Shown here piece by piece: positions 1-64,000 of a stretch of DNA of 64,000 nucleotides. This DNA comes from Asticcacaulis sp. AND118 (GTDB lineage: Bacteria > Pseudomonadota > Alphaproteobacteria > Caulobacterales > Caulobacteraceae): positions 1,464,501 to 1,528,500 of the forward strand of contig NZ_CP084910.1 in NCBI RefSeq assembly GCF_020535245.1, given 5' to 3'. The notes under the pieces were generated by a model. It was not told the origin of the DNA and searched no databases. It was given only the letters and a program-made list of their open reading frames with translations. Within the stretch, counting starts at the first letter, position 1; every line of letters begins with the position of its first letter. A program made the position numbers and the translations under genes.

Positions 1-527
1 ACTCGTAACGGTTCTGCGCCTTCAGCTTTTCGACCAGCTTGGGATAGAGCCGGGCCAGATGCGTCACATCGCCCAGCGCGTATTGCAGTTGCTGTTCCGA
101 CAGGGGGCGGCGCGACCAGTCGGTGAAGCGCGAGCCCTTGTCGATATCGACCTTGATCACCTGCCGCACCAGCGAATCATAGGCGACCTGATCGCCGAAG
201 CCCGCCGCCATCGCCGCGACCTGCGTGTCGAACACCGGCGCGGGCATGGCCCCCAGATTGTTGAAGATTTCTACGTCCTGACGGCAGGCGTGGAACACCT
301 TGAGGATGTTCGTATCGGTCAGGATGTCGAGAAACGGCTTGAGGTCGAGACCCGGCGCCAGCGGATCGATAATGGCCGCGTGTTCCTCGGAAGCGGCCTG
401 GATCAGGCACAGCTTGGGCCAATAGGTCGTTTCGCGCATGAATTCCGTATCGACGGTGATGAACGGGGCGCTGGCGATCTTGCTGCAGAATTCGGTGAGG
501 GCGGCGGTGGTTGTGATTGTGGGCATA
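1..527 (-). CDS. rnd: Ribonuclease D, N-terminal part (cut by window edge)
   Basis: 3'-5' exoribonuclease of the DEDD superfamily, which trims the 3' ends of tRNA precursors and other stable RNAs in the cytoplasm. The frame starts with ATG at 527 (MPTITTTAALTEF) and runs off the left edge, so only about 175 N-terminal residues are present. The first exonuclease motif reads VDTEFMRETTYWPKLCLIQ, with the metal-binding D-x-E. Exo II lies near VFHACRQDVEIF and exo III near YALGDVTHLARLYPKL. The C-terminal HRDC domains are outside the window. It is divergent from purM, with about 215 bases between the two starts. Family assignment is firm; only the truncation is a limit. Confidence 0.9.
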
Positions 528-742
528 AGACGACTTTGTGCGTGAAGCTCGACGGGGATGCCCGTCTTTTTCCACGGCGATGAGAGAAGAGGACCGCACG
601 GCGACGATCCGGCGCACGATTTGACGAATTTGCGAATAGCTATAGCAAGTTTTTGCGGGACGAAAAGCGTCAAGCCCGCTATAGAGCGCCCAAATCACCC
701 TCAAATCGCTTTTTTTGGCGCGCACACCTAAGGTTAGCTTTT

Positions 743-1771
743 ATGACCGAGCCCCAATCCAACGGCCTCACCTATGCCCAGTCCGGCGTCGATATCGATG
801 CGGGCGAAGCGCTTGTGGACGCCATCAAGCCGCTGGCCAAGGCGACCCGTCGTCCGGGCGCGGAAGCCAGCCTCGGCGGGTTCGGTGCGCTGTTCGACCT
901 CAAGGCCGCGGGCTATGACGATCCGCTGATCGTCACCACGACCGACGGGGTGGGCACCAAGCTGCGCATCGCCATCGACACCAACCGCCACGATCAGGTC
1001 GGCATCGACCTTGTGGCCATGTGCGTCAACGACCTCCTGGCGCAGGGCGCGGAGCCGCTGATGTTCCTCGACTATTACGCCACGTCCAAGCTCGACATCG
1101 ACACCGCGCGTCGCGTGGTGGCCGGCATCGCCGAAGGCTGCAAGCGCGCGGGCTGCGCGCTGGTCGGCGGCGAGACGGCGGAAATGCCGGGCATGTACGA
1201 AGGCGAGGACTACGATCTGGCCGGGTTCAGCGTCGGCGCGGTCAATCGCGACAAGGTGCTGCCGAAACTCGCCGCGCAGGCCGCCGGCGACCTGATCATC
1301 GCGCTGGGCTCTTCGGGTCCGCACTCCAACGGCTATTCGCTGATCCGCAAGGTGGTCGAGCGTTCGGGGCTCGGCTGGGCCGACGACGCGCCGTTCGCCA
1401 CCGAAAAGTCGCTGGCTCAGGCCCTGCTGGAGCCGACGCGCATCTATATCAAGTCGGTCCTGCCGCTGATGAAGGCGGGGCTGGTCACCGGCGGGGCGCA
1501 CATCACCGGTGGCGGTCTGATCGAAAATCCGGGCCGCGCCATCGCCGAAGGTCTGAAGGCCGAGTTCGACTTCGACGGCTGGGTCTTCCCGCCGGTCTTC
1601 CAGTGGCTGATGGAGGTCGGCAATATCGAGAAGCGCGAAATGCTGCGGACCTTCAACTGCGGCGTTGGCTTCGTGCTGTATGTGAAGCCGCAGAATGCCG
1701 ATGCGGTTCTGGCGGCGCTGCTCAATGCGGGCGAAGACGCCTTTATCTGCGGTCAGTTGGTCGCGGCGTAA
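743..1771 (+). CDS. purM: Phosphoribosylformylglycinamidine cyclo-ligase (AIR synthase)
   Basis: Closes FGAM to aminoimidazole ribotide with ATP, the fifth step of purine synthesis, in the cytosol. The 342-residue product matches the usual length (about 345). Diagnostic stretches are TTDGVGTKLRIA, the nucleotide/metal loop, and GGETAEMPGMY; GGG(L)IENPGRA follows in the second half. I chose ATG at 743 (MTEPQSNGLTYAQSG). The frame stays open to 653, but the extra 30 residues (basic, MRDEKRQAR...) are not family-like. purN follows after 124 bases containing a dispersed palindrome, so the pair is probably one transcript, as in many proteobacteria. Confidence 0.95.
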   Translation: MTEPQSNGLTYAQSGVDIDAGEALVDAIKPLAKATRRPGAEASLGGFGALFDLKAAGYDDPLIVTTTDGVGTKLRIAIDTNRHDQVGIDLVAMCVNDLLAQGAEPLMFLDYYATSKLDIDTARRVVAGIAEGCKRAGCALVGGETAEMPGMYEGEDYDLAGFSVGAVNRDKVLPKLAAQAAGDLIIALGSSGPHSNGYSLIRKVVERSGLGWADDAPFATEKSLAQALLEPTRIYIKSVLPLMKAGLVTGGAHITGGGLIENPGRAIAEGLKAEFDFDGWVFPPVFQWLMEVGNIEKREMLRTFNCGVGFVLYVKPQNADAVLAALLNAGEDAFICGQLVAA

Positions 1772-1780
1772 TTATCAACC

Positions 1781-1884
1781 TCCTCTCCCTGAGGGAGAGG
1801 GTTGGGGTGAGGGGGGCTTCGGAGGCTCCGGCTCCCCCTCATCCGGCGCTGGCGCGCCACCTTCTCCCTCAAGGGAGAAGGGAG
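1781..1884. repeat. Dispersed palindrome, family A, copy 1 (between purM and purN)
   Basis: About 104 bases built from two hairpin ends: tcctctccctgagggagagg at the left and ttctccctcaagggagaagg at the right, joined by a G-rich then C-rich middle (gttggggtgagggggg / ccccctcatccgg). A second copy with the same layout lies at 18606-18705. Layout and copy number suggest a REP/BIME-type intergenic element; transposition is not evident. Confidence 0.8.
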
Positions 1885-1895
1885 GGTTTGCGAAT

Positions 1896-2471
1896 ATGAA
1901 AACCAAAACCGCCATCTTTATTTCCGGGCGCGGGTCCAACATGATGGCCCTTGTCGAAGCCGCGAAATCGCCTGACTTTCCGGCGGAGTTCGTCGCCGTG
2001 GTCTCGAACGATCCCGCTGCCGCCGGTCTCGACTGGGCGGCGTCCCAGGGCATCGAGGCGCTGGCCGTCGATCACAAGCCCTTCGGCAAGGACCGCGAAG
2101 CGCATGAGCGCGCCATCGACGCCGAACTGCGGGCGCGGGGCGTCGAATTCATCTGTCTGGCCGGTTATATGCGCATCCTGACCCCGTGGCTGGTCGGTCA
2201 GTGGGAAGGGCGGATGATTAATATCCACCCTTCGCTGCTGCCTAAGTACAAGGGTCTGCACACCCACGAACGCGCCATTGCGGCTGGCGATGCCGAAGCC
2301 GGGTGCAGCATCCACTGGGTGTCGGCGGGCGTCGATGAAGGGGCGCTGATCGCTCAGGCCCGCGTGCCGATAGTCGACGGCGACACGCCCGACACGCTGG
2401 CGGCGCGCGTGCTCAAGGAAGAGCACAAGCTCTATCCGGCGGCGTTACGGGACATTTTGTCGAAAAACTGA
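1896..2471 (+). CDS. purN: Phosphoribosylglycinamide formyltransferase (GART, folate-dependent)
   Basis: Transfers a formyl group from 10-formyl-THF to GAR, the third step of purine synthesis. The product is 191 residues. The phosphate-binding start is FISGRGSNMMAL. The catalytic Asn109 and His111 lie in MINIHPSLLPKYKGLHTH, and the catalytic Asp is in SAGVDEGALI. ATG at 1896 is preceded by ggaggg 8-9 bases upstream; the frame is open upstream to 1695 but that part reads through the repeat. It follows purM on the same strand. A small hairpin (gcgcaa / ttgcgc, 2476-2494) just after the stop may terminate it weakly. Confidence 0.95.
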   Translation: MKTKTAIFISGRGSNMMALVEAAKSPDFPAEFVAVVSNDPAAAGLDWAASQGIEALAVDHKPFGKDREAHERAIDAELRARGVEFICLAGYMRILTPWLVGQWEGRMINIHPSLLPKYKGLHTHERAIAAGDAEAGCSIHWVSAGVDEGALIAQARVPIVDGDTPDTLAARVLKEEHKLYPAALRDILSKN

Positions 2472-2555
2472 CACATGCGCGCAATGTTTCTTGCGCAACC
2501 AAAGCGGTGATGTAAAGTCCACGCCCTGTTACAGATTTACACAGGGTTCCCGCTC

Positions 2556-4622
2556 ATGTCCTTGAAATCCTTCCTCACCTATGGCGCCGCCTTCGCGCTG
2601 GCTGCCGTTATGGCCCCTGCCGCTAATGCCGACGAAGGCATGTGGACCTTCGACAACTTCCCCGCCGCCAAGGTCAAGGAAACCTACGGCGTGACGCTCG
2701 ACAAGGCGTGGATGGACAAGGTGCAGGCCGCCGCCGTGCGCCTGTCGAACTGCTCGGCCTCGGTGGTGTCGCCGGACGGTCTGGTCCTGACCAACGCCCA
2801 CTGTGTCATCGCCTGCGCGCAGGACCTGTCGACGCCGCAGAACGACTACGTCAATGATGGCTTTCTGACCAACGCCCGCACCGAAGAAAAGGCCTGCCCC
2901 GGTCAGTCGGCGGAAATCCTTCAGTCGATCACCGATGTGACGAAGGAGATCAACGCCGCGGCCCAGGGCCTGACTGGCGCGGAATTCGTCAAGGCGCAGA
3001 ACGCGAGGGCGGCGGAGCTTGAAAAGGCCGGATGCGGCGACGACAAGATCATCCGCTGTCAGGTGATCAGCTTCTATCAGGGGGGCGAGTACAAGCTCTA
3101 CAAGTACCGCCGCTATACCGACGTGCGTCTGGTCTTCTATCCGGAGTACAAGGCCGGCTTCTTCGGCGGCGACCCCGATAATTTCAACTTCCCGCGCTAC
3201 AACCTCGATTCGGGCTTCCTGCGCCTGTACGAGAACGGCCAGCCGGTGAAGACGCCGCAGCACCTGAAACTCGCCACCACCGCGCCCAAAGAAAACGAAC
3301 TGGTGCTGGTTGCCGGCAATCCCGGTTCGACCAGCCGCCTGCTGACCGTGTCGCAGCTTGAGACGCTGCGCGACGTGACCATCCCGACCCAGCAGCTTAT
3401 GCGCTCGGAACTGCGCGGTCGCTTCATCCAGTTCGGCGCGGAATCCGAAGCCAACAAGAAGATCACGGTCGATACCCTGACCAATCTCGAAAACGGCTTC
3501 AAGGTCTTCTACGGTCAGCAATTGGCCTTGCAGGACCCCAGGGTCATGGAGGCCAAGCGCGCCGAAGAAGCCGCGCTGAAGGCCGGCATGAGCGCCGAGG
3601 ACAAGGCGGCGTTCGGCGATCCGTGGGCCGATCTGGCACAGGTTCAGGTGGCGGCGAAAGACCTCTACCTGCCGTACTATTTCCTCGACTCTTCGATGGC
3701 TTCGTCGAATCTCTTCACCTACGCCCGCACCCTGGTGCGCGCCGCCAGGGAACGCGCCAAGCCGTCGGCGGAGCGCTTGCCGGAATATGCCGACACGCGC
3801 CTGCCGCTGGCCGAAAAGCGCGTGCTGGCCGAAGCCAACATCATCCCGGCGCACGAGCGCATCGTCCTCGAATTCCGCCTGCTCAAGGCCCGCGAATATC
3901 TGACGACCGACAATGCCGTGACGCAACTGATGCTGGGCAAGGAGTCGCCCGAAGGCCTGTCGAAGCGCCTGATCGAAGGCACCAAACTGGCCGATCCGGC
4001 GGTGCGCAAGGCTCTGTGGGAGGGCGGTCTGGCGGCCATTCAAGCCTCCGACGACCCGATGATCCAGTACGCCCTGAAGATCGACGATCAGGCTCTGGCC
4101 GTGCGTAAGGAATACGAGGCGAAGGTCTCAGGCCCGACGCGCATCGCCGCCGAAAAGATCGCCAAGATCCGCTTCAAGGCCTATGGCAACACCACCTATC
4201 CGGACGCGACCTTCAGCTTGCGTCTGTCCTACGGCAAGGTGACGGGCTGGACCTATCGCGGCCAGACGGTTCCGGCCTTCACGCAGATGAACGGTCTGTT
4301 CGACCGCGCCACCGGCAACGATCCGTACGAATTGTCGCCGAAGTTTGCCGCCGCCAGGGCCAAGCTCGACCCCAAGGTCGTCTATAACTTCTCCTCGACC
4401 AACGACATCATCGGCGGCAATTCCGGCTCGCCGGTGATCAACGCCAGGGCCGAGGTCGTGGGCGCGGCCTTCGACGGCAATATCCATTCGCTGGGTGGGG
4501 CCTATTATTACGACGGCACGATCAACCGTACGGTGACCGTGGCCTCGACCGCCATTCTCGAAGCGCTGGACAAGGTCTATGGCCAGAAGGCGCTGGTGAA
4601 GGAACTGACGGCAGGGAAGTAA
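2556..4622 (+). CDS. S46 family dipeptidyl-peptidase (DPP7-like), secreted
   Basis: A 688-residue serine exopeptidase predicted to act in the periplasm, releasing dipeptides from peptide N-termini. A signal peptide covers residues 1-25 (cleavage after AAANA-type sequence before DEGMW). The chymotrypsin-fold triad is visible: His82 in LTNAHC, Asp in FFGGDPDNFNFPR, and Ser623 in IGGNSGSPVI. Eighteen residues after the serine is Gly641 (AFDGN). In the S46 family an Arg there goes with acidic-residue preference (DPP11) and Gly with the DPP7 type, so I infer DPP7-like specificity. Length is normal. It stands alone between purN and the ppx terminator region and has its own 80-base upstream gap. Confidence 0.9.
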   Translation: MSLKSFLTYGAAFALAAVMAPAANADEGMWTFDNFPAAKVKETYGVTLDKAWMDKVQAAAVRLSNCSASVVSPDGLVLTNAHCVIACAQDLSTPQNDYVNDGFLTNARTEEKACPGQSAEILQSITDVTKEINAAAQGLTGAEFVKAQNARAAELEKAGCGDDKIIRCQVISFYQGGEYKLYKYRRYTDVRLVFYPEYKAGFFGGDPDNFNFPRYNLDSGFLRLYENGQPVKTPQHLKLATTAPKENELVLVAGNPGSTSRLLTVSQLETLRDVTIPTQQLMRSELRGRFIQFGAESEANKKITVDTLTNLENGFKVFYGQQLALQDPRVMEAKRAEEAALKAGMSAEDKAAFGDPWADLAQVQVAAKDLYLPYYFLDSSMASSNLFTYARTLVRAARERAKPSAERLPEYADTRLPLAEKRVLAEANIIPAHERIVLEFRLLKAREYLTTDNAVTQLMLGKESPEGLSKRLIEGTKLADPAVRKALWEGGLAAIQASDDPMIQYALKIDDQALAVRKEYEAKVSGPTRIAAEKIAKIRFKAYGNTTYPDATFSLRLSYGKVTGWTYRGQTVPAFTQMNGLFDRATGNDPYELSPKFAAARAKLDPKVVYNFSSTNDIIGGNSGSPVINARAEVVGAAFDGNIHSLGGAYYYDGTINRTVTVASTAILEALDKVYGQKALVKELTAGK

Positions 4623-4630
4623 GGCTCAAC

Positions 4631-4831
4631 CCTCCTCCCTGTGCCGAAGGCATGGGGAGGTGGCAGGCTGCGAAGCAGGCTGACGGAGGGGGATTACGCT
4701 GTCGCTGACACGTGTGCAGCCCCTCGAAATCAGAAAAGGCCGGGGTTCGCGTTCCCGGCCTTTTTCCGTGTCGTCCCCCTCCGCCTCGCAAGCTCGGCAC
4801 CTCCCCATTGCTGCGCAACAGGGAGGAGGGA
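4631..4831. repeat. Inverted pair of family C repeats around a terminator
   Basis: Left arm (about 4631-4692) reads cctcctccct...ggggaggtggcaggc...gacggaggggga. The right arm (about 4772-4831) is its inverse, tccccctccgcctcgc...cacctcccc...gggaggaggg. The intrinsic terminator at 4734-4765 sits between them. The same arm sequences occur at 48884-49018, between sufB and sufC. It fills the space between two convergent genes. Confidence 0.75.
4734..4765. terminator. Bidirectional intrinsic terminator between convergent S46 peptidase and ppx
   Basis: Stem ggccggg / cccggcc with a 9-base loop (4738-4760), an A-run on the left (4734-4737) and a T-run on the right (4761-4765), so it works for both the plus-strand peptidase and the minus-strand ppx. 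Confidence 0.85.
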
Positions 4832-4832
4832 G

Positions 4833-6359
4833 TCAGTAGCTTCCCATCTTCAGGCTCAGCTTCAGCCCATTGGCCAACGCCTTGGCGCGCTTCTTGGTCT
4901 GCTCCCCCAGCAGCAGGTCTTCCCAGCCGCTCTTGGCCTCCAGCACCAGATCGCGGCCCTGTTGCGTCAGGTGCGCATGATCCAGCAGCGCCCCCGACTT
5001 GGCCGACAGGTCGCAGCCCAATCGCAGCGCGAGGCCCAGTTGCGTCGCGCGCTCAAGGCCGTCATCGCCCAGAATACGGCTGATCAGCACCGGCTCCTTG
5101 GTGTAGGCATCGCCGGAATAGCGCGTGAACAGGGTGCAGGCGAGGAAGACGCGCTCCTGATGGTTCTGGCCCGGGATCGGCGCACGCAGCACCTGATCGC
5201 AGACGAGGTCGGCACGGTGGTCCGGGTGCAGCAGCGCGCCCATGTCGGACAGCTTGGCCGCCGCGCGGATCAGGCGCACGTCGGGCACGTCGATGTTCGA
5301 GGCGGTGTCGTAGAAGTCGCAGACCCACTGCGCCAGAGCCGGGCCCATATCGCCGCTGATGCCCTGACGTGCCCCCAGCGCTGCGCAGCCTTCGATGAGC
5401 GGGTCGCGCTTCTGGACGTCCTGCGGCAGTTGCTCGAACAGGACGCCTTCGCGCAGGCCGTTGGCCGAGAAGTTGATGGTGTCGAAGCCGAAGGTCTCGA
5501 TCAGGGCCTGCAGCACCAGCGCGGCGTAGGCGAGGTTTTCCATCCGCCGCCTGGTGACGCCGCGGATACGCTCCAGCGAGGCGGGCGACTGGGTGGCGAT
5601 GAGACGGCAGATATTCAGGGCCTCGCGCGCCGGCAGTTCGAACTGCTGGACGATCTGCAGCGGATAGTTGGCCTTCTGCATCCAGATGATGGCGAGGTTG
5701 CGCCACGCGCCGCCGACGGCATGAAAGGTTGCGAACTGAAATCGATCTTTGTGCGGTTTCAGAACCTCACGGATGCGCTCCATCGTCTTGTCGATATTGA
5801 CCGGGGCCGGCGCCCCCAGCGCGAACGGCCCCAGCGGCAGGGTGATGCCCTTGAAGGCGTTGTCGCCCTGCAGGTCGATCAGTTCCAGGCTGGACCCGCC
5901 GAGGTCGCCGACCACGCCCACCGCGTCATCGTGCCCGCACAGCACGCCCAGAGCCGAATAATAGGCCTCTTCGGCGCCGCTGAGCACGCGGACCTTGAAG
6001 CCCGCCTGTTCCTCGATCATGTGCGTCATGACGTGACCGTCTTCGGCCTCGCGGATGGCGGCGGTGGCGACCGTATGGACCTGCGCCAGCGGATAGGAAT
6101 CGATGATGAACCTGAACCGTTTCAACGCGATCAGCGTGTCGCGGCAGCCCGTCGGGCTGAGTTTGCCGCTGCTCAGCAGGTCGCGGCCGAGACCCGCCAG
6201 CACCTTCTCGTTGTGCACCGGCCATATCGAGCGCCCTTCGACGCGGTAGATGACCAGACGCACGGAGTTGGAGCCGATATCGATGACGGCGGTGTAGTAG
6301 GCGGCGGGCAGGGCCGTCACGGCGGGAAGGGGGGCGAAGCTACTTTCGGGCACCGACAT
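4833..6359 (-). CDS. ppx: Exopolyphosphatase / pppGpp phosphohydrolase family (Ppx/GppA)
   Basis: Removes terminal phosphate from inorganic polyphosphate, or the 5' phosphate of pppGpp; the two family activities cannot be separated by eye. The N-terminal ASKHA-fold phosphate loop reads [16 protein letters not shown]. The catalytic Glu region is [13 protein letters not shown] and the second phosphate loop is [13 protein letters not shown]. The C-terminal helical part ([13 protein letters not shown]) resembles the HD-like domain of long Ppx proteins. ATG at 6359 gives 508 residues; a TTG two codons upstream (6365) is an alternative. The start lies inside the 3' end of ppk (20-26 base overlap), implying co-transcription and translational coupling with the enzyme that makes its substrate. 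Confidence 0.9.
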
Positions 6360-8580
6360 GATCAAACGCTTGAGGCAGATCCTTGACGCCGCGACCTCTA
6401 CCGGACAGCGACGGGTTTGTCATGAAATATTCGTGCGCCGAGAAGGGCTTATCCAGACCCGTCGTGTCAAAGCGCATATAGGTGCCGTCAGACGACAGGT
6501 GCCATGACTGGGCTTCGTCATTGAAGTTGGCGACCATGATCTGATCGAGCACCTGACGGTGGACCGTGGGATTGTCCACGGGGATCAGGGTTTCGACGCG
6601 GCGGTCGAGATTGCGGCTCATCCAGTCGGCGGACGAGATGAAGACGCGCGCCTGATCGGACGGCAGGGCGTGGCCGTTGGCGAAGCAGACGACGCGGGTG
6701 TGCTCCAGGAAGCGGCCGACGATCGACTTGACGCGGATATTGTCCGAATAGCCCGCCACGCCCGGTCGCAGGCAGCAGATGCCGCGGATGACGAGGTCGA
6801 TCTGCACACCGGCCTGCGACGCCTGATAGAGCTTGCGGATGATCACCGGATCGACCAGCGAATTCATCTTGGCCCATATCTGCGCCGGCTTTCCGGCACG
6901 GGCGTTGGCGATCTCCTGATCGATCAGGTAGATCAGGCCCTGTTTGAGCGTCACGGGTGAGAAGTAGAGTTTTTCCATCACGTCGGGACGCGCATAGCCG
7001 GTGATGAAGTTGAAAACGCGCATGGCGTCGCGCCCCAGCCCCGGATCGGCGGTGAACAGCGACAGGTCCGTATAGACCTTGGCCGTGACCGGGTGATAGT
7101 TGCCCGTGCCGAAGTGGCAATAGGTGCGTAAGGAATCGCCTTCGCGGCGGGCGACGACGCTCAGCTTGGCGTGGGTTTTGTACTCGACGAAACCGTAGAC
7201 GACGTGGACGCCGGCGCGTTCCATGGCCCGCGCCCAGCGCAGATTGGCCTCTTCGTCGAAGCGCGCCTTGATCTCCACCAGCGCCGTGACGTTCTTGCCC
7301 TGCTCGGCGGCCTCGATAAGCGCGGCGACGATGGGCGAGTCCTTGGAGGTGCGGTAAAGCGTCTGCTTGATGGCGATGACATTGGGATCGCGCGCCGATT
7401 GACGCAGGAACTGCACCACGGCGTCGAAGCTTTCAAACGGGTGGTGGACGAGGATGTCCTTCTCGCGGATGGCCGAGAAGATGTCGCCGGCATTGTCGCG
7501 GATGCGTTCGGGGAAGCGCGGCGTATAGGGCTTGAATTTCAGGTCGTTGCGGTCGGGCGGGATAAGCTGCGACAGTTCGGACATGCCCAGAATGCCATCG
7601 ACTATGGTCACGTCCTGCGGCTGGGCGTGCAGTTGCTCGATGATGAATTCGCGCAGGTCTTCGGGCATGGAGGCGCCGATCTTGACCCGCACGACCGAGC
7701 CGAGGCGGCGCTGTTTCAGCAGGGCCTCGAACTCACGCACCAGATCTTCGGCCTCTTCTTCGATTTCGATGTCCGAGTCGCGGATGATGCGGAAGACGCC
7801 CTTGCTGAGGATGTCGAAGCCGGGGAATATCTGCTGGGCGAACATGACCACCATGCCCTCCAGCGTCACGAACTTGCGGCGCGTGTTCTGCCCGCGCGAG
7901 GTGCTGCCGATTTCCCAGAAGCGACGCACGCCGGTCGGAATGGGCACCAGCGCGTACAACACCTTGGAATCGGCGCGGCGCTGGAGCTTCAGGGCGATAC
8001 AGAAGCCGAGATTGGGGATGAAGGGAAACGGGTGGGCGGGGTCGATGGCCAGCGGCGTCAGTACGGGGAAGAGCTGCTCGTGGAAGCGCTTTTCCAGCCA
8101 CGCCGTGTCGGTCTTGGTGACCTCCTTGTGGTCGAGCAAGACCAGCCCGTTGGCCGACAGTTCGGCCTTGAGCTTGGACCAGATGGTCTGCTGCTTGTTC
8201 ATCAGAGCCTGAGCGACCTTATTGACGGCTTCAAGCTGCTCGGCAGGGGTGTGGCCGTCCTCGGACAGGATGCGCACGCCTTCGCGCACCTGACCCTGCA
8301 GGCCGGCGACGCGCACCATGTAGAATTCGTCGAGATTGTTGGCCGAGATGGAGAGGAAGCGCAGACGCTCCAGCAGCGGGTGGCGGGGATTTTCGGCCTC
8401 TTCGATCACCCGCTTGTTGAAGGCCAGCCACGACAGTTCGCGGTTGATATAGAGCGCGTCGCCCAAAGGCTCGTCCGAGGTCAGGTCAACCCGAGACTCT
8501 GGCTGAGATTCTGGCCGCGTCTCCGCCGCCGCCTGTTCGGTCGTGCGGATAATCTCATTGACGGTTTCGGAGGCGGGCAT
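6340..8580 (-). CDS. ppk: Polyphosphate kinase 1
   Basis: Reversibly polymerises the gamma-phosphate of ATP into inorganic polyphosphate. At 746 residues it is slightly longer than the usual ~690-720; the extra is a Glu/Thr-rich N-terminal tail (about residues 1-38) before the conserved [19 protein letters not shown]. The N domain includes [17 protein letters not shown]. The autophosphorylated His lies in [24 protein letters not shown], and the second PLD-like half has [10 protein letters not shown] and [14 protein letters not shown]. It lies 39 bases downstream of hdaA on the same strand and overlaps ppx, so hdaA-ppk-ppx is likely one operon. Confidence 0.96.
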
Positions 8581-8619
8581 AGCGGTCGAGAATCCTTTTT
8601 TATTTATGCGTTTGCCCGA

Positions 8620-9285
8620 CTAAATCTCATCCCAATCGCTGAACCAAGACATATTTTCGCTGGTCTCGATAAATTGACGGGCGAGGCTGCGGGTAAAGGC
8701 GCGACCGTTGGCATATGCCTCAAGACCCGTGACAATTTTTTGAGCGTGGGCCAGCGATCGCTCCATGCGGCGGCTCAAATATTCGAGCACGTCGTCGGAC
8801 GGGGTAATCACGCGCGCCTCGAACAGCTTTTTCAATACGTTTTTGAGCAGTTCGTCATCCGGCTCCGGCATATCGACGACGCGCATGGCCTTCAGGCGCG
8901 ATTCGAAGTCGGGAACGGTGATGGTCCATTGTGCCGGGTGCAGGCGCGACAGGAGCAGCAGGCGGCCTTCGGCAATGGTGCGGTTATACAGGTGGAACAG
9001 GGTTTCCTGATCGAAGCGCTCGGCCTCGTCCACGGCGATCAGGCTGGCGTCCCTCTCTTGGGGCATATCGGGCGTCAGCCAGGCTGCGCCATGGGTTTCG
9101 GCGAACAGGTGACCGGCATGGGTCTTGCCCGATCCCGCCGGGCCGGTCAGCACCAGATGCGGGTTCAGCCAGTCTTCGGGCGTCGTCAGCAGGTCGTAGA
9201 GGCCACGATTGGCGTCGGTGACGACGAAGTTCGCGGCCGCATAGGGAACAGGCAGGGACAGGTCGAGCGGGTACTGATGCGCCAT
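8620..9285 (-). CDS. hdaA: DnaA-related regulatory ATPase HdaA (Hda homolog)
   Basis: Works with the replicative sliding clamp to stimulate hydrolysis of DnaA-bound ATP after initiation, limiting re-replication. The 221-residue AAA+ protein lacks the DNA-binding domain of DnaA. Walker A is GPAGSGKTH (residues 48-56). Walker B reads LIAVDEAERF, and an arginine-finger-type region follows at PDFESRLKAMRVVDMPEPDDELL. The N-terminus QYPLDLSLPVPY fits the clamp-binding Q-x-P/S-L-x-L motif of Hda proteins. The gene precedes ppk on the same strand, as I recall from Caulobacter. Confidence is high from motif order and the neighbourhood. Confidence 0.9.
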   Translation of the reverse strand: MAHQYPLDLSLPVPYAAANFVVTDANRGLYDLLTTPEDWLNPHLVLTGPAGSGKTHAGHLFAETHGAAWLTPDMPQERDASLIAVDEAERFDQETLFHLYNRTIAEGRLLLLSRLHPAQWTITVPDFESRLKAMRVVDMPEPDDELLKNVLKKLFEARVITPSDDVLEYLSRRMERSLAHAQKIVTGLEAYANGRAFTRSLARQFIETSENMSWFSDWDEI

Positions 9286-9618
9286 AGGCTTAATCTAGGA
9301 AGCTGCGGCGCAGAAGGCAATCCGTGGGCGCATTATCGTATGGGGTAGTTCGGGGGGTAGTTCTGGGGAAAAGATTTCGTCACGGATGCACACGGATGAT
9401 CGCCGGCGGCGATCGCACGGATATTCATACCGGCATGCCTCAGTCTTGCCTGAACCCTCCGTGGCCAATATTCAAAGTTCAAATGCAAAATACTTGCAAA
9501 TAAAATCAATTTTGAAGCGCTGGTTTTTGCGGGGAGTCCGGACTGAAGTCTTGACAATCGGGGCCTGTCATGTGCCCTAGCCCCCAACCGTTTTTTGAGC
9601 CGGATTCAGAGACTCACA
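9286..9618. other. Divergent spacer between hdaA and aspS with repeat remnant and possible promoter
   Basis: 333 bases without a gene. Around 9376-9420 it holds cacggatgcacacggatgatcgcc...gatcgcacggat, resembling the CACGGA/CACAGATG repeat families seen at 22946 and 44489. A TTGACA hexamer at 9551-9556 lies about 60 bases before the aspS start and may be a -35 element; no convincing -10 is visible at the expected spacing. Confidence 0.5.
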
Positions 9619-11400
9619 ATGCATAGTTACCGTACCCACACCTGCGGCGCGCTGCGCGCCTCCGACGCCGGCGCCGACGTGCGCGTGTCGGGCTGGATTC
9701 ACCGCAAGCGCGACCACGGCGGCCTTTTGTTCATCGACCTGCGCGACCATTACGGCCTGACCCAACTGGTGTTCAATCCGGACAGCCCCGGTTTCGCCAA
9801 GGTCGAGCGTCTGCGCGCCGAAAGCGTCATCCGCGTCGACGGCAAGGTCGTGGCCCGCGACGAAGCCACCGTCAACGCCAACCTGCCGACCGGTGAGGTC
9901 GAGGTCGTGGTGTCGGACGTCGAGGTGCTGTCGGAAGCCGCCGAACTGCCGCTGCCGGTGTTCGGCGAGCCGGAATATCCCGAAGAGATCCGCCTGAAGA
10001 ACCGGTTCCTCGACCTGCGCCGCGAAACCCTGCACAAGAACATCGTGCTGCGTTCGCGCGTCATCCAGTCGATCCGCAACCGCATGGTCGAACAGGGCTT
10101 CCTGGAGTATCAGACCCCGATCCTGACCGCCTCGTCGCCGGAAGGCGCGCGCGACTTCCTCGTGCCGTCGCGTCTGCACGCGGGCAAGTTCTACGCGCTC
10201 CCGCAAGCGCCGCAGCAGTTCAAGCAATTGCTGATGGTGTCGGGCTTCGACCGTTACTTCCAGATCGCGCCGTGCTTCCGTGACGAAGACCTGCGCGCCG
10301 ATCGCAGCCTGGAATTCTATCAGCTCGATATCGAGATGAGCTTTGTGACGCAGGAAGACGTCTTCGCGGCCATCGAGCCGGTGATGCACGGCCTGTTCAC
10401 CGAGTTCGGCGAAGGCAAGCGCGTTTCCAGCTATCCGTTCCAGCGCATCCCCTACAAGGAATCGATCGCCAAGTACGGTTCGGACAAGCCCGACCTGCGC
10501 AACCCGATCGAGATGCAGGACGTGTCCGAGCATTTCCGCGGCGGCGGCTTCGGCCTGTTTGCGCGCATCCTCGAAAACAGCGCCAATGCCGTGTGGGCCG
10601 TTCCGGCGAAAACCGGTGGTTCCCGCGCTTTCTGCGACCGCATGAATTCGTGGGCGCAGGGCGAGGGCCAGCCGGGCCTCGGCTACATCTTCTGGTCCGA
10701 CGATCAGGGCGCGTGGGGCGGCCCCATCGCCAAGAATCTCGGAAACGAGGCCACCACGGCGCTGATGACGGCTCTGGGTCTGGGTCAGGGCGACGCGGCC
10801 TTCTTTGTGGCCGGCGACCCCAAGGTCTTCTACAAGTTTGCCGGTCTGGCGCGCACCAAGGTCGGCACCGATCTGAAGCTGGTGGACGAGGATCAGTTCC
10901 GCTTCTGCTGGATCGTCGACTTCCCGATGTTCGAGTACAATGAGGACGAGAAGAAGGTCGATTTCTCGCACAACCCGTTCTCTATGCCGCAGGGCGAGAT
11001 GGAAGCGCTCCAGACCAAGGACCCGCTCGATATCCTGGCCTATCAGTACGACATCGTCTGCAACGGCTATGAGCTGTGCTCCGGCGCGATCCGGAACCAC
11101 AAGCAGGAGATCATGCTCAAGGCCTTCGAGATCGCGGGCTACGGCGCCGATGTGGTCGAAAGCCAGTTCGGCGGGATGCTCAACGCCTTCAAATACGGCG
11201 CGCCGCCGCACGGCGGTCTGGCCCCCGGCATCGACCGCATCGTGATGCTGCTGGCCGGTCAGACGGCGATCCGCGAAGTCATCGCCTTCCCGCTGAACCA
11301 GCAGGGTCAGGACGTAATGATGAGCGCGCCGTCGGACGTGACGGAGAAGCAGTTGAAGGAACTGCATATCCGGACGCAACTGCCGATCAAGGTGAGCTAA
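9619..11400 (+). CDS. aspS: Aspartyl-tRNA synthetase
   Basis: Class IIb synthetase charging tRNA-Asp, and perhaps tRNA-Asn if the non-discriminating type. It has 593 residues, the family's normal length. An N-terminal OB-fold anticodon-binding domain covers about 1-110 ([21 protein letters not shown]). Class II motif 2 is [12 protein letters not shown]-like ([21 protein letters not shown]). The bacterial GAD insertion lies at about 290-410, and motif 3 is [17 protein letters not shown] at 9619 ([12 protein letters not shown]) is preferred over an in-frame TTG at 9595 because bacterial AspRS starts at this point. Monocistronic, ending at the terminator 11453-11484. Confidence 0.97.
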
Positions 11401-11407
11401 AACGAAT

Positions 11408-11525
11408 GGGGTGTGGGGCCTGCGGCCCCGCAAGCCTTTTTACTTTCAACAGAAAAGCCTGCCGGATTTTCCGTCAGGCTTTTCTTTTGAATATAGAAGA
11501 CGTGGGGTCACGGACCCCACACCCC
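11408..11525. repeat. Inverted pair of family D repeats around a terminator, copy 1
   Basis: Left arm ggggtgtggggcctgcggcc (from 11408) and right arm gtggggtcacggaccccaca (from 11502) are imperfect inverse copies. The aspS terminator lies between them. The same arrangement, with the same sequence ggcctgcggcccc, recurs at 41887-41994 between the AsmA-like gene and tyrS. Confidence 0.75.
11453..11484. terminator. Intrinsic terminator downstream of aspS
   Basis: Stem aaaagcctg / caggctttt with loop ccggattttccgt, followed by cttttg on the plus strand. The A-run on the other side makes it usable for the convergent pentapeptide gene too. Confidence 0.85.
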
Positions 11526-11533
11526 ATAACTTG

Positions 11534-12019
11534 TCAGCACACCGGGACGCGGATGCCGCGCGGCGGGACGGTCGTCTTGTCGCCGCAGGCCTGATCCATC
11601 ATGCTTTGCGTAATGCCGCGCGCCGAGCCCATTTCCGCGCCCGAAAAATTGACGCCGTGCAGGGTCGCACCGGCGAAGTTCGCGCCTTCGAGATACGCGC
11701 CGACAAAGGTCGCATTGGTCAGGTTGGCGCGCGAGAAGTTGGCATTGCCGAACAAAGAGCCGAAACCGTTCAGGTCGCGCAGGTCGCCGCCGGCAAAGCT
11801 GGTGCGGTTGAACACGCCGGTCGACAGGTCGGCCTGACGCAGGCGCGCCCCGGCAAAGTTCTTGCCGGTCAGGGTCTTGCCGGAGAAGTCGGCCTGAAAC
11901 AGGTTGCAGCCGGGGCAGGACGCGCCCGAACCCGCGCGGTCGATCTGAACGGGATTCTGCGCCGAAGCGGGAAGGGCGAACAGCGAAAGCGCGGCCACAG
12001 CCAGAGCGATGCGTTTCAT
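11534..12019 (-). CDS. Secreted pentapeptide-repeat protein
   Basis: 161 residues. A signal peptide (MKRIALAVAALSLFALPASAQ, residues 1-21) is followed by two cysteines (SCPGCNLFQ) and a run of about twelve five-residue repeats of the A(D/N)Lxx / A(N/R)FxG type (FSGKTL, FAGARL, RQADLS, FAGGDL, SRANLT, YLEGANF, FSGAEM). Such repeats fold as a right-handed beta-helix; the molecular role is unknown. A C-terminal CGDKTTVPPRGIRVPVC adds two cysteines that may pair with others in the periplasm. The ATG at 12019 has a good ribosome site (gaggtg). The frame is open to 12223 but the longer version reads through repeat sequence. It is convergent with aspS and divergent from asd. Confidence 0.85.
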   Translation of the reverse strand: MKRIALAVAALSLFALPASAQNPVQIDRAGSGASCPGCNLFQADFSGKTLTGKNFAGARLRQADLSTGVFNRTSFAGGDLRDLNGFGSLFGNANFSRANLTNATFVGAYLEGANFAGATLHGVNFSGAEMGSARGITQSMMDQACGDKTTVPPRGIRVPVC

Positions 12020-12091
12020 GATGGGACACCTCTGTTGGTTTGGCCTTCTCAAAGCAAGATCGGGGCCTGTGGCGCGTTGCGACAATTTCTC

Positions 12092-12267
12092 ATACCTCCC
12101 CAACTTGTTGGGGAGGGGGACCGCACGAGCCAGCCGATAGGCTGGGGAGATGTGGTGGTGGGGTATCTTCGGATATCTCCACCTGCAAAGTCTGCTGAAA
12201 TTCACTAAGGCCCCCACCACCACGCCCTTCGGGCGCGGTCCCCCTCCCCAGTGAACCGGGGAGGTAT
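12092..12267. repeat. Palindromic element family B, copy 1 (upstream of asd)
   Basis: 176 bases bounded by the inverted ends atacctcccc / ggggaggtat. Inside are aggggGaccgc(acgag) and its inverse gcggtccccct. The core ggggtatcttcggatatctcc...gcaaagtctg...attca matches copy 2 at 13560-13744 closely. There is no coding capacity for a transposase. The right end runs straight into a TATAAT (12265-12270). Confidence 0.85.
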
Positions 12268-12270
12268 AAT
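12265..12270 (+). promoter_or_regulatory. Possible -10 box for the asd leader
   Basis: An exact TATAAT hexamer 43 bases before the leader-peptide ATG. No TTGACA-like -35 is seen 17 bases upstream, where the sequence is the C-rich end of the repeat. So the promoter call is tentative and partly formed by repeat DNA. Confidence 0.35.
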
Positions 12271-12312
12271 AAGCGGTTTACAAATCCCCTCTTTGCCGCT
12301 AAAGGCGGTTTC

Positions 12313-12393
12313 ATGTCCATGATGACCGCCATTAAAGCCACTACCAAGCCGACCCGCTGCCGCGGGGCCGGTCTGGTTGTGCTGACGGTTTGA
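12313..12393 (+). CDS. Putative leader peptide of asd (26 residues)
   Basis: ATG at 12313 with aaaggcgg about 6 bases upstream opens a 26-codon frame ending in TGA at 12391-12393. The peptide MSMMTAIKATTKPTRCRGAG plus LVVLTV contains 5 Thr, 3 Met, 2 Lys and 1 Ile: eleven of 26 residues belong to the aspartate family made downstream of Asd. The densest regulatory codons (ACT ACC AAG CCG ACC, 12340-12354) sit in the 5' arm of a predicted hairpin. No function other than translation-controlled attenuation is proposed. Shorter starts at 12319 or 12322 are possible. Confidence 0.7.
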   Translation: MSMMTAIKATTKPTRCRGAGLVVLTV

Positions 12394-12442
12394 CGCCTTA
12401 AGCCACTGGACGAAGCCCCGCGGATGCGCGGGGCACGGTTTT
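12343..12442 (+). promoter_or_regulatory. Predicted transcription attenuator upstream of asd
   Basis: Four RNA segments are visible. Segment 1 (12343-12357, accaagccgacccgc) pairs imperfectly with segment 2 (12362-12377), starting with a perfect GCGGG/CCCGC stem. Part of segment 2, ccgcggggc (12360-12368), is perfectly complementary over 9 bases to segment 3, gccccgcgg (12415-12423). Segment 3 also pairs with segment 4, cgcggggc (12427-12434), forming an 8-bp GC hairpin with a four-base loop followed by acggtttt. The 1:2/3:4 versus 2:3 choice is the classic attenuation layout. Stalling at Thr codons in segment 1 would free segment 2 and prevent the terminator. Confidence 0.7.
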
Positions 12443-12495
12443 ACAGAAAACCCGACACCTCGCGCCTCCTCGCTCAAAACCGGAGACGTGACCCT

Positions 12496-13551
12496 ATGAA
12501 CGACCAATCCCATTATACGCAGTTTCCCAATGTGGGGATAGTTGGCGCCACCGGCCTTGTCGGCGGCATGATGCTGTCCATCCTGGCCGAACGCGCCTTT
12601 CCGCTGAACAAGTTGCGCCTGTTCGCCTCCAGCCGTTCGGCGGGCAACCGCGTGACCTTTGGCGACCGTGAGATCGTGGTGGAGGACGCTTCCGCCGCCG
12701 ACTATAGCGGGCTCGACATCGTCTTCTTCTCGGCGGGCGGCTCGACCTCGAAGGCGCTGGCGGAAAAGGTCGCGCAGGCCGGGGCCGTCGTCATCGATAA
12801 CTCGTCGGCCTGGCGCAGCGACCCCGACGTGCCGCTGGTCGTGGCCGAGGTCAATCCGCACGCCCTGAAGCATACGCCCAGGGGCATCGTCGCCAACCCC
12901 AACTGCACCACCATGGCCGCCATGCCGGTCCTCAAGCCGCTGCACGAGGCGGCAGGCCTGAAGCGCCTGATCGCCAGCACCTATCAGGCGGTGTCGGGCG
13001 GCGGCATCGAAGGCGTCGAAATCCTGCGCGATCAGATCGTCGCGGGTGCGGACGGTTGCGCGGCTCTGGCGCAGAACGGCGATAGCGTGGACCTCGGCGC
13101 CGTGCGCAAGTGGACCGTGCCGATCGCCTATAATGTCGTGCCGCTCAACTACGTGCGGGGTGAAGACGGCTATACCGAGGAAGAACTGAAACTGCGCGAC
13201 GAGAGCCGCAAGATCCTTGAAATCCCTGAACTGGCCGTGTCGGCGACCTGCGTGCGCGTGCCCGTGTTTACGGGGCACTCGCTGTCGATGAATGTCGAGT
13301 TCGAGCGTCCGCTTTCGGTCGAGACGGCGCTGGAACTGCTGGGCAATGCGCCGGGCGTCGAGATCAGCGAAGTGCCCAATCCGCTGACGGCGGCGGGCAA
13401 GGATCAGGTCTTCGTCGGCCGCGTCCGCCGCGACCCGACCGTGGCGCACGGCCTGACCCTGTTCGTGAGCGGCGACAACCTGCGCAAGGGCGCGGCGCTC
13501 AATGCCGTGCAGATCGCCGAAGAATGGCTGAAGCAGAAGGCGTGGGCGTAA
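12496..13551 (+). CDS. asd: Aspartate-semialdehyde dehydrogenase
   Basis: NADPH-dependent reduction of aspartyl phosphate to aspartate semialdehyde, the branch point to Lys/diaminopimelate, Thr, Met and Ile. 351 residues, near the family norm. Rossmann start NVGIVGATGLVGGMML; catalytic Cys137 in IVANPNCTTMAAMP; substrate-binding YQAVSGGGIEGVE; catalytic His in VPVFTGHSLSMNVEF. ATG at 12496 (MNDQSHYTQFPN). An upstream in-frame ATG at 12424 lies inside the attenuator hairpin and is rejected. The gene is preceded by a leader peptide and terminator-like hairpin rich in Thr/Met/Lys/Ile codons, which suggests feedback by end-product charging. It is flanked by two copies of repeat family B. Confidence 0.97.
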   Translation: MNDQSHYTQFPNVGIVGATGLVGGMMLSILAERAFPLNKLRLFASSRSAGNRVTFGDREIVVEDASAADYSGLDIVFFSAGGSTSKALAEKVAQAGAVVIDNSSAWRSDPDVPLVVAEVNPHALKHTPRGIVANPNCTTMAAMPVLKPLHEAAGLKRLIASTYQAVSGGGIEGVEILRDQIVAGADGCAALAQNGDSVDLGAVRKWTVPIAYNVVPLNYVRGEDGYTEEELKLRDESRKILEIPELAVSATCVRVPVFTGHSLSMNVEFERPLSVETALELLGNAPGVEISEVPNPLTAAGKDQVFVGRVRRDPTVAHGLTLFVSGDNLRKGAALNAVQIAEEWLKQKAWA

Positions 13552-13559
13552 ATCCTATC

Positions 13560-13744
13560 ATACCTCCCCGCCTTTGGCGGGGAGGGGGACCGCACGAGCC
13601 GAAGGCGAGGTGCGGGGGTGGGGTATCTTGCGAAATTTCCACCGGCAAAGTGTGTTGGCATTCAGTAAGAACCCCCACCCCCACATCTTACTTGCCTTTG
13701 GCAAGCTCGTGCGGTCCCCCTCCCCATCGGAGATGGGGAGGTAT
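13560..13744. repeat. Palindromic element family B, copy 2 (downstream of asd)
   Basis: 185 bases with the same inverted ends (atacctcccc / ggggaggtat) as copy 1 at 12092-12267, and the same core ggggtatcttgcgaaatttcc...gcaaagtgtg...attca. It starts 8 bases after the asd stop and ends 7 bases before the stop of the convergent NrdJ-like gene, so it fills the whole spacer and may act as its terminator. Confidence 0.85.
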
Positions 13745-13750
13745 GATTTG

Positions 13751-16519
13751 TTACTCCCCCTGCGCTTCGGGCGGGAAGTCCTTTTCGTCGCTTCTGGGCG
13801 TCTTGCGCGCGAAGGGCACGACGACCAGATTGTCCGGCTGACCGCGCATGAAGCCCTTGGAGATAAGCTGCGAGGCGGCGATGCCTTCGTTTTCGCCGTC
13901 GGCCAGTTTGGAGAGCCCATGCCCCTGACCCAGACCGTCGGCGTTCAGTTCGTCCGGGTCGGCGTTCGACAGGTCGTCGCGGTTGAGGTACGAGATCGCC
14001 AGCTCACGGAAGATATAGTCGAGGATCGAGGTCGCCGAGCGGATCGAATCGTTGCCGGCGACCGGGCCGGCGGGTTCGAAGCGCGTGAAGACGAAGGCGT
14101 CGACAAATTCATCCAGCGGTACGCCGTATTGCAGCCCGATCGACACGGCGATGGCGAAATTGTTCATCAGCGAGCGGAAGGCCGCGCCTTCCTTGTGCAT
14201 GTCGATGAAGATTTCACCCACCGAGCCGTCGTCATATTCGCCGGTGTGCAGATAGACCTTATGGCCGCCGACGCTGGCCTTCTGGATATAGCCCTTGCGG
14301 CGGTCGGGCAGCTTTTGGCGCTCGCGGTCGCGTTCGACGATCTTCTCAATCACAGTCTGCGCCGGGGTTTCGCGAACCGGCTCCGGAGCGGGGCGGCGGG
14401 CCTCATCGAACTCCGGAATCTCCAGCGTCAGGGACGGCGGAGCGGGCTGGCGCTTGAGACCAAGGACGCGCAGACCGCTTTCCGCCGCCTGAGCCATTAG
14501 TTTCAGCGCGTCGGGCACGCCCTGATCCCAGTCGAGCACGATCGGCGCGGCGGCGGGGGCCGAGGCGAAGCTTTCCAGCTTCTGCCGCAGCGCCAGGCGC
14601 GCCTTTAGCCCCGGCGCGGCAAGGCGTTGACGCAAGGCGTCGGGCAGGCCCGTCGTGTCGTCGCGGCCGAAAACAAAGGCGTCGGCCTCGCTGATTTCGG
14701 CGGTCGTGAAGCCCATCAGGCTCAACAGGCTGAAGCCCGGCGCGTGCAGGTCTTCGTCGCTGACGCCCCAGATATCCTTGATGAAATCGGCATCGAGAAC
14801 CGCAGGCGACACCACGGCTTCGAGGCCGGAGGCAGTGATCAGCGCGGCCTCGATGGCGGCGATTTCGAAATCGCTCAGGCCCCTGGCTTTCAGCGTCTGG
14901 GCATGGATATGCGGCGCGCCGTCCAGCGTGCGATGCCCCAGCAGGTGCGTGCGCACGGCGTCGCGGTCTTCGCCGCTCAGGCCTTGCCACACGGCGGGGT
15001 GCAGGCCGCGCACGAAGACGCCGTCGGCGCCTTCCATGGCTACGGTCAGGGCGGTCAGCGGCGCGTCGCCCAGCGTTACGCCCAGTCGCAGCGACAGGTC
15101 CGGATCGCTGAACAGGGTGGTCGTCTGCACGTGGCGCAGGCCGGTGGCCTTGGCCAGTTTCAGCGCTGCCTGCAACCGCGTCAGGGCCTGCGCCTTCAGG
15201 CCGGCGCTCTTGAGGCCCGACAGGCGGTAGAGCTTCTGGCTGAGGGCCGAGATGCGCGCGTCGCGCTCGGCTTTGAAACCGGCATAGGGCGTCAGGTGAC
15301 GCGACAGGACGGCGGAGGCGTGGACGCTTTCGGCGTCGAGCACGGCCATCACGGCGGCGGCGAAGTCCAGCCCGTTTTCCGCCTGTGCGCTCAGGCCCAA
15401 GGCCAGAAGAGTCTCGCTCAAACCGGCGACGTTCAGGCCCAGCGGACGGTGGTGGGCGATACGTCGGGCGGCTTCGGGCGTGGCGGCGAAGGCGAGGTGG
15501 CTTTCGATGTCCAGCGCCACTGTCCACAGGGCGGCGCAGGCGGCAAAGCTGTCGATGTCGAAACCGGTGTCGCCGACAAAACCATAGACGTTCAGCGCGG
15601 CGCGCGGCGCGATCAGGGCGTCGTCCAGCGCCTCGGCGGCGTCCGGATCGAAGGCCAGCCACAGGCGGCCGCTTTCCAACGCCGTCTGCGCCGCCAGCCG
15701 ACCGGAAGGATCGCCGGCGGCTATAAGGTCGCGGCGCGCGGTCACGACAACCGGCGTGGCCGGGTGCTCTGGTTCGACGGTCTGCAGCGACCAGTCGGGC
15801 AGGGCGCTGTCGCCGGTCAGGCCGTCGGCGGACTGGATCACCGACTGGATCAGGGCGTCGGAGGCCCCCAGACGGCGGGCCTTCAGCGCGGCGCGGGCCA
15901 GGGCCGGATTGTGTTGCAGGCTGGCGCGCTGTTCGCCCTCGGCACGTGCGATGGCGGCGGCGATACCGGACAGGGCGGCGTGCAACTGATCGCGGGTGGC
16001 GCGGGCGACGGCTTCGGAGCGCGCCCCGACCAGCAGGTCGCGCAATTCGCGCACGCAGGCGTGGTCTTCGATATCGGCGTAGCGGGCTTCGGCCGGGGCG
16101 GCCTTGGGCGCGTCCAGCAGCGGCAGGCGATGCCCGGTCTTCAGCGTCGTCGCGGGCGCGGCCAGGCCCAGCCGCAGGGTGGCGGCCAGTTCGGCGGCAA
16201 AGGCCTGTGCTTCGGATTCCGCCAGTATGCCCAGCACGCGGCCCCACGCGGCGAGGCGATGGGCGTAGAGGTCGAAGGCGCCGTCGAGTCCTTCGGCGAC
16301 CGGCGGAAACGCCCCTTCGGGCAGGTCGCGCGGCAGGGCCTCGACCCAGTCGTACCAGGCTTCGGTCTGAGCCGTCGTCCAGTCGCGAGGGCACAGGACG
16401 GAGAAGGTTTCCGGGCCGCGCTCGATCTCGCGCCATTCATGCAGGGTGTTGGCGATTTCCGCGCGCGCGGCGAAGGACAGGTCGGGCAGGACAGAATCGC
16501 CAGTCATTATCTTTCCCAT
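13751..16519 (-). CDS. NrdJ-like (class II ribonucleotide reductase family) protein, apparently non-catalytic
   Basis: 922 residues. The C-terminal part is plainly NrdJ-like: [40 protein letters not shown], then [20 protein letters not shown] and [20 protein letters not shown]. The rest follows the NrdJ order but is diverged: [20 protein letters not shown] (NrdJ-type LARA...IQRVIQ), then [10 protein letters not shown] where active enzymes have ACNLASLNLL, then [38 protein letters not shown] and [20 protein letters not shown]. Only three cysteines occur in the whole protein, none in the active-site contexts (CGE, ACN), and the C-terminal CxxC tail is absent. I therefore infer a pseudoenzyme or regulator. 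Start is ATG at 16519 or 16507 ([10 protein letters not shown]), both with purine-rich ribosome sites. Confidence 0.75.
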
Positions 16520-16604
16520 TCGCTTCCCCCGGCTTCGGATGTCGCGACGCGTTCGCCTGTCAGACGACTGCCTCAGCGATCTGGGGATAAAGCCTAGCCT
16601 GATT

Positions 16605-16612
16605 TTAACCAT
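16605..16612 (+). promoter_or_regulatory. Possible CtrA half-site
   Basis: The octamer ttaaccat, the half-site recognised by the cell-cycle regulator CtrA in Caulobacter, lies in the spacer between the divergent NrdJ-like and NDUFA12 genes. A single octamer is weak evidence. Confidence 0.25.
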
Positions 16613-16799
16613 TCATCAATAAATGTGGGGCTGGATGCATGATCCATCCACAATATGTTGCGGTAGGTCGGATTGGGGGATAATTCGCCGATCGCGATGT
16701 TCGAAGCGCTTTACGCAGGTGCGGCGGGGCTTTATAAGTCAGGCATTGCTTATTATCGGGCGGAATCGAATTCCGTCATCTTGTGGATTGGGTAAGACC

Positions 16800-17195
16800 T
16801 TGCTGGACAAAGCCTTCTTGTGGTGGAGCGGTGCGACGCTCGGTACGCTGTTCACCATCGGCCGCACATCGAAGCACGTCGGAACCGACGAATTCGGCAA
16901 CAAGTACTATCAGGCCCGTAACACCAAGGAAAGCTACGGCGACAAGCCGCGCCGCTACGTGATCTATAACGGTTACGCCGACGCCTCGAAAATCCCGCCC
17001 GACTGGCACGGCTGGATGCACTACATGTACGACGAGACGCCGACGGATGCGCCCCTGCCGCGCAAGGCGTGGGAAAAACCGCACCTTCCGAACCTGTCGG
17101 GCACGCCCTTCGCGCAATTCCCCAAGGGGTCGCTGAGCGCCGAAGGCGAGCGTCAGGCGTCCAAGTCGGGCGATTACGAGGCGTGGAAACCCTGA
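16800..17195 (+). CDS. NADH:ubiquinone oxidoreductase accessory subunit, NDUFA12 family
   Basis: A small peripheral subunit of respiratory complex I on the cytoplasmic side of the inner membrane, shared by mitochondria and alphaproteobacteria. The core motif is visible: FLWWSGATLGTLFTIGRTSK, VGTDEFGNKYYQ, RRYVIYNGYADASKIPPDWH, GWMHYMYDETP. I place the start at TTG 16800 (M-LDKAFLWW), since homologs begin M-L-x-K just before the FLWW segment. This gives 131 residues. The frame is open upstream to 16623 but that part does not look conserved. The stop overlaps the next start (TGATG), implying coupling to the DUF2155 gene. Confidence 0.8.
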   Translation: MLDKAFLWWSGATLGTLFTIGRTSKHVGTDEFGNKYYQARNTKESYGDKPRRYVIYNGYADASKIPPDWHGWMHYMYDETPTDAPLPRKAWEKPHLPNLSGTPFAQFPKGSLSAEGERQASKSGDYEAWKP

Positions 17196-18004
17196 TGAGA
17201 AAGACCGGCGTGATGGTGCGGGCGCTATTGCTGATGGCCGGCGTGGCAGCCATCGCCTTGCCGCTGTATGCCCAGAACATCCCGCCGGACGAAGAAGCGC
17301 CCCGTAGAGGTGATCGCCGCGACGCGCGCGACAATGCCGACTATGATCCGGAACCCTATTACATCGACGGCGTCGAGTATAAGCCCTACGATCCGACCGG
17401 GGGTAAACGCACTCAGCCGCAGCGCGCCACCAATACCCAGCCGGTAAATCGCCCGGCCGCCCCGGCGGCTTCCCAGCCGCAGGGCGTAGGCGCCGGTACG
17501 CCGACCGCTTCGGCCCCTGCGGCGGCCACAGGGCAATCCGCTTCTGGGACGCCCTATGTCGATTCCACCGGTCAGGTGGTCGGCAATGCGCCTGTCGCCA
17601 GCAGCGCCGCCGAATCTTCCGAAGCCCCCATTGTCGTGCCGCCGGAAAAGCGCGTGCGCTATGGCGCGGCCATCCTGACCGTGCTGGACAAGGTGACCGG
17701 CGACACCATCCGCTTCGAAGCTCCGGTGGGCAAGCCGAAGCGCCATCGCGGCATGGTCTATACGGTGAAGGCCTGCGAAACCTCGGCTGAGGACGAGGCG
17801 ATGAGCGACACCATGACCTATCTGGAGGTCCGCACCTCGCCGCAGCCGGCGGCCAACGGCACGGTGCCCAAGCCCAAGGACGTGTTCAAGGGCTGGACCT
17901 ACGCCTCGACGCCGGGCCTGAACGCCATGGAACACCCCATCTACGATGTCTGGGTGGTGAGCTGCAGGACGCCGCTGCCGGTGACGGCGGTCGCCAGCCG
18001 GTAG
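17195..18004 (+). CDS. DUF2155-domain secreted protein
   Basis: 269 residues. A signal peptide ([26 protein letters not shown], about 1-26) leads into an acidic then Pro/Ala-rich linker (about 30-150). A conserved C-terminal domain follows (about 155-265): [70 protein letters not shown]. This domain is found in alphaproteobacteria next to the complex I accessory gene and aat; its biochemical role is unknown to me. Two cysteines (KACET, SCRTP) could form a periplasmic disulfide. Its last 64 bases overlap the 3' end of the convergent aat gene. Confidence 0.8.
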
Positions 18005-18591
18005 AAATCGCCCTCGACCGAGAGCGCATCTTTCAGCCTGTCCTTATAGTCTTCGCGCGGAATTTCCACGACGCCGAACTGCCGCAGGTGGTCGGTGAGG
18101 AACTGACAGTCGAGCAGGCGATAACCGCCGGCGCGCAGCCGCGCCACCAGATGCACCAGCGCGATCTTTGACGCATCCGTGGCGCGCGACACCATGCTCT
18201 CGCCGAAAAAAGCCCCGTTGATGGCCACGCCATAGAGGCCGCCGATCAGCCGCGCCCCGTCCCAGACCTCGACGCTGTGGGCCAGACCGCGCGCGAAGAG
18301 GGCCTCGTAAAGCTCTTGAATCGAATGGGAAATCCACGTGCTCTCGCGGTCGCGCGCGCTTTCGGCGCACAGTTCGATCACCTGCCGGAAGGCGGTGTCG
18401 ATCTTCACCGTGAAGGGGGTATTGCGCACCGTACGCGCCAGCCGCGACGGCACATGGACGCCGTCCAGCGGCAATATGCCCCGCAGCGGCGGATCGACCA
18501 GAAACAGGGTCTCATCGTCGCGCGCATCCGACATCGGGAAGATGCCGGTGCGGTAGCACTGAACCAGATCGTCGAGGGTGAATTCCTGCAC
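17941..18591 (-). CDS. aat: Leucyl/phenylalanyl-tRNA--protein transferase
   Basis: Adds Leu or Phe from charged tRNA to proteins with N-terminal Arg or Lys, creating N-degrons for ClpAP. 216 residues, slightly short but within the family. Motifs: [11 protein letters not shown](P)-less variant followed by [80 protein letters not shown]. It overlaps the DUF2155 gene tail to tail by 64 bases. Upstream on the same strand, after a family A repeat, lie accC-accB-aroQ. Confidence 0.95.
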
Positions 18592-18605
18592 AACTTTACC
18601 CTTAG

Positions 18606-18705
18606 TCCCCTCTCCCCAATGGGGAGAGGGTTAGGGTGAGGGGGCTTCCCCCTCATCCGGTCTTCGTTTCACTCAGACCACCTTCTCCCCGCAGGGCGAA
18701 GGGAA
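18606..18705. repeat. Dispersed palindrome, family A, copy 2
   Basis: Left hairpin cccctctccccaatggggag followed by agggttagggtgaggggg; the right side is ccccctcatccgg...accttctccccgcagggcgaa. Same layout as 1781-1884. It occupies the whole spacer between aat and accC and abuts the accC stop codon. Confidence 0.8.
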
Positions 18706-20079
18706 TTAGACCTTCGCCTCTTCCTGCGCCTTGATCCACTTTTCCAGCCAGTGGATATTGTAATCCCCCTTCTGGATATCGGTTTCGTTCAGCAGGTCGA
18801 GGAACAGCGGGATGGTGGTGTCGATGCCGGCCACCACGGTTTCCTGAAGGGCGCGCTTGAGGCGGGCCAGGGCTTCCGGACGGTCGCGGCCATAGACGAT
18901 CAGCTTGCCGATCATCGAGTCGTAATAGGGCGGGATGGTGTAGCCGTTATAGACGGCCGAATCCATGCGCACCCCCAGACCGCCGGGCGCGTGGAAATCG
19001 GTGACCGTACCGGGCGACGGCACGAAGGTGCGCGCGTTTTCGGCATTGATACGGACTTCGATGGCGTGGCCTTTCAGGTCGATATCGGCCTGTGTGAAGG
19101 ACAGGGGCAGGCCCGCCGCAATGCGGATCTGTTCGCGGACCAGATCGACGCCGGTGACGAATTCGGTGACCGGGTGTTCGACCTGAAGGCGGGTGTTCAT
19201 CTCGATGAAGAAGAACTCGCCGTCCTCGTACAGGAACTCGATGGTGCCGACGCCGAGATAGCCGATCTTGCGGATGGCTTCGACGACGATCATGCCGATC
19301 TTGTCGCGCGCGGCGGCGTCGATGACCGGCGAGGGGGCTTCTTCGAGCACCTTCTGGTGGCGGCGCTGCAGCGAGCAGTCGCGTTCGCCGAGGTGCACGA
19401 CATTGCCGTGGCTGTCGGCGATGACCTGAATCTCGATATGGCGCGGCTTCTGGAGGTAACGCTCCATATAGACCGTGCCGTCGCCGAAGGCGGCGGCGGC
19501 TTCGGTCTGGGCGCTCATCACCTGTTCGGCCAGCACGTCGGCATTGGCTGCGACCTTCATGCCGCGCCCGCCGCCGCCGGCAGCGGCTTTGATGATCAGC
19601 GGGAAGCCGATGGACTTGGCCGCCTCAATGGCGTCCTCGACCGTGGCGACGCCGCCGTCCGAACCCGGAACGACCGGTATGCCCGAATCCCTGGCGGCCT
19701 GCTTGGCGGTGATCTTGTCACCCATCAGGCGGATATGGTCCGGCTGAGGGCCGACGAAGGTCATGCCGTGCGCGCCGACGATTTCTGCGAAGCGGGCGTT
19801 TTCCGACAGGAAGCCGTAGCCGGGGTGGATCGCCTGAGCGCCCGTAATTTCGGCGGCGGCGATGATCGAGGGGATGTTCAGATACGACTTGGCGGCGGCG
19901 GGCGGCCCGATGCAGACGCTTTCGTCCGCCAGATGCACGTGCATGGCGTTGGCGTCGGCGGTCGAATGCACCGCCACGGTCGCGATCCCCATCTCCTTAC
20001 AGGCGCGGATGACGCGCAAGGCGATTTCGCCGCGGTTGGCGATCAGGATCTTGTCGAACAGTTTGGGCGTGTCGGACAT
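18706..20079 (-). CDS. accC: Acetyl-CoA carboxylase, biotin carboxylase subunit
   Basis: ATP-dependent carboxylation of the biotin on AccB, the first half-reaction of fatty acid synthesis. 457 residues, typical. The N-domain starts [20 protein letters not shown]. The ATP-grasp glycine loop is [14 protein letters not shown]. Catalytic/metal residues lie in [20 protein letters not shown] and the C-domain contains [20 protein letters not shown]. It starts 4 bases after accB on the same strand, so accB-accC are a transcriptional unit, probably with aroQ upstream. Confidence 0.97.
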
Positions 20080-20083
20080 GGCG

Positions 20084-20569
20084 TTAGTCGATCACCACGA
20101 GGCCTTCGCCGAATTCGACGGGCTGGGCGTCGGAAACGAGGATTTCCGACACCGTACCGTCCTTGGGCGACGGGATCGGGTTCATCGTCTTCATGGCTTC
20201 GATGATCAGCAGGGTCTGACCGGCCTTCACCTTGTCGCCGACCTTGACGAAGTTGGCGGCGCCCGGTTGCGGGGCCAGATAGACGGTGCCGACCATCGGC
20301 GATTTCAGGGCGTCCTTGGCGGCCGCTTTCGGCGCTTCGATAGCCGCCGGCGCGGCAACCGGAGCCGGCGCCGCCACGGGGGCAGCGGCGACAGGCGCGG
20401 CGTAGGCAGCCATTGGGGCCACGGGCGCAGCGGTCAGGGTGCGCGCGACGCGGATCTTGAGTTCGCCCTGCTCGACCTCGATTTCGGTCAGTTCGGTTTC
20501 CTTCAGGATGTCCGCCAGCTTGCGAATGAGACGGGGGTCGATCGGGTCAACCGGTTTTTGCGATGACAT
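20084..20569 (-). CDS. accB: Acetyl-CoA carboxylase, biotin carboxyl carrier protein
   Basis: Carries biotin between the carboxylase (AccC) and carboxyltransferase (AccAD). 161 residues. An N-terminal helical segment with [18 protein letters not shown] is followed by an Ala/Pro-rich flexible linker (about 48-90) and the biotinyl domain (about 90-161). The biotinylated Lys127 lies in [10 protein letters not shown]. The usual motif is EAMKMMN, so Thr replaces one Met next to the lysine, a tolerated variation. It precedes accC by 4 bases and follows aroQ. Confidence 0.96.
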
Positions 20570-20617
20570 GCAGTTACCTTTTCAGGGTTTGGGCCGTGCG
20601 TTTGAAACGTCGGGCGG

Positions 20618-21058
20618 CTATTTTTCGATGAGGCGCAGAGCGGCCTCGATAGCCAGTTCATAGCCAATCGCCCCCATACCGGCAATAACCGCCTTGGCCG
20701 CCAGTGACACATAGGAGTGATGGCGGAACGGCTCGCGGGCGTGAGGGTTCGACAGATGGCATTCGATGATCGGCAGGGTCAGGGCCTTCAGCGCGTCCAG
20801 CAACGCGACCGAGGTGTGGCCGTAGCCCGCCGGGTTGATGATCAGGACCGAGGCGTGTTCGCGCGCCTCCTGCACCCAGTCGATCAGTTCGCCTTCGTGA
20901 TTCGTCTGACGAAAGACGACCGGCACGTGGCGGGCTTCGGCCAGCGCGGTGCAGCGGGCTTCGATGTCCGAAAGGCGCGTATATCCATAAATTTCCGGCT
21001 CACGCACCCCGAGAAGGTTGAGATTGGGGCCGTTAAGGACATATATGGGTTTCGACAT
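20618..21058 (-). CDS. aroQ: 3-dehydroquinate dehydratase, type II
   Basis: Third step of the shikimate pathway: anti-elimination of water from 3-dehydroquinate by a dodecameric enzyme. 146 residues. Motifs: [20 protein letters not shown] with the catalytic Tyr and Arg, [17 protein letters not shown], and [20 protein letters not shown] with the catalytic His. First gene of the aroQ-accB-accC run and divergent from thiS, with about 90 bases between. Confidence 0.96.
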
Positions 21059-21151
21059 GCAAAGCCTGATCCTGTGGGATGCGGTCTTGTATCCCCTGTT
21101 GCGATGGCTAACAAGAAAAAGCGGGCTTTTTCGCCCGAAAACGATCCGAAA

Positions 21152-21355
21152 ATGACGAAAATTCTGTTGAATGGCGAAGAAACCGAGGTTTCCGCGTCAA
21201 ATCTGATGATGCTGATCGAACAGATCGGAATCGACCCGCGCAAGGTGGCCGTGGAGCGCAATCTCGAAATCGTGCCGAAATCGGCCTATCTGGCCACGGC
21301 GATCGAGGCGGGCGACCGGCTGGAGATCGTGCACTTCGTCGGCGGCGGCAACTGA
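21152..21355 (+). CDS. thiS: Sulfur carrier protein ThiS
   Basis: Ubiquitin-fold carrier that brings sulfur, as a C-terminal thiocarboxylate, to ThiG for thiazole synthesis. 67 residues from ATG 21152 ([20 protein letters not shown]), ending in the required VHFVGGGN; ThiS normally ends in Gly-Gly, so the final Asn after the glycines is slightly unusual. An in-frame ATG at 21104 would add 16 residues ([16 protein letters not shown]). A hairpin cgggc-tttttc-gcccg (about 21122-21137) lies in that extra stretch. I see no thi-box upstream. thiG starts 15 bases downstream. Confidence 0.88.
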
Positions 21356-21370
21356 AAAGGACTACTGAAA

Positions 21371-22174
21371 ATGGACGATTCTTCCCTGAAGGCCGACGCC
21401 TTTGCCAAAGACACCTGGACCGTGGCCGGGCGTACCTTTTCCTCGCGCCTGATCGTCGGTACGGGCAAGTACAAGGACTATGTCCAGAACGCCGCCGCGG
21501 CGCGGGCGTCTGGCGCGGAGATCGTCACCGTGGCCGTGCGGCGCGTCAATCTGACCGATCCGAACCAGCCCATGCTGATGGACTACGTCAGGCAGGACGA
21601 GTTCACCTACCTGCCCAATACGGCGGGTTGCTTCACCGGTGAAGATGCCGTGCGGACCCTGCGTCTGGCGCGTGAGGCCGGCGGCTGGAACCTCGTCAAG
21701 CTGGAGGTGCTGTCGGACCCCAAGACCCTCTATCCGGACATGGAAGAGACGCTGCGCTCGCTGAAACTGCTGGTCAAGGACGGGTTCGACGTCATGGTCT
21801 ATTGCTCGGACGACCCGGTCTACGCCAAAAAGCTCGAAGAAGCGGGCGCCGTGGCCATCATGCCTCTGGGCGCGCCGATCGGTTCGGGTCTGGGCATCCA
21901 GAATCCGGTGACGCTGCGCATCATCATCGAGAACGCAAAGGTGCCCGTGCTGGTCGATGCCGGCGTCGGCACGGCGTCGGACGCTACGGTCGGCATGGAA
22001 CTGGGATGCGACGCGATCCTGATGAACACGGCCATCGCCGAAGCGAAAGACCCGATCCGCATGGCCGTGGCCATGAAGCACGCCGTCATCGCCGGCCGCG
22101 AATCCTATCTGGCCGGGCGGATGTCGAAGAAGCTCTATGCCGATCCGTCGTCGCCTTTGGCTGGGCTGATCTAA
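21371..22174 (+). CDS. thiG: Thiazole synthase
   Basis: Builds thiamine thiazole from DXP, dehydroglycine/iminoglycine and ThiS-thiocarboxylate. 267 residues, a TIM barrel. [20 protein letters not shown] at the N-terminus; the Schiff-base Lys is in [20 protein letters not shown]; phosphate-binding stretches include [20 protein letters not shown] and [20 protein letters not shown]. Forms an operon with thiS. Its last 4 bases overlap the 3' end of the convergent hypothetical gene. Confidence 0.97.
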
Positions 22175-22806
22175 TCCGGCGTGGGGTCTTCCTCAGCCGT
22201 GCCCGCCTTACGATAATCGGGGGCAAAGATGGACGGATGGCGGCGAATTTCGACATCGGGCGGCTCGCCGGTTTCGCGCACTATGCGATCGCGATATTCC
22301 GTCCATAACTCCAGCAGGGCGCTGACGTCGGAGTCGGTATAGCCTTCGTCGCGCCACATCGCGAGGTGCATGCCTCTGGCGAGTAGAATAAGCTTTTGCT
22401 CGACCTCGCCGACGCGTCTCTCATACAGGTCGTGCCGGGCGATCTCGGCCTCGGCGCGCTCCAGCGCCAGCATCTGCGCGGCCTCTTCGTCGAACGTGTA
22501 ACGCTTGTCGCCAGGATAGCGTTCCTCGTACTCGTCTTCGTCCTCATCGAGGCTGGCCGCGCGATCCGTCGCGGCTCTGGTGCGCGTCGGTGCGATTTTA
22601 GGCTCAGGCGGCGGGGCGAACAACTGACACAGCATACGGTCAGCGGTCATGACCGCGCGGGCGGTGCGTTCGGCCTCAAGCGGCGTTTCGGGCTTCGACA
22701 GCGAGGTGACGTGATCGAGCACTTCGTCGGCAAAGGCGCGCAGCCGGGCGCGGCGCTCGGCAAGCAGCGCTCTCAGTTCGGCCTTGTTTTCCGCGTGGGC
22801 ATCCAT
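22171..22806 (-). CDS. Conserved-looking hypothetical protein, charged helical
   Basis: 211 residues from ATG 22806 ([20 protein letters not shown]). I do not recognise a family. The N-terminal third is Arg/Glu-rich and probably helical, the middle is strongly acidic ([16 protein letters not shown]), and a long helix-like segment follows ([40 protein letters not shown]). There is no signal peptide or membrane segment, so it is probably cytoplasmic. The frame continues upstream to 23019 but that part reads through the family E repeat and is rejected. It is convergent with thiG and overlaps it by 4 bases. Confidence 0.65.
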
Positions 22807-22945
22807 GCGGGTATGATGACACGGACGGAATGGGCGGGGATAGATTGCCGCGGGAAAGGGCCTCCGGCGGGCAGGGGCACGGCCCCTGCACCCGGATTTG
22901 GGTTCGCAGTCCGGTGAGGCCGGTGCGCGTGGATGCGGTGTAAGA

Positions 22946-23123
22946 TTGAACCACGGAAAACACGGAAAGCACGGAAAATGGAGCGGATGGCGTCTTCGGC
23001 GCGAAGCGCCATACATCAATACCGGCTACGCAATGGGAAAGGCCCTTCGGGCAAAAACGGTCCCACAGCCTTTTCCGTGCTTTCCGTGTTTTGGCTGCGC
23101 CGAACTTCGTTTCCGTGGTTCAA
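22946..23123. repeat. Inverted CACGGAAA repeat, family E, copy 1
   Basis: Left end ttgaaccacggaaaacacgg followed by aaagcacggaaaa; the right end carries ttttccgtgctttccgtgtt and, after a short insert, tttccgtggttcaa, the inverse of the left end. The interior (about 90 bases) shows no gene. A related element lies at 44686-44840. With the hairpin at 23157-23190 it accounts for the 423-base gap between the hypothetical gene and the DsbA-like gene. Confidence 0.75.
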
Positions 23124-23156
23124 TAATCCGGCAGAAGCACAGGCGCTCATTACGTA

Positions 23157-23190
23157 AATCGGGCGCAGACATTACCGCCTGCGCCCGATT
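23157..23190. terminator. Strong hairpin downstream of the DsbA-like gene
   Basis: An 11-bp perfect stem aatcgggcgca / tgcgcccgatt with a 12-base loop, about 40 bases after the stop of the minus-strand DsbA-like gene. No clear T-run follows on that strand, so it is either a weak terminator or an RNA-stabilising structure. Confidence 0.5.
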
Positions 23191-23229
23191 ACGGGGTTTG
23201 AGGCCAACTGGCCCCAGAGTCTTCTTTCG

Positions 23230-24066
23230 TCACTTCGCCTTCTGACGCGCGGCGCTGACGAGCGTCTGTATCCGGGGGATGTCGCCGCCATTGACCAGCA
23301 CGCCGTCGACGATGAAGTTCGGCGTGGCGTTGATACCGAGCTTGTAGCCCAGTTGCAGGGTTTCATCGATCTTGGCCTGTATCTCCGGCGTCTGGGCCTT
23401 GGCGTGGAGCGCGGCGGGATCGACGCCGGCGGAGGTGAGAGCGGCATCGACATCGGCCTGAGACGTCATTTCGTGGGAATAGATGGCGTTGTGAACGGCG
23501 GTGTAATGGCCGGTATCGCGGGCGGCGAGGGCGAGGGCGGCCAGTACGCGCGAGTTGTCCTTACCGATGATCGGGTATTCCTTGACCACGACGCGGACGT
23601 CGGGATTGGCGGTGACGAAGGCCATCAGGCTGGCGTGGCTGGCGCGGCAGGCCCCGCACAGATAGTCGTGGAATTCGACGATGGTGATGGGGGCGGACGG
23701 GTTGCCGATGATCGGGTCGTCGGCGGCGATGATCGAGCCTTCATTGGCCTTGACGGCGGTTTCGACGGCCTTGCGCGTTTCGGCGTCCTGCTTTTCGCGC
23801 AGGGCGTTGGAGGCGTCGACCAGCACTTCGGGGCGGGCGACGATGCCGCCGCGCACGATCAGGCTCTGGATATTGGGCAGGACGTACGGGGCGAGCGCCA
23901 GCACGAAGGCCGCGGTCGCCAGCGCCAAAGTCAGGTTGGACTTGCTGAGGACGCTCTCGCTCTTTTTCGGGGCAGGCGCGGTTTCCGGTGCGGGGGCCGG
24001 GCTTTCGGGGGTGTCGGTCACGTAGATTCTTTCAGAGTCGGGCGCTCTAGCGGCGCATACAGGCAT
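23230..24066 (-). CDS. DsbA-family thiol-disulfide oxidoreductase, membrane-anchored
   Basis: 278 residues from ATG 24066, which has aaggtg four bases upstream. GTG at 24021 (M-TDTPESPAPAP) is an alternative giving 263 residues. A Pro-rich cytoplasmic N-tail precedes one membrane segment (about 45-65, NLTLALATAAFVLALAPYVL). The periplasmic thioredoxin fold has Cys137-Gly-Ala-Cys140 in DYLCGACRASH and the cis-Pro loop in GINATPNFIVDGVLVNGGDI. The CxxC dipeptide GA differs from PH of DsbA; DsbA/DsbG-like alphaproteobacterial proteins of this architecture are common. It lies 8 bases downstream of the M48 protease gene on the same strand, so both likely serve envelope protein folding. Confidence 0.85.
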   Translation of the reverse strand: MPVCAARAPDSERIYVTDTPESPAPAPETAPAPKKSESVLSKSNLTLALATAAFVLALAPYVLPNIQSLIVRGGIVARPEVLVDASNALREKQDAETRKAVETAVKANEGSIIAADDPIIGNPSAPITIVEFHDYLCGACRASHASLMAFVTANPDVRVVVKEYPIIGKDNSRVLAALALAARDTGHYTAVHNAIYSHEMTSQADVDAALTSAGVDPAALHAKAQTPEIQAKIDETLQLGYKLGINATPNFIVDGVLVNGGDIPRIQTLVSAARQKAK

Positions 24067-24074
24067 CCGGCACC

Positions 24075-25499
24075 TTAACGGCGCAGGCGGGTTTCTTCGT
24101 CCACCGGATCGATGCCCATCAGGGACGAGGTGGTCAGCACGATGTCGCGGGCGCGGCGGTATTCGACGGAATTCTGCGGCAGGTTCTTCTGCGACCAGAC
24201 GGCGAAGGTGCGGGCCTGAGGAATATTGCCGCGATAGAATTCGGCTTCGGCAGAGGCGAGGCGCGCCTGCCCCGGCATTTTCAGCCCGTCATAGCCCTGC
24301 GCCAGCAGGTTCCAGGCGAAGCTGTTGTCGGGCTCGTATTTCAGCGAGGCATTGAGCATTTCGATGCCTTGACGCAGGTTGTCGTCGTCGCCGGCGGCGA
24401 CCATGGCCTGCCCCAGATTGACCATCAGCAGCGGCGCGTCGGGCAGCAGTTCGACCGATTTGCGGTGCGCCGGGATGGAAAGCGCGGTCTGACCCGTCTC
24501 GAAATAGATCTGGCCCTTGAGTTCCCACAGATAAGGGTTGTTCGGCTGTTCGCTCAGCAGCGCGTCCAGCTCGGCCATGGCCTTTTTTACCTCCGTCTGT
24601 TTGTACCAGGCGATGACGTGGGCGTAGCGGGCCGCGTAGGAGCGGTCGTTTTCCGGGTAACGCATGAACACCTTTTGCGGGTGATCGAGGAAGCCCGACA
24701 GCTTGGCCTTGACGATGTTGAACTCGGCGATCAGTTCCGGCGACTCCACCGCATCCCTGTGCGGTTGCTGTTCGACCAGGCGGCGCAGGGTGGCGACCCG
24801 GTCGCGCGACAGGGGGTGGGTGCGGAAATACTGATAACGCTCGGCGTTGGAGAAGGTTTCGTAGTTACGCAGCTTGTCGAAGAATTCGACGAGGCCGCGG
24901 CCGGACATGCCGGCGCGCTCCAGCGCCTTGACCCCGGCGATGTCGGCAGCGGCTTCCTGAGTCTGCATGTAGCGCAGCGCGCCCAGCGTGCCGAAGGTCG
25001 AGGACGAGCCCAGCAGACCGACGCCCGCGTCACCCGCTCCGGCCAGCAGCGCGATGATGCCCAGCCCCAGCGAGATGGCCATGGGAGCCTTCGCCGCCTG
25101 ATAGATTTCGTCGGAGCGGACGGTGTGGCCCGCGGCCTGGTGACCGGCTTCGTGGGCGATGACGCCGAACAGTTCGTTAGGGGTTTCGGCTTCGCCGATC
25201 ATGCCGGTATTGAGGCCGATGATCTGGCGCGAGGTGGCGAAGGCGTTGATCGACTGATCGGCGATGAGCAGGAACTGCACCTGATCGGCATTGAGACCGG
25301 AGGCGGTAAGGATGCCGCGCGATTCCTTCTGCAGGAAGCGCTCGATCTCGGTGTCGCGGATAACGGTCTGCGCCTGCGCCTTGGGTGCGAGGCCCGCGAC
25401 GGCCAGCGTCATCAGGGATGCCGCCGCCAGCGGCTTCATCCATGAGCGGGCTTTATGTTTAAGGCCGTTCCACACCATCAGCACGTCTCTGTCAGGCAA
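24075..25499 (-). CDS. M48 metalloprotease with TPR repeats (BepA/YfgC-like)
   Basis: Periplasmic zinc protease/chaperone family that checks outer-membrane protein assembly. Up to 474 residues. The signal peptide begins at or before MKPLAAASLMTLAVAGLAPK; starts at 25499, 25478 or 25439 are possible and I report the longest. Zinc site: His116-Glu117-x-x-His120 in GVIAHEAGHQAAGHTV, third ligand Glu in MQTQEAAADIAGVKAL. The C-terminal half (about 270-460) has TPR-like helices (NNPYLWELKGQIYFETGQTA, NSFAWNLLAQGYDGLKMPGQ). Just upstream of the DsbA-like gene in the same direction, like the functional pairing of BepA with disulfide formation in LptD assembly (inference). Confidence 0.9.
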   Translation of the reverse strand: MPDRDVLMVWNGLKHKARSWMKPLAAASLMTLAVAGLAPKAQAQTVIRDTEIERFLQKESRGILTASGLNADQVQFLLIADQSINAFATSRQIIGLNTGMIGEAETPNELFGVIAHEAGHQAAGHTVRSDEIYQAAKAPMAISLGLGIIALLAGAGDAGVGLLGSSSTFGTLGALRYMQTQEAAADIAGVKALERAGMSGRGLVEFFDKLRNYETFSNAERYQYFRTHPLSRDRVATLRRLVEQQPHRDAVESPELIAEFNIVKAKLSGFLDHPQKVFMRYPENDRSYAARYAHVIAWYKQTEVKKAMAELDALLSEQPNNPYLWELKGQIYFETGQTALSIPAHRKSVELLPDAPLLMVNLGQAMVAAGDDDNLRQGIEMLNASLKYEPDNSFAWNLLAQGYDGLKMPGQARLASAEAEFYRGNIPQARTFAVWSQKNLPQNSVEYRRARDIVLTTSSLMGIDPVDEETRLRR

Positions 25500-25563
25500 T
25501 CGCTCTTTATATGGGGCGCAAGAGTGACAAATCTAAGGCCCCCGCACAACAGGCAAGCCGCAA

Positions 25564-25594
25564 GAAAAAGCCCGTGAAGCGGAACTTCACGGGC
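25564..25594 (-). terminator. Intrinsic terminator of rne
   Basis: On the minus strand, stem gcccgtgaag / cttcacgggc with a five-base loop is followed directly by a T-run (aaaaag at 25565-25569 on the plus strand). It lies 9 bases after the rne stop. Confidence 0.92.
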
Positions 25595-25602
25595 GGTCTG
25601 TC

Positions 25603-28329
25603 CTACTTGCGCCACCAGCCGCGCTTGGGCTTGGCAGGCGGGGTGCTGATCTCGGACGGATCGGGCTCGGGGTCCGTCGGGGCAAAGCTGCCGCCAACAA
25701 TCTCCGATGCCGCTTCCAGAACGGGCTCGGGCGCTGGGGCTGTGACCGGTTCCACAATGGGTTCCGGGGCCGTTTCCACCACCTCCGGTTCGGCGGCAAT
25801 GACCGGCTCCGGCGCGGCTTCGGCCACCGGCTCGTCGGTCTTCTTCTTGCGGGCGCGGGTCTTGCGCACCGGCTTGCCAGATTCCTGGACCGCTTCTTCG
25901 ACGATGGGCTCGGCCACCACCGGTTCCGGGGCGATTTCGGCCACGGGCTCCAGAGCCGTTTCCATCACGGCGGGTTCAGGGGTTTCGACCGGCGTTTCCA
26001 CCGCGGCTTCAACGGCTTCGGCTTCGGCCTTGCCGCGGCGCTTGCGCGGCGGACGCTTGCCCTTGGGGGCCGGCTGGTCGCGCAGTTCTTCCGGCACCAG
26101 CGAGGTCGGGGCCTGAGTGGCGGCGCCCAGCACCGACGCGGATTCCGTTGTCTCTACGGTCCCGGTAACGTCGGCCTGAACCTCGATCACATCGAAGCCG
26201 TCCGGCGTTTCACCGGGGTTAGGCGCGCGCTTGCCTTGCGATTCATCGAACGGATCGATCCACACATAGGGCTCTTCCAGCGACGGCGTGCGGGCGCGCA
26301 CCCAGGCATAGGGCTCGCGCGGACGGGCGTCGGGTCCGTTGCGGCGACCGCCCCGACGGCCACGGCGGCGGCGGCGGTTGCGGCGGAAATCGCCGTCCTC
26401 GTCACCGTCATCCTCTTCGCCCTCGGCGTCAACGTCGCCTTCGGACGCCTCGGTCTCGACGGTTTCAGCGTCAACGCGGGCCTCGCCCTCCGGACGACCC
26501 CCGCGACGGCGACGACGGCGGCCACGGCCCCCGCGGCGGTCTTCGCGGTCCTCACGCGATTCCGCGCGTTCGGAAGCCTCGTCGTCGTCGGTGTCTTCGC
26601 GCTCGATGGCGTCGTCGTCGGCGGCGATGATTTCGTCGTCTTCGTCTTCGGCCTCATCGTAGTCCGGGTCGGGACCGAGGTCGACGATCGGATCGGGACG
26701 CGCCGGCGGCGTGAAATCGACCTCGTCGGCGTGAACCGTGCGCACGATTTCGCAGTCGGCCAGACCGAGATCCGGGTCGATTTCCACATTGACCTTCAGG
26801 CCCCATTCAACGCGCAGCTTGGCCAGATGGGCCTGCTTCTCGTTGAGGACGTAGAGCGCCACGGCCTGCGGCAGCTTGATGGTGACGGCGCCGGCGCCAT
26901 TGGTCATGGCCTCCATGTCGATGGCGCGCATGGCGGCCAGAGCCGAGGAGTCGGTCGAGCGGACGCGGCCCATGCCTTCGCAGTGCGGGCAGACGACCGT
27001 TGTGCCTTCGAGGAAGCCGGTGCGGCGGCGCTGGCGGCTGATTTCCATCAGGCCGAAGCCGGAAATCTTGCCCATCTGGATGCGGGCGCGGTCTTCGGAC
27101 AGGGCGTCTTTGAGGCGCTTTTCGACGGCGCGGTTGTTCTTCGACTCATCCATGTCGATGAAGTCGATGACCACCAGACCGGCGAGGTCGCGCAGGCGCA
27201 TCTGACGCGCGGCCTCTTCGGCGGCTTCGAGATTGGTCTTGAGCGCCGTCGCCTCGATATTGCGTTCCTTGGTCGACTTGCCCGAATTGACGTCGATGGC
27301 AACGAGGGCTTCGGTCTGGTTGATGACCAGATAGCCGCCCGAACGCAGGGGCACGACCGGCGAATAGATGCGGTTCAGCACCTCGTCTATGCCGTAGCGC
27401 GCAAACAAAGGCATGCCGCCGCTATAGAGCTGGATCTTCTTCGACTGCGACGGCATGATCATGCGCATGAAGTCCTTGGCGGACTTGTAGCCCTCGACGC
27501 CCTCGACCTGAACGTGGTCGAAATCCTTGTCGAACAGGTCGCGGATGGCGCGCTTGACCAGATCTTCTTCTTCGTAGATCAACGCCGGCGCGTTGGAGCG
27601 CAGGGTCGTCTCGCGAATATTCTCCCAGACGCGCAGCAGGTAGTCGTAGTCGCGCTTGATCTCGGTCTTGGTGCGCTTGGCCCCGGCGGTGCGCACGATC
27701 AGGCCCATGCCCTGCGGCACGTCCAGCGACTGCGCCACGGCCTTCAGCCGCTTACGGTCGGCGCCGTTGGTGATCTTGCGGCTGATGCCGCCGCCGCGCG
27801 CCGTGTTCGGCATCAGCACGCAGTAGCGGCCGGCCAGCGACAGATAGGTGGTCAGGGCCGCGCCCTTGTTGCCGCGCTCCTCCTTGACGACCTGAACCAG
27901 CAGGATCTGGCGGCGTTTGATGACTTCCTGAATCTTGTAGCGCTTGATCAGGTGGGCGCGCAGGCGGCGCTCTTCGTCCGGCAGGTCGTCGCCGTCGTCC
28001 TCGTGCGCGTCGTCCTCGTCGTCGGCATTATTGGCCGCGGCCTGCTGGGCCAGTTCGGCCATCAGCTTTTCGCGGTCGGCGACCGGGATCTGATAATAGT
28101 CCGGGTGGATTTCGTTGAAGGCCAGAAAGCCATGGCGATTGCCGCCATATTCCACGAACGCCGCCTGCAAAGAGGGCTCTACGCGGGTGACCTTGGCCAG
28201 ATAGATATTGCCACGCAACTGTTTGCGGGCGTGGCTTTCAAAATCGAATTCCTCAACCTTCGAGCCGTTTAACACGACGACGCGGGTTTCTTCCGCGTGC
28301 GTCGCGTCGATCAACATTGTTTTCGACAT
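25603..28329 (-). CDS. rne: Ribonuclease E
   Basis: Endoribonuclease and scaffold of the RNA degradosome. 908 residues from ATG 28329 (MSKTMLIDATHAEETRVVVL). The S1 RNA-binding domain lies at about 36-125, with an acidic insertion (NNADDEDDAHEDDGDDLPDE). Catalytic metal ligands are in ALVAIDVNSGKSTKERNIEA and LRDLAGLVVIDFIDMDESKN. The Zn-link is VCPHCEGMGRV. After about residue 560 the protein becomes acidic, then Arg-rich (GGRGRRRRRRGG), then Pro/Glu/Ala-rich, the unstructured scaffold typical of alphaproteobacteria. The C-terminus ends RGWWRK. It has a long upstream region and its own terminator. RhlE, encoded at 56368, is a possible degradosome partner. Confidence 0.96.
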   Translation of the reverse strand: MSKTMLIDATHAEETRVVVLNGSKVEEFDFESHARKQLRGNIYLAKVTRVEPSLQAAFVEYGGNRHGFLAFNEIHPDYYQIPVADREKLMAELAQQAAANNADDEDDAHEDDGDDLPDEERRLRAHLIKRYKIQEVIKRRQILLVQVVKEERGNKGAALTTYLSLAGRYCVLMPNTARGGGISRKITNGADRKRLKAVAQSLDVPQGMGLIVRTAGAKRTKTEIKRDYDYLLRVWENIRETTLRSNAPALIYEEEDLVKRAIRDLFDKDFDHVQVEGVEGYKSAKDFMRMIMPSQSKKIQLYSGGMPLFARYGIDEVLNRIYSPVVPLRSGGYLVINQTEALVAIDVNSGKSTKERNIEATALKTNLEAAEEAARQMRLRDLAGLVVIDFIDMDESKNNRAVEKRLKDALSEDRARIQMGKISGFGLMEISRQRRRTGFLEGTTVVCPHCEGMGRVRSTDSSALAAMRAIDMEAMTNGAGAVTIKLPQAVALYVLNEKQAHLAKLRVEWGLKVNVEIDPDLGLADCEIVRTVHADEVDFTPPARPDPIVDLGPDPDYDEAEDEDDEIIAADDDAIEREDTDDDEASERAESREDREDRRGGRGRRRRRRGGRPEGEARVDAETVETEASEGDVDAEGEEDDGDEDGDFRRNRRRRRGRRGGRRNGPDARPREPYAWVRARTPSLEEPYVWIDPFDESQGKRAPNPGETPDGFDVIEVQADVTGTVETTESASVLGAATQAPTSLVPEELRDQPAPKGKRPPRKRRGKAEAEAVEAAVETPVETPEPAVMETALEPVAEIAPEPVVAEPIVEEAVQESGKPVRKTRARKKKTDEPVAEAAPEPVIAAEPEVVETAPEPIVEPVTAPAPEPVLEAASEIVGGSFAPTDPEPDPSEISTPPAKPKRGWWRK

Positions 28330-28985
28330 ATAGGCGATCTCCGCAGCGCACACGCCTTAAGGCCGCGCCGGACGCTGTGCCGGGCGGTGAAAGGGGGCGC
28401 TGACTGATTTGGGGTGAAAGGCGTGCAGGCCGGACGGGTCCGGAGAAAGGCACATCGACAGGCGTCCGTCCGGCGCGCGAAGTGCGCGGAGCGGCAGAAT
28501 TGCGGAGCCTGTCAGAATGAGCAGCACAGCCCATTGGGTGTTGTAAACCTTAGTACGCTTGGCCGGAATGTCCTGATCCTGCAAAGTCGGACCCTTGGCG
28601 GACGCGCCGGTGAATTTCATTTTCTCAGGGTGGCGATCGGTCCCCCTGAGGAGGCGTTTCGCCGGAAGAGAGCCTGATCCCGGCCGCACGGGGTCGGGTG
28701 GCAGGGCCCCTTCAAAGAGGTGTTCGGTCGGCGTAAAGCGCGCGTGGCGATAAAAAAGGACCACGGGCCGGGCGCCGAGATGTCCGCGAATCGCTTGTCA
28801 GACAAGGCCTGACCTCATTGATCCGACACGGACGCGGCGAATATGCAACAAGGTGGCGCAAAAGAAAAGCACGCAATTATTTTTGTTGTTAACGAGATCG
28901 CTACCTGCCGTGTGTATCAATCCGGTTACATACAAAGCAGCGGCGCCAGAAAGGCGTCCACAGTATAGTCTGGTGGAGCGGGTGA
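28330..28985. promoter_or_regulatory. Long divergent region: probable rne leader and amiC promoter
   Basis: 656 bases without a convincing gene. The part next to rne (28330-28800) is GC-rich and could be a long 5' UTR; it contains a stem ctcaggg / ccctgag (about 28624-28650 on the minus strand). RNase E of E. coli regulates its own mRNA through a long structured leader, so a similar role is possible. The part next to amiC (28840-28985) is AT-richer (aattatttttgttgttaacg) and is the likelier promoter zone. A 135-codon minus frame (28764-28357) lies in it but shows no recognisable domain. Confidence 0.5.
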
Positions 28986-30221
28986 ATGATCCGACGTGCA
29001 TGGCGATTCGCCGGCAACAGTAAGCTTTGGCTTGCGGCCCTGATGGCGGGCGCCATCGTGATTGCGGCGGGGGACATCACCCCGGTCGAAGCGGCCTCAA
29101 GCGGCGATGTGGTGAATGTGCGACTGGGCGGCGCGCCCGGTCAGACGCGTCTGGTCATCGATCTGCAATCTTCGGTAAAGGGCGAACTCCTCAGCCGCGA
29201 CGGCGATGCTCAGCGCGCGGTGCTGGGCCTGTCGGGGGCCGAGGTCGGCTCGGCGCTGGCCGGGCAGGGCCAGGGCCTGATCAAGGGCTGGAGGCTCGAC
29301 ACCACGGCGGGCATGACGCGCCTGCGCCTCGATTTCGCCGGCAATGCCCGCATCGCGCGCCGCTTTCTGCTGCCGCCCGCCGACGGCATCGGCACCTATC
29401 GTTACGTGATCGACGTGGTCCCCGCCGACGCGCCGGCCGCGCCGGTTCAGGCCGCCGCCAAGGCCGTCGCCGACACCGCCCCGATCCCGCCGGCCTTGCG
29501 GGGCGAGATCGCCGACAAGCCGCGCACGGGCAAGAAGATCATCGTCGTCGACGCCGGTCACGGCGGTCACGATCCCGGCGCGCGCGGCGCGTCGTCGTGG
29601 GAAAAGGACGTCAACCTCGCCGCCGCCAAGGCGCTGAAGGCCAGGCTGGAGGCCACGGGCCGCTACAAGGTCATCATGACGCGCGACACCGACGTCTATG
29701 TCGACAAGGTGGCCCGCGTGCGCATCGCCCGCAACGCCAATGCCGACCTGTTCATCTCGCTGCACTCCGACTCCGGCCCCAATGCCGCGACCAAGGGCGC
29801 ATCCATCTACACCCTGTCGGACTCCGGCACCGAGCGCGCGGCGCGCAACGCCATGAACCGCGGCGACTGGGCCCTGCCCACCGGCGCGACGGACAAGACG
29901 GTCGGGCGCATCCTGATCGACCTGACCCAGCGCGCCACCAAGAACCGCTCGGCCACCTTCGCCGAACTGATGCTCGACAATCTCGACGGCACCCTGCCGC
30001 TGCTCAAGAGCAGCCACCGTCAGGCCGGTTTCGTGGTCCTGCTGGCCGCCGACGTGCCCGCCGTGCTGCTGGAGATGGGCTTCATCACCAATGCCGAGGA
30101 CGAAAAGCGCCTCAACGATTCGGGCGACCGCAACCGCATGGCGTCGCAGGTGGTCAAGGCGATCGACGCCTATTTCGCCAACGATGTCCGCTACGCCTCG
30201 TTCGGCTTTCTGGCCCCGTAA
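28986..30221 (+). CDS. amiC: N-acetylmuramoyl-L-alanine amidase with AMIN domain
   Basis: Cuts the amide bond between muramic acid and the stem peptide during septum splitting. 411 residues. An N-terminal signal/anchor (about 13-36, LWLAALMAGAIVIAAGD) is followed by the septum-targeting AMIN domain (about 40-145, VRLGGAPGQTRLVIDLQ). The Amidase_3 zinc domain (about 178-405) has His in IIVVDAGHGGHDPGA, Glu in SSWEKDVNLAAAKAL, His in ISLHSDSG, and the catalytic Glu in AVLLEMGFITN. A terminator follows, then mrcA. Caulobacter has the same rne/amiC/mrcA/prfB order (from memory). Confidence 0.95.
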   Translation: MIRRAWRFAGNSKLWLAALMAGAIVIAAGDITPVEAASSGDVVNVRLGGAPGQTRLVIDLQSSVKGELLSRDGDAQRAVLGLSGAEVGSALAGQGQGLIKGWRLDTTAGMTRLRLDFAGNARIARRFLLPPADGIGTYRYVIDVVPADAPAAPVQAAAKAVADTAPIPPALRGEIADKPRTGKKIIVVDAGHGGHDPGARGASSWEKDVNLAAAKALKARLEATGRYKVIMTRDTDVYVDKVARVRIARNANADLFISLHSDSGPNAATKGASIYTLSDSGTERAARNAMNRGDWALPTGATDKTVGRILIDLTQRATKNRSATFAELMLDNLDGTLPLLKSSHRQAGFVVLLAADVPAVLLEMGFITNAEDEKRLNDSGDRNRMASQVVKAIDAYFANDVRYASFGFLAP

Positions 30222-30255
30222 TTTGGCGAAGTAACCGGCGCAACCTGCTGATTTC

Positions 30256-30284
30256 AAAGCCCCGCCACTCCGGCGGGGCTTTTC
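30256..30284 (+). terminator. Intrinsic terminator downstream of amiC
   Basis: Stem aaagccccgcc / ggcggggcttt with loop actcc-type, followed by ttttcg. It separates amiC from mrcA, 35 bases after the amiC stop. Confidence 0.88.
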
Positions 30285-30457
30285 GTTTGCGCGTCCGGCC
30301 GCCTCCGGGCGTCGCCAATAAGCCGCATTTGCCCGCAATAAGCCGGGCCGGGCCGTGATCAGGGCTTTGCGCGGCGGGCGGGCTTTGATACACACGACGG
30401 GATATGATGCGGACGGTGTCTCTTTTCGGAACCGCGTCGCGGTGACGGAGGGTGTTT

Positions 30458-32884
30458 GTGAAATCCACTGAGCGTTGGTTCGCCATGGCGGGGGTGGTGC
30501 TGATGTCGACGGTGGCCGTAGCCGGCTTCGCCATCGCCATCTATGCCGCGTGGCTGTTCCACGACCTGCCCGACGGCAATGAAATCGTGGATTACCGTCC
30601 GCCCACCTCGACGCGCCTGTTCGCGTGGGACGGCACCCTGATCGGCGAGTTCGCGCAGGAACGCCGCATCTTCATCCCCTATAATCGTATCCCGGATCGC
30701 GTGGGCAAGGCCTTCCTCGCCGCCGAAGACCGCAACTTCTTCAACCATTCCGGCGTCGATGTCGGCGGTCTGTCGCGGGCCATGATGAAGAACGTCGCCA
30801 ACTTCGTGCAGGGCCGCCGCCTCGAAGGCGGGTCGACCATTACGCAGCAGGTGGCCAAGAACGTCCTTCTGTCGAACGAGCAGACCATCGGGCGCAAGTT
30901 GAAGGAATTCATCCTGGCGCGGCGTCTGGAAACCTCGCTCAGCAAGGAACAGATCCTCGAACTGTACCTGAACGACATCTATCTGGGCTATCGCTCCAAC
31001 GGCATCGGCACGGCGGCCTACAACTATTTCGGCAAGTCGGTGGATCAGTTGACGCTGGCCGAAACCGCCTATCTGGCCGCCCTGCCCAAGGGGCCGCACA
31101 ACTATCACCCCATCCGGCGCAAGGAACAGGCCATTGCCCGCCGCAACTGGATTCTGGGGGAGATGGCCAAGGTCGGCTGGGTGACCAGGGCCGAGGCCGA
31201 GGCCGCCATGCGTGAGGATCTGGTGGTGCAGTCCGCGCCCCAGCGCGCCAAGTACCGCGACGCCGACTTCTTCGTGTCGGAGGTCGAGCGCCGGTCCAAG
31301 GCCCTGTTCGGCGAGGATATCTATTCCGCCGGCTACTATATGAAGACCACGCTGGACCCGCGGCTGCAGACCGCGGCGCGCATCGCGCTGATGGACGGGC
31401 TGGAAATGTATGACCGCCGCCACGGCTGGCGCGGGGCGTGGGGCCATCTTAACGGCATCAACGAGGGCTGGCAGCAGGAAGCCGCCGCCGTCGAGACCAA
31501 GCTGCCCGAACACCGCAAGGCGCCGTTCGAGCGCCCGGACTGGCAGGTCGCGGTGGTCGAACGCGCATCGGGCTCCATCCGGCTGGCGGAAGCGCCGGCG
31601 GGCGAAAACCACGGCAATCTGCGCGGCTCGGACGTGGCCTGGGCGCAGGGCGGGGCAGGGCTCAAGGCCGGCGACCTCATCTATGTGGCGCGCGATGCGA
31701 CCGGGGCCTATGCCCTGAAGCAGGTGCCGGCGGTCAATGGCGCGCTGGTCGCCGTCGATCCGTGGACGGGCCGCGTCGTGGCCATGGTCGGCGGCTATTC
31801 CTATTCGCTGTCGAAGTTCAACCGCGCCACCCAGGCCAAGCGCCAGCCCGGTTCGGCCATCAAGCCGTTCATCTACGCCACGGCGCTGGAAGGCGATTTC
31901 ACCCCGGCCTCGATCGTCGTGGACGGCCCGATCACGTTCAAGGGCGCCAATGGCGAAGCCTGGTCGCCCAAGAACTATTCGCGCACCTATTACGGCCCGC
32001 AGACCCTGCGCAAGGGGCTGGAACTGTCGCGCAACGCCATGACCGTGCGTCTCGCCGACAAGGTGGGGATGAAGACGGTGGCGGCCAAGGTGGTGCAGTA
32101 CGGCGCGGTCGACAGCATGGAGCCCTATCTGTCCAATGCGCTGGGTTCGACCGAAACCACGCCCTATCAACTGACGGCCGCCTATTCGGCCTTCGTCAAT
32201 GGCGGCCGCCGCGTCAAGCCGCACCTGATCGAACTGGTGCAGGACTATCAGGGCAAGGTCGTCTATCGCGCCGATCAGCGCAAGTGCCCGACGGGCTGCA
32301 CGCGCGCCTTCGACGGCACGGAGTCGCCCCGCCTCGTCCCCGACGGGCAGCAGGTGATGGACCCCATCGTCGCCTATCAGATCAACTCCTTCCTGCAGGG
32401 CGTGGTTCAGCGCGGCACGGCGGCGAAGGCCAATGTGCTGGGCCGTCCGGTGGGCGGCAAGACCGGCACCACCAACGAGTACCGCTCGGCGTGGTTCGTC
32501 GGCTTCACGCCCGATCTGGTCACCGGGGTCTTCGTCGGCTTCGACGACAACCGCTCGCTGGGCGATTCCGAAACCGGCGGTTCGGCGGCCCTGCCGATCT
32601 TCATCGACTTCATGGCCACGGCCAACAAGAACAAGCCGATCAAGGCGTTCCGAAAGCCCAAGGACGCGGTCTTCGTCTCGATCCGCGGCCACGAGGAAGC
32701 CTTCCGCCCCGGCACCGAGCCCAAGCCCATAGAGCGCGCGCCGAGCAGCGATGACGGCCCCAAGCCCTATAACGAGGTGTGGCGCGACGGCCTGACCGGT
32801 CAGCCGGCCAATCAGGCGGCGCCGCAGGAAGCGCCGAAAAAGAAGAAGTACGTCGACGAGATCGAGGAAGAGGTTCTGTACTGA
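30458..32884 (+). CDS. mrcA: Penicillin-binding protein 1A (bifunctional glycosyltransferase/transpeptidase)
   Basis: Class A PBP that polymerises and crosslinks peptidoglycan. 808 residues from GTG 30458 (M-KSTERWFAMAGVVL), chosen because ggagg lies 6 bases upstream; GTG at 30452 would overlap that site. One membrane segment spans about 9-32. The GT51 domain shows FLAAEDRNFFNHSGVD with the catalytic Glu, GGSTITQQVAKN and YLNDIYLGYRSNGIG. An OB-like insertion (about 340-430) precedes the transpeptidase: SxxK in RQPGSAIKPFIYA, SxN in LELSRNAMTV, KTG in GGKTGTTNEYRSAW. The C-terminus is acidic/Lys-rich. prfB follows 101 bases downstream. Confidence 0.96.
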   Translation: MKSTERWFAMAGVVLMSTVAVAGFAIAIYAAWLFHDLPDGNEIVDYRPPTSTRLFAWDGTLIGEFAQERRIFIPYNRIPDRVGKAFLAAEDRNFFNHSGVDVGGLSRAMMKNVANFVQGRRLEGGSTITQQVAKNVLLSNEQTIGRKLKEFILARRLETSLSKEQILELYLNDIYLGYRSNGIGTAAYNYFGKSVDQLTLAETAYLAALPKGPHNYHPIRRKEQAIARRNWILGEMAKVGWVTRAEAEAAMREDLVVQSAPQRAKYRDADFFVSEVERRSKALFGEDIYSAGYYMKTTLDPRLQTAARIALMDGLEMYDRRHGWRGAWGHLNGINEGWQQEAAAVETKLPEHRKAPFERPDWQVAVVERASGSIRLAEAPAGENHGNLRGSDVAWAQGGAGLKAGDLIYVARDATGAYALKQVPAVNGALVAVDPWTGRVVAMVGGYSYSLSKFNRATQAKRQPGSAIKPFIYATALEGDFTPASIVVDGPITFKGANGEAWSPKNYSRTYYGPQTLRKGLELSRNAMTVRLADKVGMKTVAAKVVQYGAVDSMEPYLSNALGSTETTPYQLTAAYSAFVNGGRRVKPHLIELVQDYQGKVVYRADQRKCPTGCTRAFDGTESPRLVPDGQQVMDPIVAYQINSFLQGVVQRGTAAKANVLGRPVGGKTGTTNEYRSAWFVGFTPDLVTGVFVGFDDNRSLGDSETGGSAALPIFIDFMATANKNKPIKAFRKPKDAVFVSIRGHEEAFRPGTEPKPIERAPSSDDGPKPYNEVWRDGLTGQPANQAAPQEAPKKKKYVDEIEEEVLY

Positions 32885-32985
32885 ACCCCTTTCCGTTTCG
32901 CGCATGGCGTCTGCGAAACGGGTTGCCATAGCCCGGCAACAGGGCTATCCCGCTCGCCTACGTTTTTTACCGTAAGGACATTGTA

Positions 32986-34108
32986 ATGCGACTGGATGTT
33001 GAGGCTTCGGCCAGGGACATCGAGCAATCCATCGGATTGCTCAGGAGGCGTCTTTGACTGGGATGTCGCTCTAAGACGTCTCGACGAACTGAACGCGCGG
33101 GTCGAGGACCCGACGCTGTGGGACAAGCCCGAAGAGGCGCAGGCGGTCATGCGCGAGCGCACCAAGCTGGGCGGTGGCGTGGAGGCGGTCAACAGCCTGA
33201 CAAAGGCACTGAAGGACGCGCTCGACTACGCCGAACTGGCCGACATGGAAGGCGACGAGGAACTGCTCGAAGAAGCCCGCGCCATGCTGAAAGCCATCAA
33301 GGACAAGGCGGCGCGCGCCGAACTTGAGGCGCTGCTGTCCGGGGAGGCCGACGGCAACGACGCCTATGTGGAAATCAATTCCGGTGCGGGCGGCACGGAA
33401 TCGTGCGACTGGGCCGGTATCCTGCTGCGCATGTATACGCGCTGGGCCACCCAGCACGGTATGAGCGTCAGCATCGAGGAAGAAACCCCCGGCGAACAGG
33501 CCGGGATCAAGTCGGCGACCATCCTCGTCAAGGGTACCAACGCCTATGGCTGGCTGAAGACCGAGGCCGGCGTGCACCGTCTGGTGCGTATTTCGCCGTT
33601 CGATTCCAACGCCCGCCGCCATACCTCGTTCGCCTCGGTGTGGGTCTATCCGGTGGTGGACGACACCATCGTCATCGACATCAATCCGGCGGACGTGCGC
33701 ACCGACACCTATCGCGCGTCGGGCGCCGGCGGTCAGCACATCAACAAGACCGACTCGGCGGTGCGTCTGACGCACATCCCGACCGGCATCGCCGTGGCCT
33801 GTCAGGCCGGGCGTTCGCAGCACGCCAACCGCGACGAAGCGTGGAAGATGCTGCGCGCGCGCCTGTACGAGATGGAGTTGCAGAAGCGCGAGGCGGCCAA
33901 GGCGGCTCTGGAAGACCAGAAGACCGACATCGGCTGGGGTCACCAGATCCGATCCTACGTCCTGCAGCCGTACCAGATGGTCAAGGACCTGCGCACCGAT
34001 GTGGAAACCTCGGATTCGCAAGGGGTTCTGGACGGTGATCTCGACGCCTTCATGGGCGCGTCCCTGGCCCAGCGGGTCGGCGCGACGCGGGATGCCGAAG
34101 ACCAGTAA
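32986..34108 (+). CDS. prfB: Peptide chain release factor 2, with programmed +1 frameshift
   Basis: Recognises UGA and UAA. Translation starts at ATG 32986 (aagga 7 bases upstream) and reads 23 codons, [23 protein letters not shown], to an in-frame TGA at 33055-33057. The slip site is aggagg (33043-33048), three bases, CTT (33052-33054), TGAC: the canonical RF2 element with SD-like spacing. Skipping T33055 continues [13 protein letters not shown] to 34108, giving 373 residues. CDS = join(32986..33054, 33056..34108). The GGQ loop is [18 protein letters not shown] and the anticodon-like SPF is in [14 protein letters not shown]. Annotation from 32996 would give a wrong N-terminus. Confidence 0.96.
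33043..33058 (+). promoter_or_regulatory. prfB programmed frameshift element
   Basis: aggagg, a three-base spacer (cgt), ctt, tga, c. The internal Shine-Dalgarno-like hexamer, the slippery CTT and the poorly terminating UGAC all match the arrangement conserved in bacterial RF2 genes. Low RF2 raises slippage and so RF2 synthesis. Confidence 0.95.
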
Positions 34109-34111
34109 GAC

Positions 34112-34144
34112 AAAAGCCGGAGCGCGATGCTCCGGCTTTTTTTA
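34112..34144. terminator. Bidirectional terminator between prfB and YihY gene
   Basis: Stem aaaagccggagc / gctccggctttt with a short loop (gcgat-type) and T-runs on both strands. The right edge touches the stop of the minus-strand YihY-family gene. Confidence 0.92.
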
Positions 34145-35050
34145 CATCTCCGGCTTGGCCTTGCGTTTGCGGCGAGGCTGGATGGTCTTGCCGAGGTGGC
34201 GGCTGTACACCTGCGTGAACTCTGCGCCGAAGAAGAAGATCTGCGTCGAATAGTAGATCCACACCAGAAGCACGATCAGCGACCCGGCCGCCCCATAGGC
34301 CGAGGACAGGGCGCTCTGGCCCAGATAGAGGCCGATCAGTTGCTTGCCGAAGCTGAACAGGATGGCGGTGATCGCCGCGCCGACCCACACGTCGCTCCAT
34401 TCGATGCGCGCGTCGGGGAGGATTTTGAAGGTCATGGCAAACAGGAAGGTCACCACCCCGAAAGAGATGAGCAGATTGATCACGCCCATGATCGGCGCGG
34501 GCACATAGGGCGCGATCAGGGTGCTGAAGGCCGCCAGAGCCGCCGAAACGACCAGCGAAATCAAGAGCAGGAAGCCTATCCCCACCACCAGCGCAAAGGA
34601 CAACAGGCGCTTCTGGACAAAAACCGTCCAGTGCAGGCGGTCCGGCTCGACGTTCCAGATGTCGTTCATCGCCTCCTGGAGTTGGGCGAAAAAGCCGGTG
34701 GCCGAAATGATCAGGGTGACGATGCCGATGATCGTGGCGATAAGACCCTGGTGCGGGTTGAACGCCCCGCTGAGCATGGTCTGGACGGCGCTGGCCCCCT
34801 GATCGCCGATCAGAAGGCTCAACTCGGCCAGCAGGTAGGTATTGACCGCGTCGCGACCGAAGGCGATCCCGGCCACCCCGGTCACGATCAGCAGCAGCGG
34901 CCCGATGGACAGGATACTGTAGAAGGCCAGCGCCGCGCCCAGACGCGGGGCCTTGTCGTCGTTCCATTCCTGTAGGGCCTCCAGCAACATCTTGCCCAGC
35001 AGGCCGAGCGTAAGGGGCGGATGAACGGGAGCAGGCGTGGAATCTGTCAT
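34142..35050 (-). CDS. YihY/BrkB family inner-membrane protein
   Basis: 302 residues from ATG 35050 (MTDSTPAPVHPPLTL); a 5-residue longer start at 35065 exists. Six hydrophobic segments are visible: around AALAFYSILSIGPLLLIVTG, the ATIIGIVTLIISATGFFAQL stretch, LLSFALVVGIGFLLLISLVV, IMGVINLLISFGVVTFLFAM, VWVGAAITAILFSFGKQLIG and AAGSLIVLLVWIYYSTQIFF. Family hallmarks are APRLGAALAFYS and YGAAGS(L)IVLLVWIYYSTQI, FFGAEFTQVYSRHLG. Once called ribonuclease BN, now seen as a membrane protein of unknown function. The C-tail is very basic (RRKRKAKPEM). Confidence 0.9.
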   Translation of the reverse strand: MTDSTPAPVHPPLTLGLLGKMLLEALQEWNDDKAPRLGAALAFYSILSIGPLLLIVTGVAGIAFGRDAVNTYLLAELSLLIGDQGASAVQTMLSGAFNPHQGLIATIIGIVTLIISATGFFAQLQEAMNDIWNVEPDRLHWTVFVQKRLLSFALVVGIGFLLLISLVVSAALAAFSTLIAPYVPAPIMGVINLLISFGVVTFLFAMTFKILPDARIEWSDVWVGAAITAILFSFGKQLIGLYLGQSALSSAYGAAGSLIVLLVWIYYSTQIFFFGAEFTQVYSRHLGKTIQPRRKRKAKPEM

Positions 35051-35125
35051 AGTCCTACAACGCAAAAACGCCGGAAAAAGATCAACCCTTTTTCCGGCGC
35101 GCTTCGCAAAGTCTGTATCGGTCTT

Positions 35126-35707
35126 TTACTTCAGATCAGAAAGCGAGCTGAGATCGTAGCTGCTCATGCCCGAAGCTTCGCCGCTGGTGTAGCTGTTGGC
35201 CGCCACCTGAGCGACCGGCGCGGGCGCCGCCTGAGCCGGGCGGCTCTGCAGGCAGCGGCCCTGGAAGAAGGCGCCGATGTCGATCGACAGGGTTTCATGG
35301 GTGATGTCGCCTTCGACATAGGCCGACGAATAGAGCTTGATCGACTTACCGGTGATGGCGCCGACCACGCGGCCGCGCACTTCGATGGTTTCGGCTTCGA
35401 CATCGCCTTCGACATTGCCGGCTTCACCGACGATCAGATGGGCGACCTTGACATTGCCGCGGACATTGCCGTCGACCTGAAGGTCGGCGGTGCCGTTGAT
35501 ATTGCCTTCGATGCGCAGATGGGCGGCCAGCAGCGACGGCGCGCCGCGCGCCACGCTGGGGGCGGCCGGCGTCGGCGCCGGGGCCGGCGCGCCCGACGTC
35601 TTCATATTGACGCTGGACAGGTCCAGCGGCGGGGGCGTGTTGGCCTTGGCCGGCGCGCGACTGGCGTCGGACTGAGGACGGACGGGTTTGCTAGTTTTGT
35701 TGAACAT
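35126..35707 (-). CDS. bacA: Bactofilin
   Basis: Nucleotide-independent cytoskeletal polymer that recruits wall enzymes, for example at the stalk base in Caulobacterales. 193 residues. A disordered Pro/Ala-rich N-tail (about 1-52) is followed by the beta-helical bactofilin core (about 58-150) with regular hydrophobic/Gly repeats: HLRIEGNINGTADLQVDGNV, GNVKVAHLIVGEAGNVEGDV, AETIEVRGRVVGAITGKSIK, and the Ser/Leu-rich C-tail. Starts 17 bases inside the 3' end of the LytM-type peptidase gene. That overlap ties the two together, like the LmdC-BacA pair reported in stalked/budding alphaproteobacteria (recalled). The symbol is by analogy. Confidence 0.9.
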   Translation of the reverse strand: MFNKTSKPVRPQSDASRAPAKANTPPPLDLSSVNMKTSGAPAPAPTPAAPSVARGAPSLLAAHLRIEGNINGTADLQVDGNVRGNVKVAHLIVGEAGNVEGDVEAETIEVRGRVVGAITGKSIKLYSSAYVEGDITHETLSIDIGAFFQGRCLQSRPAQAAPAPVAQVAANSYTSGEASGMSSYDLSSLSDLK

Positions 35708-36833
35708 AGTCTCCAGCCTTTACGAAGCGCGCAGGGTTTTGAGGGCGGCCGTTCAGCCAGACCTCGTAATGAAGGTGAACACCGGTGGAGCGGCCCGTGG
35801 AGCCCATCGCGCCCACTCGCTGACCGACGCCGACGCGCTGACCGGCGCGGACGGCAAAGGACTGCATATGGGCGTAACGGGTCTTGAAGCCGTTACCGTG
35901 GTCGATTTCGACGCAGTTACCATAGCCGTTACGCACCCCTGAGAAGGATACGATGCCGGGAGCCGTCGCGTGGATCGGCGTCAGGAAGGGACCAGCAAAA
36001 TCCAGGCCAGCGTGCGTTTTGGGGCGGCGGGTGAACGGATCGAAGCGCACACCGAAGCCGGACGTCATGCGCGTATTGACCGTCGGGCGGGCAAAGGGCA
36101 GGGTCCGCGACGACTTTTCGAGGCCGCGCATGTCCGAAAGATTGAGCGCGGCATTGCGGATGCGCTCGGCAAAGCCTTGATCCACATCGAGAAAGGTCGC
36201 CAGCTCCTTGGCGTCGCGCGTTTCCAGAAGCGCACTGGAGCTTGAGCCCGCATAGCCCTGCGGATTGAGGCCGGCGAGGCGGAAGGCCAGACGCAGGCGC
36301 TCGGCGCGCGACTTGGCGAATGTCTCAGCCTTGGACACCATGCGTTCCTGTTCGGCACGCACGGCGTAGATGCGTTCGACCGGCGGCAGGCTTTCGTCGA
36401 GGCGCGCCGGGGCCAGGGCCGGAGCCGCGCCGGGGACGCCCTTGAAGTCCTGAAGGATATGCACCAGCGCGCCGTGACGCTTTTCGACGGTCTGGGCCAG
36501 TTGCTCCAGCGACCCGGAAGAGGCCTCGCTCTGCTTCATCAGCACATCGAGCCGGGCCTGACGATCGGCGACCAGGCGTTCGGATTGCGCCCGCGCCATC
36601 ATGATCTGCTTTTCCGCACCGTTGCCGCCGGAAATGGCCATGAAGAAGACCGCGCCGGTGCTCATGGCCAGCCAGGTCAGGCCGATAGTGGCCAGTACGG
36701 CAAAGCCGAATTGTTTCCCGGTAGTCAGAATATAGCCGTGGGTGTCGTCGCCATTACGGATGTAAAGATGCCGCTCCGGAAAGGTTTGTTCCAGAGCCTC
36801 CCTAAGGCGTTGAAAGCTATTCTTAGGCATCAC
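35691..36833 (-). CDS. M23 (LytM) family peptidase, membrane-anchored, LmdC-like
   Basis: 380 residues. A cytoplasmic N-tail (about 1-42, MMPKNSFQRLREALEQTFPE) precedes one membrane segment (about 43-67) and a periplasmic coiled coil (about 75-135, AEKQIMMARAQSERLVADRQ). A linker leads to the M23 domain (about 265-370). Zinc ligands fit H-x3-D in KTHAGLDFAGP and H-x-H in GVHLHYEVWLNG; TSGFGVRFDPFTRRP is the standard entry. All ligands are present, so an active endopeptidase is expected. The gene overlaps bacA by 17 bases. The cytoplasmic tail is the likely bactofilin contact by analogy with LmdC. Promoter presumably in the AT-rich 36834-36960. Confidence 0.88.
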   Translation of the reverse strand: MMPKNSFQRLREALEQTFPERHLYIRNGDDTHGYILTTGKQFGFAVLATIGLTWLAMSTGAVFFMAISGGNGAEKQIMMARAQSERLVADRQARLDVLMKQSEASSGSLEQLAQTVEKRHGALVHILQDFKGVPGAAPALAPARLDESLPPVERIYAVRAEQERMVSKAETFAKSRAERLRLAFRLAGLNPQGYAGSSSSALLETRDAKELATFLDVDQGFAERIRNAALNLSDMRGLEKSSRTLPFARPTVNTRMTSGFGVRFDPFTRRPKTHAGLDFAGPFLTPIHATAPGIVSFSGVRNGYGNCVEIDHGNGFKTRYAHMQSFAVRAGQRVGVGQRVGAMGSTGRSTGVHLHYEVWLNGRPQNPARFVKAGDYVQQN

Positions 36834-37065
36834 ACCCGCGCCCTTCCACTCGATTTTAATTATGGCTTAACCAAACGCGCTTTGGCAAGCGTTAATCGAA
36901 TCGCCGGGTGCTGCGCTGCGACATAGATAAACATTGTTTTTAAAACAATTATTTATGCGCAGGGAACACAGGCGATCTGTCCCGTTTTGAGAGAGTTCGG
37001 ATCGCCTGTTTCAAGAAAAATGCCGGGTAACGCGGTTTTTCTGAATATATCTTGTCAATAGGAAA
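36834..37065. other. Spacer between bcp and the LytM gene, with hairpin
   Basis: 232 bases, no gene. AT-rich near 36925-36955 (aaacattgtttttaaaacaa). A stem caggcgatc / gatcgcctg (about 36970-37010) lies 55-95 bases beyond the bcp stop and may end its transcript, although it lacks a long T-run on the minus strand. Confidence 0.45.
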
Positions 37066-37590
37066 TTATACGATATCCGCCGATTTTACCTTGAGTGTGT
37101 CCAGAACCGCCTGAACGTGGCCTTTGATGCGCACCTTGCGCCAGGCTGCCTGAACCACGCCGTGAGGGTCTATCAGGAAGGTCGAGCGGTCCGTGCCCAT
37201 ATAGGTGCGCCCGTACATCGATTTTTCGATCCACGCGCCCAAACCATCGATCAGGCCGGGCGTGGTGTCCGAAAGCAGGACAGGGGTGAGGGCGTGTTTC
37301 GTTTTGAACTTGCCGTGGCTTTTGAGGTCGTCCTTCGACAGGCCGATGACGCGCGCGCCCGCGGCTTCGAACTGAGGCAGGGCCGTGCTGAAATCGATCG
37401 CCTCCTGCGTGCAGGTCGGCGTGTTGTCGGCGGGGTAGAGGAACAGCACGGTCCAGCGCCCTTTGAGGCTATCGGGCGTCCAGTTATGACCATCGTCGCC
37501 GGGCAGGTCGAAAGCCGGGAGCGGAAAGGGAATAAAGTCGGCGTCGAGCGTGCTTTCGGCGCCGGCCTTTTTTGTCAAATTTTTTGCCAT
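37066..37590 (-). CDS. bcp: Peroxiredoxin, BCP/PrxQ type, single-cysteine
   Basis: Thiol peroxidase reducing H2O2 and organic hydroperoxides. 174 residues, thioredoxin fold. The peroxidatic Cys is in FLYPADNTPTCTQEAIDFST (consensus YPKDxTPGCTxEA). It is the only cysteine in the protein: the resolving Cys five residues later in most BCPs is replaced (Ile), so it should act as a 1-Cys enzyme recycled by a small thiol or glutaredoxin. ATG at 37590. Downstream lies the LytM/bactofilin pair; it is divergent from the AsmA-like gene. Confidence 0.9.
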   Translation of the reverse strand: MAKNLTKKAGAESTLDADFIPFPLPAFDLPGDDGHNWTPDSLKGRWTVLFLYPADNTPTCTQEAIDFSTALPQFEAAGARVIGLSKDDLKSHGKFKTKHALTPVLLSDTTPGLIDGLGAWIEKSMYGRTYMGTDRSTFLIDPHGVVQAAWRKVRIKGHVQAVLDTLKVKSADIV

Positions 37591-37691
37591 GACAATGCTT
37601 TCGGTTAATCTTATGAGAAAAGGAACGCCGGAAAATGGCGGTCGTTTGATTTTTGTTTTTTGGTACGCCCGGCGCGTGTGTTCGGATCTTC

Positions 37692-40600
37692 GTGAATAGA
37701 CTGATCAACACCCTCACACAACACTGTAGGCTCAGCCTGGCGGGCGTCATTCTGCTGGCGGGACTGGTCTTCGTCGGCTGCCTGTCGCAGGGGCCGATCC
37801 GCGTCGACGGCCTGCGCTTTCTGATCGTCTCGCGGCTTGAACGGACCATTCCGGGGGCCGAGGCCAGTCTGAAACACCTCGACCTTGTCTGGTTCCACGA
37901 CGCCAACGCGCTGGGCCTGCGCTTCGACGACCTGTTGCTCAAGGACAAGGCCGGCCGCACGGTGGCTTCCGCCGACCAGATGGAGGCGGCGCTGGCTATC
38001 GACAGTCTGGTCGGGCTGCACCTCGCCCCGGCGCGGCTGACGGCGGAAAATTTCTTCGTGGCCCTGTCGGCCTCGCCCAATGGCCGCGTCGAACTGGGCT
38101 ACGACGCCAAGGGCGATCCCGAAGCCTTCGCCATCGAGCAGGTCTTCTATGACCTGACCGGCAAGGAAAAGCTCGGACGGCCGTTGAGTTTCACCCGTCA
38201 GGTCGATCTGACCGACGGTATTCTGGCTTTTCGTCAGGTCGGCACGCCGCTCCACTGGCGCGCCCATGTCGCCGAGATCGATTTTTCCAAGCGCAAAAAC
38301 CAGATTCGCTCGAAGATCGGGCTGGTGGTCGAAAGTCAGGGGAAGACGGCCTATCTGGCGCTCAACGGGCAGGCCCAGACCGACCTCAAGACGGCGGAAC
38401 TGCGCGCCGAAATCCGCGACCTGATCCCGTCGCAGATATTTCCCACGGCCGGATCGACGCGCGCCCTGTCGCATTTCCGCGCGGCGATCAACGGACGGGG
38501 TAACCTCAGATACACGGCGCGGACGGGGCTTGAGAGTGCCTTCCTCGATATTTCGGCGGGGCGCGGCAGCTACGATTTCGGCCGGTCGGCGCAGAGGTTC
38601 GACGCCCTGAGCCTCAAGGCCGATTATGTGCCGAAGACCCGCACCGTGCGTTTCAGCACCTTCAGGCTCAAGTCGCGCTTTCTCGACACCGACCTATCGG
38701 GCAGCGTCTATATGACGCCGGAAGACACGCCGCGCGACCGCAAGATGGCCGTGCATTTTGACTTCGCCGGTCCGCGCGTATCGGGGCAACTGGCCGACGA
38801 CTTCCCGGCCCAGACCCTGACCGAGGTGCATTTCAAAGGCGCCTACACGCCCGATCTGCGCCAGCTCGATATCGAAACCGGCAAGGCGCTGCTGGTCGAT
38901 GCGCCGCTGACGACCAAGGGGCGGCTCTATACCGACGACAAGGGGCAGTTGGGAGCCGATCTGACGGCGCGCATCGACGGCGACTTCCGCAAGGAGGTCG
39001 TCTTCGCCTTCTGGCCCGAAAACCTGACGCCGATCACGCGCGACGACCTGATCCGCCGCATCAAGGGCGGCACCTATTCCAACGCAGACTTCGTGCTGAA
39101 AGCGCCGCCGGGCCATTTCAAGGACGGGCAACTGGAAAACGAGGATTTGCGCCTCACCTTCGGTTTTCGCGATATGGGGCTCAGCGTCGACAGCCGTTTG
39201 CAGGACGCCACGGGCCTTTACGGTACGGGCCTGTTGCAGGGGGCCAGTTTCGACCTCAGCCTCAATGGCGGGCATCTGGTCGAGGTGCCGCTGACCGGCG
39301 GCGGCATTTCCGTGCCGCACTTCCATAAGAGCCGTGCGCCGAAATCGCAGACCCATATCTGGCTGACGGCGCAGAGCGGCGCGGCGCAACTGATCGAGGC
39401 CATCGACCCGCTGACCGGCGGTCATCTGCAAAAGGAAGGCCTGACGCGCGATCGCCTGAGCGGCGATGCCGAAACGCGGCTCGACATCCGTTTCCCGACC
39501 TTCGTCAATCTCAGCCTGAAAACGCTCGACCTCAAATTCACCGGCAAGATCCGCCATGCCGGTCTGAAACAGGCAGCGCTGGGCTGGGATATCGTCGACG
39601 GCGACCTGACCGTCACCGGCGACTATCTGGCCAACCGGCTGGAGGTACGCGGCCCGGCGAAGATGGGCCCCTATACCGGCGAGATCGGCTACCGCACGCA
39701 GTTCGAGCCGACCATGCAGTATATCGACTTCACCGGCAGCTTCAATGCGCGGCAGTTCGGCGGTTCACCCACCAAGCGCGTCGCCATTCGCGGGCAGCTT
39801 GAGCTGTTCGACAATATCGGCAAGGGGCGCATCGAGTCCGACATCTTTGCCGGTACGGTCAACTGGGACGGGACGGAACCGCGACCCACCAATGTGGTCC
39901 TGTCCGGCAATACGCTGAGCGAAGGCATGAAGGGGCAGGGCCTGCCCATCTTCGCACGCTTCCGCCCCGAAATCCCCACCGAAATCCTGCTGCGCCGGTC
40001 GGGCGACGTGTGGACAGGGGAAGTGCAGGCCGAGGGCTTTTCCGGCGATCTGGCCTATATTGACAGCCTGCATCCGCGTCTGGTCTATAAGGCCAATATC
40101 TCGCCGCAGCGGGCGCAACTGCTGGGCATGGGCGCCTTGCCCTATTTCAGCGAGCCGCGCCGCCTGACGGTCAATATCGGGCTGGACGCCCAGTCGCGTG
40201 AGGCGCGCATCCGCGTCGGCGACATCGACGCCGTGCTCGACTGGACCGACGAAGGCGACAAACCGCCCAAACGTACCCTGACCACGCGCCTGACGCCGGA
40301 GCAGATGCACGCCCTGGGCCTGCCACGCGGCTGGTTCAGTCCGCAGGAAACCCTGCCCGTCTTCGCGCGCTGGGAGCAGGATCAACGCGGTATCGACGGC
40401 GACGTCCGTATCGGCGATCAATCATTGAGGTTCGATCTGCCGGACACCAGTGGCGCGACCTTCCTGTTCGGCCCGCCCAAGGCCTGGGCGAAGATCAGCG
40501 GCGACCTCGACCGCGCATTCTTAAGCCGGCTCGGCTATGTCGGCCATAGTCTCGAACTGGACGGTCAGGTCGGTTTCGGGCTCACCCTGTACCAGACCGG

Positions 40601-41879
40601 GAACCGCACGCCGGGCGCGTTGTCGCCCGCCGAAATCTCCGCCGCCGTGCTCGATATCGACGCGACGCCGACGCGCCTGCAACTGGCGCGCAGCGACTGG
40701 GTCAAGCCGGTGGGCGAGCCGGCGAAACTGTCGATCAGCTTCGACGAACGCGCCGGTGGCGGCGTCGATCTGAAACGCATCCGCGCGACGGGCGAGCGCA
40801 TCACTATCGAAGGCCGCGCCTCGATCAGGGAAGGCGGCGAAGCGGATTCTGTCGACTTCTCAAAAATATACCTCAAGGACTTTGCGGACCTGACGGCGCG
40901 CCTGTCGCCTGCCGACGCTTCCGGCGTGCACACCCTGACCCTGCGCGGCAAACGGCTGGACGTGCGGCCGTGGTTCAATCCGCCGAAGACGCAGGCCGTG
41001 GTCACCGACACCCGGCCCGTCACCCCCGCCGAACTGCCGCGCGCGCCGGTCTCCACCGGCAAGCCCGCGCCGAAGCTGGACAAGCCGATGCGGCTGCTGG
41101 TCGATATCGGCGCGCTGCGCACCTCTCAGGACGGGGTGTTCAGCGAGGTCGAGCTGAAGGCCGGATGGGACGGGCGCAACCTCATCACCGGCGAAGGTTC
41201 GGCCCTGACCAGACAGGGCTCGCTGGTCACGCTCGATTTCAAGCCGCAGAACGACTACACGGCCTTCACCTTCGAAGCCGACGACCTCGGCGATCTGGTG
41301 GCGACGGCGCTGGGCGACAAGCGCCTGTCGGGTGGCGACGCCGTGATCGAGGGCGTCTATCGCGACGGGCAGATCGATGCCACGCTCAAGGGCGAGGACA
41401 TCCGCGTCAAGGAGATACCGGCGCTTGGTCAAGTATTGACTCTGGCCTCGCTGCGCGGCCTCTCCGACACCCTGTCGGGGGCCGGCATCAGCTTCGACGA
41501 CTACGAATTCCCCATCCGCTACCGCGACAACTACCTCTTCGTGCGCAACGGCTGGGCCAAGGGCGACGCCCTGCGCATCAATGTCTGGGGCGCGCAGGAC
41601 TTCGGCAAGCAGACCATGGACTATCAGGGCACCATCATTCCCGCCTACGGCCTCAATGCCGCCTTTGCCGGCGTGCCACTGGTCGGCGACGCCCTGACCT
41701 CCAATAGCGGCGAAGGCGTGCTAGGCCTCAAATACCGCCTCAAGGGCCGCTTCGGCACGCCGCAGGCCGAGATCAACCCCTTCTCGCTGGTGCTGCCGGG
41801 CTTCCTGCGCCGTATTCTGGACGAGAAGCGCGAAGACCCGCTGCCGCCGGTGGATGTAACGAGCCAACGTAAGAGTTAA
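37692..41879 (+). CDS. Large AsmA-like (YhdP/DUF3971 type) envelope protein
   Basis: About 1395 residues from GTG 37692 (M-NRLINTLTQHCRLSLAGV); TTG at 37653 would add 13, and no ATG lies near the beginning. One N-terminal membrane anchor (about 11-30, LSLAGVILLAGLVFVG) is followed by a very long beta-rich periplasmic region. AsmA-type stretches include LRFLIVSRLERTIPGAEASL near the start and the C-terminal LKGEDIRVKEIPALGQVLTL, LASLRGLSDTLSGAGISFDD, MDYQGTIIPAYGLNAAFAGV and PLVGDALTSNSGEGVLGLKY, the last being the AsmA_2 signature. Relatives (YhdP, TamB, YdbH) are thought to carry phospholipids from inner to outer membrane; that function is inferred. Ends at a terminator. Confidence 0.88.
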   Translation: MNRLINTLTQHCRLSLAGVILLAGLVFVGCLSQGPIRVDGLRFLIVSRLERTIPGAEASLKHLDLVWFHDANALGLRFDDLLLKDKAGRTVASADQMEAALAIDSLVGLHLAPARLTAENFFVALSASPNGRVELGYDAKGDPEAFAIEQVFYDLTGKEKLGRPLSFTRQVDLTDGILAFRQVGTPLHWRAHVAEIDFSKRKNQIRSKIGLVVESQGKTAYLALNGQAQTDLKTAELRAEIRDLIPSQIFPTAGSTRALSHFRAAINGRGNLRYTARTGLESAFLDISAGRGSYDFGRSAQRFDALSLKADYVPKTRTVRFSTFRLKSRFLDTDLSGSVYMTPEDTPRDRKMAVHFDFAGPRVSGQLADDFPAQTLTEVHFKGAYTPDLRQLDIETGKALLVDAPLTTKGRLYTDDKGQLGADLTARIDGDFRKEVVFAFWPENLTPITRDDLIRRIKGGTYSNADFVLKAPPGHFKDGQLENEDLRLTFGFRDMGLSVDSRLQDATGLYGTGLLQGASFDLSLNGGHLVEVPLTGGGISVPHFHKSRAPKSQTHIWLTAQSGAAQLIEAIDPLTGGHLQKEGLTRDRLSGDAETRLDIRFPTFVNLSLKTLDLKFTGKIRHAGLKQAALGWDIVDGDLTVTGDYLANRLEVRGPAKMGPYTGEIGYRTQFEPTMQYIDFTGSFNARQFGGSPTKRVAIRGQLELFDNIGKGRIESDIFAGTVNWDGTEPRPTNVVLSGNTLSEGMKGQGLPIFARFRPEIPTEILLRRSGDVWTGEVQAEGFSGDLAYIDSLHPRLVYKANISPQRAQLLGMGALPYFSEPRRLTVNIGLDAQSREARIRVGDIDAVLDWTDEGDKPPKRTLTTRLTPEQMHALGLPRGWFSPQETLPVFARWEQDQRGIDGDVRIGDQSLRFDLPDTSGATFLFGPPKAWAKISGDLDRAFLSRLGYVGHSLELDGQVGFGLTLYQTGNRTPGALSPAEISAAVLDIDATPTRLQLARSDWVKPVGEPAKLSISFDERAGGGVDLKRIRATGERITIEGRASIREGGEADSVDFSKIYLKDFADLTARLSPADASGVHTLTLRGKRLDVRPWFNPPKTQAVVTDTRPVTPAELPRAPVSTGKPAPKLDKPMRLLVDIGALRTSQDGVFSEVELKAGWDGRNLITGEGSALTRQGSLVTLDFKPQNDYTAFTFEADDLGDLVATALGDKRLSGGDAVIEGVYRDGQIDATLKGEDIRVKEIPALGQVLTLASLRGLSDTLSGAGISFDDYEFPIRYRDNYLFVRNGWAKGDALRINVWGAQDFGKQTMDYQGTIIPAYGLNAAFAGVPLVGDALTSNSGEGVLGLKYRLKGRFGTPQAEINPFSLVLPGFLRRILDEKREDPLPPVDVTSQRKS

Positions 41880-41886
41880 GGTTTGC

Positions 41887-41994
41887 GGGGCCGCAGGCCC
41901 CACACCCCCTCACTGGGCGCAAAATGAAAGGCCGGAGTCAGATAAACTCCGGCTTTTCCGTGTGTCGGTTATGGGGTTTGGGGCCTGCGGCCCC
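41887..41994. repeat. Inverted pair of family D repeats around a terminator, copy 2
   Basis: Left arm ggggccgcaggccccacacc (from 41887) and right arm ggggtttggggcctgcggcc (from 41973) are inverse copies; the terminator 41931-41957 is between. The arms match those at 11408-11525. Confidence 0.75.
41931..41957. terminator. Intrinsic terminator between AsmA-like gene and tyrS
   Basis: Stem gccggagt / actccggc with loop cagataa, followed by tttt. It serves the plus-strand AsmA-like gene; the gaaag on the other side is a weaker T-run for tyrS. Confidence 0.85.
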
Positions 41995-42008
41995 AAGACC
42001 TTTACCTC

Positions 42009-43262
42009 TTAAACCGGCTTTACCAGCACGATCTTCTTCTTGCCCTGAGCGACCTTGATCACCCCATCGGCATTGAGATCGCTCAAGCTTACGTTCTGGT
42101 TGCCGTCGGTGACGGCTGCGTCGTTAACGCGCAGACCACCGCCCTGGGCCAGACGGCGGGCTTCGCCGTTCGACTGGGTGAGGCCGATCCGGGTGGTCAG
42201 GGCCGCCAGCATGATGCCGGCCTCAAGCTCGGCGCGCGGGACTTCGACGGTCGGCAGGTCGGCCGACAGCACGCCCTGCTCGAAGGCCTTTTGCGCCGTG
42301 TCGCGGGCGGTAGAGGCCGCGGCTTCGCCGTGAACCATGCGCGTGGCGGCGTCGGCGAGGATCTTCTTGGCCTCGTTGATCTCGGCCCCTTGCAGGGCTT
42401 CGAGGCGGCGGATTTCGTCCATGGCTAAGTCGGTGAACAGCCGCATGAACTTGCCGACATCGGCGTCTTCGGTGTTGCGCCAGTATTGCCAGTAGTCGTA
42501 GGGGCTGAGCGCGTCGGCATTGAGCCACACCGCACCGCCGACCGTCTTGCCCATCTTGGCGCCGGACGCGGTGGTCAGCAGCGGCGTGGTCAGGCCGAAG
42601 GCGGCCTTTTGATTAAGGCGGCGCGTCAGTTCGACGCCGTTGACGATATTGCCCCACTGGTCCGAACCGCCCATTTGCAGCACGCAATTATAGGCGTTGT
42701 TCAGTTCGCGGAAATCCACGGCCTGCATCAGCATGTAGTTGAATTCGAGGAAGGTCATCGGCTGTTCACGCTCCAGGCGCAGCTTGACCGAATCGAAGGT
42801 CAACATGCGGTTGATGGTGAAGTGTGTGCCGAAGGTGCGCAGGAATTCGATATAGCCGAAGCCCGACAGCCAGTCGTCATTATTGACCATGATGGCGTCG
42901 GTCGCGCCTTCCCCGAAGGTCAGGAAGCTGTTGAACACCGACTTGATGCCGTTCATGTTCGACTGAATCTGTTCGTCGGTCAGAAGCGGGCGCTGGGTGT
43001 CCTTGAAGGTCGGGTCGCCGACCTTGGTCGTGCCGCCGCCCATCAGGACGATCGGCTTGTTGCCCGTCTTCTGGAGCCAGTAGAGCAGCATGATCTGCAC
43101 CAGATGCCCGGCGTGCAAGGACGACGCCGTGGCATCATAGCCGATATAGCCCGTGATCGGCCCGGCGGAAGCCAGCGTATCGAGGGCTTCCGCGTCCGTG
43201 CACTGGTGGATGAAACCGCGCTCCGAGAGGACGTTGAGGAAATCGGATTTGAAGGTGGTCAT
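42009..43262 (-). CDS. tyrS: Tyrosyl-tRNA synthetase
   Basis: Class I synthetase charging tRNA-Tyr. 417 residues from ATG 43262 ([20 protein letters not shown]); the frame is open to 43334 but the extra is not family-like. HIGH-equivalent [12 protein letters not shown]. Tyr-binding [33 protein letters not shown]-equivalent is [10 protein letters not shown]. The C-terminal S4 RNA-binding domain (about 345-415) includes [20 protein letters not shown]. Divergent from anmK with 83 bases between. Confidence 0.97.
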
Positions 43263-43345
43263 GTCTCTAACATTGTTGCTGTCACGCGGGTTTGCGTGCA
43301 AGTTGCGTCTAACACGCGGCCCGCGCTTTACCATAGGCTTTTCGC

Positions 43346-44479
43346 ATGAAAATCATCGGCTTTATGACCGGCACCTCGCTCGACGGCATCGATATGGCGG
43401 TGCTGGAAACCGACGGCGAGGCGCGACTGAGCTTCGGGCCGTTTTCTGAAAAGCCGATGCCTCCTGAGGTGCGCGCCGTGCTGGAGGCTGCGACGAAGGA
43501 CGCGCTCGGCTGGGCGCGCGGGACGGCGGAACCGGAAAGCTTTGAGGTGGCGCGGCGGGCGATCGCTGATTATCATCTGGAGGCCCTGACCGCGTTTGTG
43601 AGCGAAAACGGCCTGAATCTGGGGGATTTCGACGCGCTGGGTGTACACGGCCAGACGGTGCTGCACGAACGCCCCAGGGACGGTGTGAAGGGCCGCACGG
43701 TGCAGTTGTTCGACGGGGCCTGGTTCGCCGAAAAGACCGGCCTGCCCGTGGTGTGTGACTTCCGCCGCGCCGACATCGAGGCGGGGGGTGAGGCCGCGCC
43801 TCTGGCCCCCGTCTATCACCGCGCGCTGGTGCAGGCGGCGGGATTGGAATTGCCTGTGGTCGTGGTCAATCTGGGCGGTGTCGCCAATATCACGGTGGTC
43901 ACCGGGGACGGTCTGACGGCGCTCGATACCGGCCCGGCCAGCGGCCTTATGGACCAGTGGATGCGCCAGCATACCGGCCTCCTGTTCGACGAAAACGGCG
44001 CGGTGGCGGCCAGGGGGTCGGCGGACGGTCATGTCGTAGCGGACTATATCCGGCATCCCTATTTCCTTCAGGATGCCCCTAAGTCATTGGACCGCTACGA
44101 TTTCACGCTGGACCCGATCTCCCATCTTGGCCTTGAAGACGGCATGGCGACCCTGTTGATGTTCACCGCGACAAGCCTGCGATTTGAAATTTTCAAATAT
44201 GCCCAGAAGGCCAGTGCAATCATCCTCTGTGGGGGCGGGCGCAATAACATCCAACTGGTCAAGGTGCTGAAGCAGACCCTCTCGGACATAGCACCTGTGC
44301 GGATCGCCGAAGAACTGGGCTGGCGCGGCGGGGCTATCGAGGCCGAAGCCTTTGCCTATATGGCCGCGCGATCGCTGAAGGGATTGCCGATTTCCTTCCC
44401 CGGCACGACGGGGGTGAAGGCACCGCTGACCGGCGGGGTGGTCTATCGGCCCGATCCTTCTTTGCGCCGCAGCGCCTGA
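43346..44479 (+). CDS. anmK: Anhydro-N-acetylmuramic acid kinase
   Basis: Converts anhMurNAc to MurNAc-6-P in peptidoglycan recycling. 377 residues, ASKHA fold. [20 protein letters not shown] is the ATP phosphate-1 motif; [13 protein letters not shown] carries substrate contacts; [11 protein letters not shown] and [15 protein letters not shown] follow; ILCGGGRNN is the adenosine motif. Its presence implies the cell recovers anhydromuropeptides. Divergent from tyrS. The gene is followed by about 420 bases of repeats. Confidence 0.95.
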
Positions 44480-44488
44480 AGGGGCTCC

Positions 44489-44620
44489 ACAGATGATGCC
44501 CGCAAGCGGCTCACAGATATTCATTGGGATGTACGACCGCGCCAACCGCTCAAACCATCTGTGTGATCGCCTGAAAAGGCGATCATCTGTGTCATCTGCG
44601 GTAAATAAAGAGGGATGCAG
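44489..44620. repeat. Inverted CACAGATG repeats, family F
   Basis: Units cacagatgatgcc and ggctcacagatattcatt face catctgtgtgatcgcc and gcgatcatctgtgtcatctg. A strong hairpin gatcgcct-gaa-aggcgatc lies at about 44566-44585 and may end the anmK transcript despite lacking a T-run. Similar words appear at 9376-9420. Confidence 0.65.
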
Positions 44621-44685
44621 CGCGCCTGGAGCTATTCCATTTTCACTGGAAGCGTGCGGGCTCAGGATCTTCGAGATTGGATTTT

Positions 44686-44840
44686 TAACCACGGAAAACA
44701 CAGAAAGCACGGACTCTGAGCACTTCAAAATGCCCGCGCCTGACCGGCGCATTAAGTCGATGAGGTGAGCTGAACATTTCGGCGCTTCGCGCGACCCCGG
44801 CCACGCAATGACGTCCGTGCTTTCTGTGTTTTCCGTGGTC
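44686..44840. repeat. Inverted CACGGAAA repeat, family E, copy 2
   Basis: Left end taaccacggaaaacacagaa plus agcacgga; right end tccgtgctttctgtgttttc plus cgtggtc, its inverse. Interior about 95 bases, no gene. Related to 22946-23123. Together with family F it fills the 425 bases between anmK and the hydrolase gene. Confidence 0.75.
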
Positions 44841-44904
44841 AAAATCAAAGTCACACGGCCAAAGAAAAAGGGACGCCGAAGCGTCCCCCGAATTTATCGT
44901 GTGC

Positions 44905-45555
44905 CTATTCCAGTTCGCCGGCCAGACGGCGGTCGAGATAGCCCCCCACACGGCGTTCGATTTCGGGCAGTTGCTCGGCCCAGAAGTGCCCCGCGCCTTC
45001 GACGACTTCGTGGGCGATGGTGATGCCCTTCTGCGTGCGCAACTTGGCCACCACGCGCTCGACTTCCGACGGCGGCACGACCGAGTCGGCCGAGCCGTTG
45101 ATGAACAGGCCCGAGGCCGGGCAGGGGGCCAGAAAGCTGAAATCATAGGCGTTGGCCGGTGGCGATACCGAGATGAAGCCGTCGGTTTCCGGGCGGCGCA
45201 TCAGCAACTGCATGCCGATATAGGCCCCGAAATTATAGCCGGCGACCCAGAATTGCGACGCGGTCGGGTTCTTGGCCTGCAGCCAGTCGAGTGCGGTCGC
45301 GGCATCCGCCAGTTCACCGATGCCGGAATCGAATTCGCCCTGCGACTTGCCGACGCCGCGGAAGTTGAAGCGCAGCACCGAAAAGCCGCGCGTCATGAAC
45401 AGGTGGAACAGTTGCGCCGTCACCGGGTTGTTCATATGCCCGCCCGCCTTGGGGTGGGGGTGAAGGATCAGGGCGATGGGAGCGTTGTCCGTCTTACCGG
45501 CGGTGTATCGGGCCTCGATTCGACCGGCGGCGCCGGCGAGGATCACTTCAGGCAT
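44905..45555 (-). CDS. Alpha/beta-hydrolase fold protein (COG2945-like)
   Basis: 216 residues from ATG 45555 (MPEVILAGAAGRIEARYTAG). Family motifs: ALILHPHPKAGGHMNNPVTA, VLRFNFRGVGKSQGEFDSGI, and a C-terminal VVEGAGHFWAE with the catalytic His; the acid is likely Asp in FINGSADSVVPPSEVE. The nucleophile elbow reads WVAGYNFGAYIG, with Asn where GxSxG serine is expected, so it may lack hydrolase activity. Substrate unknown. It is divergent from iscR, and the IscR-type operator lies between the two starts, so it may share iron-sulfur regulation. Confidence 0.8.
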   Translation of the reverse strand: MPEVILAGAAGRIEARYTAGKTDNAPIALILHPHPKAGGHMNNPVTAQLFHLFMTRGFSVLRFNFRGVGKSQGEFDSGIGELADAATALDWLQAKNPTASQFWVAGYNFGAYIGMQLLMRRPETDGFISVSPPANAYDFSFLAPCPASGLFINGSADSVVPPSEVERVVAKLRTQKGITIAHEVVEGAGHFWAEQLPEIERRVGGYLDRRLAGELE

Positions 45556-45601
45556 GCAGAACCCTTGTTTCGTAACAAAAAGTGTCATGGTGCGGCGCAT
45601 A

Positions 45602-45631
45602 ATTCTTGACTACAATAGTCAGGATTACTAT
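45602..45631 (+). promoter_or_regulatory. IscR type 1 operator / promoter of the iscR-suf operon
   Basis: gactacaatagtcagg (45608-45623) matches the E. coli type 1 IscR consensus GACTRWWWYAGTCRRS at all but one position, with the perfect inverted arms gacta / tagtc. It overlaps a TTGACT (45606-45611) that can serve as -35; a tactat at 45626 is a possible -10, at short spacing. IscR with a 2Fe-2S cluster would repress here. Confidence 0.8.
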
Positions 45632-45757
45632 GTCCCGCGCAGGGACGACGGCGCACCTTTATGAGGCAAGCCGTTTAGCACACTCTTTCCGGCTTTGTGC
45701 AGGTTTTTCATTGGCCTGCCGCGTTTTCCCCGCCGGTAGCCACAGGAAGCGAACGGC

Positions 45758-46276
45758 ATGAGATTATCGACCAAGGGACGTTACGCCGTCATGGCCATGA
45801 CGGATCTGGCGCTGAATGCCCAGGGCAAGCCGATTTCCCTGTCCGAAATCTCAGAGCGTCAGCAAATCTCCCTGTCCTATCTCGAACAACTCTTCGCCCG
45901 CCTGCGTAAGGCCGGGCTGGTCAAGAGCGCGCGTGGACCCGGCGGCGGCTATACGCTGGCGCGCGCGTCCGACGCCCTGTTCGTGTCGGAAATCGTGCTG
46001 GCGGTCGATGAGCCGATCAAGGCGACGCGCTGCGCCCTGACCTCGAACAAGCTGGGGGCCAACAAGCGCCTGTCCAAGGAAAGCGCGGCGCAGGAGATCG
46101 GCTGCATGCCGGGCGGTCAGCGCTGCCTGACGCACAATCTGTGGGAAGATCTGGGCTTCGCCATCCACGACTATCTGTCGACCGTGTCGCTCAACGACGT
46201 GGTGCATAAGCGCACGCGCAAGCGGGTAACGATCGAAAACCGCTTCCCGGCCGAGATCGCGAGGGAACTCGCCTGA
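45758..46276 (+). CDS. iscR: Rrf2-family Fe-S cluster regulator IscR
   Basis: Winged-helix repressor sensing Fe-S status. 172 residues; MRLSTKGRYAVMAMTDLALN and LEQLFARLRKAGLVKSARGP GGGYTLAR are typical of IscR. Cluster ligands: Cys in KATRCALT, then GCMPGGQRCLTHNLW with two Cys and the His. Between the first and second cysteine lie 23 residues (LTSNKLGANKRLSKESAAQE) against five in E. coli IscR. First gene of the suf operon; its TGA overlaps the next ATG (TGATG). The operator at 45608 suggests autoregulation. Confidence 0.92.
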   Translation: MRLSTKGRYAVMAMTDLALNAQGKPISLSEISERQQISLSYLEQLFARLRKAGLVKSARGPGGGYTLARASDALFVSEIVLAVDEPIKATRCALTSNKLGANKRLSKESAAQEIGCMPGGQRCLTHNLWEDLGFAIHDYLSTVSLNDVVHKRTRKRVTIENRFPAEIARELA

Positions 46277-47400
46277 TGACCCTTTCGCCCCTCTATCTGG
46301 ATCATGCCGCCACCTCGCCGATACGGCCGCAGGTGCGTGAGGCCATGCTCCGGGCGTGGGACATCGGGGCCAATGCCTCATCGGTGCACGCATTGGGGCG
46401 CAAGGCCAAGCTGTTGCTCGAAGAGGCGCGCGACGCTGTGCTGGCGTTCGTCAACGGCGTCGGTCCGGCGCGTCTGGTCTTCACGTCGGGCGGCACCGAG
46501 GCCAATCAACTGGCGCTCAGCCAGTCGCGCGGCTTCGAGCGCATCATCGTCAGCGCCGGGGAACACGACAGCGTCCATAAGGCCGCCGAATCCTATGGTC
46601 TGCCCGTGGTTTACACGCCGCTGTTGAGATCGGGCGTGGTGGATATGGACGCCCTAAGTCAACTATTGAACACAGGCGGCAAGCCGTTCGTTGCCGTCAT
46701 GCTGGTCAATAACGAAACCGGCGTGATCAATCCCGTGTGTGAGATCGCCGACAAGGTGCACGCGGCCGGTGGCTGGCTGCACGTCGATGCGGTGCAGGCG
46801 GCGGGCAAGATCGAAATCGATATCGAAGCGCTCGGGGCCGATAGCCTGTCGCTGGCGGCGCACAAGATCGGTGGACCGCAGGGCGTGGGCGCGCTGATCT
46901 ACAGCGCCGACCGCGACATTCACGCAGCCATTCCCGGCGGCGGTCAGGAATTCGGCCATCGCGCGGGTACGGAAAATATCGCCGGGATCGCCGGTTTCGC
47001 CGAGGCCGTGCGTTTGGCGCGTCCGTCTGCGGACGCCGCGCAGGCCGAGACCGAGACGGCATTGAAGGCGCTGGGTGCGACCATTGTCGGCGAAGACGCC
47101 GTGCGTGCACCGGGCATCACCTGCTTCACCGTCCCCGACTGGACGGCGCAGCTTCAGCTTATCCACATGGATATGGCCGGGATCTGCGTGTCGTCGGGCT
47201 CGGCCTGTTCGTCGGGCAAGGTGAAGTCGAGCCGGGTGCTGGAGGCCATGGGCCTCAACGAAGTGGCCGACAAGGCCTTGCGCGTCTCGTCCGGATGGAC
47301 GACAAGCGCCGCCGATTGGCAGAGATTTTTGGAAGTCTGGTCAAAGGGCTACGAGACGCATCTCGCCCGAAAAGCCGGAAGAGTAAAGGAAAGCGCCTGA
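46276..47400 (+). CDS. Cysteine desulfurase, NifS/IscS-like
   Basis: PLP enzyme that takes sulfur from cysteine as a persulfide. 374 residues. PLP Lys is in [16 protein letters not shown]; His in [11 protein letters not shown]; Asp/Gln in [11 protein letters not shown]; catalytic Cys in [20 protein letters not shown], the class I (IscS/NifS) loop. It is a second desulfurase besides the SufS at 50836, and its loop type differs. It overlaps iscR and sufB by single bases (TGATG at both ends), so translation is coupled. Confidence 0.92.
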
Positions 47401-48866
47401 TGGCAGCGGTCAAGGAAACCATTGAAACGGTCCAGAAGCTTGAGACCTATGAGCACGGTTTCGTCTCGGACATCGAGATGGAATACGCGCCCAAGGGGCT
47501 CAATGCCGACATCGTGCGCTTCATTTCGGCCAAGAAGAATGAGCCGGAATGGATGCTCGAATACCGTCTGGCGGCCTTCGAGCGCTGGCAGTCGATGGAC
47601 GAACCCGACTGGGCCAAGGTCAATTATCAGAAGGTCGATTATCAGGACCTCTATTACTATGCCGCGCCCAAGGCCAAGCCGAAGCTGAACAGCCTGGATG
47701 AGGTCGATCCGGAGCTTCTGGCCGTCTATGCCAAGCTGGGGATTCCGCTGAAAGAGCAGGAAGTTCTGGCCGGTGTGGCCAGCGCGCCCAAATACGCCGT
47801 CGATGCCGTGTTCGACTCCGTGTCGGTGGTGACGACCTTCAAGGAAGAACTGAAGAAGGCGGGCGTCATCTTCTGCGCGATTTCCGAGGCCCTGCGCGAA
47901 TATCCGGAGTTGGTGAAGCAGTATCTCGGCTCGGTCGTGCCGGTGTCGGACAACTATTTCGCCGCGCTGAACGCCGCCGTGTTTTCGGACGGGTCTTTCG
48001 TCTACGTGCCGCCGGGCGTGCGCTGCCCGATGGAGCTGTCGACCTATTTCCGCATCAATGCCGAAAATACCGGTCAGTTCGAGCGCACCCTGATCATCGC
48101 CGACAAAGGGGCCTACGTCTCCTATCTCGAAGGCTGCACGGCACCGATGCGTGACGAAAACCAGCTCCATGCCGCCGTGGTCGAACTGGTGGCGCTGGAT
48201 GATGCCGAGATCAAATATTCGACGGTGCAGAACTGGTATCCCGGCGACGCCGAGGGCAGGGGCGGCATCTATAATTTCGTGACCAAGCGCGCCGACTGCC
48301 GCGGGGCGCGTTCGAAAGTGTCGTGGACTCAGGTGGAAACCGGTTCGGCCGTGACGTGGAAATACCCCTCGTGCATCCTGCGCGGTGACGACAGCGTGGG
48401 TGAGTTCTACTCCATCGCCGTCACCAACGGCATGCAGCAGGCCGATACCGGCACCAAGATGATCCATCTGGGCAAGAACGCCCGCTCGCGCATCATCAGC
48501 AAGGGCGTGTCGGCGGGCAGGTCCACCAACACCTATCGCGGTCTGGTTTCGGCCCACGCCAAGGCGGGCGGCTCGCGCAACTTCACCCAGTGCGACAGTC
48601 TACTGATCGGCAAGACCTGCGCGGCGCATACGGTGCCCTACGTCGAGTCGGACACGGCGTCGGCGCAGTTCGAGCACGAGGCGACGACGACGCGCCTGAG
48701 CGAGGATCAACTGTTCTACGCCATGCAGCGCGGTCTGTCGCAGGAAGAGGCCGTGGCACTGCTGGTCAACGGTTTCGTGCGCGAAGTGCTGCAGGAGCTG
48801 CCGATGGAATTCGCCGTTGAGGCGCAGAAACTTCTGGCCATCAGCCTTGAGGGGAGCGTGGGATGA
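47400..48866 (+). CDS. sufB: Fe-S cluster scaffold subunit SufB
   Basis: Scaffold of the SufBCD complex on which clusters are built. 488 residues from ATG 47400 ([20 protein letters not shown]). Conserved stretches: [80 protein letters not shown], and the C-terminal [20 protein letters not shown] with conserved Cys. The downstream sufC is separated by 184 bases holding a family C repeat, the only large gap in the operon. Confidence 0.96.
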
Positions 48867-48883
48867 CGCTTCTAACCCTAAAT

Positions 48884-49018
48884 CTCCTCCCTACGCCTTG
48901 GCGTGGGGAGGGGGACCGCGAAGCGGTGGAGGGGGATACCTCCGCCCGTGCTACCCCCCTCCGTCATTTCGCTATCGCTCAATGCCACCTCCCCATCGCT
49001 GACGCGACAGGGAGGAGA
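48884..49018. repeat. Family C palindromic repeat inside the suf operon
   Basis: Left ctcctccctacgccttggcg and gggagggggaccgc...gtggaggggg; right ccccctccgtcatttcgcta...ccacctccccatcgc...agggaggag, its inverse. Same family as 4631-4831 but without a terminator in the middle. It sits in the sufB-sufC spacer and can fold in the mRNA. Confidence 0.75.
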
Positions 49019-49050
49019 GGTGTTGCGGACGCATGAAGAGAACCGTAACA

Positions 49051-49799
<749 letters not shown>

Positions 49800-49800
<1 letters not shown>

Positions 49801-50846
49801 TGGCCTTCGACCTGACCCCGCTCGACCTGTTCGACCCGTCGTCCTACCCGACGCGGCGTAACGAGGAGTGGAAATATTCCGACCTGTCGCGCGCGCTGCG
49901 TGAGGCGCCGGCGCGGGCTGACCTGACGCATATTCAGGGCGAGGCGGGCGATTTCGGCGGCTTCTACTGGCACTGTGCCGGCGACGGGCAACTGAACGAT
50001 CTGCAAGCCGCCGTTTCTAAGGCTAATGGCCGTCTTTACCTCGACATGAGCGATGTCGGCGAAGAGGGGGCGGTCGCCGGTTATCAGGGCGAGGGTCGTA
50101 TTGCACTGGGCGCAGGTGAAAGCCTGATCCTGCTGGAAGACTATAGTGGTGCGCTGGATTATGCTTCCAGCACCGTGCTGCATTTCGATCTGGCCGAAGG
50201 CGCGTCTCTGGTCCGCGTGGTCATTCTCGATGAGCCGGAAAGCGCCGTGTCGGTGCGCCGTTCGACCGTGACCACCGCGCCGAACAGCACGTTTAAACAG
50301 TATGTCTTTTCGACCGGCGCGAAGTTCCAGCGCTTTGAAACCCACGTCACCCATGCCGGGCACGGCGCGCATGTGGAAATGAACGGCGCGTACCTGCTGA
50401 AGGACACGGCGCATTTCGACTACACCACGCGCGTCAATCACGCCGAGATCGACGGTACGACGGGGCAGTTGATCAAGGGCCTGGTCAAGGACCGCGCCAC
50501 GGCGGTTTTCCAAGGCCGCATCTATGTCGAAAAGGGCGCGGACGGCACCGATGCGCGGATGCGCCATCAGGCCCTGATGCTCAATGACGGGGCGCATGTG
50601 CGCGCCAAGCCGGAACTGGAAATCTACGCCGACGACGTGCAGTGCGCCCACGGCAACACCATCGGGGCGATGGACGATGCGGCGTTGTTCTTCTGCCGTT
50701 CGCGCGGCATGCCCGAAGAAACGGCGCGCGCCCTGCTGATGCAGGCCTTTGTCGTGCCGGTCGCCGAGCAGATCGAAGACGAGGCTCTGCGCGAAATGGT
50801 GCTGAACTGGATCGAAGACAAGGCGGGAGGTTTCTATGCCCTTTGA
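49800..50846 (+). CDS. sufD: Fe-S cluster assembly protein SufD
   Basis: Partner of SufB in the SufBCD scaffold. 348 residues, short for SufD (usually 370-430). N-terminal RRNEEWKYSDLSRALREAPA; beta-helix core; C-terminal signature KPELEIYADDVQCAHGNTIG, DDAALFFCRSRGMPEETARA, LLMQAFVVPVAEQIEDEALR. Starts in the sufC stop (TAATG) and overlaps sufS by 11 bases. Confidence 0.95.
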
Positions 50847-52056
50847 CGTCGAAGCGGTCCGCCGCGACTTCCCGATCCTCAGCCGTGAAATCAACGGCAA
50901 GCCGCTGATCTATCTCGATTCCGGCGCATCGGCGCAGAAGCCGAAAGCCGTGATTGACGCCATGAGCCACCATATGGCGCAGTCCTACGCCAATGTGCAC
51001 CGGGGCTTGCACCGTCTGGCTAACGAGGTCACCGACGCCTTCGAAGCCGGGCGCGAGACGGTGGCCCAATTCATCAATGCCGCCCGCCCCGAAGAGGTGA
51101 TCTTCACCAAGTCGGCGACGGAATCGATGAACCTCGTGGCCCAGACCTGGGGGCAGCAAAACCTCAAGGCCGGTGATGAAATCCTCATCAGCGAGTTGGA
51201 GCATCACGCCAATATCGTGCCGTGGCACATGCTGGCCCAGCGCACCGGCGCGGTGCTGAAATGGGCGCCGATCCGCGATGACGGCAGCCTCGATATAGCC
51301 GCTTTCGACGCGCTGCTGACCGAGCGTGTGAAACTGGTCGCCGTGGCCCATATGTCGAATGTGCTGGGCACGATCAACCCCGTGCGTGAGATCGCCGACA
51401 AGGCCCATGCGGTCGGCGCGACCGTGCTGATCGACGGCTGTCAGGGCGTGGTTCACCTGCCGGTCGATGTGCAGGCGCTGGGCTGTGATTTCTACGCCTT
51501 CTCAGCGCACAAGCTCTACGGCCCGACCGGATTGGGCGTGCTGTGGGGCCGTTACGACCTGCTGGAGGCCATGCCGCCGTGGCAGGGCGGGGGCGAAATG
51601 ATCGCGCACGTCTCGAAAGAGCGCATCACCTATGCCGAGCCACCGCACCGCTTTGAAGCGGGTACGCCGGCCATTCTGGAAGTTATCGGGCTGAAAGCGG
51701 CCATCGATTGGCTGTCGCAGTGGGACCGTGAGGCTGCCGTGGCGCACGAAATGGCGCTGTATGAGCGCGCCCATGCGGGCCTGAAAAAGATCAATTCGGT
51801 GCGCATCCACGGCGAAGCGGCGGAGAAAGGCGCGATTCTGACCTTTTCTCTGGGGGCCGCCCACGCCCACGACGTTGCGCAAATCCTCGACCGCTACAAT
51901 ATAGCGGTGAGGGCCGGGACGCACTGCGCCGAACCACTGATGACGCGGTTGGGGGTGACCTCGACGGTGCGCGCCTCGATCGCCATCTACAATACCGAGG
52001 CTGAAATCGACGCGCTGATCGCGGCGGTCGAAAAGGCCCAGGGGTTTTTTGAGTAA
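50836..52056 (+). CDS. sufS: Cysteine desulfurase SufS
   Basis: Group II desulfurase feeding SufBCD. 406 residues. SREINGKPLIYLDSGASAQK near the N-terminus; ELEHHANIVPWHMLAQRTGA; PLP Lys in YAFSAHKLYGPTGLGVLWGR; catalytic Cys in VRAGTHCAEPLMTRLGV, the SufS-type loop. No sufE gene is in this window; the downstream genes are sufT and sufA. It overlaps sufD by 11 bases and the next gene by one base. Confidence 0.96.
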   Translation: MPFDVEAVRRDFPILSREINGKPLIYLDSGASAQKPKAVIDAMSHHMAQSYANVHRGLHRLANEVTDAFEAGRETVAQFINAARPEEVIFTKSATESMNLVAQTWGQQNLKAGDEILISELEHHANIVPWHMLAQRTGAVLKWAPIRDDGSLDIAAFDALLTERVKLVAVAHMSNVLGTINPVREIADKAHAVGATVLIDGCQGVVHLPVDVQALGCDFYAFSAHKLYGPTGLGVLWGRYDLLEAMPPWQGGGEMIAHVSKERITYAEPPHRFEAGTPAILEVIGLKAAIDWLSQWDREAAVAHEMALYERAHAGLKKINSVRIHGEAAEKGAILTFSLGAAHAHDVAQILDRYNIAVRAGTHCAEPLMTRLGVTSTVRASIAIYNTEAEIDALIAAVEKAQGFFE

Positions 52057-52508
52057 TGACCATGTCCAAGCACGAGATTATCTCCCTGTCCGGTGAAGAC
52101 GAAACCTCTGAGACCGTTTCTGAAACGGCCCGGGAGACGGGACAGCCGGAACTGTTTGCGCCCGAAGAAACGACGGCGGTCGAACCGCTGGCGCAAGAGG
52201 AACTCGACCGCCTTACCGACGAACTGATCGCGTCGTTCAAGACCGTGTTCGACCCGGAAATCCCGGTCGACATCTACGAACTGGGCCTCATCTATCGCGT
52301 CGATATCAACGACAGCCGCGAAGTGGTCGTGGACATGACCCTGACCGCCCCGGGCTGCCCGGTGGCCGGTGAAATGCCGGGTTGGGTGCAGAATGCGGTG
52401 ATGGGGGTGCGCGGGGTGTCGGAATGCCAGGTCAATCTGGTCTTCGATCCGCCGTGGGATTCGTCGAAGATGAGCGACGAAGCCAAACTCCAGTTGAACA
52501 TGTTCTAG
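52056..52508 (+). CDS. sufT: SUF system maturation protein SufT (DUF59/MIP18 family)
   Basis: 150 residues. An acidic Thr/Glu-rich tail (about 1-50) precedes the DUF59 domain: KTVFDPEIPVDIYELGLIYR, VDMTLTAPGCPVAGEMPGWV, VSECQVNLVFDPPWDSSKMS. The conserved Cys lies in APGCPVAG. The family helps Fe-S protein maturation. ATG 52056 overlaps the sufS stop (TAATG); a start two codons later (52062) is also possible. Confidence 0.92.
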   Translation: MTMSKHEIISLSGEDETSETVSETARETGQPELFAPEETTAVEPLAQEELDRLTDELIASFKTVFDPEIPVDIYELGLIYRVDINDSREVVVDMTLTAPGCPVAGEMPGWVQNAVMGVRGVSECQVNLVFDPPWDSSKMSDEAKLQLNMF

Positions 52509-52518
52509 GGAGAGCGTC

Positions 52519-52911
52519 ATGGAAACGACCGTTACCGTTCGTCCCCGCCGGCCGCGCCCGGCCATCGTCTCGCTGACCGATGCCGCCGCCGCGCAGTTCA
52601 AGGCCATTATGAGCCGCGCCGACAAGCCCTATGCGGGCCTGCGCGTCGGCGTGAAGCAGGGCGGCTGCGCCGGACAGGAATACGTGCTCAGCTATGCCGA
52701 AGCCGCCGATCCGCTGGACGAGGTGGTCAATGACAAGGGTGTGACCATACTGATCGAGCCTAAGGCGGTGCTGTATCTAGTCGGAACGGTTATCGACTAT
52801 GAGACGACGAAGCTGGCGTCGAAATTCGTGTTTCAGAACCCGAATGAGACGGATGCCTGTGGCTGCGGCGAGAGTGTAACGATCAAGCCCGCAGCCACGG
52901 AATCCGAGTAA
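52519..52911 (+). CDS. sufA: A-type Fe-S carrier SufA
   Basis: Receives clusters from SufBCD and passes them to apo-proteins. 130 residues. Basic N-terminus (METTVTVRPRRPRP), then SLTDAAAAQFKAIMSRADKP, cluster Cys in VGVKQGGCAGQEYVLSY, and the C-terminal pair in ETDACGCGESVTIKP. Last gene of the suf operon, 10 bases after sufT. Its 3' end is partly duplicated just beyond the stop codon (52917-52951). Confidence 0.94.
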   Translation: METTVTVRPRRPRPAIVSLTDAAAAQFKAIMSRADKPYAGLRVGVKQGGCAGQEYVLSYAEAADPLDEVVNDKGVTILIEPKAVLYLVGTVIDYETTKLASKFVFQNPNETDACGCGESVTIKPAATESE

Positions 52912-52951
52912 AATTGGGCTGCGGCGAGAGTGTAACGATCAAGCCTGCAGC
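52861..52951. repeat. Direct duplication of the sufA 3' end
   Basis: 35 bases at 52861-52895 recur at 52917-52951 with one mismatch, offset by 56 bases. The second copy can be read G-C-G-E-S-V-T-I-K-P-A-A-A-E-E-stop, an alternative SufA tail, but it lies beyond the sufA stop and out of frame with it. Its antisense supplies the last codons and stop of the neighbouring minus-strand gene. Confidence 0.9.
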
Positions 52952-53361
52952 GGCTGAGGAATAAAGGCGATGTCTGCGTCGCGACCGGTCAGCCAGTCGA
53001 GCGCCTCGTCTGCCGTGTCGAAATTACGCATCGTATCCTTGGGATAGAGGGCGTGGTTGGTCCGGATAGTTTCCTGCTCCACGGGATCGTGCGTCACGAA
53101 GGCGACGCGACGCCCCTGGGGCACATCGCGGGTCCAGTCCGCCCACACGCGTGCGAAACGCGCTGTATCCGCGTCTTCCATATGACCGGTGTAACGGCGC
53201 ATGTCGATCAGCCGGTCATAGAGCCAGGGCTCGCCTATTTCGGCATAGGCGCGCAGAAACGCCTCGCATAGCTCGTCGCTGGGCATGGGCCCGAAGACGC
53301 GTGCGATAAGGATCGGATGGGTGTCATCCAGATAGACGCTCAGGCGGTATTTTTGCGGCAT
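52939..53361 (-). CDS. Paralog 1 of a tandem family of unknown function
   Basis: 140 residues, MPQKYRLSVYLDDTHPILIA... I do not recognise the family. It shares with the next two genes the layout F/Y-R-L/I near residue 5, a beta-strand with R-G/V-x-G/P, then YDRLIDMRRYTGHMED, ARVWADWTRD, GRRVAFVTHDPVEQE, LYPKDTMRNFDTADEALDWL. The alternation of strands and helices resembles small STAS/SpoIIAA-like folds (inference from pattern only). No signal peptide or membrane segment. The C-terminal codons come from the duplicated sufA sequence. It has its own 100-base upstream gap. Confidence 0.7.
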   Translation of the reverse strand: MPQKYRLSVYLDDTHPILIARVFGPMPSDELCEAFLRAYAEIGEPWLYDRLIDMRRYTGHMEDADTARFARVWADWTRDVPQGRRVAFVTHDPVEQETIRTNHALYPKDTMRNFDTADEALDWLTGRDADIAFIPQPLQA

Positions 53362-53460
53362 CGGTAAGCGGACTTTGTGATTTACCCGGCCAATGTAGAC
53401 TAGAATACTTAAGAAAGCGCTAGCCGTTCCTGATAATGGAATGGCATTCCGAAATTTCTG

Positions 53461-53853
53461 TTATTCGGAGGGCGTGCTCAGCCATTCCAGCGCTTCATCC
53501 CGGTTGTCGAACAACTGGACATAGGCCTTGGGGAAGGCGTCGCCCAGAGCGTTCATGCGGGCGCGGTCGAAAGGGTCGCTGGAAATCAGCGCCAGGCGTT
53601 TGCGCGGCGGAGGCGGGGTTCCGGCGGCCTCAGCCAGCCATTTCGAGGCGCGCATCAGGTCGGCCAGTTCCACCACACCCTCGGCCGAACGCATGTCCAT
53701 GATGCGGTCATAGGTCCACGGATGGCCAAGACTCTTATAGAGGTCGATCAGGCCCCCAACAAAGGCGTCGCTGCTGTAAGGCCCGCGTACGGCAATCATC
53801 AGCAGGTTTTTGTCGGGATCGATGCGATGGTTTATGCGGAACTGGGAAAGCAA
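53461..53853 (-). CDS. Paralog 2 of the tandem family (TTG start)
   Basis: 130 residues from TTG 53853 (M-LSQFRINHRIDPDKNLLM). No ATG is available, and this start aligns residue for residue with paralogs 1 and 3. Shared blocks: VRGPYSSDAFVGGLIDLYKS, WTYDRIMDMRSAEGVVELAD, RKRLALISSDPFDRARMNAL, DAFPKAYVQLFDNRDEALEW. Its start lies 22 bases inside the 3' end of paralog 3, so the two are translated together. Function unknown. Confidence 0.75.
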   Translation of the reverse strand: MLSQFRINHRIDPDKNLLMIAVRGPYSSDAFVGGLIDLYKSLGHPWTYDRIMDMRSAEGVVELADLMRASKWLAEAAGTPPPPRKRLALISSDPFDRARMNALGDAFPKAYVQLFDNRDEALEWLSTPSE

Positions 53854-54257
53854 GATACGGACCGTGAATTGGGGGGAAAAGTCGCGAACCAGTCGAGCGC
53901 CTCGCTTTCATGGGCGAAGACCCGGCGAACATCCTTCGGGAAAAGGGCGTCGGCAATCGGGGCGCGCACGCGGTCGAGAGCATCGGTGGTCAGGATGGCG
54001 ACGCGACCCTGATAATCGGCATTCTGCGTCAATTCCGCCCACCATTGGGCCAGCCGTTGCAATTCGGCAAAGTCCGGCGTGCCGCTGCTGTGGCGATAAT
54101 CGAAGAGGCGATCGTAGCGCCAGGGGCGGTCGAGGCGGGCATAAACGTCGATGACGCCATCGACAAAGACCCGGCTGTCGAACGCGCCACGCATGATGAA
54201 GTACAGCCGGTTACGCGCTTCATCCAGTCTGTGGCTCAGGCGAAATTTCAGGCTCAT
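53832..54257 (-). CDS. Paralog 3 of the tandem family
   Basis: 141 residues from ATG 54257 (MSLKFRLSHRLDEARNRLYF); the frame is open to 54332 but the family start is here. Shared blocks: MRGAFDSRVFVDGVIDVYAR, WRYDRLFDYRHSSGTPDFAE, GRVAILTTDALDRVRAPIAD, ALFPKDVRRVFAHESEALDW. Its C-terminal tail (PPNSRSVSCFPSSA) extends over the start of paralog 2. It lies about 100 bases downstream of plsC on the same strand. Function unknown. Confidence 0.75.
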   Translation of the reverse strand: MSLKFRLSHRLDEARNRLYFIMRGAFDSRVFVDGVIDVYARLDRPWRYDRLFDYRHSSGTPDFAELQRLAQWWAELTQNADYQGRVAILTTDALDRVRAPIADALFPKDVRRVFAHESEALDWFATFPPNSRSVSCFPSSA

Positions 54258-54354
54258 GACCGACAACGTGCGCGGGGAACAGGTGTTGCTTATAAAGACC
54301 CTTACGTTAAAAAATTGCTCATTTTCCGCCACTTGGTTGTGAAGACCCGAGAGA

Positions 54355-55113
54355 TCAGGCCGGCACGGCCCCGTCGGTGATCATCACCGACGGCTCGACC
54401 GGGCCGCCGCGGGCTTCGGCGATCAGTTCCTGCGTGCGGCCTTCGATACGCGATTGCAGCAGCGCCATGAATTGCGACTTGTCGAGGCCGGGCGCGATCG
54501 GTTCGAGAAATTCCAGCACCGCCGTCCCGGACGTTTTCCGATATTGCGTCTCCTGCCAGAACAGGCCGAGATTGGTCGCCACCGGCACGACGGGGCGGTT
54601 GAAATTCCTGTACATGTGCCACACGCCGGAACGGTATTTGCGGTGCGTGCCCGGCGCGTTCAGGTGGCCCTCCGGGTAGATGAGGATATGGCGGCGGTCG
54701 CGGTCGGCTTCGGCCGAGCGCTGGCTGAGGGCCTTGCGCGCCTCGTGCCCGCCGCAGTTGTTAACGACGATGGCGCCCAGTTTGCGCAGCAGCGTGGCCA
54801 TCAGCGGAAACTTCTCCAGATGGTCGCCAGTGACGAAGGCGACGTCCTCGAACTGCGAATAGAGGCAGAAGCCGTCGCCCCAGGACTGATGCTTGGCGGC
54901 GAAGATGACCGGCGTGTCGGGAACATTGTCGCGGCCGCGCACCTCAAGCCGTATGCCGGCCAGCACGCGCATCGCCCATACCATGCGCCGCGTGTAGCGC
55001 TGCACCGCCCACAGGACGGGCTTGCGTCCCGGCAGCAGCGACAGGCCGATAGCCATCAGGCTGTAGGCGATGGAAAAGGTCCAGTAGGCGACGGCGAACG
55101 CAAAAGCGCGCAT
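54355..55113 (-). CDS. plsC: 1-acyl-sn-glycerol-3-phosphate acyltransferase
   Basis: Makes phosphatidic acid from lysophosphatidic acid at the inner membrane. 252 residues from ATG 55113 (MRAFAFAVAYWTFSIAYSLM), beginning with a membrane segment. Acyltransferase block I is HQSWGDG (H-x4-D motif in FAAKHQSWGDGFCLYSQF), block III YPEGHLNAPGTHRKYRSGVW, block IV RPVVPVATNLGLFW. An ATG-less longer frame to 55200 would read through the terminator at 55129-55159 and is rejected. Confidence 0.92.
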   Translation of the reverse strand: MRAFAFAVAYWTFSIAYSLMAIGLSLLPGRKPVLWAVQRYTRRMVWAMRVLAGIRLEVRGRDNVPDTPVIFAAKHQSWGDGFCLYSQFEDVAFVTGDHLEKFPLMATLLRKLGAIVVNNCGGHEARKALSQRSAEADRDRRHILIYPEGHLNAPGTHRKYRSGVWHMYRNFNRPVVPVATNLGLFWQETQYRKTSGTAVLEFLEPIAPGLDKSQFMALLQSRIEGRTQELIAEARGGPVEPSVMITDGAVPA

Positions 55114-55128
55114 GGCGATGTTCCATAG

Positions 55129-55159
55129 AAAAAGGCGTGACTCGGACGTCACGCCTTTT
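55129..55159. terminator. Bidirectional intrinsic terminator downstream of the GGDEF gene
   Basis: Stem aaaaaggcgtgac / gtcacgcctttt with loop tcggac-type. On the minus strand it ends the GGDEF transcript, followed by a T-run, 15 bases before plsC begins. Confidence 0.9.
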
Positions 55160-55168
55160 GTATCGCAT

Positions 55169-55191
55169 GAATTTGAACGTTGTTCAAATTC
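55169..55191. promoter_or_regulatory. Perfect inverted repeat between dgcB and plsC
   Basis: gaatttgaac-gtt-gttcaaattc, a 10-bp perfect palindrome with 3-base spacer. The form fits a dimeric repressor operator (TetR-like) upstream of plsC, but it lies upstream of the terminator and could merely be a second hairpin of it. Confidence 0.35.
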
Positions 55192-55208
55192 TATTTTCAA
55201 TCCGCAGA

Positions 55209-56267
55209 TCAGGCGGCGTCGATGGCTTTCAGCGCGGATTCGGCGCAGGTGACCATGTTGCGGCCGCCATTCTTTGACTGATAGAGCGCCTTGTCGGCGC
55301 GATCGAGCAGGTCGTAGGCGTCTTCACCGTAGTCGCGTTGGGCGATGCCCACCGAAATGGTGACGGTGCCGAGATCTTCGTTGGTCGAGCGACGCTTCAG
55401 GACGCGCGAGGCGATTTCCTGACGGGCTTCATTGAGCAGGCGCTCGACGACGGCCATGCTTTCATTGGGGAAGATCATGGCGAACTCTTCGCCGCCGTAT
55501 CGCGCCGCCATGCGCGGGGCGCGACCGATGCGCGACAGGACCGAAGCGACGTAGCGCAACACCTGATCGCCGGTTTGATGGCCCCAAGTGTCATTGAAGC
55601 GCTTGAAGTGGTCGATATCGAGCACGGCCAGGGTGATGCTCTTGCCGCCATCGGTGTCGCAGTGGCGCTCCAGCGCCTCATCGAACGACTTGCGGTTGGC
55701 GAGATTGGTCAGGGCGTCCGTCATGGCCTCAAGGCGCACCTGATCGAGGTGCTTGCGCAGGCGGGCCACTTCGCGCGACGATTCGCTGAGGCGGACTTCG
55801 AAACGGGTGTGCTGGCTGAGGATCTGCGTCGTGGCTTCGGTCAGGCTGTCGACCAGATTGCGCAGGCGTTGCGTGTCGGCGTCGCTGGTGATCGACGTGC
55901 GCGCGCCTTCCAGCGTCTCGTTGTAGTCTTTTTGCGCCCGCTGGGCTTCGGTGATGATTTCGCTGACCGACGCCAGTTCGCGCGTCAGGCGCAGACCGGC
56001 GTCTCGCACTTCATCATTAAGCTTGAGACGGGAAATAAACTTGGAGGCGAGGCTTTCGGAGATTTCCTCGGTGATCTTTTCGCCCGAACCGATCAGCCGC
56101 TGGATTTCCTGAGCCAGAGCCGAACTGGGGTCGCCCGCCACATAGAGCCAGATCTCGTAGTTGAGCGGCGTCGGCCAGACACCGTGCAGTTCCATCAGCC
56201 GGATGGCCTCCTGGGCCAGGCTGTAAGCATTGGGACTGCGTACGCTCACTTCTATGTCGTTGCTCAT
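55209..56267 (-). CDS. dgcB: Diguanylate cyclase (GGDEF), DgcB-like
   Basis: Makes cyclic di-GMP from two GTP. 352 residues. No membrane segment; helical N-terminal region (about 1-175) with coiled-coil-like stretches (TRELASVSEIITEAQRAQKD, SESSREVARLRKHLDQVRLE). GGDEF domain about 178-345: DALTNLANRKSFDEALERHC, DIDHFKRFNDTWGHQTGDQV, the active motif GGEEF in MAARYGGEEFAMIF. The inhibitory I-site RxxD is not canonical: RAPR occupies its place. The location beyond the suf operon and before rhlE resembles Caulobacter dgcB (from memory), so the symbol is tentative. Confidence 0.85.
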   Translation of the reverse strand: MSNDIEVSVRSPNAYSLAQEAIRLMELHGVWPTPLNYEIWLYVAGDPSSALAQEIQRLIGSGEKITEEISESLASKFISRLKLNDEVRDAGLRLTRELASVSEIITEAQRAQKDYNETLEGARTSITSDADTQRLRNLVDSLTEATTQILSQHTRFEVRLSESSREVARLRKHLDQVRLEAMTDALTNLANRKSFDEALERHCDTDGGKSITLAVLDIDHFKRFNDTWGHQTGDQVLRYVASVLSRIGRAPRMAARYGGEEFAMIFPNESMAVVERLLNEARQEIASRVLKRRSTNEDLGTVTISVGIAQRDYGEDAYDLLDRADKALYQSKNGGRNMVTCAESALKAIDAA

Positions 56268-56367
56268 CAGGCTTCCTCTGTCACGAATCGGGTGACGCAG
56301 AACACCGTATGCGAATTTCTCTGACAGGCGGTTAACGCCGGGATTTATTTTTATTATAGCCTTATGC

Positions 56368-57927
56368 TCAGCGATAAGCGCTGCGCGTCATGAAGGCCGG
56401 AACGTGCCCACCGAAACCCGCGTATTCCGAAGGCTTAGCCATTGAATCGTCTGAGTCTTTTGAAGAGACCCGGACGGGGCGTTCCGTTTCAGGCGACTCA
56501 TTGCGCGAAGAACGGGCGCGGGGCGCGGGCGCGGTATCGGCTGCCGATTTACGGCGGCGGGATTTTTTTTCGGGCGCCGGGGTGGGATCGACGACGGCCT
56601 CGACGCGTTCATCCTCGGGAGCGATTTCCGCTGCGGTTGCGACGATAGGGGAGGTCGCCGCCTCTTCCGGCCGGCCACGCTCGCGGCGCGGACGGGCGGA
56701 ACGGTCGCGCTCGCCGCGGCCACGGGCAGGCTTTTCGCGGCCGGCCTTTTCGTGCTCCGGACGGGCGTCGGCCAGCGGCCCCCAATCGACTTCCAGTTCC
56801 AGCGTGTTCGGCTCTTTCTTGATCAGCTTCAACACCTTATCGTAGTTCTTCTCGTCGCTGGGCGAGAGGATCAGATAGGCTTCGCCCGTGCGTCCGGCGC
56901 GGCCCGTACGGCCGATGCGGTGCACGTAGTCGTCCGCGTGGTGCGGCACATCGAAATTGAAGACGTGGCTGACCGACGGGATGTCGAGACCGCGTGCGGC
57001 GACATCGGAAGCCACCAGCAGCTTGAGTTCACCGCTACGGAACGAATCGAGCGTTTTCATGCGTAGCGACTGATCGAGGTCGCCATGGATGGGAGCCGCA
57101 TTGAAACCGTGCACGGACAAGGATTTGGCGACGATATCGACATCGGTCTTGCGGTTGCAGAAAACGATGCCGTTCTTGATGTCCAGCTTTTCCACCAGCG
57201 CGCGCAGCGCCATGCGCTTGGCCTTGGCCATCAGTTTGGCGTCGCTGTGCGGCACGCGGTAAACGTACTGGGTGATGTTTTCGTTCGTCGTGGCCGGACG
57301 CGAAACTTCGATGCGCACCGGGTTCTTCAGGAACTGTTCGGTCAGGCGCGTGATTTCCGGCGGCATGGTCGCGGAGAAGAACAGGGTCTGACGCGCCGGC
57401 GGGGTCAGCTTGAAGATACGCTCGATGTCGGGAATGAACCCCATATCCAGCATACGGTCGGCTTCATCGACGACCATCAGTTGCACGCCGTTGAGCATCA
57501 CCTTTGAGCGCTCAAACAGGTCCAGCAGGCGGCCCGGCGTGGCGATCAGCACGTCGACGCCCTTGTCCAGCTTGGCGATCTGATCGGACATCGACACGCC
57601 GCCGATGAGCAGGGCCCAGTTCAGCTTGCAATATTTGGCGTATTTTTCAAAGGCTTCGGCAACCTGATCGGCCAGTTCGCGCGTCGGGGCCAGCACGATG
57701 GCGCGCGGCATACGGGCGCGCGAACGGCCCGAAGCCAGCTTTTCGATCATCGGCAGGGTAAAGGCGGCGGTCTTGCCCGTGCCCGTCTGGGCGATCCCCA
57801 GCACGTCCAGTCCGATCAGGGCGATGGGAATGGCCTGTTCCTGAATAGCGGTCGGCGTATCGTAGCCGGTGTCAGCCACGGCTTTCAGAATATCGGGATT
57901 GAGGCCTAGATCGGTAAACTTGGTCAT
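56368..57927 (-). CDS. rhlE: DEAD-box RNA helicase, RhlE type
   Basis: ATP-dependent RNA remodelling. 519 residues. Q motif PTAIQEQAIP; motif I GIAQTGTGKTAAF; Ia APTRELADQ; II VVDEADRMLDMGF; III FFSATMP; IV-VI FCNRKTDVD, ASDVAARGLDIPSVSHVFNF, HRIGRTGRAGRTGEA. The C-tail after about 395 is disordered, first Arg-rich (ARGRGERDRSARPRRERGRP), then Ser/Pro-rich. RhlE-type helicases can join the RNase E degradosome in alphaproteobacteria; rne is in this window at 25603. Its upstream gap (57928-58073) holds no gene. Confidence 0.94.
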   Translation of the reverse strand: MTKFTDLGLNPDILKAVADTGYDTPTAIQEQAIPIALIGLDVLGIAQTGTGKTAAFTLPMIEKLASGRSRARMPRAIVLAPTRELADQVAEAFEKYAKYCKLNWALLIGGVSMSDQIAKLDKGVDVLIATPGRLLDLFERSKVMLNGVQLMVVDEADRMLDMGFIPDIERIFKLTPPARQTLFFSATMPPEITRLTEQFLKNPVRIEVSRPATTNENITQYVYRVPHSDAKLMAKAKRMALRALVEKLDIKNGIVFCNRKTDVDIVAKSLSVHGFNAAPIHGDLDQSLRMKTLDSFRSGELKLLVASDVAARGLDIPSVSHVFNFDVPHHADDYVHRIGRTGRAGRTGEAYLILSPSDEKNYDKVLKLIKKEPNTLELEVDWGPLADARPEHEKAGREKPARGRGERDRSARPRRERGRPEEAATSPIVATAAEIAPEDERVEAVVDPTPAPEKKSRRRKSAADTAPAPRARSSRNESPETERPVRVSSKDSDDSMAKPSEYAGFGGHVPAFMTRSAYR

Positions 57928-58073
57928 TAAGGAGGTTGAGCCGTTTCAGACAGTCGAGGAAAAATTCAGCCCGCCACGCAGGGGCGAACACAGTGCATAG
58001 CACCGGTAAAGGCTTTGCGGCCTCTAGTAACAGATTTTACGTAAAAGGACAGAGATTTGTTGCGGTCGGCGCA

Positions 58074-60170
58074 TTACACGTCCAGATCCTCGCCGACAAA
58101 TTCGGCATTCTGCTGAATATACTTGAAACGCAGTTCCGGCTTGCGGCCCATCAGGGTTTCGACCAGGTCCTCGATGTCGCCCTCATTCTCGGGCAGGGTC
58201 ACCCGCGCCAGGGTCCGCGTCTTCGGGTCCATGGTGGTTTCCTTGAGCTGCGCCGGCATCATTTCACCCAGCCCCTTGAAGCGGCCGATCTCCGGCTTCT
58301 TGCCCTTGAACTCGGTTTCGAGGATTTCGAGGCGGTGCGCGTCGTCCTTGGCATAGACGATCTTGGTGCCATGGCTGATGCGATAGAGCGGCGGCATGGC
58401 CAGATACAGGTGACCCTGACGGATCATCGACGGCATGGTGCGATAAAAGTAGGTGATGAGCAGAGAAGCGATGTGCGCGCCGTCGACATCGGCGTCGGTC
58501 ATGATGACGATGCGCTCATAACGCAGGTCGTCTTCCTTGAACCGCGCGCCGGGCTGCACGCCCAGCGCCAGACCGAGGTCGGACAGTTCCTGATTCGACT
58601 TGGCCTTGTCGGCGGTGGCCGAGGCGATATTGAGGATCTTGCCGCGCAGGGGCAGGATGGCCTGCGTATTGCGGTTGCGCGCCTGCTTGGCCGAGCCGCC
58701 GGCCGAGTCGCCTTCGACGATGAACAGTTCGGTGCCGTGGGCGTCCTGACGCGCGCAGTCGGCCAGCTTGCCCGGCAGGCGCAGCTTGCGCGTCGCCGAA
58801 GCGCGCTGGACTTCCTTGTCCTTGCGCTTTTTCAGGCGCTCCTCGGCGCGCTCCACAACGAATTGCAGCAGGCGGTCGGCCTGCTTGGGCGAGCTGATCA
58901 GCCAGTGGTCGAACGGGTCGGCCAGCGCCTTTTCGACAAGGCGCTGGGCCTCGCTGGACGAGAGGCGGTCCTTGGTCTGGCCCTGGAATTCCGGGTTCTT
59001 GATGAAGACGGAGATGACCACGCCAGCCTGAGCCACCACGTCTTCCGCCGTGACGATGCCGCCGCGCTTGTCGCCGGTCATTTCGGCATAGGCCTTCAGC
59101 GAACGCGTGAGGGCGGCGCGCAGGCCGGCCTCGTGCGTGCCACCGTCCGGCGTCGGGATGGTGTTACAGTAGGACTGGGTGAAGCCGTCAAACTCGCCGA
59201 AACCGGCGCCGGACCAGGTCACCGCCCATTCGACCGCTCCGGCTTCGCCTTTGCGCTCGACGCGGCCGGAGAAGATGTCGGTGACGGTCTCGGTTTCCTG
59301 CACGCGCTCGGCCAGATAGTCGGCCAGGCCGTTGGGGAAGTAGAACCTGTCTTCCGCCGGGGTGTGGTCGGCGATCTGGCTGGGGTCGCATTTCCAGTGG
59401 ATCTGCACGCCGCGGAACAGATAGGCCTTGGCCTTGGCCATGCGGTACAGACGCGCCGGCTTGAAATGCGCGCCGACGCCGAAGATGTCCTCGTCCGGTT
59501 TGAATCGTTCGCGGGTGCCGCGTTTCTTCGACGGGCCGATCTGCTGGATGGGGCCCTGGCTGAGGCCGCGCGAAAAGATCTGCTGCCATTCGAAGCCGTC
59601 GCGCCACACCGTGACTTCCAGCCGTTCAGACAGGGCGTTAACCACCGAGACGCCGACGCCGTGCAGGCCGCCGGAGGTTTCATAGGCCTTGCCGGAGAAC
59701 TTGCCCCCGGAGTGCAGCACGGTCATGACGACTTCCAGCGCCGACTTGCCCGGATATTTGGGGTGGGGATCGACCGGGATGCCGCGACCGTCGTCGCGCA
59801 CCGACAGATAGCCCTCGGCGTCCAGTTCGACCCAGATAGCCTTGGCGTGACCGGCCACGGCTTCGTCCATGGCGTTGTCGAGCACTTCGGCGAACAGATG
59901 GTGCAGCGCCTTTTCGTCCGTGCCGCCGATATACATGCCCGGACGCTTGCGCACCGGCTCAAGACCTTCCAGCACCTCGATGGCGTCCGCCCCGTAACCT
60001 TCCGCGGTCATTGCCGAAGGAGCGGCGGGTGGAGTAGCCGGTTGCGGTGCTTTCGTCGGTTCGGCCTTCGGCGCAGCTTCGGTCGCCGTTGCGGGCTTTT
60101 GGGGCTCGGACGGTTGAGGGGCCGGGGCGTCGCCGCCGAACAGGGACGGTTGGGGAGGCGTAGTGGACAT
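58074..60170 (-). CDS. parE: DNA topoisomerase IV subunit B
   Basis: ATPase subunit of topoisomerase IV, which unlinks replicated chromosomes. 698 residues from ATG 60170 (MSTTPPQPSLFGGDAPAPQP); the first ~70 residues are a Pro/Ala-rich tail. GHKL ATPase: VRKRPGMYIGGTDEKALHHL, EVLDNAMDEAVAGHAKAIWV, DDGRGIPVDPHP, SGGLHGVGVSVVNAL. Toprim: TELFIVEGDSAGGSAKQARN, IMTDADVDGAHIASLL. C-terminal GRFKGLGEMMPAQLKETTMD. The YIGG loop and length fit ParE better than GyrB, which in proteobacteria is usually longer; a gyrB elsewhere would confirm. Confidence 0.93.
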   Translation of the reverse strand: MSTTPPQPSLFGGDAPAPQPSEPQKPATATEAAPKAEPTKAPQPATPPAAPSAMTAEGYGADAIEVLEGLEPVRKRPGMYIGGTDEKALHHLFAEVLDNAMDEAVAGHAKAIWVELDAEGYLSVRDDGRGIPVDPHPKYPGKSALEVVMTVLHSGGKFSGKAYETSGGLHGVGVSVVNALSERLEVTVWRDGFEWQQIFSRGLSQGPIQQIGPSKKRGTRERFKPDEDIFGVGAHFKPARLYRMAKAKAYLFRGVQIHWKCDPSQIADHTPAEDRFYFPNGLADYLAERVQETETVTDIFSGRVERKGEAGAVEWAVTWSGAGFGEFDGFTQSYCNTIPTPDGGTHEAGLRAALTRSLKAYAEMTGDKRGGIVTAEDVVAQAGVVISVFIKNPEFQGQTKDRLSSSEAQRLVEKALADPFDHWLISSPKQADRLLQFVVERAEERLKKRKDKEVQRASATRKLRLPGKLADCARQDAHGTELFIVEGDSAGGSAKQARNRNTQAILPLRGKILNIASATADKAKSNQELSDLGLALGVQPGARFKEDDLRYERIVIMTDADVDGAHIASLLITYFYRTMPSMIRQGHLYLAMPPLYRISHGTKIVYAKDDAHRLEILETEFKGKKPEIGRFKGLGEMMPAQLKETTMDPKTRTLARVTLPENEGDIEDLVETLMGRKPELRFKYIQQNAEFVGEDLDV

Positions 60171-60239
60171 GCGTGTACTGTGGACCGATTCGGTGAATTT
60201 CCATCCGGCAGCCGGTGGAGAACAGGAACAATCCATAAA

Positions 60240-60273
60240 CAAAAAGGCCGCAAACCCCAAGGGGCTTGCGGCC
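60240..60273 (-). terminator. Intrinsic terminator of the first porin gene
   Basis: On the minus strand, stem ggccgcaagcccc / ggggtttgcggcc followed by TTTTTG. It lies 28 bases beyond the stop of the 60301 gene and just upstream of the parE start. Confidence 0.9.
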
Positions 60274-60300
60274 GATTTCTGTGGCTTAATGCCTGTTGGC

Positions 60301-60972
60301 TTAGAACGCCGCCTTGATGGTCAGAGCGATCTGCTCCTTGGCAACGTTGCGACCGTCAGCGGTCCAGCCCATGTCGTGGTCGCCGGTGTCCCAGTAACGG
60401 GCGTCGATCGACAGGTTTTCAGTCAGAGCGTAGCCGAGGCCGACGTTCCAGGTGGTGTAGTCACCGCCGTCCAGCTCTTGCTTGCCCATGGCGCCCGAAA
60501 CCGACCACTTGTCGGTCAGCGGGTAAGCCGCGTTCAGCTCGTAGTAGGGGTTTTCCAGCGTTTCCCAGTTGGTGTACATGGCCGCGCCGATCGAGCCCTT
60601 GCCCATCGGATGCGTGAAGCCCGCCTTCAGTTCACCGAAGTTCAGGTCGTCTTCGTCCGGATAGGCGTAGTAGATGGCGCCGAAGTCGAAGGCCCAGTTA
60701 CCGACGGTCGGCTTAACGCCGGCGTACACGTCGACTTCCAGCGAGGCGTCGCCGCCGAAATCGACGTTCGAAGCCCAGGTGCCGGCGTAGAAGGAGCCGT
60801 TGGTGTAGTCGATGCCGCCCTGAACAGCCGCTTCCTTGTCCGACTGCGAGATGCCGCGCCAGACATAGTTGTTGGTGGCGGCGATGTTGTAGCTCAGAGC
60901 GCCTTCGGCCGAAGCAGCGCCGGCAACCAGAGCGCCAGCGGCGACGGCAGCAGCGAGGAGGAACTTCTTCAT
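60301..60972 (-). CDS. TorF-family putative outer-membrane porin, copy 1
   Basis: 223 residues. Signal peptide MKKFLLAAAVAAGALVAGAA (to about residue 22), then a beta-rich protein ending in Phe (LTIKAAF), the outer-membrane assembly signal. Conserved TorF-type blocks: SYNIAATNNYVWRGISQSDK, VQGGIDYTNGSFYAGTWASN, VDFGGDASLEVDVYAGVKPT, NVGLGYALTENLSIDARYWD. Substrate unknown. A paralog lies 470 bases upstream in the same direction. Confidence 0.85.
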   Translation of the reverse strand: MKKFLLAAAVAAGALVAGAASAEGALSYNIAATNNYVWRGISQSDKEAAVQGGIDYTNGSFYAGTWASNVDFGGDASLEVDVYAGVKPTVGNWAFDFGAIYYAYPDEDDLNFGELKAGFTHPMGKGSIGAAMYTNWETLENPYYELNAAYPLTDKWSVSGAMGKQELDGGDYTTWNVGLGYALTENLSIDARYWDTGDHDMGWTADGRNVAKEQIALTIKAAF

Positions 60973-61343
60973 GATCTGTATCCTGTTTTATGGTTCAGAT
61001 TATATCGTCCGCAGTACGCAACCGCGGCGTAAATCGAAGATGAATGTAGCAATTTTTCCGTAGTGTGCCAGACCCCGGCGAAGGTTTGGCTTCTCTTGAT
61101 GTAAAATTGTCACGAATCCCTAACGCGGAGTGAGCGGAGTTAGGAGCTTTGTATCTGTCTGATATAATTTGTTAATTTTTAAAAATTCTTGCGGCGACGA
61201 ATTGTATGTGTTGCAAATGTGGCGGAATGGCCATGCGGCATACCGTTACTTTTTCGCCGCAGCGCGCAAAAAGCGAGTGGTCAAATACGAAAAAACCGCC
61301 TGCGCGAACGCAGGCGGTTTCATATGGAAGCCGGGTTTTGGCT
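60973..61343. other. Spacer between the two porin genes
   Basis: AT-rich, with no credible gene. It holds the presumable promoter of the first porin gene, a small palindrome ctaac...gttag with the doubled word gcggag (about 61120-61143), and the terminator of the second porin gene (61290-61320). Confidence 0.5.
61290..61320. terminator. Intrinsic terminator downstream of the second porin gene
   Basis: Stem aaaccgcctgcg / cgcaggcggttt with loop cgaa-type; on the minus strand a T-run follows (aaaaaa at 61290-61295 on the plus strand). Confidence 0.88.
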
Positions 61344-61447
61344 TAGAGCGAGATGATTTAAAGTGGAAACATCATCTCGCTCTCAGTTTTTGAGTGGTCG
61401 CGCAATTTTTCCGAAAAGGGGTGCCCACTTTATCGGATTGCGCTCTA
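61344..61447. repeat. RIME-like palindromic element at the 3' end of the second porin gene
   Basis: First hairpin agagcgagatgat / atcatctcgctct (61345-61383), then a second arm pair beginning gcgcaatttttccgaaaagg and ending tcggattgcgctct. The words tttttccgaaaa...ccactt...gctct resemble the RIME elements of Rhizobiales (as I recall them). The right end contains the TAG stop of the minus-strand porin gene. Confidence 0.7.
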
Positions 61448-62080
61448 GAAGGCGGCCTTCAGGCTCAGCACCACGCGCTCGTCGCTGTAGGGCGTGTCCA
61501 CGTCGGTGTCGTGGTAACGCAGGTCGAGCGACAGGTTGGACGTCAAGCTATAGGCGCCGCCGACGTTCCAGGTGTTGTAGGTGCCGTAGTCACCGAAGGC
61601 GCCCGAAACCGAGAGTTTCTCGGTCAGCGGATAGGCGGCGTTGACTTCGAAATAGTCTTCGAAATTGTCATCGGTGTTGAAGTAGGCCGCGGCGCCGATG
61701 GTGCCCTTGCCCAGCGGATGGCTGACGCCCAGTTTCACTTCTTCGAAATTGATGTCGTCTTCCTGCGGATACAGGTAGGCCAGTACGCCGATATCGAAGG
61801 TGAAGTTGCCCGCCGTCGGCTTGATGCCGGCATACAGATCCAACTCGTAATCCGCATCGCCGCCGAAATCGACGTTGGACGCCCAGGTGCCGGCGTAGAA
61901 GATGCCGTTCGTGTAGTCGATACCGCCCTGGATGGCGGCATTCTCGTCCGTCTGGGTGACGCCGCGCCAGACATAGTCCGTCGTGACGCCGATATTGTAG
62001 CTGAGCGTGCCTTCGGCCGAAGCCGCGCCTGCCGTCAGCAGACCAAGAGCGGCAACCGCCGCAACGCAAACCTTTTTCAT
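61445..62080 (-). CDS. TorF-family putative outer-membrane porin, copy 2
   Basis: 211 residues. Signal peptide MKKVCVAAVAALGLLTAGAA, then the same blocks as copy 1: SYNIGVTTDYVWRGVTQTDE, IQGGIDYTNGIFYAGTWASN, VDFGGDADYELDLYAGIKPT, and a terminal Phe (LSLKAAF). Clear tandem duplicate, more acidic in the centre (YPQEDDINFEEVKLG). Its stop codon TAG lies in the edge of the RIME-like element, so the element may have been inserted at the gene end. Confidence 0.85.
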   Translation of the reverse strand: MKKVCVAAVAALGLLTAGAASAEGTLSYNIGVTTDYVWRGVTQTDENAAIQGGIDYTNGIFYAGTWASNVDFGGDADYELDLYAGIKPTAGNFTFDIGVLAYLYPQEDDINFEEVKLGVSHPLGKGTIGAAAYFNTDDNFEDYFEVNAAYPLTEKLSVSGAFGDYGTYNTWNVGGAYSLTSNLSLDLRYHDTDVDTPYSDERVVLSLKAAF

Positions 62081-62343
62081 GATGACTTCCTCATTTTTTC
62101 TGGAGCCACCTGAACATTTCCCCTGTACGCCCCGACGTAGTTGAATTTTTTGTGACGCCGTTATTTTACAGTACAGTTGTGTTTCGGTTTGCCAATAGTG
62201 TGATTAATAAACAGAGCGTGTGTGGTAATTTTGCAAATAAAGAGAATTTTGTTTTAATTGATACAAGCGTTAATGGGTGTAATCTAAATAGAAATGGGGC
62301 GCTCATTGAGCGCCCCATCTGTAAGCTTACTTAAATGTAGTGC
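62081..62343. other. AT-rich spacer between amtB and the second porin gene
   Basis: 263 bases with no gene; likely holds the porin promoter (62090-62280, many A/T runs) and the amtB terminator (62294-62317). Confidence 0.5.
62294..62317 (-). terminator. Probable terminator of amtB
   Basis: Stem atggggcgctca / tgagcgccccat with almost no loop; on the minus strand it is followed by the T-rich ttctatttag. 27 bases beyond the amtB stop. Confidence 0.75.
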
Positions 62344-63774
62344 TTAGTGGTGCACTTCGTCATGCAGAGCCGAGTCGAGACCCGCTTCTTCATCCGCTTC
62401 CGACACGCGCAGGCCCGTGGTGAACTTGCAGATGACGAGGATGATCAGGGTGCCGATGGCCGACCACAGGATGGTGTAAACCAGGCCCATGATCTGGGTC
62501 ATGACGTTGGCGCCTTCCGACAGGCTGTTGATAGCCGGATCGGCGAACACGCCGGTCAGGACAGCGCCAAGAGCGCCACCCGCACCGTGGATGCCGAAGG
62601 CGTCCAGCGAGTCGTCGTAGCCGAGCAGCTTCTTCACCCACGACGCGAAGACGTAGCAGACCGGGCCGGCGATCAGACCGATGATCAGGGCACCGGTCGG
62701 GTTGACGAAGCCCGCAGCCGGGGTAATGGCGACCAGACCGGCCACCAGACCCGACAGGATACCGAGCAGCGACGGCTTGCGGCGGATGGTCCACTCGACC
62801 AGCTTCCACGACAGGGCGGCGGCGAGCGCGGCCAGGATCGTGTTCAGCAGGGCGGCGGCGCCGATGCCGTCCGGGGTCCAGGCGGAGCCGGCGTTGAAGC
62901 CGATCCAGCCCACGAACAGGAGAGCGGCACCGATCATGACGAAGATCAGGTTGTTAGGCGCCATTTCTTCGGTGCCGTAACCCTTACGACGGCCGAGGAA
63001 CAGGGCCGCGACCAGACCGGCCACACCCGAATTGACGTGAACGACCGCGCCGCCGGCGAAGTCCAGCACGCCCATGCCGCCCATGAAGCCGCCGCCCCAG
63101 ACCTGGTGGCAGATCGGCGCGTAGACGAAGACCGACCACAGGGCCATGAACAGCAGCAGGCCCGACAGCTTGATGCGTTCGGCGAAGGCGCCGGTGATCA
63201 GGGCCGGGGTGATGATGGCGAAGGTCATCTGATAGGAGATCCACAGCATTTCAGGCAGGCCGGGGGCCAGGCTGAAAGCGGTTTCCTTGGTGACGCCCTT
63301 CAGCAGAACCGTGTCGAAGCCGCCGATGAACTTATTGACGGTTTCGCCCGGAATGCCGAACAAATCGCCACCCACGCCGAAGGAGATCGAATAGCCGACC
63401 ACGTACCACAGGAGGCCGGCGACGCACGACACGGCGACGGACTGGGTAACGGTGGCGATGACGTTCTTTTTACGCACCATACCGCCGTAGAACAGGGCCA
63501 GACCCGGCAGGGTCATCATCAGAACGAGGGCGGTGGACAGGAAGACGAAAGAAGACGACGCCAGATCGATTTCCAGAGGCGCCTGGTGAGCCAGAAGGGC
63601 CGGAGCGGGCGCTTCGGCTTCCGCCACCGGAGTGGCTTCCGGAGCCGCAGCCGATTCCGAAACCGCGGCTTCGGAGGTGACAGCCGCTGCGTGAGCGACA
63701 GTGACGACCGGAGCCGCCATGAGGAGCGCCGCGGAGGCCGCGACCACTCGTGAAAGTTTAATCCACGTTTTCAA
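62344..63774 (-). CDS. amtB: Ammonium transporter AmtB
   Basis: Trimeric ammonium channel of the inner membrane. 476 residues from TTG 63774 (M-KTWIKLSRVVAASAALLM), chosen because aaggggg lies 5 bases upstream; an ATG at 63840 gives a 22-residue longer form without such a site. Signal-peptide-like start (to about residue 30), then an Ala/Glu-rich linker, then 11 membrane segments. Pore His pair: GAVVHVNSGVAGLVAA and AFGIHGAGGALGAVLTG. ALFYGGMVRKKN and GWIGFNAGSAWTPDG are typical. No glnK (PII) gene lies next to it here; its upstream neighbour is beyond the window. Confidence 0.93.
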   Translation of the reverse strand: MKTWIKLSRVVAASAALLMAAPVVTVAHAAAVTSEAAVSESAAAPEATPVAEAEAPAPALLAHQAPLEIDLASSSFVFLSTALVLMMTLPGLALFYGGMVRKKNVIATVTQSVAVSCVAGLLWYVVGYSISFGVGGDLFGIPGETVNKFIGGFDTVLLKGVTKETAFSLAPGLPEMLWISYQMTFAIITPALITGAFAERIKLSGLLLFMALWSVFVYAPICHQVWGGGFMGGMGVLDFAGGAVVHVNSGVAGLVAALFLGRRKGYGTEEMAPNNLIFVMIGAALLFVGWIGFNAGSAWTPDGIGAAALLNTILAALAAALSWKLVEWTIRRKPSLLGILSGLVAGLVAITPAAGFVNPTGALIIGLIAGPVCYVFASWVKKLLGYDDSLDAFGIHGAGGALGAVLTGVFADPAINSLSEGANVMTQIMGLVYTILWSAIGTLIILVICKFTTGLRVSEADEEAGLDSALHDEVHH

Positions 63775-64000
63775 GTTATCCCCCTTGGATAATGCGGATG
63801 TTGCACTCGCGAAGAGTGCCGCCATCAGATTGTTTCGCAAAGAGTTTTATTAAGATGAAACAGGGGGGAGGGACGCTGGGGAAGATATTGCGTCATTTAT
63901 GTGTCAATATGGGGCGCTCATACGCGCAAACCCTGAAAATCAATTTGGTATCATTTGATACTATATAAGTTTCATTTGAAATTAAATTTAACTTTGCTCA

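Follow-up and report, generated by a model that had tools for sequence, protein, structure and literature searches.

An upstream ORF and six-segment RNA cascade before a second asd gene of Asticcacaulis: a probable leader-peptide switch of translation

Leader-peptide attenuation, Thr leaders included, is well known, and the usual textbook picture of amino acid attenuation is one of transcription ending prematurely. In Escherichia coli, for example, the leader of the thr operon (Rfam Thr_leader) controls thrABC via an intrinsic terminator. The locus described here lies upstream of asd (aspartate-semialdehyde dehydrogenase) in Asticcacaulis sp. AND118, within a stretch of 64,000 nucleotides (contig NZ_CP084910.1, positions 1,464,501 to 1,528,500, forward strand), referred to as the window. 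Like the E. coli thr leader, the asd leader has a peptide with Thr and Ile codons, competing 1:2, 2:3 and 3:4 pairings and an aspartate-family gene; unlike it, it also has Lys codons and a predicted Shine-Dalgarno hairpin, and the gene is a different one. The erm and cat translational attenuators depend on antibiotic-induced stalling and, unlike the asd leader, have no amino acid specificity. What they have in common with our model for asd is that stalling on the leader releases a Shine-Dalgarno sequence otherwise held in a hairpin (for ermC, a passage of PMC2965389). In mycobacteria, cysteine-responsive leaderless short ORFs control translation of the downstream gene (Canestrari et al. 2020, as reported in a passage of the review PMC9031893). 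In both, as proposed for asd, the amino-acid codons of a short, leaderless ORF govern translation downstream; the mycobacterial ORFs differ in the amino acid (cysteine) and in belonging to Actinobacteria, and the PMC9031893 passage describes no hairpin cascade. The LEU element upstream of leuA, also from Actinobacteria, differs from the asd leader in being a pseudoknot, with the run of Leu codons and the Shine-Dalgarno box paired to each other directly in its base stem (from a passage of PMC1262725). Finally, the ilvBN attenuator of Caulobacter crescentus, with tandem Ile and Val codons (from a passage of PMC4117421), resembles the asd leader as a leader peptide attenuator of the same family. 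At ilvB loci in six genomes of this family the hairpin is followed by U6, i.e. transcription attenuation, whereas the asd leader is without a U-tract.

Rfam Thr_leader is unmatched in window positions 11500-13500 up to E 1 and in 12 related loci up to E 0.1, and no Rfam family matches the asd leader at a meaningful level in either set. The initial annotation, made from the letters of the window, had suggested that a leader in front of asd may be undescribed; the open-access literature searched yielded no account of a leader peptide before asd in Alphaproteobacteria. What appears to be new is such a leader switch for asd in Alphaproteobacteria; leader-peptide attenuation and leaderless translational read-out are already known.

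We consider it fairly probable that the locus works by ribosome-mediated attenuation acting mainly on asd translation, through a leaderless or nearly leaderless ORF and a cascade of six RNA segments. The elements are as follows:

12277..12305, + strand: putative promoter, -35 TTTACA (12277-12282), 17-nt spacer, -10 TAAAGG (12300-12305)
12313..12393, + strand: leader ORF, 26 codons, rich in Thr, Met, Lys and Ile, probably leaderless or nearly so
12353..12357, + strand: segment 1, pairs with 12362-12366
12360..12368, + strand: segment 2, pairs with 1 or 3
12415..12423, + strand: segment 3, pairs with 2 or 4
12426..12434, + strand: segment 4, pairs with 3 or 5; U-tract absent 3' of it
12437..12452, + strand: putative small hairpin GGTTTT-ACAG-AAAACC (by eye), between 4 and 5, takes up the T run
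12458..12469, + strand: segment 5; CCTCGCGC (12458-12465) complements segment 4 and GCGCCTCC (12462-12469) complements the asd Shine-Dalgarno region
12482..12489, + strand: segment 6, asd Shine-Dalgarno region GGAGACGT, predicted to be sequestered by segment 5
12496..13551, + strand: asd, coding for aspartate-semialdehyde dehydrogenase (scores exceed the cut-offs of NCBIfam NF011456 and TIGR01296); a second, divergent paralog

An asd match was found in 196/199 family genomes. The window-type asd or a close relative (67-89% identical) is present in 56/196, the window's included, and the next matches, at about 50%, represent another copy. In 55/56 of these loci the upstream region is readable; the 56th, in genome G121, is cut off by the contig edge, and another contig of this genome carries a leader at its own edge. 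An ORF of 23-26 codons starting with ATG or GTG lies upstream of asd in 55/55 readable relatives, with 46 distinct peptide sequences among the 55 loci. The small ORF, whose lack of conservation had been named as grounds for abandoning an attenuator, is therefore kept throughout, and a short upstream ORF rich in end-product codons, as expected of a ribosome-mediated attenuator, can be read from the sequence in 55/55 relatives. In the window, the peptide of the ORF at 12313-12393 is MSMMTAIKATTKPTRCRGAGLVVLTV, and its translation agrees with the 5 Thr, 3 Met, 2 Lys and 1 Ile in 26 codons that had been counted before.

Compared with Asd proteins, the 55 leaders are enriched 4.6-fold in Thr, 1.9-fold in Lys, 1.8-fold in Met and 1.3-fold in Ile. 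The earlier proposal that the codons correspond to the amino acids made via Asd thus holds well, for Thr above all, then for Lys, Met and Ile. Cys (2.3-fold), Arg (1.8-fold) and Gly (1.4-fold) are also raised, and Asp and Glu are nearly absent. Lys is encoded by 89 AAA and 16 AAG codons in the leaders and by 8 AAA and 169 AAG in 16 asd genes; Ile is encoded by 64 ATT and 24 ATC in the leaders and by 10 ATT and 191 ATC in the same genes. A Lys-(Thr/Pro)-Thr core stands immediately 5' of segment 1 in most rows of the alignment, L010, L011 and L023 being without the Lys. In five relatives (L003-L007) a one-base deletion has shifted the frame of the peptide tail after the control codons. Because only the part past the control codons is altered, the codons would seem to matter rather than a functional peptide. 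The raised Arg, Cys and Gly would also be consistent with a non-regulatory role, i.e. a small ORF that is translated and hairpins rich in GC that persist for other reasons, such as mRNA stability or a small protein. We regard this as very improbable, given the Thr enrichment, the frame-shifted tail of L003-L007, which argues against a protein function of that tail, and two observations presented below, the coevolution of the alternative helices and a codon content that tracks the downstream gene (His for hisS, Thr for thrS).

The putative promoter is as regular as the ORF. All 55 relatives have a TT(T/G)-type -35, a 17-nt spacer (16-18 nt were tried and 17 was best) and a TA-type -10. The distance from the end of the -10 to the leader start codon is 6 nt at 1 locus, 7 nt at 17, 8 nt at 33 and 9 nt at 4. 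Since the -10 is only 6-9 nt before the start codon, the leader is expected to be leaderless or nearly so, and from this conserved promoter-like geometry a transcription start at or beside the leader ATG is predicted. A scan with an E. coli-type consensus reported no promoter at 12277-12305.

Segments 2 and 3 are exact 9-base complements (12360-12368 and 12415-12423), as originally noted, and segment 2 is complementary to segment 3 in 55/55 relatives. As read from the sequence, hairpin 3:4 consists of 12415-12421 paired with 12428-12434. The initial annotation had also placed the Thr codons under a 1:2 hairpin. For the core (12353-12357 with 12362-12366) this is correct for one Thr codon; the others are reached only in the minimum-energy fold, in which the hairpin is extended over the preceding Thr and Lys codons. 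When the leader RNA was folded, as had been proposed, positions 12290-12450 (161 nt) gave -70.8 kcal/mol vs a shuffled mean of -56.3 (z -3.55), and 0/200 dinucleotide shuffles folded as well. Mutually exclusive pairings with control codons at or before segment 1, another mark of an attenuator, are thus predicted by the models. Segments 5 and 6 had been overlooked; judging from the aligned loci, they are conserved and lead to the asd Shine-Dalgarno sequence, which makes translation initiation the likelier output. The stem of the small hairpin (12437-12442 with 12447-12452) can absorb the U's after 3:4, and differently spelled hairpins occupy the position between 4 and 5 in several relatives (both by eye).

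We infer the following cycle, from promoter position and ribosome stalling to the effect on translation and any effect of Rho. RNA polymerase would start at or next to the leader ATG, and the leader ORF would be read from a message with no, or almost no, 5' untranslated region. With Thr and Lys (and Ile, Met) tRNAs charged, the ribosome would clear the control codons, and 1:2 and 3:4 would form. Segment 5 would then be free to fold back on the Shine-Dalgarno sequence (5:6), and asd would be poorly translated; Rho-dependent transcript loss may perhaps add to this OFF state. With amino acids short, the ribosome would stall at the Lys/Thr codons just 5' of segment 1 and cover it. In this case 2:3 would pair, segment 4 would be released to pair with 5, and the Shine-Dalgarno sequence would become easier to open.

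The initial annotation was of a classic transcription attenuator with 3:4 as a GC terminator. Its leader-peptide part stands, as the codons, the ORF and the 2:3 complementarity are conserved; its terminator part finds no support, since U-tracts are present in 0/55 loci and segments 5 and 6 reach the Shine-Dalgarno sequence. In the window only 4/8 nucleotides following 3:4 are U (ACGGTTTT), and the terminator scan of the window did not call this hairpin. The U-tract is missing in 55/55 relatives: the 8 nt 3' of 3:4 contain 0-4 U (median 2), and 0/55 have at least 5. Hairpin 3:4 is therefore probably no intrinsic terminator in the asd leaders of the window's family. For comparison, ilvB in 6/8 family genomes has a hairpin followed by TTTTTTCTTTT (U6), all six belonging to genus g22, to which Caulobacter is assigned by matching contigs; an ilvB attenuator was found in none of the other 2/8, and no ilvB leader was recognised in the window's own genus. 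In sister families, 4/6 loci have U5-U6 after the ilvB hairpin.

Asd leaders with U-tracts after 3:4 do occur elsewhere in Alphaproteobacteria, with 7 U in 8 at L142, L225, L227, L198 and L207 and 6 at L226 and L127 (counts for L139, L155, L128, L239, L241, L222 and L223 were not used, as they refer to a hairpin other than 3:4). In some other alphaproteobacterial families the output of such leaders, with a true U-tract, is thus probably transcriptional or both. These loci with 6-7 U in 8, together with the conserved competition of 2:3 and 3:4, are what one would expect from classical transcription attenuation, in which 3:4 is an intrinsic terminator, 2:3 the antiterminator and 5:6 incidental. 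For the window, with its 4/8 U, we think this reading unlikely: no locus among the 55 has at least 5 U in 8, the scan calls no terminator at 3:4, the ilvB attenuator of six family genomes does have the U6 run, and 5:6 and 4:5 coevolve across families, as shown below. Even less likely, in our view, is a dual output combining weak or Rho-dependent termination, tied to lost asd translation, with Shine-Dalgarno occlusion. Three loci, L139, L140 and L142, have by eye both a U-rich stretch after 3:4 and a Shine-Dalgarno hairpin (at L142 at the start codon, with 7 U in 8), but the window sequence itself gives no sign of termination at 3:4.

None of the 55 readable loci is without segment 2, hairpin 3:4 or the elements downstream of them. 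Segment 5 is conserved as YYYCGCG(C)CTCC, and the Shine-Dalgarno region as GGAGACG(C/T), with a loop of varying length. Covariation within the family was measured on 52/55 rows, three near-copies being excluded. Pairing is kept in 96% of cells for segment 1 (two-sided change in three rows at one pair), 99.3% for 4:5 and 94.1% for 5:6 (changes mostly one-sided in the latter two), and with TTTC/GGAAA both sides have changed in L008 and L009. Within the family the covariation is weak, as most pairs are invariant and the ON-state score was reached by 44/500 shuffles. Across families, the arms have new spellings, noted by eye: GCATCTC/GAGATGC at L139, GTCTCTC/GAGAGAC at L124 and GTCTCC/GGAGAC at L127. 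Loci of the Hyphomonas type show joint changes in segments 2 to 5 (GCGGGACG, CGTCCCGC, GCGGGACG and TCCCGC in that order, also by eye).

An arm-swap test compared own partners with partners swapped between groups (18 representatives, 10 groups, 1000 draws; the groups are partly dependent, as f1, its third-group rows and f39 share letters). The own-minus-swapped difference was -2.0 kcal/mol for 2:3, -2.9 for 3:4, -2.4 for 4:5 and -3.0 for 5:6, and was non-negative in 6, 0, 2 and 0 of 1000 draws, respectively. The control pairs gave no clear own-partner preference across the 10 groups: 2:5 -0.6, 3:6 +0.6, 2:6 0.0, 4:6 -0.3 and 3:5 +0.7, non-negative in 227, 954, 480, 256 and 906 of 1000 draws. 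Letter-shuffled arms averaged -0.15 to -0.37 for the four helices and reached the real mean difference 94 (2:3), 13 (3:4), 31 (4:5) and 4 (5:6) times in 1000. Composition therefore explains part of the signal, most of it for 2:3, which taken alone is weak. In the stretch tested, L142 lacks a 5:6 pairing. A later test took 8/11 leader-bearing loci (L263, L268 and L271 were left out) and gave, for own vs mismatched partners, -19.8 vs -16.1 kcal/mol for 4:5, -12.4 vs -10.6 for 5:6 and -19.5 vs -17.6 for 2:3; for 3:4, over a shorter stretch, there was no difference (-15.3 vs -15.1). In the Novosphingobium-type loci L265 and L266 both 4:5 and 5:6 are maintained with new letters. By these comparisons of arms, the four alternative helices 2:3, 3:4, 4:5 and 5:6 coevolve across families. 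The conserved codons and segments that had been expected from an upstream alignment are thus there; the compensatory changes are few within the family, and it is across families that own partners are preferred.

Folding models of the switch states agree with the translational cascade in part. With modelled stalls, the probability of 2:3 is 0.82-0.95 at A-site codons 6-13, and 3:4 prevails from codon 14; in free RNA the mean probabilities are 0.67 for 2:3 and 0.33 for 3:4. As 2:3 is favoured both in free RNA and with stalls from codon 6, the OFF state would depend on kinetics. At codons 11-13, 4:5 is highest (0.60-0.68; free 0.35) and 5:6 is low (0.33-0.47; free 0.67). In the window RNA, a ribosome blocked at codons 12-13 is predicted to replace 3:4 (1.0) by 2:3 (1.0) and 4:5. 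The mean unpaired probability of the Shine-Dalgarno sequence hardly rises with modelled stalls (0.16 free, 0.17 at codons 11-13); in the window RNA it goes from 0.20 to 0.49 with a stall at codon 13. The rise is so slight because the inner CTCC:GGAG pairs can remain; they persist with a probability of 0.61 in the ON state. When 2:3 was forced in silico instead of 3:4, P(4:5) rose to a mean of 0.83 from 0.00, and the outer arm of 5:6 dropped in probability from 0.80 to 0.15 (reduced in 53/55). The mean cost of opening the Shine-Dalgarno sequence went from 8.4 to 5.9 kcal/mol, being lower in 49/55 rows (window, 7.8 to 3.6) and not lowered in 6/55; L048 forms no 4:5. Plain folding gave no extra masking over the 55 rows, the Shine-Dalgarno sequence being unpaired at 0.30 vs 0.32 with shuffled upstream sequence, and accessibility was in the lowest 10% of shuffles for 6/55 rows and for 2/17 in other families. 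Masking by single-sequence folding was no better than shuffles and was dropped as support. Taken together, plain folding supports a translational output only partially.

In a tree of 54 Asd proteins (rooted for drawing only) there are three deep groups; the window's group and the third group stand behind the leader, and the ubiquitous copy is without it. The asd at 12496-13551 is by this placement the second paralog, a point that had gone unnoticed. At the ubiquitous copy 0/14 loci match the leader model, and three positive loci did match. The window-type asd is present in 12/25 listed genomes of the window's genus. Two genomes without it, G006 and G039, have a clearly similar leader (E 2e-20 and 1e-16) before a third-group asd, and leader and gene therefore seem to have been re-combined in evolution.

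Relatives of the leader occur in Hyphomonas, Sphingomonadales and other Alphaproteobacteria. Under strict filters the leader model matches in 44/299 genomes of the order sample and 11/385 of a class sample. Among asd loci inspected in a class sample, 10/49 have an accepted leader (29 loci returned as such and 20 fetched; L198, below the Thr count, was added by eye). L216 and L230 were rejected as leaders, as the ORF sits at the end of the upstream gene. The best 80 of 591 named relatives of the window's asd comprise 24 Alphaproteobacteria, one 'bacterium' and 55 Actinobacteria, with Asticcacaulis at 84-89%. The leader model matches 20 of these best 80, all within the first 25; at L258 a leader is present, although the model missed it. 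Outside the family, the ORF search found no leader at L250, L255, L257, L261, L196, L197 and L199. Among the same best 80 of 591, the closest relatives outside Alphaproteobacteria are from Actinobacteria, 63-68% identical, and none of the 55 actinobacterial loci (L269, L270, L272-L324) match the leader model. The sequence relationship suggests asd transfer between Alphaproteobacteria and Actinobacteria.

Related leaders are also found before other genes. Among 24 model matches inspected, asd is the downstream gene in 17. Three of the remaining seven were kept, L133 (dapA), L135/L155 (hisS; one locus, read twice) and L128 (thrS), and L134, L130, L143 and L129 were rejected for lack of fitting codons or of a plausible gene. 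Of the weak matches, which also included L156, L159, L162, L163 and one place in genome G074, six were inspected (L157, L158, L160, L161, L164 and L165) and all six were rejected. The dapA leader (L133:1570-1727, G074) is MSAAVANTAKKPSRLPGHGW... with a CGTCTCC/GGAGACG Shine-Dalgarno hairpin. The thrS leader (L128:1474-1654, G769) has five consecutive Thr codons and, by eye, a U-rich stretch after the hairpin. An ORF rich in His (up to seven) is found upstream of hisS in 9/30 family genomes (L169, L171, L174, L176, L177, L181, L183, L188 and L189); a tenth flagged region among the 30, L187, was rejected by inspection, and three genomes of the window's genus have no His leader before hisS. All nine have a hairpin cascade like that of the asd leader, with a 4:5 pairing spelled GGATGG/CCATCC or GGACGG/CCGTCC, and only 2-3 of the 8 nt that follow the stem are U. 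Own partners have a slight advantage over swapped ones (4:5, -19.1 vs -17.4; 5:6, -13.8 vs -12.8). On the minus strand of L155:1430-1584, opposite the hisS leader, Rfam CC3513 (a Caulobacter sRNA) scores 39.1 bits with a gathering threshold of 40; this sRNA may be related to the hisS leader.

With His codons before hisS and Thr codons before thrS, codon content follows the downstream gene. It is tempting, although still short of an even bet, to see here a general codon-swappable class in Caulobacterales and other Alphaproteobacteria. In such a class a leaderless ORF and a six-segment cascade would pass on to the Shine-Dalgarno sequence where a ribosome has stalled, so that translation rather than transcription termination would read the amino acid supply, with Thr/Lys/Ile for asd, His for hisS and possibly Lys/Thr for dapA, and with the same leader kept before deeply different asd genes. 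Within one family the sensing part would be joined to a ribosome-binding-site hairpin and no terminator, and some relatives keep a terminator; asd leaders with and without it may form a natural series for how one output became the other. The proposed control would act on asd, the branch point of Lys, Thr, Met, Ile and the cell-wall precursor DAP, and would cover Caulobacterales and some Hyphomonas and Sphingomonadales relatives.

Two further features of the window are recorded. A GC-rich repeat, GGGCGCGGTCCCCCTCCCCA, occurs four times with at most 3 mismatches (12109-12128, 12231-12250, 13707-13726 and 48904-48923; expected 0.07), and its copies flank asd on both sides. Positions 13751-16612 on the minus strand encode a 953-aa protein that matches vitamin B12-dependent ribonucleotide reductase in stretches only (381.5 bits vs a family cut-off of 1737) and is shorter than the 1222-position model.
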